A DNA stretch of 64,000 nucleotides from positions 898,657-962,656 of the forward strand of contig NW_004457442.1 in NCBI RefSeq assembly GCF_000313135.1, in the 5' to 3' direction. The notes beneath the pieces were generated by a model that was given only the letters and a program-made list of their open reading frames with translations, ran no database searches and was not told where the DNA came from. This stretch comes from Acanthamoeba castellanii str. Neff (lineage: Eukaryota; Discosea; Longamoebia; Acanthamoebidae). Positions 1 through 64,000 of this stretch are shown piece after piece (position 1 is the stretch's first letter; each line of letters opens with the position of its first letter). The translations under genes were made by a program, and so were the position numbers.

Positions 1-104
1 GAGGAGACGGCCGTCGAGGTGCTCATCACCGCCGAGAAGTACGGCCTCGACACCCTCAAGTTGTGGTGCGAAAAGCTCATCGTCGAAGTCATGGAGGTAC
101 CGCA

Positions 105-147
<43 letters not shown>

Positions 148-610
148 CACACGCAGAGCAAGAGAGAGACACACACGCACACGCACACGCACACACACGA
201 CACACAACACGACTGACCCTTTGTCTGTGCAGGAGCAGAACATTCCGTATTTCCTGCAGCTGGGAGATACGTACCACGCGCCGCACCTGAGGCGCTACTG
301 CCTGAGTGCCCTCTCGGCCCAGTACGACCACATCGATGCCGTCCTTCGCGCGGCCCCCGGCAGCGCGGGCGGGGTCGAGGAGCAGATCGAGAGCGACGAG
401 CTGCGGGCCGAAGTGCTGGGCATCGTGCACGAGCGGCGGCGCAAGCGGAACGCTCTGCTGGCCGACTACGAAGACGTCAACGACAAGGTCTACTTCAACA
501 CTGTGCTGCCCACGCTCGCCGATTCGCGCCAGCCGCTGGGCAGGGCCAGCGCCGTCTTCGGCGTCATGGTCGGCGTTGCAGCCGCTTGGGCCTTCCTCGG
601 TGGTATCTAG
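1..610 (+). CDS. BTB/POZ-domain protein, 3' part, tail-anchored (5' end outside window)
   Basis: Two exons are visible, 1-96 and 233-610, joined in phase 0 across an intron that starts GTACCG and ends TGCAG. The first exon (LITAEKYGLDTLKLWCEKLI) is the typical C-terminal helix of a BTB/POZ fold, a protein-interaction domain often found in cullin-3 adaptors. The second exon continues with a BACK-like helical stretch (IPYFLQLGDTYHAPHLRRYC), then a charged region rich in Arg and Glu. It ends in a short hydrophobic segment (AVFGVMVGVAAAWAFLGGI) just before the stop, consistent with a C-terminal membrane anchor. The intron is almost pure ACGC/CA microsatellite. The start and any N-terminal domains (ankyrin or RCC1 repeats are common partners) lie to the left of the window. 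It converges on the next gene with a 91-base gap. Confidence 0.75.
106..209. repeat. ACGC tetranucleotide plus CA-rich microsatellite inside BTB intron
   Basis: About eleven head-to-tail ACGC units run from 106 to about 149, followed by a GA-rich spacer and CACACG/CA units. The tract fills most of the intron between 97 and 232. Confidence 0.9.
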
Positions 611-701
611 TAGATTCTTGGAATTCCATTCTTCTAACCGGCAAGAACACAGACGGAGCAGAGGATTCTGAAAAATGTAGGAGCAGAGCGATTTTAATTT
701 T

Positions 702-1295
702 TTAATCGCCGCGCAGTCGCTCGAGGAGGTGAACGACGCTGTCGTGAGAGATGCCGTAGTCGGCGAGCGTTCGCGAATCCTCCAACTGGCGGCCTTGATA
801 GATGATGCGCTGCTGATCGGGGTACGGACCCAAGGCCGAATGGATGATCGCCTTGAGCGTCTCCACCGTCCACGAGGGGTGCACCATGAGCGCGTACGTG
901 TAGTCGCGCAACGTCCTGCAAAATACCTGCACGGTGTGTTGACCCTCGGCCAGGGGTCCCACGATCTTCTCCACGGTCGTGTAGGGATGCCAGGTCATAC
1001 CCGTGTCGCGCCTGCACACGGGGCACCGGAGGATTTTGTAGCGACCGTCGGGGTGCTTGGCCAGCGCGCACTGCTCGCACACGCGCAGCTTGGTGCACAC
1101 GCACCCGTCCGGTCCTCGGCGCACACGCAGCACTCGCCCGCCGGGTCGATGTTGGCCCACCGGCGGTCGTCGACGGGTGAACCTGGTTGCGTCGGGCGGC
1201 AGGTGGCGGGTGTGCGCGAGGCCGTTGAACGAGACCGACCTCCCCACCGTACGGTGCCCGTCGGGCAGTTGCACATAAGCGGGGCGATGGTCCAT
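702..1295 (-). CDS. Zinc-finger (RING-like) protein with C-terminal ubiquitin-like domain
   Basis: A single open frame of 197 codons starts at ATG 1295 ([13 protein letters not shown]). The last ~78 residues ([19 protein letters not shown], then [18 protein letters not shown], ending HLLERLRGD) form a ubiquitin-like beta-grasp with the standard spacing of the [10 protein letters not shown] strand. The middle is Cys-rich ([12 protein letters not shown], then CPVCRRD), resembling a RING finger. The expected first Cys pair (ECCVCAED) lies in another reading frame over about 1115-1165. Reading it would need one extra and one missing base, so the stretch may hold two compensating frameshifts or assembly errors. 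A RING plus Ubl combination suggests a role in ubiquitin transfer, but this is inference. The stop is 91 bases from the convergent BTB gene and the start lies 130 bases from the ATM stop. Confidence 0.7.
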
Positions 1296-1425
1296 GGTGT
1301 GTGAAGAGCTGGACCCCAGAAGGGGTCGCGGTGGCTTCTTTTTTGGCCTCTCGCACTTCCAAGAAAAAGATGTTAAAAATTTGGAAGTGCGCGGCGTGCG
1401 CAACAAGAACGCGAAGGCCTGGAGT

Positions 1426-3089
1426 TTACAGCCACGGTGCCCAGCCAGCAAACATCTCGGCAAGACGAATAGGGTCCTGGGCCTCGGCGACGAGCTGCTT
1501 GACTTGACCCTCCACACTCAGGGCCTGTCCGTACTCGTAGCCCTGCAGCTTGGCCTTCAGTCGAAGCAGCGCCCGTTCCGCGTCCTTGTTGCCGCTCGCC
1601 CCCGACGAACCGCCCGACTCGGCATCGCCTGGGCCGGAAAAGATAAATCAACTAAACTAATCATAATAATACTAATTATTATATAATATAAATTAATATA
1701 AATAATAAGAATAATAGTGTCAATAAATAAATAGAAAGACATACCAACTTCCTGGATGCCTTCGTTCTGCTCGTTGTCCTCTCGCTGCAGCTGAAGGGCC
1801 TTGACGGGGGAGAGTGCCCACTTGAAGAGCGGGTCGTGGATGAAGACCTCCATGATGGTGAGTAGGAACTCGTGAGACGCCCGCAGCACTTGCATCGTCT
1901 CCTCGCAGCACCGCCGGAAGACCCCCTCGCAGCCGGTGATGCCCATGCCATCCACGATGTCCCGCGTCAGGCGGAAGGGGACCACCTCGGGCGTACGCAG
2001 GGTCTTGCCCTGCTCGAACGCCACGCCCAGATCGATGTGCACCACCTCCGCCGTGGCCTTGTCGATCAGGATGTTCTGCGCATGCCGATCGCCCAGACCC
2101 ACCACGTAGCCTACCATAACATACACAACATATCATAATTATAAACATATTTTTTATATATAAACATATTCATATAAAAATTCAGAAATATTAGGAAGGA
2201 GGAGGAGTACCGAGGATGGAAGACGAGGCCACGGAGCGGATGTAGTTGAGACGGTGTTCGAACCACAGAGGAGGATCGGGGAACTGCTCCAGGAAGAAGT
2301 GGTGGAACACCGGCTTGAACCTGTCCAGCACCGAATCGAACACCTGCTCAACAACAGAAAGAAGTAGAAGATGCAAAAGAAGTGTTAAAAAAAAAGAGCA
2401 GCGATGTGTGGCGGTCAATCGGATGATTGGATGAGCGGACGAAACCTTGCGCCTCTTCTTGGCGGTGGCGGCTTCCTGCATCTCCTTACGGCAGTCGGCC
2501 GAGAGTATGTCGTTGGGCCGATACCGCACATGCGCGCCCGATTTGTAGTCCCGTGCGGTGCCGATGAGGTACTGCCCCAGCGGGATCGTGTTTTGCACCC
2601 ACTCCAGCAGACCCGCACACGGCGTCAGAGGTATCACCTGCGCAGGTAATTGAGGTAAGTTTACCGCACACGCACCACCGCACACGCACACACACACACA
2701 CACACGACACACACCTTGTAGCTCCTAACGCGCAGGCGGCGCTTCCTCGTTTCGGGATTCTCACGAAGCAGGATGTTGACCATGAGGAACATCTGCTGCA
2801 TCACCGCGTCTTGACGCAGATCATCCGAACCTGCCCGGTGACGATGACACGGTGTGAACGAAAAGCAGAGAAAACTGTTTGTCGAGTACAGTACTCGCGG
2901 GAGTGGGGCTCTTACCCTTGACCAACTGTTTGTAGTACTGCCCGTCGGAGCCGATGCATTCGATGATCTTTGGCAAGTTGAGACCGCCGGCAAGGCTGAA
3001 CGTGTCGCTGAACCTGCTGATGGTGACCATTCCCTGTGTGGTGCCCAGCACAATTTTAGTCTTGTTTAGTCATTGAACGTTGGCCAGAT

Positions 3090-3159
<70 letters not shown>

Positions 3160-5864
3160 GGATACCTGATAGTTGGCGTCTGAACTGACGTCGTAGTTGA
3201 TCGTCGGCACGGGCACCAGCGAGAGATTGCGGACGTTGCGTACCGAACCGAGCAAAGGTATCGGTTTGGTCTTGTTGAGGAGAAAAAGTGATGAGTACTC
3301 TCCAAGCCGGTTCATGTGCACCACAGTGGAACATACCTCGCCTTTGTAGTTGGAGACGTCCATGAAGGCAAGCTCGATGTAGGCCCCTATCAGCTTCTCC
3401 ATCTCCTGAATCAGTTGCTTGTGCTTGGTCGCCCGCAGGCGATTGAGCAGATCTGTGTCGGGGGAAAAAATGAGAAATTGGACCACTTGAAGGGAGTTGA
3501 TGAAGAGGCAACCTTTGGCGGCCGTGGCCTTGTCGTTGTCCACCAGGTAGCGATTCTTGCTCTTTTGGGCAGCGACGACGCGGTCGCCGTTGGAGAGCGC
3601 GAAGATTTGCCACAGGGCGTGGTGCGGGTGGTCTACCGCGATGGCCTCGATGACGGTGTTCAGCACGTCCTGGAAGTTGGCCGTGCCGCCATCTCCGCCG
3701 GTCTCGTCCCCTTCCTCTTCGCTGTCTCCCAGTTGCTTGGCCTTGCCTTTGCCTTTGCTCGCGCCAGCAGCCGCAGCAGCGGCTCTGGTCTTGCTGCGCC
3801 CCACGTACTTGGTCACTTTGCCCGCCACCGACCTGGCCTTGCCTCTCCTTTTGTCCGACGCTCCGGCCTGTTGTTGGATCGGCGTACTTGGTTAGAACAA
3901 TAAAAGCATAATTATATAATAAAAGAATATAATAATAACAATAAACGTGTACCTTGGCAATCTCGGTCGGCGCGGCATGGATGCGTGAGGCGATTTGATA
4001 GATAAGCGGCACAAATTTGCGGGAGGGCAGCCCTTCCTGGAGCGACTCACTGAGCTTGAAGTTCACCGTTGGGTCTGCCAAGGTGCAACATAGGATGGAA
4101 AGAAGGTGTGAGGAGAGAAGGTGGTGGGAAAGTAGTCGTAACAATATCACGAACCTGATGGGTTGTTGAACCAGAGCGAGCACAGGCGGAACATGACCCT
4201 GATGTCATACTTGTCCCCGCTCAGCAGACACCTCAAATAGTTTTCCACAGCCGAATGCAACAGCTCCTCGCGATCTGGCCACAGACATAGCAGCAGAGCG
4301 AGAGGCGTTGGTTGGGTGAGGGCAATTGCACTGGGAGGCATGGGGCGGCACGGGGTTGTACCCTTTTCGAGGCGCCGGTTCTCGGACTTGTCGATTTCGC
4401 ACTGTCGGCGCAGCACGATGGTGTGACGCAGTAGATCTTTGTCCTTGGGTCGTGTCTCGAGCAGCTTCTCGCACTGCTGCAGCTCCCTTTCCTTTTGCTT
4501 GCGTAGCTCTTGCGACATGGCCCACTCGCTTGACTTGAGCTTTTCAACCAAGTGTCCGTACAACCCTGATAACGTGCGAGAGTTAGTGAGCAACCGCCCC
4601 AAAAGAACTTGGGTCCAGCGTGGGTGCCCGACGGCACGTACCGTCAGCGTAGCGAGCCAGCGTGAAGTAGGCTCGACCGCGGTTGCCATCATCAAAGTGC
4701 TGATAGAGTTCGACCGTCTTCTGGAGGTGGTCGTTGATGATCGTCGAAGAGCTCTCCGAACGAGTTTCGGCGAGCCACTTGCCTGCGCATATAAATGTGC
4801 ATCAGGTGATGAACAGTTGCCTTGCCGGGAGGTTCAGCCTCTTTCAAACGTTACCTGTGCAATAGGTGGCCTCTGCGTAGGCCCTGAGCAGGCGCTCATC
4901 AAGCGAAGCGGGTCTTCCCTTCTCAGTCGCCTTGGCCTTGCCGCGGCTTGCAACCTCCACGTGCTTTGTGTAAAGCTCTTCCAGGGACTTGGTCAACAGC
5001 TTGCCGATGCTGATGGCCTTGTCGCCCTCGCCCTGTTTTATATACACATCACCAACCACCCCGGACCATGTGCTGTCAGTCAGATTCCAGATAAGACAAG
5101 AACAACAAATAAGAAAAAAGAAGGCGCACCTGGTCCCAGAGTACTCGGGCTTCGGCCAGACGCCAGGATACGCTACTGACCGCATCCTGGTGGCTTACGT
5201 GCTTGAGCTAGAAGAGGAGTTATAACAAGGAGGTCAATCAGTCAAACAGACAAATACGCGATGCGGCGGTTTGTGCGTGCGCGGTACCTGATGGATGCAG
5301 TTGGAGGCGATCTGGAAGCACTCGGCCTTGCGAGCCAGTTGGGCAAAGGTGCTCAGCTGCGCGGGGAGGTACTCCCCCTTCTCCAGGATCTTGAGAAGCG
5401 TGGTGCCCAGGGAGAGCAGGGGCTCGATCAGCTCAAAGTTGTTCTCCATCAGCGAAAGCCGTTCGCGCCAGCCGCTGAGCAGGTTGTCCATCTCCACCGC
5501 CGACGGGATCCGCTTCGTGCGTAGAGTGAGCCCAGCGCTCGTGCCTGCCATGGATTGTCGCCCCTCTCAGGCGTTAGATGCGCAGTGGGTGGTGGCAAAG
5601 CTGGGCGCGAATTCCTAACATACCAGGGGTCATGGGCGAAGGCGTCGCGTCGATTCGCTTGTCTTCCCCCCAGCGAAGATTCCAGGCGTGCTCGATCTCG
5701 CCCAGGAACTGAAGCTTGGCCAAGGCCGGGTAGACGCTCTTGGTACTCTCCAGACTGGTCACGCCGATTGCTCGCACCAGTTCCAAACGCGTCTTACGGA
5801 GGTTCTTCCAGAACACGGCTTGGTCGCCATCATGCAGCGACCTGGGTACGACTGGCTGATCAGC

Positions 5865-5922
<58 letters not shown>

Positions 5923-8900
5923 GCGCACCTGAGACATTGATATGATCCCATGTGGAAGTTGGAGTTGCTCGAAGGCGACTGCGCTTGATCATCTCCGCCC
6001 TCGTCCGACTGCCGCGTGAACAAGAGTGGGTTGACGGAATGACGGAACCAGTCCATCTGCCACTTGCACGTACGCCAGGCCTCCTGTACAAATGTGGTGC
6101 GGTACAGGAAGGAATGTAAGAAAACTGTGTCAGCCTTAAAGTTGGAGGAGAGCAGCGTACGGCGTATTGGAATTCGGAGAGATCCAGGAAGTGGCTCGGG
6201 TATTGTACGGCGAAGCCGCGCAGGTACACCTCCAGCAGGTGGTGGTGGCCCAGTCTCTGCAGTGAAGTCAGCAGGCCCTGACAGAGCGGAAGCGGGGGTC
6301 GGTTGCCGGAGTGCTGCAGCGTCATATCGTATGCGCCCAGGGCCTTGCTCCAATCGTGCTCGTGCTCGTAGGTTTTGATTCGCGAGTGGATGCTGGATTT
6401 CAAGTGATAAAAGGAATTGTGTCAGTCCATTGCTGAGAAGTTATAATGAAGAGAATAAATTAAAAAGGGGGTACCTCTGATTTCGTTGAAGGCCATAGAT
6501 GCTGTCCGGTTCGTTGATGTTGCTATAGATCCCCAGCAACAGCTCCATGTAGGGGGGCGTTTCGTCCTGGTCGACCACCGCCATTCTGTCGCTGCCGTTG
6601 CTACTGCCTGCGCTGCTGCCGCCGCCGTGGACATCAAGGAAGCGCGAGTAGGACTCATCCGGTGGCAGTTGGAGCTGCCCTATCTCCTTTTCGCACCACA
6701 GCTCAACGTATAGCAGCGAGGTGAGGTAGGCCGAACACCTGTTAAGGGAGTTCAGGTTAGTGTATCAGCTGACAGCACCTACATCATCGTCGTTATCAGC
6801 ATCAGCATCAATAATACCTCTGAGCCGCACGTGCGATGTCCAGGAAGTTGAAGTCCTTCCAGAAGTCCGTGTGCCAGAACCTCTGGCAACCGCTCTTTGC
6901 TCCTCCCTTCTTCTCCGGAGGAGCTTTGAAGTCGCCTGTGGTCCATCATCAAAGACGCACGACTCAAATGAGAACTAACGCTTCCAGGAAGCAAAGGCCG
7001 AAAGGTTGAGCGATAGGTACCTCGCTTCTTCGATGTGACAATGGGCTCTTCGGGTTCCTCGCCTTGTGCCATAAATTGCTTCCGCAAGACATTGAGCGTG
7101 TGCAGCGTAAGCTGGATCGACTCAGTATTGGTGTTAGCGTCACACAGGATGTAGGTCCTGCAGGAGTGGTCAAGTGAGTGAGTGTTGGCGCTCCTGTAAT
7201 GGTGGTGTACGGGCGCATGAAAGGGTCGAGGCATCGCACCTCAAGTTGTACGAGACATAGGCAGCCAGGCTCATAGTTGAAGCGGTGCTCGATGACGCCG
7301 TGGTGAGCGTGATTGTGGAGTCGTCGGGGAAGCAGATGACGTTCATCACCAGGAAGGGGAAGAGAAATTCAGCAAACTCGGGCTTCTTCAGGCACATCGG
7401 AGCGGACAAATGCAGCATCCTGCCCGAGATCAAGTAATAAAAACAAGAAATGTAAGTCACTGCCGCGCACGCGCTTTTGGTCCAGCAGCGCTGATGAGTG
7501 CAAGACAACGAACCTGTCCTTCACGGCGTGTTTGGCCAACGCGTAGGCAACGTGGCACACCCATTCGTTGTAGCTGTTGTACTTGTGCGGAGACCAGAGA
7601 TCGGCCGTGGAAAGAGCGATCTCGGGGAGAGCATACGGGAAGGCAGGAGGCTGAGAAGCAGAGATACGCGCAACTTTAAGGAGCCAAGCCTTGATACAAA
7701 TTAAAAGAAATATAAAAAGAAACTAACGAAAGGATGTACCTTGGCGTTCTTGACCGAGGGGCGGTAGGGCATCAGCTCCTCCTTGATCTCTTCGCTCAGA
7801 GCGTTGAGGGCGCTGTTGCCAGAGTTGGTGCACAGGACTGCTTTCAGACAGTTGGAGGCCATGTGCAGAACGTCGACATCGGTGTCGGTGAGGTAGGCAT
7901 TCAACAGCTCCAAGATAGAGATCTGTCGGCCGGTTCGACGCGCGCAGGGTTAGCACGGAGACAGAACAGCAAAGAAATAAATTGAACGGTACCTTGGCGG
8001 CCTTGGTCTGTTGCTCCTTGGACGCCCGCCCTGGGGGACCACCAGCCGACTGCGAGGCGTCATGCGGGAACGAGAAGGCGATGGCGTAGGGGTCAACCGC
8101 ACCCAGCTCGCCCAGGCACTCACCAGCCATTTGCTGGATCGCGCTGTCGTATTGAGGAGCGCACAGCTGTACGAGCTCCCAGATCAACCGATCGATCAGG
8201 CTCTGCTGTGTCTCGGCGCCCTGCGAGGCAACTGCAATCAACAGAAAAACTCGTCAACGTCGAGAGACAAGAGTGCAGTTGGTTGATTGATTGGTTGACG
8301 TACCTTCGGAGGAAGGTGCCTGTTGCTGTTGCTGTCCCAAATAGGGCATTTGCGCCTGCTTCAGTAGACGAGTGAGATCCGTCTTGGACGTCTTGAGCAG
8401 CCTCTTGAGATGCGCCAGGGAAGCTATCTTCGTCGCAACGGAGATGGCGGATGACGCGGCGACCTTGTGTGCCATCGAGCCCGTCCCAGCTCCCGCCCAG
8501 GTGCGAATGAAGCGCTCGATCTCTCCGGCCAGGCTGTACTCGCCTCGCATACTAACATGCAGCCAAACATGAGTGAAGGCCAGACATCAAAATAAGAACA
8601 AAAAATAATAAATAATATGGTACCTGTAGTAGATTCTGTTGATCTCTGCGAATACGGAGCTCTCCGGGAATGGGTCCAGGTGCAGTATCGCGTCCTTGAT
8701 CTGGGTCTGCTTCATCAGTAGCGAGAGCACCGAGAGGGCCTCGAGTTGACCCGGCTTGTTGACCCGTTGCGCGAGCGGAACGATCGAAGTGACGATGGCC
8801 TTGAGGTGGTGGCCCAACCTCTTGCCGTTCTTCTCCAGCGCGAGTGTCTATTGAATGGAGGCAAAGTTCAGCAGAACAGAAATATAATGCAAAGAAATTG

Positions 8901-11782
8901 AAAGAAAAAGGTACCGCTATCTGCTTGAGCAGGTCACAAGAGAGCGAAGCCAGGTTGGGGTTGTTGATCGAGCGGAGGATGGTATGAATGACGTCACGCA
9001 GCACGCTGGCGGTGCAGGCGTTATCGCCCAATATCTCGACGAAGAACTTTAGCACTCGGAAGGCCCTCAATTGATCCTGCGAGCAGCAGAAGCCGCAGAG
9101 TGGGACGAGAGTTGAGCAGGCTCAACTGTCATAAGCTGAGAGAGTTGAGTTGCGTGGTACCTGGCGCCGATGGGCGGTAGCCAAGCGCTGGTTGAGGTGT
9201 AGCAATATCTTCTGCACTCGGTCCTTCGTCTTGAAGAAGAGGGAAACCACTTCCACCTTGAACCCCTGAGCCAAGTGTTTCAGTACGTTCTTGATGGTGT
9301 CGGCGGAGAAGTAGAGATTGCTGTCATCTTCGTCCTCTTCTTCCTCCTTCTCCGCAGACCGTTCTTGACTCTCGCTATCCTCAACTGCAGTAAATATGGT
9401 GGAAAGCGTAAGGTTACAATTTGAGCTGTAGCGAGAGACGCATTGATATCAAACACCAATGGAGTGTACCAGACAGTTGGATCTTGGTGAGGTCGAGCAG
9501 CTTGATGAGGATCGTGTCGAGTTCTTTGGGTATCAGCTGGTTCACCACCTCCGCACCCACAAACGTCGGCAGAAAGGTCTCGCAAATGTACATGCCCAGG
9601 TCCTTCTTCTCCTTGCTCGGCGCGTAGTAGAGCGGAAACGTTTGCGCAAAGATGGCCGGATAATGCTGGAGCACTGTCCAGAGCAGAAAGTACTTCATAA
9701 GCCCTCACGCTGTGTGTTTGACCGACACGCACACGCACACACCACTGACACACACCGCACACGAGAGCATACCGAGTTTCTCGGGAGTGACGGCCAACTG
9801 TTGTGCGACGAGCTCGAGGTTGTCGCGGTCGGTCAGATAGACGAGCTTGGGCAGCAGGATGGCGGCGAAGTGGCTGAGGAAGTCCTTGAGGCTGGCTTCG
9901 TTGAGGAGGTGAATCGGGAAGAGGTGGAGTGGGAACTTGGCCTCGCACCACCGGCCCAGGAGGAAGGGCAGGTGGTCGGAGAGCAGCGACTGAGACGAGG
10001 GATAGGAGAGCGTCAGCGCGATGTGCTCGATGATGTAGGCCACGAGGTCGGACATCTCCTCTGCTTCGTCTCGGCCGCCTTCGTCGTCATCTTCAATCTC
10101 GTCCTCTTCGTCGTCGCCGTCGCGCTTCTTCTCTTTTCCCTTGCGAGAAGACTTGGTTGTCGCTGCGGCCTTGGGTGCGGGTTTCTTCTCTTCAGCACCG
10201 CTACCGCTGATGACGCACAGCTCGAACAGGATGCGCTGCTCGTTGTCCGGCGACACGCACGCAATCTCCCCGAGCGTGAGCAGGGCGGTGACTCTGCCCT
10301 CCTCGGAATGGTACTTGCCTGTGAACACACACGCACAGGGTGAAAAAAAAAGAGTTGAAAAAATGAGAGAGCGCCGGGAAGAAGAACCGCGACCCTTGTG
10401 TCGTTGGGGAGGCGGGCACACGCACTGATAGGCAGCAGCTGGGGCGACAAGTCGTTGAATATTTGGGCTTGGTGCGGGTAGAGCGAGAAGAACAGGGTGA
10501 TCGCCCGGCTCATGTACTTGCGCACTTGATAGCTCGGGTCCTTTGTGTCGGTGTTGTGCCGGGCACGAAGAGTGAGTGGAAAAGTTTGGAGGAAAAAGAA
10601 GGGGCCTAGACCAGTCCCGACGTACCTGGAGCAGCTTGAGAAAGACCTCGGAGAAGTCCTCGCCGTCCTCCTCTTCGAGGTTGAGGAACTCACGGACGCA
10701 CTGCGCCAGGGCCACGCGAGTGGGCCAGCTTATTTTGCCGTTTTCCCAGAGGGCGACGAAGGTCTTGAGCAGCGCGGTGCCGATCTTGATTGCAAACTTC
10801 CTGTGGTCCTCCGAGCTGATGATCTGAAAGGCACATGGTTCAGTGAAGGGCACCACATCATGGTGTCCATTTGTTTCCATATGGCGCCGCGAGAAGAGCG
10901 TTCAAATACCTTGGCGTTGAGGAGACCGATAACGCGCTCGACAACTCGTAGCAGATTCCGGCGTACGGACTCCCGGCCAAACGCGTCCGGCTGCGAGGTG
11001 AGCCGTCTGATGCCCGTCAACACCTTTGGGGGTGAAATATACGCACCAGGCCAACATAGAGTCAGTGCACACGCATTGAGCAGAACACGCACACGCACGC
11101 ACATGCACACGCACACGCACACAAAGCCAAAATGATGCGGTACCTTTTTGACATAGTTGGCCTTGGTCTCATGGCCCAGGTCCTTTCCGGCGAGACGCGC
11201 GTCATCCAGCGGAAGCGCAGGAGGGTACACGCTGTCGTCGTAGAACATGCTGTCCTTGTCGATGGGAGCAGCTGGTACCCATCATTTAGAAGTGTGAGCT
11301 AGCGCTCTGCTATGTTCAAACCACCTTATGGGTATTGCGGTTGATTGTCGTACCGGACGTCTGGAGCGCTGGTTTGCTGTTGCAAATGTCCAGCAGGTGT
11401 GCAGCCAGCTCGAACTTGAAGTTGACGATCTGGGTGAGCTTGAACAGCTCCATCAGCACATCACCGATGCTTTCGACGGACTGACAGAGCTGCGACGTGG
11501 CAATCTTGGCTATCGTGCGAGCTGCCATCAGTACACAGTCGTCGTTGGGCGTGCTGGCCATTTCGCCTTCGGAGAGGTGAAGAAGATGGGTCAGCTTCTG
11601 TGGCACGAGTGGACGGAGGTAAGGGCCTAAGTACTGGAAGCCAGTTCGCTAGCACTTGTATCGCCGAAGCTCTCCTGCTTGGCTCGACCTCCTCGCATGG
11701 GGCTCTGCACCACTGGGGTTTCCTCCATCAAATCCAGGTCCACAGTGTCTGATCGAGAGTGAGACCTCGTCGCTATGAGGGC

Positions 11783-11824
<42 letters not shown>

Positions 11825-14800
11825 CAGTCATTATACAACGCACTTGGGCAACAAGAGGGTTTTTAGTACCTGGCCCTGACTCTCCTTGCTCTGCTTTTGC
11901 ACTGCGGCGCAGTACTCGTCGAGGTAGCTAATCAGGAAGGCCGTGAGCGGCTGGAGGAGGTGCTGGTAGCGGTCCAGCGGATTACTCGCGCTCTCAATCG
12001 ACGACGCAAAGCTGGCATCGCTCCCCCGAGGCGTGCGGTCGGTTCCTTCGGCTCTGCGGGTCTTTCCTTCGGGTCGTGTGGCCGAGTTGCTAATTCCTCG
12101 CGGACGATCGCCGGTGGAGGCGACTGCCCGGGGCGAGCCGCTGCGTGACGCAGCCCATGACCCGACCAGCGAATAGAGCCGCTGGAGGAGCTGGTGCAGG
12201 AGCTGAGGGTGCGTGGTGAGCAGCGGCACGTTGGTGGCCAGGAAGTCGAGCAGTGCGGCGAGCGAGGAGTCGGCCAGGGTCATCACGCGCTCCACGTCCA
12301 CGGCGAGCAGGGAGTAGTCGGCTGACTTGGACGACGAAGACGACGGCGCGGACGAGGAAAGGAGGAGCGGAAGAAGGATGACGATGACCTGGGAGAGGTT
12401 GCAGATCTCCACCAGAACGAGCATCAGCTTGTGCTTGTCGAGTCCCATCGTCTTCAGCTTCTGGGCGCTGTCGAACAGGGCACGACCGAGGCCCAGCAGT
12501 TCGTCCGTGCGACCACAGAGCAGCTCGATGCAGCTGCTCTGTAGTCGAATGCGCAAAGGCACCGAGATCTGGTTCTTGCCGAAGTGGTGCTTGGTCGGCG
12601 CCGACTTGCCGCCCGGGGTCGCGCAGAGCTGGTCACTAGCGTACAGCTTGCGCGAACAGTAGACCTCCGCCAGTCTCCGCTCCACCATCTGCGATTCACT
12701 TAAGCTCACTCCTATGTTTTGCGAAAAGAAGAGTAAGGAAGTGGTTGGTTGGTTGGTTGGTTGGTTGGTTGGTTGGTTGGTTGGTTGGTTGGTTGGTTGG
12801 TTGGTTGGTTGGCCACTGTACCGGTGTAGTCTTCGATGCCGACAAACAAAGCGGGGTGGTCAGGAATCGAAAAGTTGAGCGAGGCAGCCGCAACACTCCG
12901 CCGAAACGGATGGGACTCCTGGCTCGAGCTCCTCAGGACTTCTTCCTCGTCGAAAGGATCCTTGATGGCGGGCGACGGCCCCGGTCGGATCAGCGCAATG
13001 ACGGCCGACGCGATGAGGTAGGGCGAGATCGGTTTGAGCATGTTCTTGGACAGTCGGACGTTGATGGTGTCGCGATTGAGAGACAGGAGCAGCCACTCCA
13101 CGAGCCGTTCCCTCTGAGTGATCTGGCCGTTGTTGTCCTTCGCCGCTGTCGGATCGGTCGAGGGATCGCCGTAGCGTCGCTTCTTCAGCCCGCGCGCCAC
13201 CTCGGCGTGGCCGCCCCACTCCGCGGCCGCGTCTTTGATCTCATGGCGTCGCAGGAAGCTGATGACGAACTCGATGGCGGCGATGCCGCACTTGGCGGGC
13301 TCGTTGAACAGCGAGGCCTTCCAGAGCTCGCCTTGCGACTCGCCCACCAGCTTGGCGTCGACCAGATCGTGGTCGAGAATCTCCTTCATGAGCGCCAGCG
13401 CCAGCTCGACGCTGCCCGAGTTGTAGTAGGCCATCTTGCGTACCAGCGTCTCCCAGACGCCTTGCCAGAGCATGCCCACCGTGCCTCGATCCACAAGCCT
13501 GCGCTGCGACTCGGTCTTCTTGAGCGGCGCGCGCTCGAAGAGGCTGGTGTGGGCCATCAGGCCCAGCTCTGGCACCGTCGACTCCATCAGGTCGCCAGCG
13601 TAGGTGGTCTGAACGGTCTTCACGAGCCCAATGAGCCCAGCGAGTGTCCAGGCCTAGAAGTAAGACACGGAAATCTAGTTCTCAGCTCTGCGAACGTATA
13701 GACAGAAAACAGAAGAGGCCGTCAGGAGCGGCGTACCTCGACTTCGGGCTTGTCGGATAGATCGCCCTTGAGAATCATCGCCAGACTTCCAACGCCCTGA
13801 AGGTGATACCTGGGCGGCAAGAGGTACGGGTGCTTGCCCAGCATGACCGTCAGGAGCTGCAGCCATGGCAGGACCGAAGACGAGAGAACGTAGGCGCCGT
13901 CGTCTGCTCCGATGATGGTTATGCCGCCGCCGCTGCTTCGTCGCCCTGTTTTCGGCCGAAGAAAGATAAGCTACCGCATAAGTAGAAAAGGTGAAGAAGA
14001 AGAGCTAGTGCCTTCTGCTATCGTCGGCGCCAGTAGGTTGCTGCTGCCGCTGGTGGCGCTGAGCGCCGCGGGAGACGGGAGAGCCGATGCCATCATCTCG
14101 AACACGTCGGTCTGTTTCCGCCGCTTTCGCGGTTTGGTGGTCTCGGGTTCAGCTTTGGTGGGCGTGGGCTGATTCTTGCGTTTCAGTTCCTCGCTGGACT
14201 CAAGCTGTTCCTGTGTCAATTGATGATGCTGAGATGGTGGCATACTTCAGCGAAAGGGAAGGGGGAGCTACCTCCTGGGAGGAAGGCCCCGTCATGCAAG
14301 CCCGACGATGGGCCATGTGTAGAAAGACATCCACAGCAAACTCTAGAAAGGATCGCCACCGATCTTCCAGGAACAGAGGGTCTTCTTCGTTGAAGCGAGA
14401 CTGTCGCATCCGGTTGCTGCAAACGAGATGTGTTGATCGATGGACAACGTGGTAAATAGTGCGGAAACAAAACGCATATTGTAATAGCGTACCTGGAGAG
14501 AAGCTGGTAGGCCTGGCCTGCACTCCTCTCGAGCTCTTTCGTCACCAGGTCAAACAGGGTATCCAGGTAATCGATGCCATAATGCAGTCTGGCCTCTGTG
14601 CATCACAATAAGAACCATTTGACACAATGAGAAAGTTTGGAAACGAAGTCGCGAGTTCCCAGAGAGGAATTACTACAGTAACGCACCTACAGCAGGATTG
14701 GCGGTAGACAGGATCTTGCCGGTGAAGGAGGTGTGGAGCAGGAGCTGAAGCCGGAAGAAGTATACGATCTGTTCCTTGAGCAGCTGCTGCCGGGTGTCCC

Positions 14801-16061
14801 ACCGTTTCAGGAAGGTGGCATGCAGCTCTGTTCCGAGCTGACGCGCACGCGACCCCTCGTCCATCGCGCAGGTCTGCAGCAGATAATTGAGGGCAGACAA
14901 CAGCGTAGCTGAAGCAGAAGAAAGTGTGATCAGAAGTGAGCTTTGAGGAGCGCTGGGAGCTGGGGGGCTCACCTGATGGCTTGTTGTCCTCCATGTGCTC
15001 GGAGAAGTATTTCTTGAAGAAGGCGTAGAACTTGGTGAAGAAGGGCGCCAACTCCATCGGGTAATGAGTCAGGAGGCAATGGTAGGTGCGAGCGTAGATT
15101 TGATGTTCGATGGCGGATGAGGGAGTAGACAGCAGGTACTCGCCATACAGCGCCAGCAGTTCTGTACCCCATTCGACCGATTGATGTGAGCTGCAGCAAG
15201 TCTTACACCAGGAGCCAACACCAACAGAGGGTCAACCAACCTTCGAAGAAGCTCGAGCTCGCAAGCTGGCAGTAGCTGGGGACGGGTAGAATGTAGTCGC
15301 ATAGGAGATCGCTGTACTCCTTCAGGAAGGGCTGCTGTTGGGCGTCGCTCTGGCACAGCATGCGTACGAAGTGCTGCGTGAGGTCCTTGATCGAGAGGAA
15401 CAGCCGTGGGCCGCCTGCAATTATACATCGAAGTGAGCTGCTGAAAGACGCTTCTTCATTGACGGGTAGCTGAGAAGAAGAAGAAGAAGAGAAGAAACAG
15501 CAATGAGGAGACGGACGTACGTTGCTCAGCGATCTTGAGCGCATTCTTGAGAGCATCAAGCACGTCCTTCCTCAACGCCGGCGGCTTGGCGGCCTTGCGC
15601 TTGGATGACTGGATGTGCTCCACTTCGCTCTCCACCATGGCCACCACGGCACGCACCACATCGTCCCATGTGGTCGTATGCCCTGAGCGTATGTGCGATG
15701 GTGGCGGTCGGTGGTGGACACAAACGAACAACACCAAGCATGAGCAGAGCACCATGAGCACCTTTCTTTCGGGCCTCCGAGGGCTTGAGTAGTGCGGCGA
15801 CGCTGCTTTGGTCCACCTGCTGGCACACTTTGTCGAGACTGAGTAGTGCCAGCAGCTCGGCCAAGTTTCCCTGTGAGCATGATGAGCGCGAAGATGAATT
15901 TCAGTGTTCTCCATCGTTAATCCATCCAGTTGCTACTCAAAGAATGAAGATAAAATGCAAGATCAAACTCGAGATCCAGTACTAATTACCTTGCGCTCTT
16001 TGACCTTGGTGGACGTGGCGAGCAGGTTACATTTCTGCCTCACCTCCTCCAGAGCCGACAT
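1426..16061 (-). CDS. ATM: ATM-type PI3K-related checkpoint kinase, complete, about 50 exons
   Basis: This is the DNA double-strand-break kinase ATM (Tel1 in yeast), which phosphorylates checkpoint and repair targets in the nucleus. The N-terminus at ATG 16061 reads MSALEEVRQ and contains a TAN-like motif ([18 protein letters not shown]). A long helical-repeat solenoid follows, with a FAT region roughly over 3300-7000. The kinase domain includes [13 protein letters not shown] (about 2950-3000), [11 protein letters not shown] (about 2800), catalytic [13 protein letters not shown] (about 2065-2105), metal-binding HIDLGVAFE (about 2010-2035) and [14 protein letters not shown] (about 1920-1965). 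The FATC domain ([11 protein letters not shown] to GWAPWL) ends at stop 1426-1428. These blocks match ATM rather than ATR, DNA-PK or TOR. By my exon sum the protein is about 3,500 residues, longer than human ATM at 3,056, partly through low-complexity inserts (K/E/D-rich near 10100, Q-rich near 8320). Introns are short, mostly with GTACC/GTACG donors, and several consist of microsatellites. Confidence 0.95.
3091..3159. repeat. (ATC)23 trinucleotide in ATM intron
   Basis: Twenty-three uninterrupted ATC units. On the coding strand they read GAT and open a poly-Asp frame, but the splice donor GTATCC after DANYQ and the acceptor CACACAG before GMVTISRF place them inside an intron of 3034-3167. 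Confidence 0.9.
5867..5921. repeat. (TG)27 dinucleotide in ATM intron
   Basis: A pure TG/CA tract in the intron between the exons ending MGSYQCLR and beginning [10 protein letters not shown]. Confidence 0.9.
11785..11822. repeat. (AC)19 tract abutting a 3' splice site in ATM
   Basis: On the coding strand the tract reads (TG)n and runs directly into TAG, which is the acceptor of the exon starting ALIATRSHS. The microsatellite itself takes the place of the usual polypyrimidine tract. Confidence 0.85.
12743..12812. repeat. (GGTT)17 tetranucleotide in ATM intron
   Basis: About 17.5 perfect copies. On the coding strand the repeat reads AACC and would encode NQPT repeats. It lies between donor GTACAGTGG after GIEDYTG and acceptor CATAG before GVSLSESQ, so it is intronic. 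Confidence 0.9.
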
Positions 16062-16187
16062 CCTCTCCGCAGCTGCGGCCAATTTTTTAGAATAAAAAAA
16101 AAGTAAAGATGAAAACGCGAATTTCTTTGTTCATTTCCCTCTATTGCTCATTTCGCTCAGTGCCAAGGAGAAGCAGAGCAGGACGCA
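16062..16187. promoter_or_regulatory. Divergent promoter region between ATM and the EF-hand gene
   Basis: Only 126 bases separate the ATG of ATM (minus) from the ATG of the EF-hand gene (plus). The stretch holds an A-rich tract (about 16090-16105) and pyrimidine-rich sequence, but no TATA box I can defend. A shared bidirectional promoter is inferred from spacing alone. Confidence 0.45.
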
Positions 16188-18954
16188 ATGAAGCCAAGCC
16201 CAGCCCAGTACCGACGTTTCGAGCGTACCAAGTCCGTTCAGTTGGTACCTTCTTCGCAACGTCCGTCACTTGCCTCAGTTCTTTTTTTTTTCTTTTTTTT
16301 TGTTTGCTACTTTTGTACCTGCACCCCCCTCGGCTTTGCCTGCGGGCTTACACGCAACTGACCTCTTTTACTGTTTCGAACTCCGCCACATGTAGTTTGC
16401 ACAAGACTTCAGCGATGAACAGGTTTGAAGCTCTCGCTTCTTTGGCCTTTTTGCTCGGACCTGCTAACGGTTTCGCTGGCTCTGTTTGTGGCTATCAGAT
16501 AACAGTCATGCGAGAGCTGTTTGATCTTTGCGACGCTGACGGTGACGGCAACATCGCAGCCTCTGGTACGTACCGCACCTGTACACCCGAGCTCGGGCTC
16601 CCTTGGCTGCTGTCGTCTGATTTGTTGATGGCTCTTTCTCTACAGAGCTGAGGCAAGTGATGGACGAACTGGGCCTCCAGGTGGGCAAGGAAGAGTTTGA
16701 ACAACTCTTCAAGGAATTGGACACCAACAACGACAAAATGATCTCCTTTGGAGACTTTCTCAGGTACACTCGAGCGGTGTTATGACGGCTGACAATCGCT
16801 GTGCCCTGATTGCTCATCCACTCACTTTGCTCTTCTACGAAATCGTGCCGTTGCTATCCGCAGTGGCCTCAAGTGGATACAGAAATCCATTCGCATCACG
16901 GCGTCCTCGGGCGCGGTGCCAGTCCGCAAGCCGCCCGGGTCGAACGGCTCCTCACCTGCCCCTGCGTCTCCGGGCTCTGCCTCCTCGTCGTCATCAGTTC
17001 CGCCTGGTCCAAGGCGGCTCGGCCGCACCCGAAGCGTCACTCAGTTTATCGAGGAGACTGGTGGCCTGAGCGAAGGAGAACTGGCAAAGATGAAGAAGTT
17101 CTTCAAAGAGTGCGACGAAGACCAAGACGGCACGGTATCTACTACACCTCAACTCCTTACCTCTGCTGCGTGCAACCTTGAGGATACTAGTGGTGTACTG
17201 AGCTCTCAACCACAGGTGAGCAAGAGGGAGATGTGGAACTTCCTGCACAAGCAGGGAGTCGAGGCCTCCAAGGAAGAGTTCATTTCGTTTTTCAACGAGC
17301 TCGATGACGACCAAACCGGCACCCTCTCCTTCAAACAGTTCGTCACCGGCATTCAGGGTCTGCGCAAGGTGAGGGCGCCCTCCAGCTGCTGTGCTGTTGC
17401 TCCCTTACCCGTAACACTAACAGTTTCGCTCTAGGGCCTGTACATTCTCCGAGCCGCCCCAGCCCCAGCCCCAGCACCTGCCTCGCCCGCGCCCGCGCCC
17501 GTCAAGTCGGCCAGTCCCCCGCCTCAGTACATCAATGCCCGGGCTTGCTCCTTATAAGCCCGGAAGACTCACATCGCACCCTGATGCAGAAGGCTGAATG
17601 CCCCCACAGTCAGTCCGCAAGCACGGCGCGCATCGGCTGGCGCTCGCGACATGCCCCGACCATCCGGGTAAGGCTGCCCTGTGCCCGTGCAACACGATCG
17701 TGGCGACTAAACTCAAACAACCCACACGCCGCTAGTTCTCCGGCGTCGCCGCTGGCGTCCTCCCCCACGATCCACCGTCCTACGGCTGCTGTTGCGTCAC
17801 CGTCGCCATCGCCCAAGGGGCATACAATTCCACGTCCCCTGGTGCGGAGCAGGACGCTCGCGGATCTCGTGCAGCAGGGTGTGCAGCAGGAGGAGGTCGG
17901 CCACGTCCGCGAACTGTTTTCCCTGTGCGACAAGAACGGAGACGGATCCATTGATATGGTACGTGCCGATGAATTCGTTTCATTTATTCTCTCCATGCCA
18001 TTGATTGACGAAGCTCGGCTGGGCTGACCCCGGTTTGCTGGTGCAGGATGAACTGAACGCGGTGTTTGTAGAGCTGGGTGCGCTATCCACCCAATCCTAC
18101 ATAGAATTGGTTTACCGATAAGTCTAGTCAACAAAGGCGTCTGCTGCTCACTAACCGCTTGCGCGCTCATTCAGGAATCCGAGCAACTCGGGAAGAAGTG
18201 GCGTCCCTGTTCCAGAAGTTGGCCGGTAACCGTCGAGTGATCACCTACGATGAGTTCCTCAACGGCATGCAATGGCTCAATAAGGTGAGTTGTGCAATCT
18301 CACTGCGTGTGAGTGGTGATGTCTTGGCATCGGTTTTGATTTTTCGTCTCTCTGATCTGACTACAGGGCGTGGTGCTGTCAAATGCGCTCGAGCAACAAG
18401 CTGGCGCTCCTGCGAAGCGAGAGGAAGCACAGAAGAGGATTGCAGAGTTGGAAAAGACCAACGAAGTCCTGCGTTCGGTATGACAAACCTCGCGAACAAT
18501 GTGTCTGCACACACGCACACGCACACGCACACGCACACGCACACGCACACGCACAAAACTAACTTTGTCTGTGGTTGCAATGCAGTACTTGCAAGAGTTT
18601 GTTGGAAAGGTGGCGATGAGGGCCGACAAGGAGTGCAAGACCCAGCACCCCAAGGTGCGCTTTTGGACATATCTAAACCGAGGAGCCGCGGCTCACCCAT
18701 TTATTAAACTAAATGTATGTATGCAGACTGCCGCCATGTTGCTGGAGCTGCTTGACTACCCGCTCATACGGCAGGTGCATACCATCATCCCATGAGAAGT
18801 TGTTGTTGTTGTTTGTCCATTCTCTGATGCGACATATCTTGTGTGGCTCGGCCAGATGGAGGGCTTTGTCGGCGGGAAGCTGACCACCCCGGAGTCAGAC
18901 GAGGCCATCACCAGCACACAGCGGCAGCTCGCCGCTGCCGGACGGAAGAAGTGA
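16188..18954 (+). CDS. Calcium-binding protein with three EF-hand pairs and C-terminal coiled coil
   Basis: The protein has six EF-hands arranged as three pairs. The loops start DADGDGNIAASE, DTNNDKMISFGD, DEDQDGTVSKRE, DDDQTGTLSFKQ, DKNGDGSIDMDE and a degenerate AGNRRVITYDEF. Loops 1, 3 and 5 have the full acidic ligand set; loop 4 ends in Gln and loop 6 lacks the first Asp. Each pair is preceded by a basic R-T/S-x-S/T motif (RTKSV, RTRSV, RSRTL), so the protein is a triplicated module with Pro/Ala/Ser-rich linkers. I chose ATG 16188 (MKPSPAQYRRF) because exon 1 (16188-16244), a 27-base exon (16396-16422, FAQDFSDEQ) and exon 3 from 16499 give exactly the lead-in seen before the second EF pair. 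The C-terminus (about 18370-18954) is helical with a possible coiled coil (EEAQKRIAELEKTNEVLR). Role: cytosolic calcium sensor, partner unknown. Confidence 0.8.
18508..18555. repeat. (CACACG)n hexanucleotide in EF-hand gene intron
   Basis: About eight CACACG-type units lie between the exon ending TNEVLRS and the exon beginning YLQEFVGK. Confidence 0.85.
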
Positions 18955-19234
18955 CATTGCCAGGACCTCCACTACTACTACTTGATGAGAGCCGGCGGGA
19001 TCAGTTGCAGCCTCTTGGCTGCGAGAGTTGTCCCCCAGATCGGCTCTTGTTCAACCTCGTGCAGGTGGTTGCGTTGTCGACAAGAAAGCTCGTAATATTT
19101 TTGGTCACCGGAGTGAACAGAGGACAACAAAAAGCTCCAACAGAACTCGGGACAACAACGGCTCGCGGACGTGAACAAACCACATCTCGGTTTTTCATCC
19201 AAGGTAGCTGGTGGTTCCCGCAGCTCTTTCTTCC

Positions 19235-22200
19235 ATGATGGTACGCTGCCCCTCGCCTGGCAAGTAAAGATTTCGGAGGGCTTACCATCTTGCACCCTCC
19301 CCATCCGCCGTTTTGCAATCGAAGGAGGATAAACGGAAGCACATCATCAACGAAGTGATAGAAACGGAGCGCGCGTATGTCTCCTTTCTATCCCTTCTCG
19401 TTCAGGTTCGTCCCATCATTGCTCATCTTTCCTCCCTGTTTCTCCCTTCGTTCTTTGTTTTCGTTCTTTTATTATTAATTTATTATTTATTTATTTAGTC
19501 CTATTTTGTTTTCATGTCGTTCGGGCGCCCTGGTGTTGCTCGCCCTGGAACTACGTCGGAGCGTAGTCGCACTCACTGCCTCGTGCTTTTATTTTTTATT
19601 TTTTTCTTCTTCTTCAAGGCCTACGCCAAACCCCTGAAGGAGCTGGCCAAGGCAGGCCGGGGCGTGATCGATGTCCACAGCGTACGAAGCATTTTTTCGG
19701 ACGTGGAAACCATTCACTTCTTCAACTCTCAGCTCCTGGCCGACCTCTCCGCCGCCTCGGCGTCCGGCTCGCCCCTGGGCGACATTTTTCTCCGGATGGT
19801 ACATGAACCACCTTGCACCACACACACGCGCCACACCTCATGTGCGCGCCCTTGTGCGGTTGGCTCAAGGGGTCGTGTTTGTTGGGCTGTGCGCAGGGCA
19901 CCGGGCTGAAGCTGTACACGTCGTACATCAACAACTATGGAGCCGCCCTGCAGGAGTTGAAGAAGCAGCAGGCCAACGCGACCTTTCGTGCTTGGCTCGA
20001 GGTGCGTACCTCCAGTCACAAGCCCCCCAAGAGTACTTTCAACTGCCGGTCATTGCGCTCACACCACCCCTGTACGCAGCAAACGAAGGCCCAGAATCTG
20101 GAGCAGTTGAAGAGGAACGATCTGTCGTCGCTGCTGGTGATGCCCATCCAACGAATACCCCGCTACATCCTACTACTCAAGGTTATCATGAGAAACACGT
20201 TCACACGCAACACGCAACACGCAGCACACAGCACGCAACACGCAACACGCGCATCAGGACATGTGCGAACTGACAGTTGTGCTCAATCCGTGCAGGATTT
20301 GCATCGCAGCACTGATCCGGTCACGGATACGGAGGAGCACGCCAAGCTGGGCGAAGCGGTGCAGATGATCAGCGAATTGGCGCAGTACATCGACCAGAGC
20401 AAGCGCACGTCCGATAACTTCCTTCGCCTCGCCGAAATACAGAAGAAGCTACACGGCCTCAAGGAGGTACACGCAGCCTCTTCTCATATTACTTATTCTC
20501 TATCATTGAACCAAGAGGCTGAATGCTTTCCGTCGTTGTGTGTGTGTGCGCGCGCGCAGAAGCTGATTCAACCCCACCGCCGGTTCATCCACGAGGGCAA
20601 AGTGGTACTGACCAAGCAGGGCGTCGCGTCGACGCTCGAACGCACCCTGTACCTGTTCAACGACATCTTGATCATCGCCAAAGAGGAGGAAAAGGAGTCA
20701 AGAGGAGGGTACGTGCGAGCGCTTTATGCCGCTCGTGCTTTAGACATCACTGATGATTTGTCACAGCAGGCGTATGATGCAGTTCAAGTGTCTGTCGTCG
20801 GTGTCGGCGATCACGGTCGAGCCCGAGGAGTCGAGCAACGGTTGTTCGTTCCGGCTGACGTGTCACCTGACCAGCCTCAACGCCAGCCCGCAGGAGTCGA
20901 AGCTCATTGTCACCGTCGCCTCGCCCTCGCACGTCAAGGAGTGGATAGCCAAGTTCGATGAGGCCATCGGCGACACGAAGCACAAGTGGACCCGTACGTG
21001 GCACACCGGAGCTATAACTCCTCCCTCTCGAGCTCTCTAAGGCTCACCCTGTTCTCTTTTTCTGCCGCAGTCGACCTGGAAACGAAGCCACTCGGGGACA
21101 AGCGCAGGCTCTGGCTACACGGTTCAGCGGCGGCCCGGTGCGGTGACATGGTGTATTTCTTTGGCGGCTCCACTGCCGCCCGCTTCCGCAAGTGTCTCTG
21201 GACGCTCGATCTCAGTACGCGCTTGCTTTTATCACGTGTTTTATCATTTATTTATTTATAAATTTATTTATTTAACAGACGAGCTGACGTGGATGCGGAG
21301 GAAGAAGACCGGCAAGGGTCCCTCACCGCGGCGAGGGCACAGCGCTACGGCGATCAAGCACGAGGGGGAGGACGTCATCGTGCTCATTGGAGGCATCGAC
21401 GGCCGTGCCGCCCTAGGTGACGTTCATCTTTTCCAGTGCTCGAACTTCACCTGGCTCCAGGAAAAGGTGCGACACCCTCCCGAGCTATGACACACATCGC
21501 ACACGCACACGCACACCACCGCACGACCGCACACGAGGCTTACGTGAGATTTTGTGTCTTAGGCCAAGCTGGCCAATTCAGCTGAGCTCGGACCCAGGAG
21601 TGGCCATTCGGCGACTCTCGTTGAAGACTGTGTGTATGTGCTGGGCGGCAAGGACGATGGCGGCGTTCACTACACTGAGGTGTCCATATTGGACACACGC
21701 ACCTGGCGATGGAACACCGCGGCGACCACCACCGGCGAGGCGCCGCCCGGCCTCTGCAGTCATTCGGCCACAGCGGTCGGTCGACGCATATTCGTGGTCG
21801 GCGGTCGGCGCTCAGACGGCGAGGCCTCGCGTCGAATTTACATTCTCAACACCGGTACCCGCTGACGCGTGTGTCGTGTGTGTCGTGTATTGGCTGACAC
21901 CACGTCGCGTTGTGGTGCAGAGGACATGTCGTGGACTGCCGGTCCCGATTTTCCGGCGCTGGCGGGACACAAGGCGAGTGCGTACGGGGACGATATCTTC
22001 CTCGTGGGCGGAACCTCGTCTCCCGGCAATCGAAATCAACATCTGCTCTTCGTTCTTCGCACCGGTACGCGATCCCCAAGATCGTCTTCGCTTTTCTCTT
22101 TCTCTCTTCGTTCTTTCTCTTTTTCTTGTTTTTTCTTGTTAGCCATTAATATTTGTTTTATTTTATTTTATTTCGTAGAATCGCTGGCGTGGGAGCAGGT

Positions 22201-24101
22201 CGATGTGTCGGGCGTGGAGGGCTTTCCCGATATCGAAGAGAACTACTCGCTCATGCTGACGGAGAAGAAGGCCCTCCTGGTCCATTCCTCCCAACCGACG
22301 CACGCCGTGGGGTCGCGTCAATCGCAGTCCGTGGACAGTGCGATCAGCGTGCTGCGCCTCGAGTCGACGGAAAAGCGGATCAAGCTGCTGTCGTCGCCGC
22401 CCGCCACCTACGGCGGCGGCGAGTCCGGACCCAGCCCGCGCGTGGCGACCACCACATCGGCCGACAGCATCACCGGCGCATCGCCGCGCCGGAAGGCCTC
22501 GCTTCGCAACCGCCGCAACACTCTGGGGAAGCGGCGGGGCCTCGAGTCCCAGTCGTCGTACTCCTCATTCTACGACGACTCTGCGTCCGAAGGTGCTCCC
22601 CCTCCCGGTTCGTACTTTAGGGAAACGAAGAATTAAGCGGCGAACGCTTCGCTCTTTCTCTCCCTCTCGGTTCGTGTGCGCAGGGCGGAGCAGCGTGGAC
22701 TTCTCCGCGGATTCAGACAGCGCGAGCGAGCGCGACCACATCGGGTCAAGGCGACGCCACGGCTCCTTCTGCTCGGACTCCGAGGCGCCCTCGCCGGCCT
22801 CGTCCCGCGCGGCCTCGCCCCGTGTGACGATCGAGGCCGCCTCCTCGGCCCTTGCCTCCGCGGAGAGTGGGACCGGAGGCATGCGGTCTTCCGACGCGCA
22901 AACGTCCGAGGAGGAGAACGACTGGGCCGGGCCGGCCAAGCAGCAACCAACGACCAAGCGCGACAACAAATGGAAGCGCTTCACCCGCAGCTTCAGCGTC
23001 GGCAACATGTGGAAGTCGCAGGAGATCTCCGGTGCACACCACCTTGTTACGTTGAGAAATCGATTCCAGGCTGGTTGCTAACCAACTCGCATGCGGGTGG
23101 TGATGACGATGGTGTGCAGATGGGGGAGGTGCGGCGGTAGAGGAGGATGGCGAGCAGAGCCCGGCACTGACGCCGTCGTCGGCGCGCAATTCGGCCCAGA
23201 TGGGGGCGGTGCCGCACGAGGGCAGCGCCAAGGAGGAGCTGCTGGCGCTGCTCAACAGCCCCGGCGCCCTGGAGTCGAAGCAAAACCGCTCCATGTCGCT
23301 CTCGGCGGGCGGGCTCAAGACCCGCGCGGCGATGGAGAAGACCACCAAGTCCCCGAGCCCCAGGGCCGACGGTATGGCGGCCTGCCGCTCGGTCAGCGAA
23401 GACGCCGAGCCAATCCGGACTGCGGGCAAGGCCCGCAAGAGCTTCACCATCAGCGGCCGGCGCAAGAGCCGCGCGGCCCTGCTTCCGTTCGATCCGCCGC
23501 TGTCGCCGTCGCAGTCGCCCGATCAGAGCAGCAGCGGCTCGGCCACTCCCACAGGGTCACCAGGGTTGGCCACGGGGCAGAGCCCGCGCAAGTACGCAAC
23601 GCTCAAGAGCAAGCACTCGCCGGTGGTCGGCGCGACGTCAGCGGGCAACGAGGACACCACTCCGCGCTTGTCGGTTCGCTCGCGCACGAGGCTGGGTTCA
23701 AGCAGCAGCGCCGCGAGTCCGCGCAGCCCCGCGATCGCGCGCGGCTCGGACTCCGAATCGCCACCGGCCGCAAGCGCCGCGCACGACAAGGAGAAGACGC
23801 CGCAGGGCAAGGGCGCCAGCGACAGCGCCAAGGGATCGCCCACGCCCAAGAAGCAGCTTTCCGTACGTGTCACACCACCGTCCTGCTACGCCGGTGTGCA
23901 TTCGGCTGAACGTGCTGCTGGGGTGTCGGGTGGTGGTGGTGGTGATGGACAGGTTGCGCAGCGGCTCAGCTTCAAGAATCTGCTGCACCGCGGCGGAGAT
24001 AAGGTACCCTGGTCTCCTTGAAATGACCACCTCCGACCTCGCTCGCGAGTTCGCCTTCACTCACTTTTTTAAACCGTCTTTCCACACAGGAGCGACACTA
24101 G
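19235..24101 (+). CDS. RhoGEF (DH) - PH - Kelch-repeat protein with long Ser-rich tail
   Basis: This is a predicted guanine-nucleotide exchange factor for Rho/Rac GTPases. The DH domain starts KRKHIINEVIETERAYVSFL and includes MPIQRIPRYILLLK, the conserved helix facing the GTPase. The PH domain follows (LIQPHRRFIHEGKVVLTKQG, LYLFNDILIIAKEE, HVKEWIAKFDEA). From about 21100 to 22060 come Kelch blades (MVYFFGGSTAARF, VIVLIGGIDG, VYVLGGKDDGG, IFVVGGRRSDG, DIFLVGG). The tail, 22200-24000, is very rich in Ser, Arg and SP/TP sites, suggesting regulation by proline-directed kinases. I place the start at ATG 19235, with a first intron 19241-19324 that leads into EDKRKH. The last small exon after 24089 reads ERH and stop; if its intron is retained, the protein ends at 24021 instead. 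Kelch blades C-terminal to DH-PH would link Rho activation to actin or another partner. Confidence 0.82.
20202..20254. repeat. Degenerate ACACGCA minisatellite in RhoGEF intron
   Basis: Imperfect 7-8 base units (ACACGCA, GCACACA) fill the intron between IPRYILLLK and DLHRSTDPV. Confidence 0.7.
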
Positions 24102-24330
24102 ACCCACAGCACCTGCATGCAGCTCGCGAACTGTACAGTAATCGGGAGAAGAAGAATACAACGTTGGGTTCTCTCACTTTCGTCTCCCCCTATTGATGTT
24201 TGTTGACTTCTGGGCTGCACGTGCGGGACATGTTGTCGGCAAAAACGACAATATTGCTTGTCGCTATTATGTTCTCTCGGCCGGGCTTGGTCCATTTTGT
24301 TGTGCCGAGCAGAAGAGTAGGTCGAGAGTC

Positions 24331-26365
24331 ATGCGTCGAGTGTTGGGGTCGGTGTCGCGCGAGCAGCAAGTTGTACGGAGCGGGGTTGTTGCTACGGCCC
24401 GCAGCGTGCGGTCATACACTACAGCCGCCGCCGCCTCGGCCACAGTGTCTGGCCGCAAATGGGACGCCATCGTTGTGGGCGGCGGACACAACGGCCTCGT
24501 CACCGCTGCCTACCTCGCTAAGGTGCCCTCCCATTCAATTCACTTCATTTGATTCAATCGATTGAGCAATGGAGGAAACGAGATTAAATCTTTGGGCGCT
24601 CGACAGGCAGGCAAAAAGGTGGCGGTGCTGGAGCGGCGGCACGTCGTGGGTGGGGCGGCGGTGACAGAGGAGCTCCTGCCGGGCTACAAGTTCTCGCGGG
24701 CGTCGTACCTGTGCAGCCTGTTCCGACCCCAAATCTTCAAGGACCTCAAGCTCAAGGAGGTAAGTACCGCTTTCATCTTCCCCTCAACCGCCTCCTCCCG
24801 CACATACTTGGCATTCTACAGAAACGACGCCCCGACATTCTCCGCCCGCTGACTTGTGCTGTGTCGCGTGTGCGGTGTCGTGTGTGCGTGTGCGTGTGCG
24901 GTGGTGCGTGTGTTGTGTGAATTGTGTAGAAGTATGGAGTGAAGCTGTATCAAAGGAACCCGTCGTCATTCACCCCTCTGCTCGATGGACGCTACTTGCT
25001 CATGGGCGGCGGCACCATGGAGGAGACCCAGCGCGCGATCGCTCAGGTGAGTTTACCCATCCGCCCAACGTTGTTTCAAAGCCAATCTATTGCTCACCAC
25101 ATTATCTACATTACATGTTTTTACACTACATTGCTTTGCTTGAATACTACATATAGTTTTCCAAGGCCGATGCGGAGGCGTACCCCGAGTACGAGGCCAT
25201 GCTCGACAAGCTGGTCCACTTTATCAACCCGCTCATCGATGAGATTCCGCCCAACCTGGGCGAGTCGCCCTTCTCGGGCAGCCCCAAGCAGGTTCGACCC
25301 ACCGTCGCCACACGTCGTGACAGCCTCGATGTCGACTCTGTGGACGTGTTCACTCATAACACTCCCGTCTTCTTGATGATGACAACGGAATCACCATCAT
25401 CGTAGGTGCTGGACAAGCTGGCGTCGCTCTCCCGACTGGGGTTGCGGACCGCAAAGCTGGGCAAGGACATCGCTCCCCTCTACGAAATCGTCACGGCACC
25501 CGCCGCACAGATTCTCAACAAGTGGTTCGGTAAGTGTATCTATTCATGTGGCTGTGGCTGTGGCTGTGGCTGTGGCTGTGGCCGTGGCCGAGGCCGTTGT
25601 TTCCCACATCTAAATGGCGCGTGCAGAATCCGAGCCGTTGAAGTCGACACTGGCCACTGATGCCATCATCGGCGCCATGACAAGCCCCCAAGTGCCCGGC
25701 AGCGGCTACGTACTCCTCCATCACGGTACACAGCCCTTACCACCCGCCACAATGCATGGTTGATAATTTTAAAATTAATAAAATTATTATTATTATTAAC
25801 AAAACAAATACATATTATCTTGTTTAAAAAAATGTTGGCAGTCATGGGAGAGACGGACGGCATCCCGGGCGCGTGGAGCTACGTCGAAGGCGGCATGGGC
25901 TCGATCTCGCGGGCGATTGCCTCTGCGGCCGCTGACGAAGGGTACATACATACCTTGCGCTTGGCCTTTGAGTCGAGTTGCGTGCGTGCTTCGCATTGCT
26001 CACACCGTGCACGTCTCCTGCGCTGCTTAGGGTCACCATTGTCACCGACGCCGCCGTCAAGTCCATCATCGTGTCAGGTACTGTCAGACCACCTGCGCTT
26101 CTCCACAAACAAGAAATTTTTATATTCGAAAAAAAAAAACTAAAGGCCCCGGTACGCAGAGCGTGGCGCTAGCGGCGTGGAGTTGGCGGACGGCACCAAG
26201 CTGGAGAGCGACCTGGTCATCTCCAACGCGACGCCCGAAGTCACGTTCCACTCGCTGCTCTCCCAGGAATCGCAGGCCCGGCTGCCCAGCAGCTTCAGGT
26301 ACAAACGAAGTGGTGTTTTTCTCGTGCGTGTGCGTGTGCGTGTGCGTGTGCGTGTGCGGTGATGC

Positions 26366-26396
<31 letters not shown>

Positions 26397-27633
26397 GGTG
26401 CGTGCGTGCGTGCCGACCTGACTTTTACTTGGTGTACGCAGGCAGCAGCTCAAGCACTACGACTATACGTCGCCGGTGATGAAGATCAACATCGCCCTCA
26501 ACCAGATCCCCAACTTCACCTGCCTCCCCAACCAAGCCCCCGGCGTAGGTGCGCACCAAACCAGAGCCAGAGCGCCCCTTGACCCCCCCCTCGCGATGCT
26601 TCTTGGTGAGCTTGGGCCATATCTAAAGTTGTAGACCGCTGACCCTGTGGCGCGTTCTACAGCGGGTCCGCAGCACCGATGCACCATCCACCTGGGCGCC
26701 GAGTCCATGGCCGACATCGAGACCGCCTACCAGGACGCCCTGCAGGTAGACTTTATTTATTATTTATTATTTATTCGCTCATATTTTGTTTGTAACCGGT
26801 TCTGTTTTTATCTGTCTACTTATTATTTAATATTTGTTATTTATTAGTTGTTAATTTAAAATGATTTCATTTTCTCAACTTTTGCTGACCCGATGGTACC
26901 ATCAGGGCACGCCCTCGCGCAAGCCGGTGATCGAAATGACGATTCCCTCCTCGCTCGACCCCACGCTGGCCCCCGAGGGCCACCACGTCGCGTCCCTCTT
27001 CGTCCAATACGCGCCCTACCACATCCGCGTACGGACCGCCCGATCGCCCCCTTTTCCCTCTGCTTCGTGGCCTGGCCACCATCTGCCGCTGACGTGGCCG
27101 CGGCCTTCTCCCCTCACCACACCACTCATCACAGGGCGGAACGTGGGACGAGAAGACCAAGGAGGAGTACGCCGACAGGGTGTTCTCGCTCATCGACCAG
27201 TACGCGCCGGGCTTCAAGCAGTCGGTCATCTTCAAGGACATCCTGGCGCCTCCCGACCTGGAGCGCGTGTTCGGGCTCACCGGTACGTAGTCTCTCGCTC
27301 GCTCGCCGGCTCTGTGGGTGCCCAACTCACTCGGCCGCGGCGCGTCATCGGGTGGGCAGGCGGCAACATCTTCCACGGCGCCATGGGGCTCAATCAGCTG
27401 TTCTTCATGCGCCCGTCGTCCGGCTTCGCCCGCTACCAAACACCGATTCCCGGTTTGCACTACACCCCTTTTTTCGCTGCGTCCCTGTGTGTGATGGTTG
27501 ATTTCTTACATCGCGAGCGGGCACGCGCGCACGCACAGGACTGTACCTGTGTGGTTCGGGTGCGCACCCGGGCGGTGGCGTGATGGGCGCTGCCGGCAAG
27601 AACTGCGCACGGGCCATCCTCAACAATGCGTGA
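24331..27633 (+). CDS. PYROXD2: PYROXD2-like FAD-dependent oxidoreductase, mitochondrial
   Basis: This is a flavoprotein of the phytoene-desaturase/amine-oxidase fold. The first ~45 residues ([18 protein letters not shown] and on) are Arg/Ser/Ala-rich without acidic runs, fitting a mitochondrial presequence. The dinucleotide-binding motif [20 protein letters not shown] is at residues 46-65, followed by [21 protein letters not shown] after one intron. Further family blocks are [54 protein letters not shown], and the C-terminal FAD signature [20 protein letters not shown]. These match animal PYROXD2, a mitochondrial inner-membrane/matrix protein whose substrate is not settled. There are at least ten introns. 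The exon beginning about 26161 needs the acceptor at CGCAG to keep the frame [13 protein letters not shown]. The stop lies 107 bases from the convergent neighbour. Confidence 0.9.
25547..25594. repeat. (TGTGGC)n hexanucleotide in PYROXD2 intron
   Basis: About seven TGTGGC units, the last ones drifting to CGTGGC, lie between exons AAQILNKWF and ESEPLKST. Confidence 0.85.
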
Positions 27634-27740
27634 AGCCACTGTTGCACCTTCGTGAGCTCAAGCTCGCGCAACAGGAAATGAATCGAAAGGCCGCGTGTAT
27701 TTTTCGCCGCCAGGCCCAGCCAGGCTGCTCTATGACCTTA

Positions 27741-28550
27741 CTACTCCCGCCTGATCTCGATGAAGTAGGACGTGGGCAAGTCGCCTTCTGCCTCCTCCTT
27801 GAAGAACAAGATAGCGACTCCCTTGTCCGCAATCTTGATATTCTCCTGTTAAGTGGTGTTTAGTGTATGCGTGTGCGGTGGTGCGGTGGTGCGTGTGCGT
27901 GTGTGCGGTGGTGCGTGTCGGTGGGCGTGTGCGTGTGCGTGTTATAATAATGGGGGGCATCGCACTTGATCGAGGTAGGTGCCCATCTCCTGGAGGATCT
28001 GCCTCTCCAGGGCGCGGAACTTGTGCTCCTTGTGGAGGTGGACCGGCACGGCGAAGACGGTGTAGGACAGCAGGTTGCCCGAGTACACCTTCTTGTGCGC
28101 TGTCACCAGTACCGACCATATCTCGTTGATCTTGTCCACAATCTTCTTCCACTCAGCCTCTGGTTCAGCCAGGCCAACAGGAACACCCACCGTTGTGAGC
28201 AGCTCCCATGGTCTGTCGCTGCCTATGTAGACAAACAAGGTACCTGGCACACGATCTTTCAAGATGGAAGGGTAGTTGGTGGGGTAGAGCGCAAAAAGCT
28301 CCCCGTTTTCAGTGTTGAGCTGCAGCATCGAAACGCCCGAGCTGGGGCTGGGGGCGACCTCCCCTCTTAGACTGTTTGGGCCAGAAAGTGATATGTTTGC
28401 TTTTACCACTAGACTCAGTTCTGGCAGGCGTATGTACCGGTCCTGGGAGGGGTTGACGAAGAGGTCATTCACGCCCTGCGTGCGCATGACAAGGGAGGTG
28501 GAGAGGGTGAGCCTTCCCGTTCGCAAAGTGGGTACAGTCCAGGGGTCCAT
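27741..28550 (-). CDS. Unrecognised 229-residue protein, two exons
   Basis: Exons are 27966-28550 and 27741-27845, joined across an intron with a GTGCG donor and ACAG acceptor made largely of CACACG repeat. I use ATG 28550 (MDPWTVPTLRTG) because the upstream in-frame codons contain no ATG. The first half looks beta-rich (YIRLPELSLVVKANISLSG, VSMLQLNTENGELFALYP). The second half looks alpha/beta (EWKKIVDKINEIWSVLVTAH, FRALERQILQEMGTYLDQ) and ends SYFIEIRRE. There is no signal peptide, transmembrane helix or catalytic motif that I recognise. It lies 129 bases downstream of the Tex-like gene on the same strand and converges with PYROXD2. Confidence 0.65.
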
Positions 28551-28679
28551 CTTCAGTCTCTGTTCTTCGCCTTTGATGATCGTCAAAACGCCATAAACAA
28601 AAATGGTATTGATTTACGGAAGCAGCAAAACACTTTGCATTGCCAAACATCAATCTTAGTCCGTAAGGCGCGCGAAGTG

Positions 28680-30676
28680 TTATACAGGAAGTACGGGGTC
28701 GCTGGTGGCGGACGAGAGGTTCTGGAGGCCGATCCGCTTTCGCTCGAGGTCGATGCTGATGATCTTCAGCTTCAACACGTCCCCCACTGCAATATAATGT
28801 AAATATGATGAATGTGGAATGTGAGGGTGGAATGTGATGTTGTGTGGAAGATCAATCAACATACCTGCGACCAGGTCGGAGACGTCGACCTCCTTCCTCC
28901 GGTCATTCGTGGGGTCGGGCGACAAATGGCGAACGTGGCAGAGCCCCGTGGTGTCCACGCCGATGTCACAGAACGCGCCAAAGGGCACCACGTTGGTGAC
29001 CGTGCCCATTAGCTCGTCGCCCACCTTCAGATCGCCGATGGTGGCCACCTCCTGTGAAAGCCCATAAATGATAATAAATTAATAAATGATTAAAATTATT
29101 AATAATACATCAGATGAAAGAAATAAAAATAAAGCAGGCGCACCCGGCGAAAGAGCGGCGGGGGCAGGTCGTCGCGGATGTCCAGCCCGGGCTTCTTGAG
29201 GTTGGTGAGAATGTCCTCGAGGGTCGCTTCGCCCACGTCCAGTTGCTGCTGCACGCTCCGTCGCCAGACCGGATCACTCTCGACGTCGCGGAGCGCTCGC
29301 GTGACCAATCTGACCACGTGATTCTCTGTGTCGCGGTTAACACATGAATGGTCCTGCCATGCGTTTGTGTGTGTGTGTCGTGTGTCGCGTGTGTGTGTGT
29401 CATGTGTCATGGGTCGTGTTGCGTCGTGTGCGGTGCCTTCTTTCATGAGATCTTCTCTGGAGATGCCCAGCATTTCCAACAGTTTGTAGGTCTTGCCGTA
29501 GCTCTCGGGGTGGATCGACGTCGCATCCAGCGGCTCCTTGCCCTCGCCCCGGTGATAGACCCGCAGGAACCCGGCGGCCTGCTCGAAGGTCTTGGCCCCG
29601 ATGCCCGACACGTTACGCAGCTCGGCCCGGTTGGCGATCGGCCCCGGCTTCTGCTGGCGGTAGGCCAGAATCTTGCGGGCGCGGCCGGCGTCGAGGCCCG
29701 ACACGTACTGCAGGAGGGAGAGCGAGGCCGTGTTGAGGTTCACGCCCACGCGATTGACCACCTTCTCGATGCTCTCGCCGATCGCCTGCACCAGGCCCTT
29801 CCTGTCGACATCGTGCTGGTACAGGCCCACCCCGATATTCTCCACCGGGACCTGCAGGAGATGACGTGGCACGTCGTCATCAGCGTCAGCAGCGCCATCA
29901 CCGATCCCCTCCTCCCCTCCTCCTCATCATCATCATCATCATCATCATCAGCAGCATCAGCATCAGTACCTTGATGATTTCGCTGAGAGGGTCCTGGAGG
30001 CGGCGGGCGATGGAGACGGTGCCGCGCTGTTGGGCCTCTAGTTCGGGAAACTCTTGGGCCGCCTCGGGCGAGGCCGAATAGGCGCTCGCGCCGGACTCGC
30101 TGACAATCGCGAACCTGCACCCGAACACACACAGTGAGCCACGTCCATGCTGCTTGAGGGAGGGGCGGGGAGGCGATGGTGCGCACTGCAGGGCTTCGTG
30201 GTCGGGCAGGTGGCGTTTGATGGTCTCCGACACCAACTCCTCGGCTTCGCGATGGCCCGTGCCGTTGCCGATCGCCACCAGATTGACGCCATGCGCAACG
30301 ACCAGTTCCGCCAATCGAGTCATCGCCTCCTGTCCGAACCAACCAAGTGAGATCGTGGCAACACGTGATATTTAAACTATATCGATTTAATTTATTTCTA
30401 AATATTTAAATTAGATAAATGGAATGCAGGTGCGTTGGTGCGTACTGAGTAGCTACGAGCGTTCTTGTGCGGGTAGATGGTGTCCACTTCAACCAGCTGC
30501 CCCTTCTACACGCCATAAGCCAAAAAAAACAACTCAATCTCTCTTCTATTCTTTTTAATAAACGTGCGGCGATGGCTGAGTATCTGCAGATGAGGAGTTG
30601 CGCACCTCGTCGATCACGGCCAGCTTGCAGCCTGACCTAAAGCCCGGATCAATTCCCAGGATCGTCTTGCCTCTGT

Positions 30677-30769
<93 letters not shown>

Positions 30770-31869
30770 CCATGAGCGAAGGCGAGCGAGGGAATAGTCT
30801 GAGGGCAGGTGGGCGCACCGGACGGGAGGTGCGATGAGGATGTTCTCGACGTTGCGCGCAAAGATGGAGATGGCCTGCTGCTCGGCCTGTTCGGTGAGCT
30901 TGGCGCGCAGCTCTCGCTTCAGCGAAGGCAGGAGCAGCCGGTTGAGCGAGTCTGCAATCGCCTGCTCGATGACCTCCACGACCTGACCGCCGGCGGCAGC
31001 CGCCACGCTCAACTTCTTCCCGTCGTCGGACGCCGCTGCTGGCTGGTGGTGCACCAGCCTGTAGTCCTTGCGTATCAGGTCCAGCAGCGCTTGATGGTCG
31101 GCGACGATGTCAAACTTGAGAAACTTCTGCTTCTCGCCGCGGTTGAGCGCCAGGATCTGGTGGGCCTTCGCGTAGCGTGCCAGCTTCGAGAAATTCTACG
31201 AGTAAAATTGAAATGTAAACACTATATATAAATAAAAAATAGAAACATACGCATATATGTGGGTACCATACCTCGTAGTGTGCGTAGACGCTGCCATCGC
31301 TGGCGGTGGACTTGCTGCTATCGCTTTCCGCGGCGCGCGTAGCGTTGATGTATGCGATCCGTTCGAAAAGATCGCGCGCCCCGCCCTTGACCTGTGTGGG
31401 AAGAAGTGAGCCGAGCGAGCTGAGAGAATGAATGAATTGAAGTTGGTGGGTACGCGCCTCGGGGTTATCGGCCACCATCTCGGCGATGATGTGCTTCACT
31501 CCCTCGATGACGTCTTCGGGTCGCGGCAGCCCCTTCTCCTCGTCGACGTGCTGCGCCACATGAGCGTCGAGTTCTGCGTCGGTTATCCGCCGCTCGAGTA
31601 CCTGCTGTGCGAGCGACAACAAGCCTTTGGCAATCGCCGCCGACGCCAGCGTCTTCCTGCGCGTTCGTTCCACGTGCAACCAGGCCCAAGCCCAAGTGAG
31701 AGTGGTTCCTAGATAATGGCGATGACGATGATGGTGATGATGGGTCGGCGCACCGTTTCTCTTTATAGGGCGCGTAGAGGTCTTCCACCCTCTGCAGCTT
31801 CGTGCAGCTCCGAATCGTCTCTGCCAACTGCGGCGACGATGAACATCAATTGATTGTCCTTAAGCTCGG

Positions 31870-31935
<66 letters not shown>

Positions 31936-33267
31936 GCCCGAGGGACCATACCTCGTCAGTGAGCTTTCCTTGCTTGGCGATGGCACTGATGGTGGCTTCC
32001 TTGCGTAGCTCCAGGCGGCGCTGATACTCGTACTCCTTCTCGACCTTCCTGATCTCCTCTTCATCGAGGCCGCCTGTCATTTCCTGGATGGTAGCCGCCC
32101 CATGAAACGCGTCAGCCACCACCCACACACATGAATTGTCGACGACGACGACGGTACCTGGCGGTAGCGAGCGATGAACGGGACGGTGTTGCCCTCGACG
32201 AGGCGCAGGCGGAGCGCGGCCTTGATCTTCCGCTCGGGAATGCCGATCGCCAGCTCCACCGCCGCGATCTGCCTGTCGTTCAACTTCAGCTCGTCTTCCA
32301 ACTGCAGCTCGTCTCCAAGTTCTTCGTCGTCCAGGTTCTCCGACGCGCCGGCGGCCTTGTTGCCACCGTCGTTGATGTGCCCTATCTCACCAGGCGAGCG
32401 CGTCAGTTCCCGCACGGAGTGCGTGATTCTCTTCATCCGGTGCTGGGCGGCTTCGGCATCGGTGTCAGCGCCGGCGTCGGCGTCGGCGGCTGCGGCTGCG
32501 GCTGCGGCCATAGCGTCCATAGAGTCGACAGCATTATTGCTGTGGTAGACGTAGTCGAAGTCGTTGTTGAGCGTGGAAGACGTCTTCCTGGTGGCCTTCT
32601 TCGTCTTCTCCATCTCTCCTGTGGTGGTGGTGGGTGCCTTCTCGCCTCCTTTACGCGCGTTCTTCATCGGCGTACCACTGCCGGCGACCTCCTCTCCCGA
32701 GAGCTCGTCCACCACCTTGGCCTTGGCCTTGGTCTTCTTCGATGCCTTCAGCTTCTTGTCCGCCGTCGTCGTCTTCGGGTCGGCGGCTGCCTCTTCCGTC
32801 GACAACGGAGCCTTGGCTGGTGCTGCCCTCTTCGTCTTCGTCTCCGTCTTATTCGGCTTATCATGATGCTCGGACACTGTCCCGACGTCCTCCTCCGTCG
32901 CTTTGGCATTGGCCCTCCGCCGGCGTGGCTTGGTGGCCTCCTCGGCCTCGAGCTTGGGCGCGGCTGGGGCCACCGACGCTGCATCTTTCCGGGGCCGGGC
33001 GGCAGCGATAGCGGAGAGGCTGAGGGGGCGCCGGGCGTCTCCCATCCATCGCGAATCGAGGGGCGAAGCCGCAGAACGAGCGAGGAGCAGCGGGGTGCGG
33101 CTGAGGCCGCCCGACTGAGGCCTCAGACCCACCACCCCCGCTCTACTTGGCTCCGCCCACCAACGTTGGAAGGCGCTGCGGTGGTGAGCAGCATGGTGTG
33201 GATGCCACATACCAGCGAGCTGGGGGCCACCGAAGCGGGCATCGCTCGCCAGACGCACTCCCCGCAT
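28680..33267 (-). CDS. SRBD1: Tex/SRBD1-type RNA-binding protein (Tex_N, YqgF, HhH, S1)
   Basis: This is the eukaryotic member of the bacterial Tex family, which binds RNA or single-stranded nucleic acid and influences transcription. The N-terminal ~290 residues are low-complexity, K/A/T-rich and begin Arg/His-rich (MRGVRLASDARFGG, FQRWW), which could be an organelle-targeting peptide. The Tex_N helical region follows (IKAALRLRLVEGNTVPFIAR, LAETIRSCTKLQRVEDLYAP). A YqgF/RNase H-like core has ILGIDPGFRSGCKLAVIDE and LVAIGNGTGHREAEELV. Helix-hairpin-helix motifs come next (LLQYVSGLDAGRARKILAYR, LRNVSGIGAKTFEQAAGFL). The C-terminal S1 domain reads VGDELMGTVTNVVPFGAFCD. Start is ATG 33267 and stop 28680-28682. 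Several introns carry triplet microsatellites. Mitochondrial versus nuclear location is undecided. Confidence 0.88.
29923..29953. repeat. Short (ATC)n tract in Tex-like gene intron
   Basis: About nine ATC units plus related AGC/ATC sequence lie between exons DPLSEIIK and VPVENIGVG. Confidence 0.8.
30682..30770. repeat. (ACA)~30 trinucleotide in Tex-like gene intron
   Basis: Nearly 90 bases of uninterrupted ACA/CAA lie between the exon encoding NILIAPPV and the exon encoding RGKTILGIDPG. On the coding strand it reads TTG/TGT, beside the YqgF exon. Confidence 0.9.
31871..31933. repeat. (GAT)21 trinucleotide in Tex-like gene intron
   Basis: Twenty-one GAT units in an intron after KQGKLTDE. The poly-Asp or poly-Ser frames they open are not exons. 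Confidence 0.9.
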
Positions 33268-33489
33268 TGCTCTCGTCTACTCTTGTTGATTTCTTCAATA
33301 TTTTCCCTTTTTCCTTGACTTCTCTTTTTTCTTCAATATTTTCCTCAACTTTTTGTTGTGTTTTTCTACAGATGTGGCAACGATGCGTAATCGCGGAAGA
33401 GATAGACCAACGTTATTGCCTGGCATCATCACACAACACCTGATTATCATTATCGCAGCTGTGTTTTTTGGTTGAGAGTGCGTGTGAAG
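33268..33489. promoter_or_regulatory. Divergent promoter region between Tex-like gene and small membrane-protein gene
   Basis: The 222 bases are T-rich (about 33275-33370). A CTACAG at about 33366-33371 could be the acceptor of a 5' UTR intron of the plus-strand gene. No other element is clear. Confidence 0.4.
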
Positions 33490-33777
33490 ATGAACAAGCA
33501 GCTTTCTTCTCTGCACGCCTTGGCGCAACGACAAGAGGCCGCCCGAACCCAGCAGGCCAAGGCCTTTCTGGGGATGGAGCACAACCCCAAGATGGCCGGC
33601 CTCGTGAGTCGGCCCTCGCTCGGGTGCATGTACCGACCGGGCATCGTCGACGCCCCCGTCCTGCGCTCCTACAACCGCATGATGGGCCTCGTCGTCGGCT
33701 CCGCTGCCGCCGCCGGCCTCCTCGTGTTCGGCCTCACCCGCATCACCGCCGCACGAACGCCCCAGCCCAGGCAGTAA
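33490..33777 (+). CDS. Small single-pass membrane protein, 95 residues
   Basis: One uninterrupted frame starts MNKQLSSLHALAQRQEAART and ends TAARTPQPRQ. Residues ~62-83 (RMMGLVVGSAAAAGLLVFGL) form one clear transmembrane helix, with a Gln/Ala/Arg-rich helical N-terminal half and the motif GMEHNPKMAGL. Size and layout resemble small mitochondrial inner-membrane proteins, but I do not recognise a family. A GTG/ATG a few codons upstream (33472 on) is in frame; I prefer ATG 33490. The gene is divergent from the Tex-like gene. Confidence 0.6.
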   Translation: MNKQLSSLHALAQRQEAARTQQAKAFLGMEHNPKMAGLVSRPSLGCMYRPGIVDAPVLRSYNRMMGLVVGSAAAAGLLVFGLTRITAARTPQPRQ

Positions 33778-33881
33778 ACCAACACACTCCCACAACATCT
33801 TGTACAACTCCACATTCAACAAAACAAAGTTCATGAAGCAAACACGCGTGTAGACAAGCTCGTCATGGTGGCCTGTTAGAG

Positions 33882-36395
33882 CTAGGCGATGCGGAGGTGG
33901 GGCAAGTCCTTGACCAGCGCCAACGTCTCCTTCCTGAAGTGCGGCCCCTGAGGGAAGAACACCTGCAGCAGGCTGTCGCGCCGCAACCGCACCAGTCTGG
34001 TAGCGCCAGCCACAGGAAAGCTGTGAGCGTGTGCGATGGAGCGTGTGTGTATGTGTGCGTGCGTTAAGGGGTGGTACCGAGAGGCGGCGGCTGGCGATAC
34101 TTGGTCGCACTTCTTGAAGCTGAGGGACTCGAGCACGAAGCACCGGGCGAGGACCTCCATGGCGCGATCGCCGATCGGGCAGGCGTAGAGCGCGAGCTTG
34201 CGCAGGGCGGCGGCACAGCAGAGCGAGACCCACCCCAGCACCTCGTCGTCGGCGTTGGGACAGCTCGTGAGGTGCAGCTCCTTGAGCCCGCGCCGGTAGC
34301 CTGCCAAGCCGCAGCGGCCGCACCGGCATGAGCCTACTTTCATTGGGCTCACCCACACACAGCAGCAAAGGAGGAGATACGCCGCACGCACCCATGTCAG
34401 CGCTGTCGTCGCTGGAGGCCAGCGTCGATAGGAGGTGGTGCATCTGCGCTCCGTTGATGCTGCTGCACGACAGGCGCAACGACTCCAGGTCGAGACACAC
34501 CGGCGTAGGCAGCTCTGTCCTGCACTGGTCTGTTTGTTTGGAGAAAATGTGAATGCGCGTGTGCGCGGTGCTGTGCTGAGCTGAGTGGAGCTAAAGCGAC
34601 GAACCCGAGGCCCGGTCTATGTAAAGCGAAAGCGTCCGTAGGCTGGGGAGTTTGCTCGTCAGGAGCCACAGGGCGCTGTCGCTGACCTTGCACAGGTCCA
34701 GGCTCTCCAATCGAGGACAGCCTGCCAACGATCATGAGTGAATGAGGGCGTGCGCGCGTGCGTGTAGGTGGTCACGTACCCAGTGCGAGGCTACGCACAT
34801 GCTCGTCGTCAAAAGCCTGGCCGATTCCAACTTCCGTGGGCAGCAACATCAGGTAGAGGTAGCGCAGTTGATTCTCCCTCTCAAAACACCTGTGTGCCAT
34901 CTCAAGTTAATATGTGGGTAACGTGTCAGATCGCCACAGAATATCACAAATGATAATATAAATTTTATAAATTTATGGTGGAGGTGTTTGTACGTCAACG
35001 TGTCGGATGTGGCGAGGGTGGCCGATAGGTCCTTGAGGTGCGGGCACTGCTGCAGGAGGTACGTGAGCGCCTCCTTGTCGATTGGGGTGGGCGAGTTCGA
35101 CAGGCCCAGTGTCTGCAGGTCTGTGTCCAGGCCGGGTTACTCTAGGCACACACTCGCCGCGACGCGGACGCAAGCCGAGAGAAGGAGACGCGCGTACTGG
35201 TGCACACGGAGGCGATGTACATGAAAGTGGGGCGGGGGAGCGGGCAGTTGTTGAAGTCGAGCCGCCGCAGCTTGGCGCCGGCGTTCTGCGGCGAGAGGTG
35301 GAGAAAGCACTCGCCCTGTATCTGCATGCCCATACCTATGCGCAGCACCTCCAGTGCCGTGCACCGATCCAGCACATCTGCTATTGCTGTTGCGTGCGTG
35401 TGCGATGGTGTGCGTGCGTGCGAACCAACAAAACGCGTTTGACGACGATTCCGACGACAATGCGCGACAATGGTGCAAGGGCCTCGCACCTTCATCGGTG
35501 ACCAGGCTGCAGTCATTGAGCCAGAGCGATGTGAGGGTGGTATGGAGCGGCGCATGGGCGATGGTGTGCACAAGTTCCGAGGTGATGTGCTCCATGCACC
35601 CGAAGTGGGTCAGGGTCAGCTCGCGCAGATTGGCGCACGCCTCCACCAGCCGCCGCAGCGTAGCGCCTGCGAGCGTCGCATTCCTGTTCAATCGAAGCGT
35701 CTGTATGCGCACGCGCGTGGTTAACCATTACCGCAGGGTAAGAAGAAGAAGAAGGCGATCAAGTGAGGCCGCGATGAGGGACAAGGCGCACGGTGAGGCG
35801 AGACGCAAGGGAGGAATCGTTGAAGAAGGGCAGGAGGCCGTCGTCCGTGATGGGGACCGCTGACTCCACTTCAAGGCCTCGCAACTCCGACAGCCCCGCC
35901 AGCAACGTCGCCAGCTCCTTGTCCGCCACGCTGCCCACAGTCTACAACAAATAACATCGACATTTTTTATTGATTTAACTCTCAATATTACATTTTATTT
36001 TATTTTATTTATTCTATCGTTATTATTTATTTATTTTATACGGGAGGGCGTACGAGGCGATTGAGGGAGGGGCAAGCGCGAACAATCTGTTCGGCGAGCC
36101 AGGCGAAGAGGGTGAGCGGCGCAGCACGGGCACCGGAGGCGTCGCCCGAGACGTCAAGGGCCATCACCTCGCCGCCTTCTTGGCTGACGACAGGTCGGAG
36201 GTGGTGGCGCAGGAGGGGGCCGAAGTCCCACCGCTCGGCGGAGCCCACGGCGAGGAGGTTACGCCGCACCATGCACTCCCACAGGGCGTCCCACACCTGC
36301 GGCGCCGCCCCGGCTCGCTCCAGCGCGCTCGCATACCGATCATAGCGGCGCGCCACAAGTTCCACGCACTTGGCCTCCAGTCGCTGTACCGACAT
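33882..36395 (-). CDS. Leucine-rich-repeat protein (F-box/AMN1-like LRRs)
   Basis: Multi-exon gene from ATG 36395 (MSVQRLEAKCVELVARRYDR) to stop 33882. Successive exons carry cysteine-containing type LRRs as in AMN1 or FBXL proteins: NLRELTLTHFGCMEHITSEL, SLWLNDCSLVTDEG, LRRLDFNNCPLPRPTFMYIA, HLKDLSATLATSD, RLESLDLCKVSDSALWLL, SLRTLSLYIDR, GLKELHLTSCPNADDEVLG, LRKLALYACPIGDRAMEVL and LESLSFKKCDQVS. I see no F-box at the N-terminus; the first ~120 residues are helical with WDALWECMVRRNLLAVG. Likely an adaptor or scaffold. The open frame continues a few codons upstream of 36395 without an ATG, so a further 5' exon is possible. Confidence 0.75.
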
Positions 36396-37060
36396 GTCTG
36401 TATCTTTATCTGGGACTGCGTCGCACCCAGGCACCTGTCTTGTGGGGTTTTATTTCTTTGTTTTAGTTTGAGTATCTCTAATTTCTTGGAAGTGCTTTGG
36501 CGGGAAACGCAACGCCTTCACGGAATGGGACAGCACACACAAAACACGACAACACACGGCACACGGCACTCAAAAAAAAAGGGTGGTGGGTTGAGGGCGG
36601 AGACTTTGATCAGGACCAGGTTGTTGGTCATCTTTTTTTGTTGGTGAAATGCTGGTCTTGCTGCCAGCCGTGGATGTGTGAGTTTGGTGTGGCTAATTCT
36701 TGGGCCACACCGAGGCGCACCCGATCGCCTCTTTGTCCCCGCTGCTCTACCCCCATTGCTGGAGGCAAAGCTGGACTGGTTCGTACATGCATCAACGTGC
36801 TATCTGATGAACGTCGGCCATCGCGCGACGCTGGGTATCAACCACCGCCACGGCCTTGTTCCATCGACATACATCTCCTCCTACAAGCACCACCCACACA
36901 GCACCACCGTGATCTTCCCCCTCTTGTGCGTAACCGCTCACCCTCACCACACGATTGTGGTTTCCTCTCTTGTTCAGGGAATGATCACAATTTTCTTTTC
37001 TAATTAGAAAAGAACATAGAAAGTAAAAGGAAAACAAGTTTCTTTTGCAGTCGGGCAGGC
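36396..37060. other. Intergenic stretch, no gene supported
   Basis: This 665-base gap separates the coiled-coil gene's stop from the LRR gene's start, both on minus. It holds a T-rich tract (36430-36490), a CA/A-rich patch (36530-36580) and mixed sequence. Two overlapping plus-strand frames (36497-37003 and 36678-37007) lack family resemblance and splice context, so I do not call them. It probably contains a 3' UTR and the LRR gene promoter. Confidence 0.5.
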
Positions 37061-38609
37061 TTACTGCTGCTCGCGCGGGTTGAAGCCGCCGCGGCTCTTG
37101 GGCAGGTAGGCCCGCTTCTCATGCAGCTCACGCTCCATCCACCAGGTGGCGCCGTGGGGCATCTTCTTCTTGGCCTCCTCGAGATAGGCCTCGGCCTCCT
37201 CAAGCTTCCTGCGTGCCTCCTCGACGGCCTCCTCGGCCGCGGCCTTGGCCTGCTCGGACCGCTGGCGGGCCTGCTCGGCACTGGCCCGCGCCTGCGACGC
37301 CTGCCGGGCCGCCTCCTCAGCGATCGCCCGCGCCTGCGACGCCTGGTGCGCAGCCTCCTCGGCCTGCACTCTGTTGCGGCAATGAAGTCAGTCACACGGA
37401 CTACATTGTTGTGTGTGCTGTGTCGTGTGTGTCGTGCCAGGTCGTGTGTGTCGTGTGCGTACCTGGCCTGTTCGGCGGCGGCGCGCGCGGCGGAGGCCTG
37501 GTCGGTGGCCTCCTTGGCCGCCTGGGCGGCGCGGTCGGCCTTCTTGACGGCGGCCTCCTGCGTAATCTTGGCGCGCCTGAGGGGCAGCGGGTCCGACGAC
37601 AGGTGCTGGGCGAGCTCGTTCTTGGCCTTGTTCTTCTGCACGATGGAGCCCTCCTCGGACAGGCGCTGCAGCTCGGCCGTGCGGCCGTTGAAGGCGTCCT
37701 CCTGGGCCTTGAGCTCGTTCAGCGCCGACTCAAGCTCGGCCTTGGCCGCCTGCAACTCGTCCTCGCGCGCGCGGGCGTCGGCCTCGCGCGACTTGGCCTC
37801 CGATTCGGTGCGCTTGGCCTCCTCCGCCGACCGCTGGGCCTCAGCCTCGCGCCTCTTGGCCTCCGCCTCGCGCTCCTTGGCGTCGGCCTCGCGGCGCTTG
37901 GCCTCCGCCTCCTGGGCCGTCGCCGCGCGCAGGGCCTCGGCGGCCTCCTGGTTGCGCGCCTCGGCCGCGGCAAAGGCCTCCGACACCTCATCCAGCATCT
38001 TCTGGGCCTTGGCGATCTCTTCGCGGCTGCCCTGCGGGGCGTTGACAAGCGTGTGCCAGTCGGCGTTGTACTTAAAGATGAGGAGATGGGTGAGCGGAAC
38101 GCGCTTGACCTGGCCGACGATGGCGCCGGTGGACCGTAGCTTGTCGCGCATGGCCTGCACGGTGAGGGTCTCCTTGAAGAACTCGAGGAAGCGGTGGGCC
38201 TGGAACTCGTCCAAGTCCGAGCCCTCGGCGCGCTTGGCCTCGTCCAGCTCGACGGCCTTGTGCACGAACGACCACACCTTCTCGGCCTCCTTCTGCGCAA
38301 ACTCCTACGCGCCCAGAAAAAAAAACAGCTAAATATGAGAACAGATAAATAAAATAAAATCATTTAAAACACATAAAAAAAGTGCCCAGATTGAAAGGGG
38401 GGGAAGAGAACGAAAAAGAACGAAACGACGAAAAGGGCAAAGAAAGAAAGCGAGGAACAGCAGAATGAAGAAGATGGCCGCAGCGAGCGGAAAAACAGTA
38501 TCGGTACCTCCCAAAAGGCGTTGAGGAACCAGACGGCCTGCTCCTTGTGGGTCTTGACGATGAGGTTGTCGAGCCTCTCCTTATCGTTGGCACCTGCGAG
38601 TCCTGACAT
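37061..38609 (-). CDS. Ala/Glu/Arg-rich coiled-coil protein, about 420 residues
   Basis: There are three exons: about 38508-38609 (MSGLAGANDKERLDNLIVKT, ending FLNAFWE), about 37462-38305, and about 37061-37373. The first ~110 residues are a compact non-repetitive domain (EEFAQKEAEKVWSFVHKAVE, DEFQAHRFLEFFKETLTVQA) that I do not recognise. From about residue 140 onward the chain is a long, charged coiled coil built from near-repeats of EAKRREADAKEREAEAKRRE and later QASQARAIAEEAARQ. It ends with ATWWMERELHEKRAYLPKSR and GGFNPREQQ. A longer start at 38690 is open in frame, but MSGL is preferred. A cytoskeletal or scaffolding role is a guess. Confidence 0.7.
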
Positions 38610-38737
38610 CTTCCTTGTCTGATCTTTTTTGATTGATCGTCGGATCGACTGCCTTGCCTCCACTCCAATTTCGTTGCCCCTCTCGCCCATTGGATCATTT
38701 TAGCCATTTTTATTTTATTTTCAACACTCATTTTTTT

Positions 38738-41372
38738 TTAAGCCATCGCTTTGCGGAAGTGGTCGCACATGGCGGCGAAGATGGGGGACACCTGAACGAG
38801 CGGGGCCAGCTGTGCCAGCAGCTGCCGCAGGGCGTCGAAGCGGCCCATCTCGAGCAGAATGTCGAGAATGCGCTGGAAGGTGGGCTTGTTCTCGAACAGC
38901 ATGAGGTTGGCCTTCTCGCGCCGGTGGAGCTCGAGGAACTCCATGATGAGCGCCAGCGCGGCCTCGCGGTCGCCCGCGATCCACTTGTTGTCGACCCGGA
39001 GGCCGTAGATGAACATGCGGCTCATGTTGTAGCTCTCCGACGACAGGTAGCGCTCGCCGATCTCCGTGCCCTGGTACAGCACCAGCAGCTCCTCATCGAG
39101 CAGCAGGAGCTGGTCCGTGAAGTACTGCGCGATCCGGGCCACGTCCTTGCGGCCCAGGCCGTTCTCCTTGACGCTCTTCAGCGAGAATGGCGCGTCCTCC
39201 TCTTCGTCGTCGTCGGCGGCGGCGGCACCGTAGTCGCCGTTGCATTTGCTGCCGCTCGCTCCGTTTTCGGTCTCGCTGCTGCTGGCCGCCGGTTTCGGTA
39301 CGAGGAGGCCGAGCAGGCGCGCCAGCGTTCGCCCCGCGCCGCGGCGCTTGGTGTACTCCACCACCTCGTCATCGTCGATGACGGGCTCCTCGATGCGATG
39401 CGACGAGGCCTGCTGCTGGCGCTTGGCCTGGGCCGTCTGTCGCAGCTTCTCGAGGTTGTTCATGGCGTCCATGAGGTGCACGATGGCGAACAGGACGGCG
39501 TAGAGGATCTTGTGGGTCCGGCGCGCGCCCGAGTAGTTGAGCCAGCTCTGCTTCTGCTGCTGGATCCGCTCATGAAAGTTGAGCTCGGTCTGGATGACCT
39601 CCTCCCACGACGTGTCCTGCTTCGTGGCCGGCGGCGCCGACTCGTCGCGATTGGGCTGCGATTCGGTGTCGACGTCCTCCATGAAGTACACGGCCTTCGA
39701 GCAGCGGCTGTAGATGTCGCTCGCGAGCGCGCCCAGCCGGCGGCAGATCTGGTTGGCCAGGGTGAGGTAGTAGATCGTCACGGGCCACCCCTCGGCCTCG
39801 TCGTGCGCGTAGAATCGCTCAGAGAAGCCCATCGGCACCAGCGCCTGCGCCACCGAGTAGTCGGTCATGTCGAACACGTCGCTCAGGTGCTCCTTCGCCG
39901 TCTGAAACAAGTCGCGCGCGTGGGCGATGTGGCCCGAAATCATCGCACCTGATGATGAGACAAGTGGCCGCGCAGGGTCAGACTGGTCCACGCGCGTGGT
40001 GGCTGGTGGCTGGTGGTACCGAGAGAAAGGGCGAAGTAGACGTTCAAGGAGAGAGCACTTCTCTCCTCGGTGCCCTCCCTGGTGCAGAGGATGTAGCGGA
40101 TGTTGTTCTCCTCCAGCGCGGCGGGGTGCATGGGGCACTGAATGAAGTAGGCGCGCCGGTAGTGGTGCATGAAGTGGGCGGCGAGCGCCATCACGTGGTG
40201 GTGCCCCGACTGGCCCGACGCCGACGCCGGCCACAGCGGGCTCGGCTTCACGTAGATCCGGCTCGGGTCCACCGGCGGCGCATTCACCCGGGCCTGGGCC
40301 GACGATGCCAGTGTGTACGGATCGTCCATTGCTAGACATGTGTAAAACAACGCATCGGGTCAGTTCATAATGTTTGGGTTTTGTTTTCAAGCCAACCAGC
40401 AACAAAAAACAGCAAAAGAAGAAAAAAGCAAAGAGAAAAAAACAGCAAAAGAAGAAAAAAAGAAAAAAATGTAAATAAAATCAAAAAAACACAAAAAACG
40501 GCAAAAAACATAAATAAAGTACTGATCCGAAATAGAAAAATATTAAAAACATTAAAAATATTAAACAGTATTGGGTACCAAGATCGGTGGTGAAGGTGGG
40601 AAACGAGTAGCTGGACGCGTCGACGGAGAAGGGCAGAGAGGCCGGGATCTGGATGGGCATCGACGGTTGCGGCACATCGGACGTCATGGGCGAGAGCAGT
40701 GCGGCGATGCTCCCACGCGGAAGCGACGACACAAGCGGCGGCGGGGCCGCGTGCCCTTGCGCCGAAGCGTGCAGCAATGCGGCGGCTGCCGACGTGTCGT
40801 GCTCGTCGTCGTCCTTGATGACGATGGCAGACGTCAAAGACGAAGATGAAGTCGATGATGACGAGGTGGAAGTGGATGTCGTGTGGGGTGTGGTGGGCAC
40901 CGGCCCGGGCGCGAGCTTCTTGCGGAAGTTGTAGTAGTGGACGACGTTGGCGCCGCGGCGGCCGAGGCGGCGGGAGCTGATGGCGGGGAACACCATGCGG
41001 ACGAGCTTGCCGAAGATGGCGGCCGTCGTAGCGTTGAGGCTGTAGCGCTGGCAGAAGTCGCAATACTCCCCGTAGACGTCGCGCCGAGCCACACTCGCCC
41101 CATCGAACATCTCATACGTGCTCGCGAGCCTGTGTGCGCGTGCCGTTACATCATATCACGTCCGAGGATGGAGTGAATCAGCAGCAGAAGAAGCTGGCGG
41201 CAATGGAGGTCTTAAAACAGCAAGAACAAACCAACGATCATGATTTGGATGATTTTGGCTTGATGATCAAGATTAATTGTGGCTCATGCCCTCGCTGCTA
41301 ATTTCCCTCAACGAAACATAAAGGGCCAGGGGCGTACCAGGCAAGGGTGAGTTGCTGGCCGGCGGAGTCCAT
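38738..41372 (-). CDS. RFX-type winged-helix DNA-binding protein
   Basis: The N-terminal ~75 residues are an RFX DNA-binding domain split by one intron. Exon 41338-41372 ends LTLAW, and the next exon, starting at 41129, reads LASTYEMFDGASVARRDVY, GEYCDFCQRYSLNATTAAIF, GKLVRMVFPAISSRRLGRRG and ANVVHYYNFRKK. The RRLG-RG-x4-HYYN signature is diagnostic; RFX proteins bind X-box DNA as dimers. ATG 41372 is the first in-frame Met after an in-frame stop, so the protein essentially begins with the DNA-binding domain. A Ser/Thr/Asp-rich linker, a conserved-looking domain (RAYFIQCPMHPAALEENNIR, 40018-40331) and a long helical C-terminus (38738 to about 39950) follow. The C-terminus could serve as the extended dimerisation region. 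Ends FRKAMA, stop at 38738. Confidence 0.85.
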
Positions 41373-41700
41373 TCCCAGAACGCGATGGATCTCAAGAAAT
41401 GCGAAGCGATGAGATTAATGAGAGCTCCGACGATTGATTGATGATCGATGTAGAGCTCTGTGTGGTTGTGTGCGATGTCGTGTCGTGTGGTCTGCGCACT
41501 ACTACACTGCGGAGAGGGGCTTCGTGCCGCGTGCGCGGCCGAAAGCGGAACCAACGTTCCGTACTCCTTGCAACCACCCGGGTGCGATCACGTTTCCGTT
41601 GCATGGTGGCAGACTGCTATTTAAAAAATATTTACAGGAAGCGACACGCCTCATCTCCTTCTTCTCCTCGTTCTTGTTCTTGTCTTGTTACGGGTGACGT
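41373..41700. other. Intergenic stretch upstream of the RFX gene
   Basis: The 328 bases lie between the RFX start and the stop of the next minus-strand gene. I see no coding signal. It presumably holds the RFX promoter and the 3' UTR of the FHA gene. Confidence 0.5.
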
Positions 41701-43521
41701 TCAAGATGCAGGGCCGCCGGCAAAGAAGTAGTTGTAGACAGACATGACGAGCAAGTAGAGGCTGCACACATCAACGTCGGTGTGTACGACACATACACAC
41801 ACATGCCCCGATCAGAGGTGTGCCTCACACATCAAACGAGCTCAAACACACACGCGACACACACGACACACATACGACACATGACACACACACAAGCACG
41901 CGCCGTACCTGAGAACTTTGATGCCGACCGTGGCCTGTGCATGGAGGTGTTGTGTTGTGGAGGTGGCGGAATGGAGGTGAGCACAGAGTTGTGCGGAAGA
42001 AAAACAGCAAAGCAAAGGGGACCCGTACCAGAATGTATAGCACAGTGCCCAGCCGACCGAGCAGCCAGACAAGTAGAGCGCGCCATTCGCTCCGCCGCGG
42101 TGGCTGCTGTTTGAGCGGTTGCTGCACGTCTGTCGCCGTAGGTGTGGTCGAGTCGCCGAGAGGAAGAGGAGCGGGAATGTCGCTCGCCGCCGGGGCGGCT
42201 TCTTCGAGAGCGGGCGTGGTGATGAACATCACCTCTCGGTTGCTCTGCGCCGATACGCTGATGCTGCTGTGCGTGCTTACCTTCAGCGAGTAGGAGAGCT
42301 TGTTGTCGCCGTGGTACTGGGTGGCCTTGCCCATGGACCGAAACGCCTTCGCCGGTGGCGATGCAGACGGCGAAGTCGACGAGGCCGGCGATCGCGATGA
42401 CGAAGGTCCCACCACAGCCGCCACCCGAGTCGGAGACACACCGCGGTGCTCGCCGACAGGTGAAGACGAGGCGGGAGGGTCGAAGCTATCCGCTTCTTGA
42501 GTTGCGATTGCGTTCCAGGCCTCAGCGTAGGCGTCGTTGCTATGGGAAGAGGCTGGTGCCTTGACCACGCTGAATCTGTACCTGTAGGTGTATAGGGCAA
42601 GGGGATCAGAACTGCGCAACACCACGGGGCTGGTACGAGAGAGTCGAGCAACCAACCCTATCAGAGTCCGGCGCTCGCCCGGCGAACTCATCAAAACAGT
42701 GATGGTGTCCCTGCACGAACGTCAGTTGTCAAAACGGGGATGCGCAGCATACGACGCGTCGGTCCAAGTCTAGTTGCATACCTGTGGCAGAGCTCCCGCT
42801 CCACGCCTTTGCCCAGCAATTCATCGTTGAGGTGTGTGCCATTCGCTGCGTTCGAGGTAGCATGAACATGGAGAGGACAGAGGCGTATGTGAGACTAAAC
42901 AGACGTAGATGGGGGCACCCGTGGGTACAACGCACCGGAGAGGTCTTTGAGGAAGAAGCATCGTTTCGTAGAAGATGCATGCCGCTTGCGCTTCGCGCTC
43001 CTCCCTGCATGGGTCTCTGGCACCCGCCCGCAGCGAATCTCAAAGTGCTGTCGGCTGATGCGATCGAGCCCAATCCGATGGAAGGAGCTTGAGGTGGCAA
43101 ACTGCTCGCGTCCGATGCTGAAGGTCTTGTCCGGCCGCCATCTCTTTTGGATGACCCGCGTTCTTCTGCCCTGTACCGCCTCTCCGAACAGCTCCAGCTG
43201 GCAACCGAAGTAGCCGTCCCCATCTTCGTCTACGGCTTCTGCATTTCCATCACTCGACACGTCGAGCTCCATCGTTGCCTCCTCAGAATCGTCGTCGCCT
43301 TCCTCTTCTTCCTCCTCTTTAGCATACTCGTTCTGCTTTGCCCTCTTCCTGCTACTCTCCACACGCTTCTCTGCGCCCTTACTCTTGCGCCCTGACTCCA
43401 AGTCATCGCGGTGCCGCTTATTCGCCTGTTCGAATTCGAAAGTGGGCGCAATACCTTCGTCATAATCTTTGTCCTGGTCTGTGCGCTTTCGTTTGTGGGC
43501 ACTCGATGCAGGCTCCTCCAT
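41701..43521 (-). CDS. FHA-domain protein with C-terminal membrane segments
   Basis: Starts MEEPASSAHKRKRTDQDKDY, followed by ~100 residues of acidic and basic low complexity that look nuclear or nucleolar. The FHA domain, a phosphothreonine reader, runs from about residue 125: TFSIGREQF, FHRIGLDRISRQHFEI (the S-x-x-H core), and CFFLKDLSANGTHLNDELLG, which crosses an intron and includes the NGT turn that closes the phosphopeptide pocket. It continues with a Ser/Pro-rich linker and two hydrophobic stretches near the end (ALLVWLLGRLGTVLYILV and LLVMSVYNYFF), ending FFAGGPAS. An FHA domain anchored to a membrane is unusual; the basic N-terminus may indicate the nuclear envelope. It is divergent from the RasGAP gene, with 246 bases between starts. 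Confidence 0.78.
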
Positions 43522-43767
43522 CTTCGCGCGCAAGGCAGCTCAAGGCCAACGACGAAAACGAAGCCACTTTCGTTTCGTTTCGTTTCGTTTCGTTTCGTTT
43601 CGTTTCGTTTCTTTCATTTCATTTTGTTTTTAAATTGGTTGAGGTTCGCCGAGCACGAGACGGAACTAGGCGTGTTTGCAATCGGTCGCTGGGATACGGA
43701 TCTTGCGGGAAAAAGGACCGCCACTTGTGCGGACAGTACCCAAAACCGCTCAACAAGAAGGGTCATC
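43522..43767. promoter_or_regulatory. Divergent promoter region between FHA gene and RasGAP-A
   Basis: This 246-base interval contains eight tandem TTTCG units at 43568-43607 and then a T-rich run. A bidirectional promoter is inferred from the head-to-head layout. The pentanucleotide could act as a transcription-factor-binding or nucleosome-excluding element. Confidence 0.45.
43568..43607. repeat. (TTTCG)8 pentanucleotide
   Basis: Eight perfect TTTCG units sit in the shared upstream region of two divergent genes. This is one of the few simple repeats in the window that is not inside an intron. Confidence 0.92.
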
Positions 43768-46700
43768 ATGTCGCTGCGGGTGCGCCTCGCCATCGTGGCC
43801 CTTGCACTTTTCCTGTGCCTTGTGCACAATGCGGGTACGTCGACGAACTCACGAGGTGGATGCCCAGCTGTGGTGGAATATGGCTGACCGTTGGTTTTCA
43901 TCAATCATCAATCTTTAATCATCTTCATCTATGGACCCAGTAGTGGTCGAGGGGTTCAACATGACGCTGCTGCACACACAAGACACCTACGGCTCCGTGG
44001 TGGCCGTCACAAAGCTGAACGCGGCCTGCGCCCCCTTTACCAACGGCTCCTACCCGCCCAAGTGCTTTGGAGGCCTGGGCCGCCGCATGTCCTACATCGA
44101 CGCCGCGCGCAGCGCCCACACAAACGTCCTCCTCGTCGACGGCGGCAACTTCCTCACCGGTACCACCCCTCCCTTGAGCCCTCCCGTTCTTCTCCTACCG
44201 TTGGACCACTCGTTAGTTACACTTCTCCTTTCGTCGCTTTCCGGGTCTAGGCGTTAAAGCACGAATAAGATCGCGTTTTATTATTTGTTTGTTTTTTTGT
44301 TCTTTTCTTTGTTTGAAAAGGGCTGACACTCACACTCTCTCTCCTCTATCTGTGCTCTCTAGACTCGCCGTTCGAGGCGGCCGGTGGCGCGGAGGCTCTC
44401 GGTCAGTTCTACACCACCTTGGGTACTGTGTCCGGGATCGTTGCTCCTTTAATTTCACGCTTCTGGGCACTCTGTCGTTGTGTGCTCGTGGTGACCGTTT
44501 TTTGTTTGTTTGGTTGACAACCTGCCAATCGTCGCTTACCCTTTTACTCTCCAACCTGTTATTGGTGGACACGAATGTGAATGCGCACCCACAGGGTACA
44601 GCATCCTCAAGTTGGGGGACCACGACGTGGCCGACCCCGTCAAGGTGCGCATTCGCTGGGCTGTGCTTAAAGCTTATCCTTGATTGGGCAGCTGGCCTGA
44701 TTCGTGTACGAATGCCTGACCGCGGTGCCTTGTCGGTCTTGCAGCTGGGCAAGTTCCTGGGTGCCGTGGACAATGTCACGATCGTGGCGTCGAATCTCAT
44801 CAACACCCGCAACGACTCGCACCTGGGCAACTACACGATCGACACCTATGCCATCCACACCTTTGCCGGCGGCGAAAGGGTACGGACGGCACTCCGCTGT
44901 CGCCGGTATTACACCCGCTTAGACGTATCGCCAACACAACACAACGTCGTTGCGTGTGCGTGTGCGGTGGTGCATGTGCGGTGGTGCGTGTGGTAGGTGG
45001 GCTTCTGCGGAGGTGTGAGCAAGTCCATTCGGGTCAAGATCACTACAGATACAGTCGTGGTACCATCGCTTTTCCACAACAGGACATCAAAGGCAATGTG
45101 TGCGCTCACCACCCCTTCATTCCACGCACGTGTGTGCAAAAGGACTCTATAAACGAGGTGCAGGCACTCAAGGCCGCTGTCGGCAAACTGACCAACCTCG
45201 GCGGTGCGTGTCCGACCCTCCCACTACCTTGTTACCTCCGTGGCTGATGCATTGTTGCCAAAAACAGTCAACAAGATCATCGCGACCATCTACGACGAGA
45301 CGCTCATTGGCACCGTCATCAACGAGGTAGTGGGCATCGATGTGCTCATCGTTCACGGTGAATTGTACATTACCAGCCCCACCGGTACCGCGCCTTACTC
45401 TCACCTTTCGCGCTGTTCACTCTCGGATCCCTCGTTTCCGACTCATCGAGCCTTTCCCGCCCCCGCCAATCAGTTTCTATGAACGACGAGATCTTTGGCG
45501 TTCACCCGACGATCTACAATGTACCCTCCGCCTTGCCCCGCGCCTTTGGCTTGTGGTCTTCTCCCACTCACAGCTTCCATTTTTTCGCCCCCCCCCATTC
45601 GTGTTTAGGTGGATTGGGGCCAACCGGTGCTGGTAGTGGGCTCGGGATCGTTCGGCAAGTACATCAGCCAGCTCGACCTCGAGTTCGACCAGTACGGAGT
45701 CATCACGGCCTGGGTACACTCCCTTCCGCCTCTGGGCTCCGAGCTAACGTCACCATTCCCGACTCACCCACTCACGCGCTTCACTCGATGGTCTTCTCCT
45801 CAATGATCAGGGCGGTGACGCGCATATCCTCACGTCGAGCTACCCCGAAGCTGCCTCCGTGGAGGTACGCACGCGCTGCGCATTTCTTCTTCTTCCTTCT
45901 TCTGCTGCTGCTGCTGCTGCTGCGTTCTGATCGTCAATGAAATGAAACTTCATGGCTCCTCTTCTTCTCACTCCTCGCCCCTTTTAATAGGACGACGTGG
46001 TGAACTACTACACGGATGTGGTGGCGGCCCTGTACACGACGCAAGTCGGCACGGCGGGCGCCGACATCAGCTACGATGGGAGTTGCAACATAACCGAGTG
46101 CGCGATCGGCAGCTGGCAGGCCGACCAGCTGCGCCGGGCGACCAACACCTCGATCGGCATGATCAACAGCGGCAGCGTTGGGTACGCTTTGCTGCGCAAG
46201 CTTCATCACTGGCCTGGCCGCCGCTGACCGCTGCCACCCTCTATCGCGGCACCTGTACAGCGGTGGCTGGGCCGAGGGACCCATTATGGCCATCGACGTG
46301 CAGACGGTGGTCAAGTACGGCCAGGACTTTGTCTACACCATGTCCGTCACCGGCGCCGAACTCCTCGAAGCGCTCGAGAACTCCGTGTCCCTGATCAACA
46401 CCGGACGATTCGTTCAGGTTCGTCGCCGTAGTTTCTTCCCCCCCCCAAGCTTCTACCCATGCGCACCGAACTCACCGCACACGCACACGCACACGCACAC
46501 CCACCACCGCACACGCACACGCACACCCACCACCGCACACGCACACGCAGATTTCTGGTCTCAAGTTCTCCTGGAACAGCAACCAAGATGTCGGTTGGCG
46601 CGTGGTGAACGCTTGGAGTATCGACTCTGAGGGCCGGGCCGAGCTGATCAACAACAACACGCGCTACTCGCTCTCCATGCTGGACTTCATGGCCAAGGGC

Positions 46701-47866
46701 GGCGACGGCTACACCATCTTCTCCACCAACGGCTCCAACGTGCTCAATTTCGGCTACACGCTCAATCAGGTGATCCTCCAACATCTGGGGGCCGAAATCG
46801 CTATGCCTGGCATCGCGCCCAGGATTGTGAGCAGCTCTGCCGTGAAGCGCAACTGCCTTGCCGCGGACGGCTCCCTGTGCAACAGCAACGGCCTGTGCGT
46901 CTCAGGCGCCTGCCAATGCGACCCAGGCACCGCCGGTTCGTCGCATGGCCTCTCGCGTAGTTGCGTGCGTGCGTGCGCTCTATGGTTCGCAATTGACCTC
47001 GTGCGCGTGACAACTTGTCGGCAGGCGCGCATTGCAGCCCGGTCAGCTCCTCCAGCTCGAGCGACAACACGACCGCGATCGTGTTGGGCGTGGTGCTGCC
47101 TCTCGTCTTTCTCCTGCTCATTTTGGCCATCATCTGCGCCCTCCTCCTGTGGGGCTACATGAAGTACAAGCAGCCCAAGCTGGTACTCAAGGTACAACTC
47201 ACGCCGTATTATTCTTATTTATTATTTTTTATTCTTATTCTGATTATTCAACTAATAAGCATCAGAAAAAAATGATAATAATGATAATAACTACAACAAT
47301 TATTTATTATTATTTTTTTGTGTTCTCTTCTACCTGCAGGAGCCCAACTTCCAGGTGTTGGTGTGGCGCCGGGAATCGATGGAGGACAAGGCCATCATGG
47401 CCAAGAAGATCAACGTCAAGGTGGGTGCCGTGCTCGAGAAGTTCCTGCTGGACAAGCACGTGGTCAAGGCCCTCAGCGGGGTGATCCACGTCAAGCGCAC
47501 CTACATCGACGAGGTGTCGGCCGCGCTGATGCTGGTGCACCAGTCGTCCAACAAGGGCACCAAGCTCATCAAGACCCTGCTCAAGCACGAGCTCCTCTCC
47601 GAGGACGAGAAGGTGCTGTTCCGCGAGGAGACGCTGGGCGTCAAGGCCTTCTCCGTGTTCAGCCGCATGGTCGGCCTGCCCTACCTCTGGTCGGTGTTTG
47701 CCTACCCCATCGCCGAGCTCGAGATGGCCAACAACTCAGACGATATGGCCTCGCCGCGGCTTAAGTCCAACGTCTCTGACAACGACGCCGTCCCCCTGCA
47801 GAGCATTTTTTCCATCACCAACACCATCGAGGTACCGCACAAGGCACAACCAACGCACAAGGCACA

Positions 47867-47937
<71 letters not shown>

Positions 47938-48509
47938 ACATAGGCTGCTCTGTTAATTGGTTTCTTCTCTTCCTTGGCGTTGGGCAGATCAACCCGAAGA
48001 ATATGGAGGAGGGCCAGGATGACTCGATCGGGCGGCTGCAGCTGGAGCTCATCCTGCAGAAGCTGCTCTCACGCATCACCGACTCCCTGCCCCACTTCCC
48101 GCTGTACCTGCGGCAGCTGTGCCACATGCTCTACGAGGACATGCGCTATGACCACCCGGACTACATCCACCGCGTGCTGGGCAACCTCATCTTCCTCCGC
48201 TTCATCGTACGTTGCGCCCAGTCTACGTAGGTGAGCAGCCACCACAAGCTCACCTCGCCCCTTATTCTTCTTCTTCTTCGCATTGCGCAGTGTCCGTCGC
48301 TGCTGGTGCCCCAGAACTACGGCCTGGTCAAGGAGCACACCCACGCCAAGACGCACCGGACGCTGATCCTGATCGCCAAGGTGCTGCAAAACCTGGCCAA
48401 CAAGAACGACTTCAGCGGCAAGGAGGAGTTCATGGAGTCCATGAACGGCTTCATCCACCGCAACATCACCAAGGTACGCCCTATCGTCGCTCCCATCGCT
48501 GGTCCTGGG

Positions 48510-48546
<37 letters not shown>

Positions 48547-49149
48547 GTGTGTGTGTGTTGTGTGTGTGTGTTGTGTGTGTCGTGTGTGTCGTGTGTGTTG
48601 TGTGTGTGTTGTGTGTGTGTGTGAGTGCTGGCCAACCGACGGTGGTGTCGCTTGTGTCTTCTACCAGTTGGAGGCATTCTTCAATCACTTGTGTGAGCCG
48701 ACGGATGAGCCCAAGTTCGGAGACCCGCCAACGTCGATCGTGCCGCGACAGTTCAAGAAGAAGGCAATGTTGGTCATGCACCAGTTTGTCCAATCGCACG
48801 CCAAGGAGATCCACGACGAGCTCAACGAGTTCCCCAGCTATGAAGTCAAGGTTTTTCCCTCCACCCACCACACGCGCGCAACACACATGACACACACGAC
48901 GCACGACGCACGACGCACGACACACACACCACTCCGGACCTCACCGCTTGCGCACGTGCCGTTGATGATGACATTTGGGGCTAATCGTGTGCACGAATGC
49001 AGAGCGCGCTGGAGCAACTCAAGTACCTCGCGCAAGAGGTGGACACACTTAATGAGGACGAGGACGACGATGATGACAGCAGCACGAGTGATCAGGACGA
49101 GCTCGACAGGGCCGACGAGACGGCGCTCACGCCCCGACCACAGGCCTAG
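43768..49149 (+). CDS. Receptor-like RasGAP A: signal peptide - 5'-nucleotidase-like ectodomain - EGF - TM - RasGAP
   Basis: The signal peptide is MSLRVRLAIVALALFLCLVH. The ectodomain follows the 5'-nucleotidase plan: LLHTQDTYGSVVAVTK, LLVDGGNFL, YSILKLGDHDVADP, LIVHGELYI, GQPVLVVGSGSFGKYISQLD, then a 5'_nucleotid_C domain (CNITECAIGSWQADQLR, IGMINSGSVG, FVYTMSVTGAELLEALENSV, GRFVQISGLKFSW). Canonical metal motifs (D-x-H, GD, GNHE, GHxH) are mostly changed, so hydrolysis is doubtful. A six-Cys EGF-like module (CNSNGLCVSGACQC) precedes one helix (AIVLGVVLPLVFLLLILAII). The cytoplasmic part (47340-49149) is a RasGAP domain: VLFREETLGVKAFSVFSRMV with the FR arginine finger, IFLRFICPSLLVP, and HRTLILIAKVLQNLANKNDF. 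The tail is acidic. Inferred role: a surface receptor that lowers Ras-GTP on ligand binding. It is followed 410 bases later by a paralogue. Confidence 0.88.
46482..46550. repeat. CACACG/CCACCACCG repeat in RasGAP-A intron
   Basis: CACACG units interrupted by CCCACCACCG fill the intron between GRFVQ and ISGLKFSW. Confidence 0.8.
47871..47934. repeat. (AC)32 dinucleotide in RasGAP-A intron
   Basis: A pure AC tract lies in the intron at 47832-47987, between exons FSITNTIE and INPKNMEEG. Confidence 0.92.
48511..48622. repeat. Compound GT / GTGTTGTG repeat in RasGAP-A intron
   Basis: A (GT)n run is followed by GTGTTGTGTG and GTGTCGTGTG variants, between exons HRNITK and LEAFFNHLC. Confidence 0.85.
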
Positions 49150-49559
49150 GCCTAGGCCAGCCGATGATAATCGCCACCTCCCCACCACCAATAGTGGTCC
49201 CTTTCCTTGCCCACCATCCCTACCCCCACTTTGACCCACCCTCCCTCATCACCGACTTCGAATGTTCCATTCTGGCCTGCTAAGGCGGCCACACAGACCC
49301 GTCAATACAGTTTTGCATCACCCAGCTCGACGAGCAGATAAAATTGACAAAAAGAGAGCAGATAAAAATTGTACCATAAGCGAAGCCCGCTTATGAAGCG
49401 TGTGCTATTGGTCCTGCACTCCGCAGCGGCAGTTCCTCCGGAAGTACGCGAACAGCGGATCGGCATCGCTTGTCACCCTTGTCTCGTGCCCCGTCGCCCG
49501 GAGCCAGCCGTCAACATTCAAGCGAGTACACACGCAACTCGCCGCCACCACAAGCCACA
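49150..49559. other. Intergenic stretch between the RasGAP paralogues
   Basis: The 410 bases are C/A-rich after the RasGAP-A stop (CCCACC tracts), with AT-richer sequence near 49320-49375 that includes GATAAAA. I see no gene. It should hold the terminator of copy A and the promoter of copy B. Confidence 0.5.
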
Positions 49560-52500
49560 ATGGACCCCCGGCGAGGCCTCTACACCTTTTTGTTCGTCTT
49601 TTTTCTCACTGCCTCGGGTACGCACGTTGAACCTTTCCTAACCTTCACTACCACCCCCCCCCCATTAACTCATCTTGACACCGCCAGGGGTGACCGGGTG
49701 GAACCTGACGGTGGTGCACTCGGGCGACACGTTCGGGGCCGTGGTGGCCGTCAACGTGGCCAACAACCCGTGTGCGCCCACCGACACGTCCTACACGTCG
49801 GACCTGCCCTTCTGCCTGGGCGGGGTGGCCCGTCGCGCCGCCCTCATCGCCCAGCTTCGAAATGACAGCGCACACGCGCTGGTCGTGGACACTGGCAACA
49901 GCCTCCCGGGTATGCCGCTCCCGCCTCGCCGCTTTTCTCCGGCCGAGGTCTTCGTCTTCGCTGTTCGTCTTCGCTGTTTTGTCGTCGCTTTCGTTCTTTC
50001 TGGCCGATGCAGGGGGTCAAACGATGGTATCTAATTCTGTCTTCGTGTGTGGACTGCAGGAGCCAACTACTTCCTCTTCAGCCCGGAGCTGGTGACCAAC
50101 TACACCAAGGGCGTGGGCTACGACGTCGTCAAACTTGACCTCTACGACATGCAGGGCGGTCTCAGCGTGGTACGTGTCCACACGTGCGCGTGCCGCAGAG
50201 ACATCATAACTGACCATGGCTGCCATGGCTCCATTATGGCGATCGTTGCGGGTGTGTGCGGAGCGCAGTTGAGCTCGTTCCTGGCTGCCATGGAGGCCGA
50301 CGGCGCGACAGCGGTGTGTTCCAACCTGGTGGGGATGCAGAACGAGTCCGCGCTGGCAAACCTGACCGTCCAGCAGTACGCCACCATCGGCTACACCGAC
50401 GGCCAGAAGGTGGGGTTCGCCGGCACCATGCCCGCCAACATCGCCGGCCTCGTCTCCCAGCCCGGTCGCCTGGTACGCACCTTGTCCGACGCCCCGGACC
50501 CGCTTTAGTCTGTTTCTGTCGCGTGTGAGTGGTTCCACACCCACCGTCTCACCACTCACTCGCTTCGCCCCAGGACTCGACCGAGGAGATCATGGCGCTG
50601 CAGGTGGCCGTGGGCAGCCTGCTCAACGAAGGAGGTGCGTTGATTGGAGCGTTTTGGGGCTTGTTCTGACACTAATTCCTCTTCTTCATCATCATCACCT
50701 TCTTCTTCTTCTTCTTGGTGCTGTATAGTGAACAAGATCGTGGTGGCGGTGAGCAACCTGCGGCTGGTGGAGCCGCTCGTCCAGCGCGTGCTGGGCATTG
50801 ACGTCGTGCTCGTGCAGGGCCAGTTCTACGCCAACCAAAACGGTACTAACTCACCAAAAGCCCACCCCACTTTGCTCTTTGCGCCCCTTTTCACGCCAGG
50901 CCCTCGTGTGTGGGTTGGGGTCATAGATTCGGAGACTCCGATCGGCCCGTACCCGGTGGTGGAGCGGCTCCTGTGGAAGCAGAAGGTGTGCATCGCCGGC
51001 GTGGGGGTGTGGGGCAAGCACGTGGGCAAGCTCGACGTCGTGTTCGACGAATACGGAGTGGTCGAGAGCTGCTCTGGCGACGCCGTCCCGTTGGACGATG
51101 ACATCACGCCCGTGGCCAGCATTCAGGTGACCATGTGCACTTGTGCAACGACACGCACGACACGACACGCTGGATTGCTGCTGTTTCGCTCACTTGAATC
51201 GATACCCAGGCGGAGGTGATTCAAGACTACAACCGTTCGATGGCCGGTCTTAGCCGAGTAATCGGCTCGGCCGAGGTGCCGCTGGACTACAACGTAAGCA
51301 CACTGCTTTCTCCTTTCTTTTTCTTTTTCTTTTCTTTTATTGTTTGTTTAAACGCACGTTTGCTTGTGCTCCTGCACTCACTGGTTATACGTCGCAGCAT
51401 CGATGCATGTTTGGCGAGTGCGGTCTGGGCAGCTGGACCGCAGAGGCGCTTAAGAAAGCCGGCCGGACCGAGATCGGAATCGTCAACGGCGGCTCCTTCG
51501 GGTAAACACTCTTTCTCACTTACGCAAGCACGCACGCGCGCACGCACACAACACAACACAACACAACACAACACACACACACACCGGTCGAGCTGATCAC
51601 CACCGCACGCACGCACTGGTAGAGGGTCGGTCGAGGCGGGCAACGTCACGCTGGCGCAGTTCGTGCGATCGTTCCCGTTCCCGGCCGACTTGATCGTGAC
51701 AATGGACCTCAAGGGCAAGCACCTGCTCGAGGTGCTCGAGCACTCGGTGTCCCTCTCCAACGAGACCTCCTTTGAAATTTCGCAGGGCATCGGACGCTTC
51801 CTCCAGGTGCGAACCACCATCCTTCGTTCTTTGCCTTTCGCTTTCGCCTCGCTTTCGTTCTTTCTTCTAAACACCTTCGTTCACAGGTGTCGGGGCTTCG
51901 GTTCACATTCAATGCGAAGGAGTCCGTCGGGATGCGCATCGTCAACGTGTGGGTGCAAGACTCTGCGATCGCCGCCGCCGCGACGACCACCCAGCGGGCC
52001 ACCACCTGGACGCTGGTCGATCCCGAGCGCGACTACTCGCTCACCACCATCTCTTACATCTCGAGCGGACAGGACGGCTACGCGGTCATCCCCGCCAACG
52101 CCCAGAACGTGCAGACCACCGTCCGCACCGCCGAGAACGTGCGCCGCCTTGCGATTCGTTCATTTTATTATTATTCTTTTTATGTTTGATTGACCAGTCC
52201 TGGTGCAGGTGTATCGAGAGGGCTTGGCTGCGGGTCCGATCACGGGCTTTGCCACGGGTCTCATCGTGACCAGCACCGCCTCACGCCGGACCTGCATCGC
52301 GCCCGGCTCCACCACCGAGCTGCTGTGCAACGGCAACGGCGACTGCATCGCCGGCTCCTGCGAGTGCACCGCCCCTGGCGCCACTGGTTCACCGCACCTC
52401 CCTCTCCGGTATCCAACCACCAATCGATTGCTCATGCGTGTCGCGTCGCGCGTGCCGTGCCGTGCCGTACCGCGTGTTGTGTCGTTGGTCGTGCCGTGCG

Positions 52501-53073
52501 TGTCATGTGTCGTGCCGTGTGTGTCGTTGGTCGTGTGTCGTGTGTCGTGTCGTGTGTAGGCGAATTCTGCGACTTCTCGTCATCGTCGTCGGGCTCGGAC
52601 GACACTCTGGCGATTGCGTTGGGCGTCATTCTGCCGCTGGCGTTCATGGCGGTGGTGCTGGCGGTGCTGGTCGCCGTGCTCGTGCTCGGGTACATGCGGT
52701 ACCGGCGGCCGAAGCTCATCCTCAAGGAGCCCAACTACCAGCTGCTCGTGTGGCGCCGGGACTCGCTGGAGGCCGGGGCCGAGGTCAAGATGCTGCCCAT
52801 GCGCCGCCTCAGCGTCAAGGTGCAGACCGTGCTCGAGGAGGTACCACCTACAACCCGCTTGCTGCTTGATCCGTTCGCGCTCGCTTGGGACTGAAGTCGG
52901 CTTGTCGTGTGCGTCGTGTGCGTCGTGTGCGTCGTGTGCGTCGTGTGCGTCGTGTGCGTCGTGTGTCATCAAGTTCCTGATGGACAAGCACGTGGTTCAG
53001 GCCATTGGCAACGTCGCCCACGCCAAGCCTTCGTCGAGCGACGAAGTGGCCGCAGCCATGGTACCCACCACAC

Positions 53074-53112
<39 letters not shown>

Positions 53113-54637
53113 AAGGCATGGCTCACAGTGACTGAGCTGTCGCCCGATGGGCGCGCAGATGCTGGTGTACCAGTCGTCTGACAAGGGCACGGACCTGATC
53201 CGGCTGCTGCTCAAGAACGAGCTCATGGCGCTCGACGACGAGAAGGTGCTGTTCCGCGAGGACACGCCCGGCGTGCAGGCCTTCTCCGTCTTCAGCCGCA
53301 TGGTCGGCCTGCCCTACCTCTGGAACACCTTCGCGCTCCCCATCGCCGAGCTCGAGCTCGCCAACAACGCCCACGTACCCACCCGTCATCATCATCGGCA
53401 TCATCACCATCACCATCACCATCGTCATCGTCATTTTGATGAAGTGTCACACTCACTTCTGTGCCTTTGCTTTCAGCTCGGGAGCAACCCGTCGAAGAGC
53501 AATGTCACCGACAGCGACCCGGCGCCGCTCGGGACCATCTTCTCGCTCACTACCTCGGTCGAGGTACCTGCCCCACACAGGTGAGGTGCACAGTTGTCGG
53601 GTGGGCGGGGGAGTGACCTTGGTGCGTGCGTGCGCCGACGACCAGATCAACCCGAAGCACCTGGAGGAGGGCCAGGACAACTCGGTCGGGCGACTGCAGC
53701 TGGAGCTCATCCTGCAGAAGCTGGCCACCCGCATCTTCACCTCCCTGCCCTACTTCCCGCTGTACCTGCGGCAGCTGTGCCACATGCTCTACGAGGACAT
53801 GCGCTACGACCACCCGGACTACATCCACCGCGTGCTGGGCAACCTCATCTTCCTCCGCTTCATCGTACGTTGTCGCCGACCCACGCGCGTGTGCGGTGGC
53901 GTGTGCGTGTGCGGTGGTGCGTGCGTGTGCGTGTGCGTGTCAGTGCTCATGCCCGCGATGAGTGCAGTGCCCGGCGCTGCTGGTGCCACAGAGCTACGGC
54001 CTAGTCAAGGGCGAGGTGCACCCAAAGACGCACCGGACGCTGATCCTGATCGCCAAGGTGCTGCAGAACCTGGCCAACAAGAACGACTTCAGCGGCAAGG
54101 AGGAGTTCATGGAGGTCATGAACGGCTTCATCGAGCGTAACGTCGGCAAGGTACAACTTCACCCTCCACGTATCAAAAGTATATTATATATCAACGTTTC
54201 TTTGTTTATGTAATATATATATGCAAATATATGTCCCTCACCATCTTCATGACAACCTGATCGCCACAGTTGGAGGAGTTCTTCAACGGCCTGTGCGCGG
54301 AGACGGACGAGCCGCGGTTCGGAGACCCGCCGACGTCGATCGTGCCGCGGCAGTTCCGCAAGAAGGCCCTCACAGTCCTGTACCAGTTCGTGCGATCGCA
54401 CGGCAAGGAGATCCACGACGAGCTGAGCGAATTCCCGCCCTACGCCGTCCAGGTACGTCGTCTTTGGCGCCAGTGTTATCGGCAATGACAATGAATGTGG
54501 TCTGACCAAGACCTGGTGTCGTGGTCGTGTAGGAATCGCTTGAGCGGCTCAAGTACATCACGCGAGACATTAACATCAGGGACTTTGCCAGCAGTGACGA
54601 AAGCGAAAGTGAATCCGAGGCAGAAGGCAGCCGATGA
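49560..54637 (+). CDS. Receptor-like RasGAP B: tandem paralogue of RasGAP A
   Basis: Same architecture as its upstream neighbour. The signal peptide is MDPRRGLYTFLFVFFLTASG. The 5'-nucleotidase-like ectodomain has LTVVHSGDTFGAVVAVN, ALVVDTGNSLPG, GYDVVKLDLYDM where GNHE is expected, and IDVVLVQGQFY where GHxH is expected. Its 5'_nucleotid_C part has TEIGIVNGGSFG and IGRFLQVSGLRFTF. An EGF-like module (CNGNGDCIAGSCEC) and one helix (LAIALGVILPLAFMAVVLAV) follow. The RasGAP domain has VLFREDTPGVQAFSVFSRMV with arginine finger, YIHRVLGNLIFLRFICPALL, and HRTLILIAKVLQNLANKNDF. The tail is Ser/Glu-rich (SSDESESESEAEGSR). The intracellular half is much closer to copy A than the ectodomain is, which suggests the two bind different ligands but share one Ras output. 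Copy B has three introns in the GAP part that A lacks. Confidence 0.88.
52841..52973 (+). other. Copy-B-specific intron made of a 9-base minisatellite
   Basis: It lies between VLEE and FLMDKHVV. The donor is GTACC and the acceptor is CATCAAG, and the matching site in copy A is uninterrupted. The core (52904-52957) is six perfect copies of GTCGTGTGC plus a partial seventh. Confidence 0.85.
53061..53158 (+). other. Copy-B-specific intron containing a CA tract
   Basis: It lies between the adjacent Met codons of AAAM and MLVYQSS, donor GTACCC and acceptor GCGCAG. Copy A reads AALMLVHQ without interruption. A CA tract runs over about 53070-53112. Confidence 0.85.
53375..53476 (+). other. Copy-B-specific intron with imperfect CAT/ATC repeat
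   Basis: It lies between NNAH and LGSNPSKS, donor GTACCC and acceptor TTTCAG. It contains CATCATCATC, CACCAT and GTCAT units over about 53386-53435. Copy A has no intron here. Confidence 0.8.
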
Positions 54638-54795
54638 CCGGTGAACAATTAAATTTTATTTTTATTAGTGCCAAATAAAAAACTTTTCCAGCAATTTTCT
54701 TGCCAGCACACCAGAGTGGGCTGATCGCACATCATCTCCATCTCGTGAAGAAGAAAACAGAGCCGCAACCCTTCGCCTTCGATTCAACACTCAAA

Positions 54796-55352
54796 ATGGC
54801 GGCCCGCGGACCCAAGGTGCAGAAGATTATGACTCAGCCGATCGTACGCCCCCAACTCACTTGCACAGCTTTCTTTGGCTGTATTTCTTTGTCAATTAAT
54901 CACTCACCCCCCTCTCAATTTTGCTTGCGGCACTGCAGAACTTGATCTTCCGGTTCCTCCAGAACGTACGTTCCTCCTTGCTTGTTATGCGATCCATCTC
55001 CGTCTACTTATCTTCCATTTCCTTCGTTCTTTTCAGAAATCGAGGATTCAGATCATGCTCTATGAGAACACCGATCTTAGAATCGAGGGCCGCATCATTG
55101 TACGCATACCCACCCGCTTTGCGCCTCATGTGGCTCTTCCCTCATGTTGTTTTCTATTTTTATTTATTATTTTCATTGATTTATTTATTTATTTGCATGA
55201 ATGTTCTTGATCCGCAGGGTTTTGACGAGTACATGAACCTGGTGCTGGACGAGGCTGAGGAGGTGTCGACGAAGCGCGGCACCAGGACGCCCCTTGGCAG
55301 GATCTTGCTCAAGGGCGACAACATCACCATGATGCTCAACACCAGCAAGTAA
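54796..55352 (+). CDS. SNRPE: Spliceosomal small nuclear ribonucleoprotein E (SmE)
   Basis: Four exons: 54796-54843, 54939-54965, 55037-55099 and 55218-55352. They give 90 residues, as expected for SmE (human 92). The protein is one of seven that form the Sm ring around U1, U2, U4 and U5 snRNAs. It starts [20 protein letters not shown]. The Sm1 motif is [20 protein letters not shown] with [14 protein letters not shown], and the Sm2 motif is [15 protein letters not shown]. All three introns begin GTACG. Exon 2 is only 27 bases. The stop is 150 bases from the convergent L10 gene. Confidence 0.97.
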
Positions 55353-55502
55353 ATGGATCGCCGTTCTCTTTTTTGGAGCTCATACAAATCGACACAACAA
55401 AATCCAAGCAAAAAAATGGATGAAGCTACGCCCGTGTGCCTCGAGATGGATACAAACGTTTCATCAATTGTGTGGCATAAGGTGTATATTTGCAGGGTTG
55501 AC

Positions 55503-56349
55503 TTAGAAGCCGAGGACACCCTTGTTCTTGACCACCTTGGCGTTGACACCGTCGGGAATGATCCTGCCCTCGCTCTTGAGCTGCAGGTACTCCTCCCTCT
55601 GGAGGGGAGTGAAACCCCACTTGTTGGAGAGGACGATCTTTTGCCTGCCGGGGAACTTGTACTTGGCACGGCGGAGGGCCTCGATGACGTGGGCCTTGGA
55701 GTTGTCCTTGGAACGGACAGAGAAGAGGATCTGACCGATCTTGACGCGAGCGACGCAACCAGCGGGCTTACCGAAGGCACCACGCATACCAGTCTGCAGT
55801 CTGCAGGCGTGCATGGTGAGAATGGGTACAGAAAAACAATGGATGAAAATGAAGAGAGGGCGAGGGGCGTAAGCGTACCTGTCAGCACCGGCGCACGACA
55901 ACATCTTGTTGATACGGAGGATGTGGTAGGGGTGCACGCGGACCCTCATGTGGAAGGAGTCCTTACCAGCCATCTTGGTGATGTACTTGTTGCACGAGAT
56001 ACGGGCAGCCTCAAGAGCCTCCGAGGAGATCTGCTCGTGCTCCCACGACAGAAGGTGGGCAACGAAGGGGAACTCATCCACGCCGGCCTTCTTCCTGCCG
56101 AGATCGTAGATCCTGAGCTTGGGCTCGGGGACACCACGGCAGTAGCGGGACTTGATGTAAGGCTTGTTCTTACAGTAGCGGTAGCAACGAGCGGGTCCTA
56201 AGAATTGCGCATGATTCGATTAACAATTTGCATCAAACGGGTCATAGGTCTGATTCCATAGAGGATCAACCACCACGCAGCACAAGAACGGGCAATACAT
56301 GTAGGCACACATAGAAGCGAGAGATGCAGGGGTACGTACTGCGTCCCAT
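55503..56349 (-). CDS. RPL10: 60S ribosomal protein L10 (uL16)
   Basis: Three exons: 56340-56349 (10 bases, ATG plus two codons and one base), 55879-56197 and 55503-55800. They give 208 residues. The sequence [20 protein letters not shown], the block [20 protein letters not shown], the central [20 protein letters not shown] and the end VKNKGVLGF are typical of eukaryotic L10, which sits near the tRNA corridor of the large subunit and joins late in its maturation. The very short first exon with an intron right after the start is common in ribosomal-protein genes. The first donor is GTACGTACC. Confidence 0.97.
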
Positions 56350-56724
56350 CTTTGCGATGTGTTCAGAAACTGAAAGCCTGAACGACGACGGCCGATTTAA
56401 GAGAGAGAGAAAGGAGAAAGAGAGAAGAAAGACGTGGCTATCGCCTTTTTGCCTGGATTGCGCGGAGTTAATGCCCGGATTTATCCCAGCATCGCACCTT
56501 CTTTTTGCTTCTTTCTCGCTCGCTCGCCGACAAAAGTAGCGAAACGGAGAGGGAACCAAGCGTAGAGGGCGACGCACGATGGGCGTTGAAGGCGGTGATG
56601 AAGGCGGTGATGAAGGAGAACAGGCCTCGTGGGCGTGGCCGCGAATGTGACGTGCACGTGTTTCGTTCAAAAGTGGGATTTAGTACGTTGTGTGTGGGTG
56701 TGGGGATGTGCAGCACATCGCCCA
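56350..56724. promoter_or_regulatory. Intergenic region with probable RPL10 promoter
   Basis: The 375 bases lie between the L10 start and the WDR75 stop (both minus). On the L10 coding strand a long pyrimidine run (about 56400-56435, CT-rich) lies 50-90 bases upstream of the ATG, as is usual around ribosomal-protein gene start sites. A second CT-rich block is at 56495-56535. Confidence 0.45.
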
Positions 56725-58937
56725 CTACTCCTGCTGTTGCGATCCGTTCGAGCTCTTCCTGCGCCTTCGTGGCGTGGTGGTCTTGGTGCCATTCGCCTGC
56801 GCCGGCTCCTCTCGGGGTCCGCTGCTGCCGGTGGTGGTGTGGCTTTCCACGGCCATGGCGTCCGCCTCACCTCCTGCCGCGGGCACCGAAGCGCGCTTCT
56901 TCTTTCGCGGGCTCTTCGTGGGAGTGGGCGTGGTGGCAGTGGCCGCGACCGCCTCGGGCGTGGCATCCGCCGGCGTGGCGGTGGTCGTCACGGGCGTTGC
57001 CTCCTCGGTCTTGCCACTATTGGCCTTCTTCTGCTGCGGGTTGGCCTTGCCGTTCTTGTCACCGCCGCTTCCGCTTTGCGTTTTGGCCTTGCCCTTGCCC
57101 TGCTTCTGCTGCGTGGCCTGCTTCGGCGGCCGCACGGGTGCCGTGAGCTCGTTGAGCAGCGAAGCCGGCATCTCCGTTTCTTCTGTAAATGCATGGCCTC
57201 AGCTTCTTCTCTTCACACAAAGAGGGCAGCAGCAGCAGCAGCAGGGCCGTGCAGGACACTTACCGTCGCGAGCAGCGTAGGAGGAGAAGAACTTGAACAT
57301 CGAGTCGTAGAAGGTCTTCTCCGTAATCTTGGTCTGCCTCTTGTGTTGCTGTGAACAGTTCAATTCATGAGAGAAAGAAATGTCAGCGCCCACACACGCG
57401 CACTTTGTAGAAGGGAGAAGTGTCAAATGGTGAGCGTACGTTCTTCGAAGTGCTGGCATCGTCCACGCCGTTGGCCGCGGCGGCGTGCTCCTTCTTCTTC
57501 TTGTCGTCGACGGCCTCGGCCGGCGCGTCCAGCTGCATGGCCGAGTCGCCATTATCCTCGGCGCCGGTTGGCTGCTGGGCAGCAGCGTCGGCGGTGGCGG
57601 CGACCTGGGTGTGCGCCTTCTTGAGCAGGCCCTCCATGAACGAGGAGTAGATCTTGGCCGGCGAGGGCAACAGATGGGACGGCCCGTTGAAGAGATGGGA
57701 GAGCTGCGGCGCGATGGGGTTGAAGAGGGAGCCGGTGTCCTCGCGCGCGATGATGACGCCCGTGTCCTCGCCGCCCTCCTTCGTGGTGGCGCCGGCGACC
57801 GAGAGCTTGCCGAACGCGCTCTCGAATGCCGACAGCTTCTCCTCCGTGACCTCCTTCTTGGCGCCCTTCACCTTCGACATGCTCAGCGACACCTTCTCCT
57901 GGTCTGCGCACGAACAAACCGGAGGTGAGCAGCACGCACCAACAAAAAGAAAAGCAAAGGCAACTGAGCATGTGTGTGTGTGTACCTGTCTTGTTTTCGG
58001 TCTTCTTGTCCAGCTTCTTCTCCAGGCAGACGAGCTCGCACTTGTCGTTCATGTAGACGACACGACCCTCGGGCAAGAGGCTCGACGTCGCCACAAAGGC
58101 GAGCGACCGGACCACGCGCTTCTCCGCCGACCACACGTGCAGGGGCTATGACGGGAAAGAGTGGGTCAGCGACCGCGGGCGCGCGGTGCGGTGGGGCGGG
58201 GAGGCTTCGTATACCTTGGGCGACGACGGGTTGAAGAGGAAGATGTGCTGCCCGTTGGTGACCACGAAAGACGAGACGAGGGAGGCGGGCGACGGGAAGA
58301 CCAGGTTGGCCTTGTAGTTGACCGACATATCCACCGCCAGCCTGTGCACCTCCACGTTGTAGCTCCACACAATAGCACAGCGCACCAGATCCCACACAAA
58401 CAGCTATACACAGCAGGCAATCGATGACCGGCAAGAAGAAGAAGAAGAAGGACTGGCGTCAGTCAACTGCGGCGAATGTGAGAAAGAAGAGAGTCGGGAG
58501 TCTCCTACCTGGTGGCGGGTGGCGGAGACCAAATAACGAGACGAGGGAATGAAGGCCAAATGCTTGATCGATTTGGCGACTCCGTTGGTGAAGGTGAGCG
58601 AGCGGTGGAAGGTGTTCGACATCGGGTCCCAAAGGGTAATCGTCTGCGCATTGCGAAGTGCGGGGGGGGGGCGAATGAGCGAAGCCGCGCAGAGCGCTTG
58701 TTGATGGATGCGTTCGACAGTGGCGAAGGCGGACGCGTACCGATTTGTAAGCAACGGCGAGGAGGGAACCGTCGGTGGAGAAGGAGAGGCCAGAAGCCGA
58801 CAGACCCTTGAAGTCGCCCACCGAGCGGCACACCCAGACGGGGCGGGTCACGTCCTTGTTCTTGCTGCCGGGAGCTGCCGAGATGACACATAGAGCGAAT
58901 TTTATGGAGTCAGCGGGCCGAAGATGCGTGTCGCGCG

Positions 58938-58972
<35 letters not shown>

Positions 58973-61424
58973 TACGAGGTGGCCTCTCGATCTGTTCCCA
59001 AAGCTTGAACTTGCCGTCCCGAGAGCACGAGGCGACCAGCGGGAGGATGGGGTGACAAGCCAGCCCCGTGATAGGTGCGCTGTGGGCCTTCTGCGCCGTG
59101 GTGTTGAGCGTGTACCTGCGTCGTGGCGACAGAGGGTCAGTCCCCTCACCCCGCAGTGTATCGCAATGGCGGGTGGGTGGATGGGTGTCATACTGCTTTC
59201 CGTCGTGCAGCCAAAACTTGATGACAATTTCGGCGTCGATGTCCGTGTAATCACGGTAATCGGTCTGTACACATGTGTGGCGGTGGAAGTGAGTAAGCGC
59301 CAAACATGTCTCATCACCCACAAGCCACAAAGAGGGCGCGGGCTATGTACCGTGACCATGAAGCTGCCCTTGGGGCCAAAGGCCACATGCTTCACAGTGG
59401 CAAACGGGAGATGCCCTCTCTCATCAATCTGTGGGTTGGCAACGATCTCCATTTCGTCGACATGCCTGTCGCGCACGGAGTCGTAGCGCTGCAGGGACCC
59501 GTGCTTGAACGACGTGACGACGAGGTCGTTGCGCGGGTCGATGATAATAGGCATGCTGCCGATATCTGGACGTGTGCGTGTGCGTGTGTGGTGTCAAAGT
59601 TGTGGAGTGAGATGGACCGAGAACTCGTTTGAAGCTCAACAGGCAAAGGGAATGAAGGCTACCCAAGCTGATTCCCTGGATCTTCATGACCATGTCCCTC
59701 GTCAAAGCGTCAATGATACGGACGCTGTTGTCGGCGCAGCACACCGCGTAGACCGTTCCTTGCTCGTTGAGAGTGACCGACGAGATGGCGGCACCCAGGC
59801 GGGGAATGAAAATTCTGCCGCTGGTGTTCAGACGCCAGAGAACCAACACTTCCTGCGCGCACGGTCAGAATCGTATAAAATTAAAGAAAAAGAAGAAAAA
59901 GAAAAAGAAAAGAGGCGCAGGAAGGCTTGGAAGCAACGTGGCCGCACCTCTTGACCGCCGGAGAGCAGGTAGAAGCCGTCGGGAGAAAACTGAAGCGCAG
60001 AGATGGGGGAGGTGTGCCAGTCGTATCTGTCGATGCGGGTTTGCTTGTTGGGCTGGACCTGGGGCTTGGCGTCGCTGTCCATCGGATCGACGCGGGGGAG
60101 GCAGTAGTTTACTCGAATCACGCCCGCCTCATCTCCGTACGCCACGCACGGCTCGGTCGGATGGAAGTCGAACGAAGTGATCTTGTGGGGGTGGTGGATG
60201 CTGTCGAACGAAGGAGGGCGTAAGCGATTGGACAACTAAGTTAAAATATAAATATAAATATAAAACAGTCGGCGCAACGTACGACTGCATGTCCTTCGTG
60301 TTCACGTTGAACAACTGGAATCCGCAACAATTGTCTTGGAGGGCGGCAAAGAAGTCACCCCGCGGGCTGACGTACAGCTGCGTGTGATGAAAGAGAGCTG
60401 ACGGTCAGACGCGGATGAAAGCGGGCGCATGCACCAGCTCTCTGTCACGTGCCCCTCATGCGGTCGATTCGTACCTTGGCAAGGGGCTTGCTGGTGGTGT
60501 ATCGCACTCGGCTCGTGCAGGTGTTCAAGTTGAATGTGCTGCAGCGATCGGTGAGAGGGGAAAGAAGAGATAACACGTTGTGTCAGCACGTTGTTGCCTG
60601 GCGCCGACGCTCGCGCCCGGGCCGGGTCAGGTACCTGATGAGATGGGTCTCCTGACTGGTATTGGGGTCCACCTTGCAGATGCTCAGGTAGACCACGCGC
60701 TGGGTCGCGTCGAGAACAGCCTGGTTGATCTTCCCCTCACCACCAATCTTCCAGCTCTGTGTCGCGAATGCCATACCGGCAAGCAAGCCTTCGTTAGCAC
60801 GCGCTCACCACTTGCGCACCGCCGCGCCGCAACATGAAGCCAAAGAGCGCGAAGTCAAACGCAGCATACCTTGAGGAGCACGCCGTCTTCAAAGTCCCAC
60901 AGGCGGATGATGCCCTCCTCTGCCGCCGAGTAGAGCTGGACCCACCAAACGTGTTCAGCGGCTCGACAAGGCGACAAAAACAAACGCCAAACTGTTGTTT
61001 GCTCTTGGAACAAGAAGGTACCTGCAGGGCGTTGGCCGGGTTGAAGAAGAAGCCGGTCACCCGGGACTTGTGTCGCAGGGTCTTGACGACCTCGCCCGTC
61101 TTGACGCTGTACACCTTCAGCACCGAGGCCGCGCAGGTGATCAAAAAACTGTGGGAACGAGAAAGGTGAGATTCGGAACAAAAATTCAAAAGATTAAACA
61201 TCAAGAATAGTCATGAGAGGGAGGCACTTCGCAGACATGGGAAAATCTCATGAGATAATGTGAACGAGTAGAAAGATTGCGTACTCTCCATCTTTGGTGA
61301 AGGCGGGCGGAGCAGTGGTGATGCGGCCACCGGCAATGCGCTCCTGCCAGGAAGAAGAAGGAGCGGCGGAGGTGGAGGCAGTGGCAGAGGAGGATGAAGA
61401 CGAAGGCTGAGCAGCGGACTGCAT
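56725..61424 (-). CDS. WDR75: WDR75/Utp17-type WD40 protein of the SSU processome
   Basis: Multi-exon WD40 protein beginning MQSAAQPSSSSSSATASTSA at ATG 61424. WD-repeat blocks include VLKVYSVKTGEVVKTLRHKS, VTGFFFNPANALQ, LYSAAEEGIIRLWDFEDGVL, ISALQFSPDGFYLLSGGQE, VYAVCCADNSVRIIDALTRD and ITGLACHPILPLVASCSRDG with KFKLWEQIE. Repeat order and the HP-NHLQ-like start match WDR75 (yeast Nan1/Utp17), a member of the t-UTP subcomplex that couples rDNA transcription to early pre-18S processing in the nucleolus. The C-terminal ~150 residues are K/P/T/A-rich (KQATQQKQGKGKAKTQSG, KSPRKKKRASVP), typical of nucleolar proteins. Start lies 263 bases from the divergent phosphomevalonate kinase. Confidence 0.87.
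58939..58969. repeat. (TG)15 dinucleotide in WDR75 intron
   Basis: A TG tract lies directly downstream of the GTACG donor after the exon encoding LWEQIERPP. On the coding strand it reads CA. Confidence 0.85.
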
Positions 61425-61687
61425 TTTGAAAATTAAAAATGGAAATTGATCCCGGAGTGGATGGTGCGGTGATTACGGATGCAGCACCGCGACAACAACC
61501 CTTCAGAACGTGGAGAGGGAAAGAAGCGGAAGAGAGGAGGCGATCGCGAGCCGAAGATGAGGATCCTTCACAACACAACTGCGTCTCCGCGCCAGAGAAG
61601 AAAGGCAGAACACCGCGCCCAGGGCAAAATCGTCAGGAAAAAAGGAAAACATGGAGAAATTGATCTTGAGCTCAACGAGCCACAGTC
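61425..61687. promoter_or_regulatory. Divergent promoter region between WDR75 and phosphomevalonate kinase
   Basis: A head-to-head interval of 263 bases, purine-rich on the plus strand (GA/AAG tracts at 61510-61660). No specific element is recognised. Confidence 0.4.
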
Positions 61688-62605
61688 ATGGACTTGAGCA
61701 CACCCGCCAACGCCATCGTTCTCGTATCGGGCAAGCGGTTCTCAGGTATGGCGGCAACCATGGTTCCCACCGGACTGTGTGCGCAGAACGTTGTTGCCGG
61801 TTTGTCGGGGCTGACCGGGTGCAGGGAAGGACCACCTGGTGGGGGTGGCGAAGGGCTTGTTCGGTGGGGGACATAGGGAAGGCTGTGGGCCACGCGTAGA
61901 GAGCGTCTTTGCATCGACGACGGATCTTTTCAAGGAGGACTTCACGCTCAAGTTCCGTGATGAGATCGACCACGACCGACTCTTGACGGACCGCGAGTAC
62001 AAGGAGCAGCACCGCATGATGATGACTGCCTATTGGACGGAGATCAAGGCCCTGGATCAAACTCGCTACTGTTCTCGCTTGCTGGAGCAGGCTCGCCAGA
62101 TGTTTAGCCAGACAGCCGCAGACCCAGCTAGCGATGATGTTGCACAGGTTCGACTCTTCTTCGTGACCGGCGTTCGCTACTCGTGGGAGATAGAGTACTT
62201 TGAGCAATCTCTCCACAGGTGCGTGTCATGTCCTTCATGCATGCGTGTGGACGGCGTCTTTTGTGACAAGACACTCACGAGAACGTCTTGATGTGGCAGA
62301 GCCGCTGATGATGTGCGGTTGGTACGACTTCGCGTGCAGTCCCCGCTGGAGTTCAAGAAGCAGTTGGGGTGGCACGAGAGCCCGATCGACAGCCACGGTA
62401 CTAGATGCATCTTGTCCCTGCTCTCATTCACACTCACATCATTCGCGTACCACCAGAGACGGAGACCGGGCTGGACTCCTTCGGCCGGTGGGACCTCGTG
62501 TTCACCAACGACAAGCTCGGCGACGAGCACACCACTTGCTTCCTTCGTGATCGACTACTTTCTTTCATCGGCTCCGCCACATCACCAGAGCCGGGGGGAG
62601 GATAG
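61688..62605 (+). CDS. PMVK: Phosphomevalonate kinase, animal type
   Basis: Four exons: 61688-61745, 61825-62218, 62300-62397 and 62457-62605. They give 232 residues (human PMVK 192). The enzyme phosphorylates mevalonate-5-phosphate to the diphosphate in isoprenoid and sterol synthesis. The P-loop is IVLVSGKRFSGKDHLVGVAK, matching the SGKRxSGKD motif of the animal enzyme. The substrate region has REYKEQHRMMMTAYWTEIKA, then VRLFFVTGVRYSWEIEYFEQ and ETGLDSFGRWDLVFTND, equivalent to the E-x-GLD-x-F block of human PMVK. It is therefore the nucleoside-monophosphate-kinase-fold form, not the GHMP-fold ERG8 enzyme of fungi and plants. No peroxisomal SKL tail is seen; the end is EPGGG. The stop is 94 bases from the convergent neighbour. 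Confidence 0.92.
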
Positions 62606-62699
62606 TCGGGGCCAACGTTGGCGCTGGTGATGATGAATATACAAATATAAGTGGTAATGTACAAATGGTGGGGTGGAGTATGCGTGAGTGGAGGAGTCG

Positions 62700-64000
62700 C
62701 TAGGATTCGTTGGGAACCTCCTTCGCTTCATTGACGTCGTCGGTCTGCTTCCTCTTGCTCTTCTTCTTTTTCTTCTTGCTTTTGTCCTTGCTTGAATCGA
62801 TGGGGTCGGGCTGGTTCGTCGCCGCCTGCTCGGCCGCTGCGTCGTCTGTCTGGCCACCAGCATCCGACACTTTACCGCTCGCTCCATCGGCGGTGGCGGA
62901 TCGCTCGCCCGACGACGTCTTCTTCTTGCTGTTTGCTCTTTTCTTTTGCTGCTGCGGCGGCGGCGGTGACTGCCCTTCGGCGTTGTTGTGCTGGACAGGG
63001 CGCGGGTCGCTATCGACCGTTCGCTCCTGTTTCCCTGCTGACGCTTTGGCATCCTTCGTTGCTGCCGCCTGCTGGGTGGGAGGAGCAGGGGGAGAGGTCG
63101 CCGGGACGGTGATGGTCTTGACCATGTACTTGTTGTATGTCTTCTCCGTGTGCGCGGCCAGCTTCAGCATCTGATACCTGGCAGAGCGGACAGTCAGTTT
63201 TCCTGCTTCGGGCATGCATAGCACGTGGGGGTACGCAGGTAGTGATGCATACCACTTCTTGAGCTCTGCGGGCGAGCTGAGGCTGAAGTAGAAACGCCTG
63301 GTCAGATCAGGCCGCCACCCCGGCTTGCGAGTGGTGTTGGGTCCAATCATCACCACGTTGGCCTTGCCTTCAAACGACTGGAAGGTCGTCACCGCGCACC
63401 CTAACGAATGAGAATGAGGCCAGGGGTGAGCACGGAGGTTGAGCTTATGCGGCAGAAGCATCAACACGCTGGCAGGCAGAAGGAAGAGGTACCCTTAACC
63501 AGCACCACGCCTCTGCATGTGTGGTTCTGTGACCGCGTGATCGTAGCGCGTGATTAGGGAAGTAGACAGAAAGCAAAACGTGGCCTGGTTACGTACGGGC
63601 TTGACGGGGTAACGAAAGTAGTAGAGGAAGTGGCCTCGCAGCACCACCACCCTTGAACGCCATTGCTTGCTTCTTCCCGCTAATCACTCGGCAAGTGGAT
63701 AGGTAACGCGTCAGACAAAAGTCTTGTCGTATAAAATCAACAAATCATATAAATTTGTGAAGAGATGGAGCCGAGGGGGTACCTCGAAGGACAAAGTCGG
63801 GAGAGACACAGTTTAGCTTCTTTGGGTGGTCGGGAGAGGGCTGCACATCGTTGAACGTTCGCCTTTCGTCCCACACTTGCAGCCATTTCTGGAAATGCTT
63901 GGGGTCGACGCCGAACACGTTGAGCGGCGAGGGCGCGTAGAACAGTGGCTGCTTTGTCTCCGCGTCTCCGCGTCCACCGCTTCCTTGTGCTGAGTCCGTC
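62700..64000 (-). CDS. PH-domain protein with Lys-rich C-terminus (5' part outside window)
   Basis: The last exons of a minus-strand gene. The exon at the window edge reads PLFYAPSPLNVFGVDPKHFQ and KWLQVWDERRTFNDVQ. It is followed by a PH domain spread over several exons: KQWRSRVVVLRGHFLYYFRY (beta1-beta3), GCAVTTFQSFEGKANVVMIG, and RRFYFSLSSPAELKKWYASL with the C-terminal helix Trp. The remainder (62700 to about 63110) is a low-complexity tail rich in T, A, P and then K (DKSKKKKKKSKRKQTDD), ending EAKEVPNES. PH domains usually bind phosphoinositides, so membrane recruitment is likely. The start and any catalytic domain lie to the right of the window. Confidence 0.75.

Follow-up and report, generated by a model that had tools for sequence, protein, structure and literature searches.

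Adjacent Acanthamoeba genes predicted to encode single-pass receptors with a degenerate 5'-nucleotidase-like ectodomain and a cytoplasmic RasGAP domain

In the window, the whole 64,000-nucleotide stretch of Acanthamoeba castellanii DNA analysed here, two adjacent genes, gene 1 (G1) and gene 2 (G2), run from the G1 ATG at 43768 to the last base of the G2 stop codon at 54637, exactly the span given in the original prediction (Table 1). We built the models of G1, G2 and a third intact copy (G3), which has the same layout and lies on a different contig, unlinked to G1 and G2, by hand, picking the splice phases of G1 by homology with gene 2; all other models came from our own gene finder. All 38 introns of the hand-built G1 and G2 models are GT-AG. 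AATAAA/ATTAAA motifs follow G2 at 54648 and 54674, and none was found in the 410 bases separating G1 from G2; the G1 model accordingly carries no fixed transcript end.

Table 1. Gene models and predicted protein features of G1 and G2 (window positions).
Feature	Position	Strand	Remarks
Gene 1 (G1)	43768..49149	+	20 exons, 1033 aa; 19/19 introns GT-AG, no internal stop
G1 exons 1-10	43768-43834, 43941-44159, 44363-44422, 44595-44644, 44745-44879, 44997-45059, 45143-45203, 45268-45384, 45474-45520, 45609-45713		
G1 exons 11-20	45811-45864, 45991-46181, 46261-46417, 46551-46935, 47025-47191, 47340-47831, 47988-48206, 48291-48473, 48668-48850, 49003-49149		
G1 signal peptide, aa 1-22	43768..43833	+	read from sequence, Kyte-Doolittle 2.65
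G1 degenerate metallophosphatase-like N domain, aa 29-330, spliced	43958..46002	+	paralogue G2 aligned to PDB 2z1a; metal ligands lost
G1 5_nucleotid_C, aa 356-500, spliced	46078..46724	+	Pfam PF02872 1.3e-26
G1 six-Cys EGF-like module, aa 544-574, spliced	46854..47035	+	EGF profiles below cut-off; cysteine count
G1 transmembrane helix, aa 586-612	47069..47149	+	Kyte-Doolittle 3.37
G1 juxtamembrane EPNFQVL motif	47340..47360	+	sequence; other receptor RasGAPs similar at same place
G1 RasGAP domain, aa 702-900, spliced	47565..48401	+	Pfam PF00616 1e-25
G1 arginine finger R721	47622..47624	+	
Gene 2 (G2)	49560..54637	+	20 exons, 1043 aa; 19/19 introns GT-AG, no internal stop
G2 exons 1-10	49560-49617, 49688-49909, 50060-50169, 50269-50472, 50574-50634, 50729-50842, 50927-51126, 51210-51293, 51398-51501, 51623-51806		
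G2 exons 11-20	51887-52138, 52209-52386, 52560-52840, 52974-53060, 53159-53374, 53477-53563, 53646-53864, 53968-54150, 54270-54452, 54533-54637		
G2 signal peptide, aa 1-20, spliced	49560..49689	+	read from sequence
G2 degenerate metallophosphatase-like N domain, aa 24-330, spliced	49699..51230	+	phmmer to PDB 2z1a 2.2e-37; metal ligands lost
G2 5_nucleotid_C, aa 340-514, spliced	51258..52087	+	Pfam PF02872 1.8e-29
G2 six-Cys EGF-like module, aa 560-594, spliced	52293..52570	+	EGF profiles below cut-off; cysteine count
G2 exon 13	52560..52840	+	last EGF cysteine, TM helix, juxtamembrane segment, start of GAP-side region
G2 transmembrane helix, aa 607-634	52607..52690	+	Kyte-Doolittle 3.11
G2 juxtamembrane EPNYQLL motif	52727..52747	+	sequence; other receptor RasGAPs similar at same place
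G2 RasGAP domain, aa 726-924, spliced	53195..54078	+	Pfam PF00616 2.6e-27; PDB SynGAP, p120GAP, NF1
G2 arginine finger R746	53255..53257	+	

Searches of the spliced models against Pfam-A placed both 5_nucleotid_C and RasGAP above their curated cut-offs in G1 and G2, with PF00616 scores of 91.3 and 96.5 bits against a cut-off of 28.3 (61.8 for the gene-finder version of G3). The Metallophos profile, which had been proposed along with these two as a check on the domain calls, had no match up to E 1 in either protein, and neither protein had a Pfam match to a kinase or cyclase. The 60 residues preceding the transmembrane (TM) core hold six cysteines in G1, G2 and G3; EGF profiles fell under the cut-off in G1 and G2, the best being EGF_Teneurin at 24.2 bits against 24.3. 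Signal peptides were called by reading the sequence. Each protein has one strong TM helix, and net charge goes from -1 before the helix to +3 after it in gene 1 and from -2 to +5 in gene 2. N-glycosylation sequons number 10 outside versus 3 inside in gene 1 and 8 versus 1 in gene 2, the 8 excluding one at residue 25, the edge of the counted range. Thus the predicted gene models confirm the layout proposed for the two genes (signal peptide, 5'-nucleotidase-like ectodomain, EGF, TM and RasGAP), and the E-values together with the third, unlinked copy exclude chance as its source.

Although Metallophos was unmatched, phmmer aligned residues 23-530 of gene 2 with the 5'-nucleotidase chain 2z1a and residues 23-515 with another chain, labelled CD73 (2.6e-29), which indicates that the N-terminal domain is present but degenerate. 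The ectodomain aligns with CD73 and bacterial 5'-nucleotidases over about 500 residues, but G1 and G2 lack the metal site and carry an added TM helix and RasGAP tail. They have the 5_nucleotid_C domain and the full-length similarity of a 5'-nucleotidase, whereas six ligand positions of the two-metal catalytic site are substituted in all eight ectodomain copies scored (two partial rows of the ten aligned, RK_C234 among them, were left out). The first His, the bridging Asp, the Asn and the three later His of the metal site were kept in none of these copies, and its first Asp in six. The equivalents of CD73 N390 and D506, which we take to be nucleoside-pocket positions, were kept in 8/8; the F500 equivalent was aromatic in 8/8, the R354 equivalent was lost in 8/8 and the R395 equivalent was kept in 3/8. 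Because 7.9% of the scored columns are invariant, retention of two of two pocket positions is suggestive only; RK_C234, outside the eight, has D at the N390 equivalent and L at the D506 equivalent. Judged from its residues, the ectodomain of G1-G3 appears to be a catalytically dead enzyme, perhaps a sensor, that may retain part of the nucleoside pocket. Fourfold sites compared between ectodomains appear nearly saturated (identity 0.42-0.49).

This ectodomain is not private to RasGAPs, as it is also found on receptor kinases of the same genome. Together with the EGF module and TM helix it is present on eight other contigs, and a kinase follows the unit at loci L009 and L012 (over the cut-off), L013 (below it) and also L015; a cyclase is present in the related L019, and L022 had no cyclase match. 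Most of the ectodomain lies in one open frame in C190, C207, C94 and C64, whereas G1-G3 have many introns. One study reports 67 receptor nucleotidyl cyclases of Acanthamoeba with a kinase domain on either side and says that giant viruses share the kinase-cyclase layout (PMC4053784). For the latter reason we scanned viral contigs with the GAP tail and a kinase-receptor ectodomain, and these single-protein queries, which reach close relatives only, found no relative. By our own criterion the amoebal kinase-cyclase receptors have the ectodomain-EGF-TM unit in common with G1 and G2, the published class being defined by its cytoplasmic part; that kinase-cyclase-kinase part is absent from G1 and G2, whose output domain is a RasGAP. 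The idea of a receptor-like RasGAP holds for the layout, but the 5'-nucleotidase part of it must be amended, given the lost metal site and the sharing of the ectodomain with receptor kinases.

Our own grouping of 53 exon matches, a lower bound, gave 35 RasGAP loci, 11 of which have a TM helix just before the GAP; a twelfth (C9c), covered over a stretch that stops short of the TM region, was labelled a receptor by likeness to its neighbours. The ectodomains of these TM-RasGAPs are of 5'-nucleotidase, GDSL-CUB or, weakly, LamG/Ig-like type. In an unrooted tree the 12 receptor-type GAP rows, so labelled before the tree was built, form one branch against 17 other rows (98/99; L007, L029, L030, L041, L044, L045 and L047 had too little aligned domain to be included). 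The arginine finger is present in 12/12 and the FLR motif legible in 11, the machine-made model of C9b being out of frame there; G1, G2 and G3 have R at both. S replaces the second Asn of QNLAN in G3, and the CUB type has lost this motif. The spacing from the finger to E[IL][DN]P is 66-97 in ten of the 12 receptor types (60 in C9a and, by hand, about 53 in C90CUB) versus 39-43 in the nine of 17 other rows that yielded a value; the receptor types thus have an extra GAP loop that none of these nine other rows shows; in C9a and C90CUB the insert is small or hard to make out. All 11 receptor types covered as far as the TM region carry a juxtamembrane [EQ]P[DN][YF]xx(hydrophobic) motif. G1 and G2 share all the features that define the family, namely a TM helix before the GAP, the common branch, the GAP insert and the arginine finger. 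Kyte-Doolittle values directly before the GAP are 2.35-3.41 in receptor types; among loci counted as non-receptor, the GAP of L043 is preceded by a weak hydrophobic segment (2.13), and in L027, L029, L030, L032 and L041 such segments are weak or distant (1.8-2.4). Coverage was about 1.5 kb to either side at L001-L008 and a stretch of 2.2-2.5 kb at L044-L048, so an ectodomain or TM lying farther off might have escaped notice at these loci. The training set of the gene finder consisted of G1, G2 and kinase ORFs; the program recovered 18/20 exons of each training gene, and the machine-made models (all but G1-G3) contain errors, some fusing neighbouring genes. A search for G2 homologues in a 5.8-billion-protein set scored 7992 candidates with none at E 1e-3, and did not return even other RasGAPs or 5'-nucleotidases, so we give it no weight. 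At the sequence level the receptor-type GAP domains group together and their ectodomains differ; ectodomains may have been exchanged among receptor RasGAPs.

The statement, made with the original prediction, that known RasGAPs are cytosolic or peripheral overlooks plexins, receptors whose cytoplasmic GAP is described as structurally homologous to RasGAPs, with an arginine finger, and as inactivating Rap after ligand-induced dimerisation (PMC3787391). In a second paper they make up one of the six groups of human RasGAPs (PMC12871552). They are surface receptors with a juxtamembrane segment and a cytoplasmic GAP that has an arginine finger (PMC3787391), and the predicted G1 and G2 proteins share with them a single-pass TM with a cytoplasmic GAP. 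A GAP built into a receptor is therefore nothing new in principle, and here the family, the ectodomain and the lineage differ. Although G1 and G2 would work like plexins, they are not members of that group, as neither the plexin cytoplasmic GAP profile nor a sema ectodomain was among the Pfam matches up to E 1 in either protein. The plexin ectodomain is composed of sema, PSI and IPT; it and the cytoplasmic Rho-binding domain of plexins are absent from G1 and G2, whose cytoplasmic domain instead matches PF00616 and SynGAP, p120GAP and NF1. With these last three, none of which is known as a receptor with an ectodomain, they share by alignment the GAP core, the arginine finger and the FLR and QNLAN motifs, whereas the finger-to-E spacing of p120GAP, counted by hand from the alignment, is 40, compared with 66-97 in ten receptor types. 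A Physarum RasGAP-PB1-PAS-SAM-PB1 protein, described in a passage about LOV photoreceptors, joins an amoebozoan RasGAP to a sensor domain, as G1 and G2 may do; unlike them, it has no ectodomain among the domains listed in that passage, which mentions no TM helix (PMC4758236).

We give a probability of about 0.62 to the reading that G1-G3 are single-pass receptors in which a dead 5'-nucleotidase ectodomain gates a membrane-held Ras or Rap GAP. The sequence itself shows the layout, the missing metal site, the catalytic residues of the GAP, the existence of a family and the clustering of its GAP domains; a place at the cell surface, gating by a ligand, GAP activity with its target, and nucleoside binding are predictions. 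In this reading an EGF stalk and one TM helix link the dead ectodomain to the RasGAP in the cytoplasm, whose arginine finger is intact. Either a ligand, which might be a nucleoside or nucleotide, or a partner protein would make the ectodomain change its conformation or dimerise differently, which would turn the GAP up or down and so end Ras (or Rap) signalling at that membrane patch. GAP gating by receptor dimerisation has a precedent in plexins (PMC3787391). G1 and G2 may in this way control Ras directly, with a putative role in chemotaxis or macropinocytosis.

Alternatively, the GAP could be constitutively active, with the TM part only anchoring or sorting it and the ectodomain serving adhesion or particle capture without gating. 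The juxtamembrane motif, which we liken to a YxxPhi sorting signal, would suit this where the Y is present (G1 has F), as would the CUB, weak LamG or Ig-like ectodomains of other members, which are frequent in adhesion proteins. We consider it unlikely, though deserving of weight, because the ectodomain-EGF-TM unit is also joined to kinases of the same genome, which speaks for signalling, and the extra GAP loop would be fit for regulation. A role of the cytoplasmic domain as a scaffold that binds GTPases but lacks GAP activity, as in IQGAPs, is improbable: PDB matches include IQGAP chains, and the RasGAP domains of IQGAPs reportedly lack catalytic activity (PMC12871552), but the finger is invariant in the receptor types and the top-scoring solved relatives are SynGAP, p120GAP and NF1.

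There is little room for a gene-model artefact in which separate ectodomain and GAP genes were read as one. The motif-free interval between G1 and G2 would allow it, but exon 13 of G2 joins the end of the ectodomain to the start of the cytoplasmic part within a single exon, phases fit throughout, the layout recurs in G3, and introns agree in position and phase between the copies (G1 in G2 14/19, G1 in G3 16/19, G2 in G3 18/19). We can hardly credit a working ecto-5'-nucleotidase. The full-length similarity and 5_nucleotid_C score favour it, and G1 keeps a His in a GNHE-like motif and has another 1-2 columns off the GHSH site, but the six substituted metal-ligand positions include both GHSH histidines, and Metallophos is unmatched.

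A broader proposal, which we regard as possible but put forward tentatively, is that amoebae evolved, apart from plexins, a receptor RasGAP family on a TM-GAP chassis with exchangeable ectodomains, the dead nucleotidase being a purine sensor on both kinase-cyclase and RasGAP receptors, so that one cue could raise one signal and shut Ras off. The usual account of how an outside cue turns Ras off is that cytosolic GAPs are recruited; if our preferred reading of gated receptors is true, GAPs within surface receptors would offer a direct route from cue to Ras and a defined gene set. RasGAPs shape Ras activity in amoeboid uptake, and Dictyostelium is said to have twelve putative RasGAPs, with NF1 controlling macropinocytosis and phagocytosis in that organism (PMC4374526). 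The receptor-GAP principle of plexins would then seem to have arisen more than once, and one ectodomain on both kinase and GAP outputs would make the evolution of receptors by module exchange testable within one genome.

The two tandem genes, G1 and G2, were modelled by hand, using three-frame translations and their homology to each other. All 38 introns of the two models have GT-AG borders, and there are no internal stops. When a splice-site matrix derived from one gene was scored on the other, the chosen sites scored far above the bulk of GT and AG sites, with medians of 5.77 and 4.15 for donors (all GT, -0.97 and -1.82) and 4.16 and 2.74 for acceptors (all AG, -6.41 and -6.68). A gene finder recovered 18 of the 20 exons of each gene, with the ends wrong, and is not independent evidence because its training set included G1 and G2. 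It also gave the model, corrected by hand, of G3, an unlinked third copy with the same layout at a locus outside the training set. Intron position and phase are shared for 14 of 19 G1 introns in G2, 16 of 19 G1 introns in G3 and 18 of 19 G2 introns in G3. The main worry attached to the original prediction was that ectodomain and GAP might be separate; exon 13 of G2 encodes the last EGF cysteine, the transmembrane (TM) helix and the beginning of the cytoplasmic region, which answers this as far as genomic sequence allows. Genes for an Sm-like protein and ribosomal protein L10e downstream bound G2. A gene near the pair encodes an RFX DNA-binding domain; the Acanthamoeba genome paper (PMC4053784) lists RFX in its abbreviations.

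Tandem receptor-like genes, their unlinked copy and their neighbours
Feature	Location	Strand	Description
RFX-domain gene	~38.7-41.4 kb (by eye)	-	PF02257, 2.4e-21
Divergent neighbour	42898-43539	-	Basic N terminus, then FHA-like stretch (FSIGR...RISRQHFEI) by eye; no Pfam match up to 0.01
G1	43768-49149	+	1033 aa, 20 exons
G1 GAP-core exons	47988-48473
G2	49560-54637	+	1043 aa, 20 exons
G2 GAP-core exons	53646-54150
Sm-like protein gene	from 54797	+	LSM 8.5e-18; exons joined by eye
Ribosomal protein L10e gene	55506-56219	-	Ribosomal_L16 family, 3.2e-33
G3	L017, contig C79		22 exons, 21/21 introns GT-AG, 1059 aa; gene-finder model, hand-corrected

Both G1 and G2 contain 5_nucleotid_C and RasGAP matches above the Pfam cut-off, as does the gene-finder version of G3 (8.2e-24 and 1.1e-16, respectively). 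EGF profile matches stay under the cut-off, yet six cysteines precede the TM helix in all three proteins. Receptor topology is supported by an N terminus that looks by eye like a signal peptide, a net positive charge flanking the helix on its GAP side and sequons that are denser outside (1.78, 1.36 and 1.16 per 100 aa in G1, G2 and G3) than inside (0.71, 0.25 and 0.25). The C-terminal tails of all three are acidic and serine-rich. The original observation of tandem receptor-like RasGAPs is confirmed.

The outline drawn from this observation was also right, but it was incomplete on precedent and on the state of the ectodomain. Plexins are receptors with a cytoplasmic GAP domain that carries an arginine finger and is switched by dimerization (PMC3787391), and thus a precedent for a receptor GAP; G1 and G2 lack plexin profiles in Pfam, and their top-scoring solved chains are SynGAP, p120GAP and NF1. 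In the part of the open-licence literature that we covered, on transmembrane RasGAPs in general and on RasGAPs in Acanthamoeba, amoebae, Amoebozoa and protists, we found no description of a transmembrane RasGAP with a 5'-nucleotidase-like ectodomain. Receptor-type control of RasGAP activity is a plausible mechanism for these proteins.

The G2 ectodomain aligns with a 5'-nucleotidase chain (2z1a; residues 23-530, 2.2e-37) and with CD73 (residues 23-515, 2.6e-29), and the Metallophos profile has no match in G1 or G2. We scored the metal ligands in an alignment of eight rows: five receptor-kinase ectodomains with good coverage, and those of G1-G3. None of the eight retains the first His, the bridging Asp, the Asn in GNHE, the His in LSH or either His in GHSH; six retain the first Asp of the metal site, and two the catalytic GNHE His. 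The GHSH region is gapped, and by eye no row has His at either place; G1 has a His adjoining the site (IVHGEL). Under what we take to be the CD73 numbering, the equivalents of N390 and D506 are kept in all eight rows and that of F500 is always aromatic; R354 is lost in all eight and R395 kept in three. RK_C234, one of two partial kinase rows outside this count, carries D where N390 would be and L where D506 would be. Invariant columns make up 7.9% of those scored. We read this as an ectodomain that has lost catalysis and partly kept a putative nucleoside pocket.

A genome search gave at least 53 RasGAP exon matches, grouped into 35 loci. At 11 of these a TM helix directly precedes the GAP domain (G1, G2, G3, C90, three members of a tandem cluster on contig C9, C203, C85, C101 and C246), and we infer a twelfth receptor type, C9c, whose TM region lies outside the sequence examined. 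In an unrooted GAP tree of 29 rows, a single branch (98/99, recovered in 98% of 200 bootstrap trees) separates the 12 from all other rows; C90 itself sits on a long branch (2.37). The spacing from the arginine finger to E[IL][DN]P is 66-97 in ten of them, 60 in the partial model C9a and about 53 in C90 (a hand count, as the script misread it), compared with 39-43 in the nine of 17 non-receptor rows giving a value; p120GAP has 40, counted by hand in the alignment. A juxtamembrane [EQ]P[DN][YF] motif further marks the receptor types; the finger is present in all 12, and other RasGAPs of the genome have it too. This pattern fits a single TM-GAP ancestor whose ectodomains would have been exchanged later.

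The C90 ectodomain (L026) matches GDSL lipase (2.1e-9) and, in three stretches, CUB (6e-40); it may still be an enzyme, as GDS and DGFH stretches are visible in the lipase-like domain. For some of the other ectodomains, matches under the Pfam cut-offs offer leads for a name: LamG in C203 and in two of the three C9 pieces, PKD and Ig in C85. Among other RasGAP models, L043 has an eIF4E-looking stretch ahead and L041 WD40-like repeats, both by eye.

Between G1 and G2, the outside has changed fast and the inside slowly, with identities of 36% for the ectodomain and 82% for the GAP core. At fourfold third positions of the GAP core the two agree at 0.85, compared with 0.53 and 0.50 against G3; taken exon by exon, their third positions agree at 0.93, 0.84 and 0.71. 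Silent sites of the GAP-core exons are thus far closer within the tandem pair than to the unlinked copy, which points to gene conversion that would keep outputs alike while inputs diverge. Alternatively, the same contrast between outside and inside would arise if the genes duplicated recently and G1 then had its ectodomain exchanged.

A genome search with G2 found the ectodomain-EGF-TM unit on eight further contigs, in open frames of 438-901 aa and with main matches at 36-40% identity. Four of these frames were scanned with Pfam: L009 and L012 continue into a kinase above the cut-off, L013 has a kinase match under it, and L010 matches only 5_nucleotid_C (1e-3), with the start of a kinase by eye. 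L015, which belongs to this set too, holds the remainder of a kinase. G1-G3 form a group of their own (97/97) in the ectodomain tree, separate from seven kinase receptors. Matches to the EGF-TM part of G2 extend to other receptor kinases (L019, L020, L021 and L022), so this stalk looks like a module common to several receptors; L019 has two kinase stretches and a cyclase, whereas L022 combines two kinase stretches with a PBP-like ectodomain and gave no cyclase match in Pfam. A. castellanii has 67 nucleotidyl cyclases that combine a receptor domain outside the cell with one TM helix and two flanking kinases (Clarke et al., PMC4053784); by term counts, the main text of that paper lacks 'nucleotidase' and contains 'Ras' once. 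At four loci with this unit (L009-L012, on C190, C207, C94 and C64), most of the ectodomain lies in a single open frame, whereas the RasGAP receptors have many introns there, a contrast that bears on the direction in which the module may have been exchanged.
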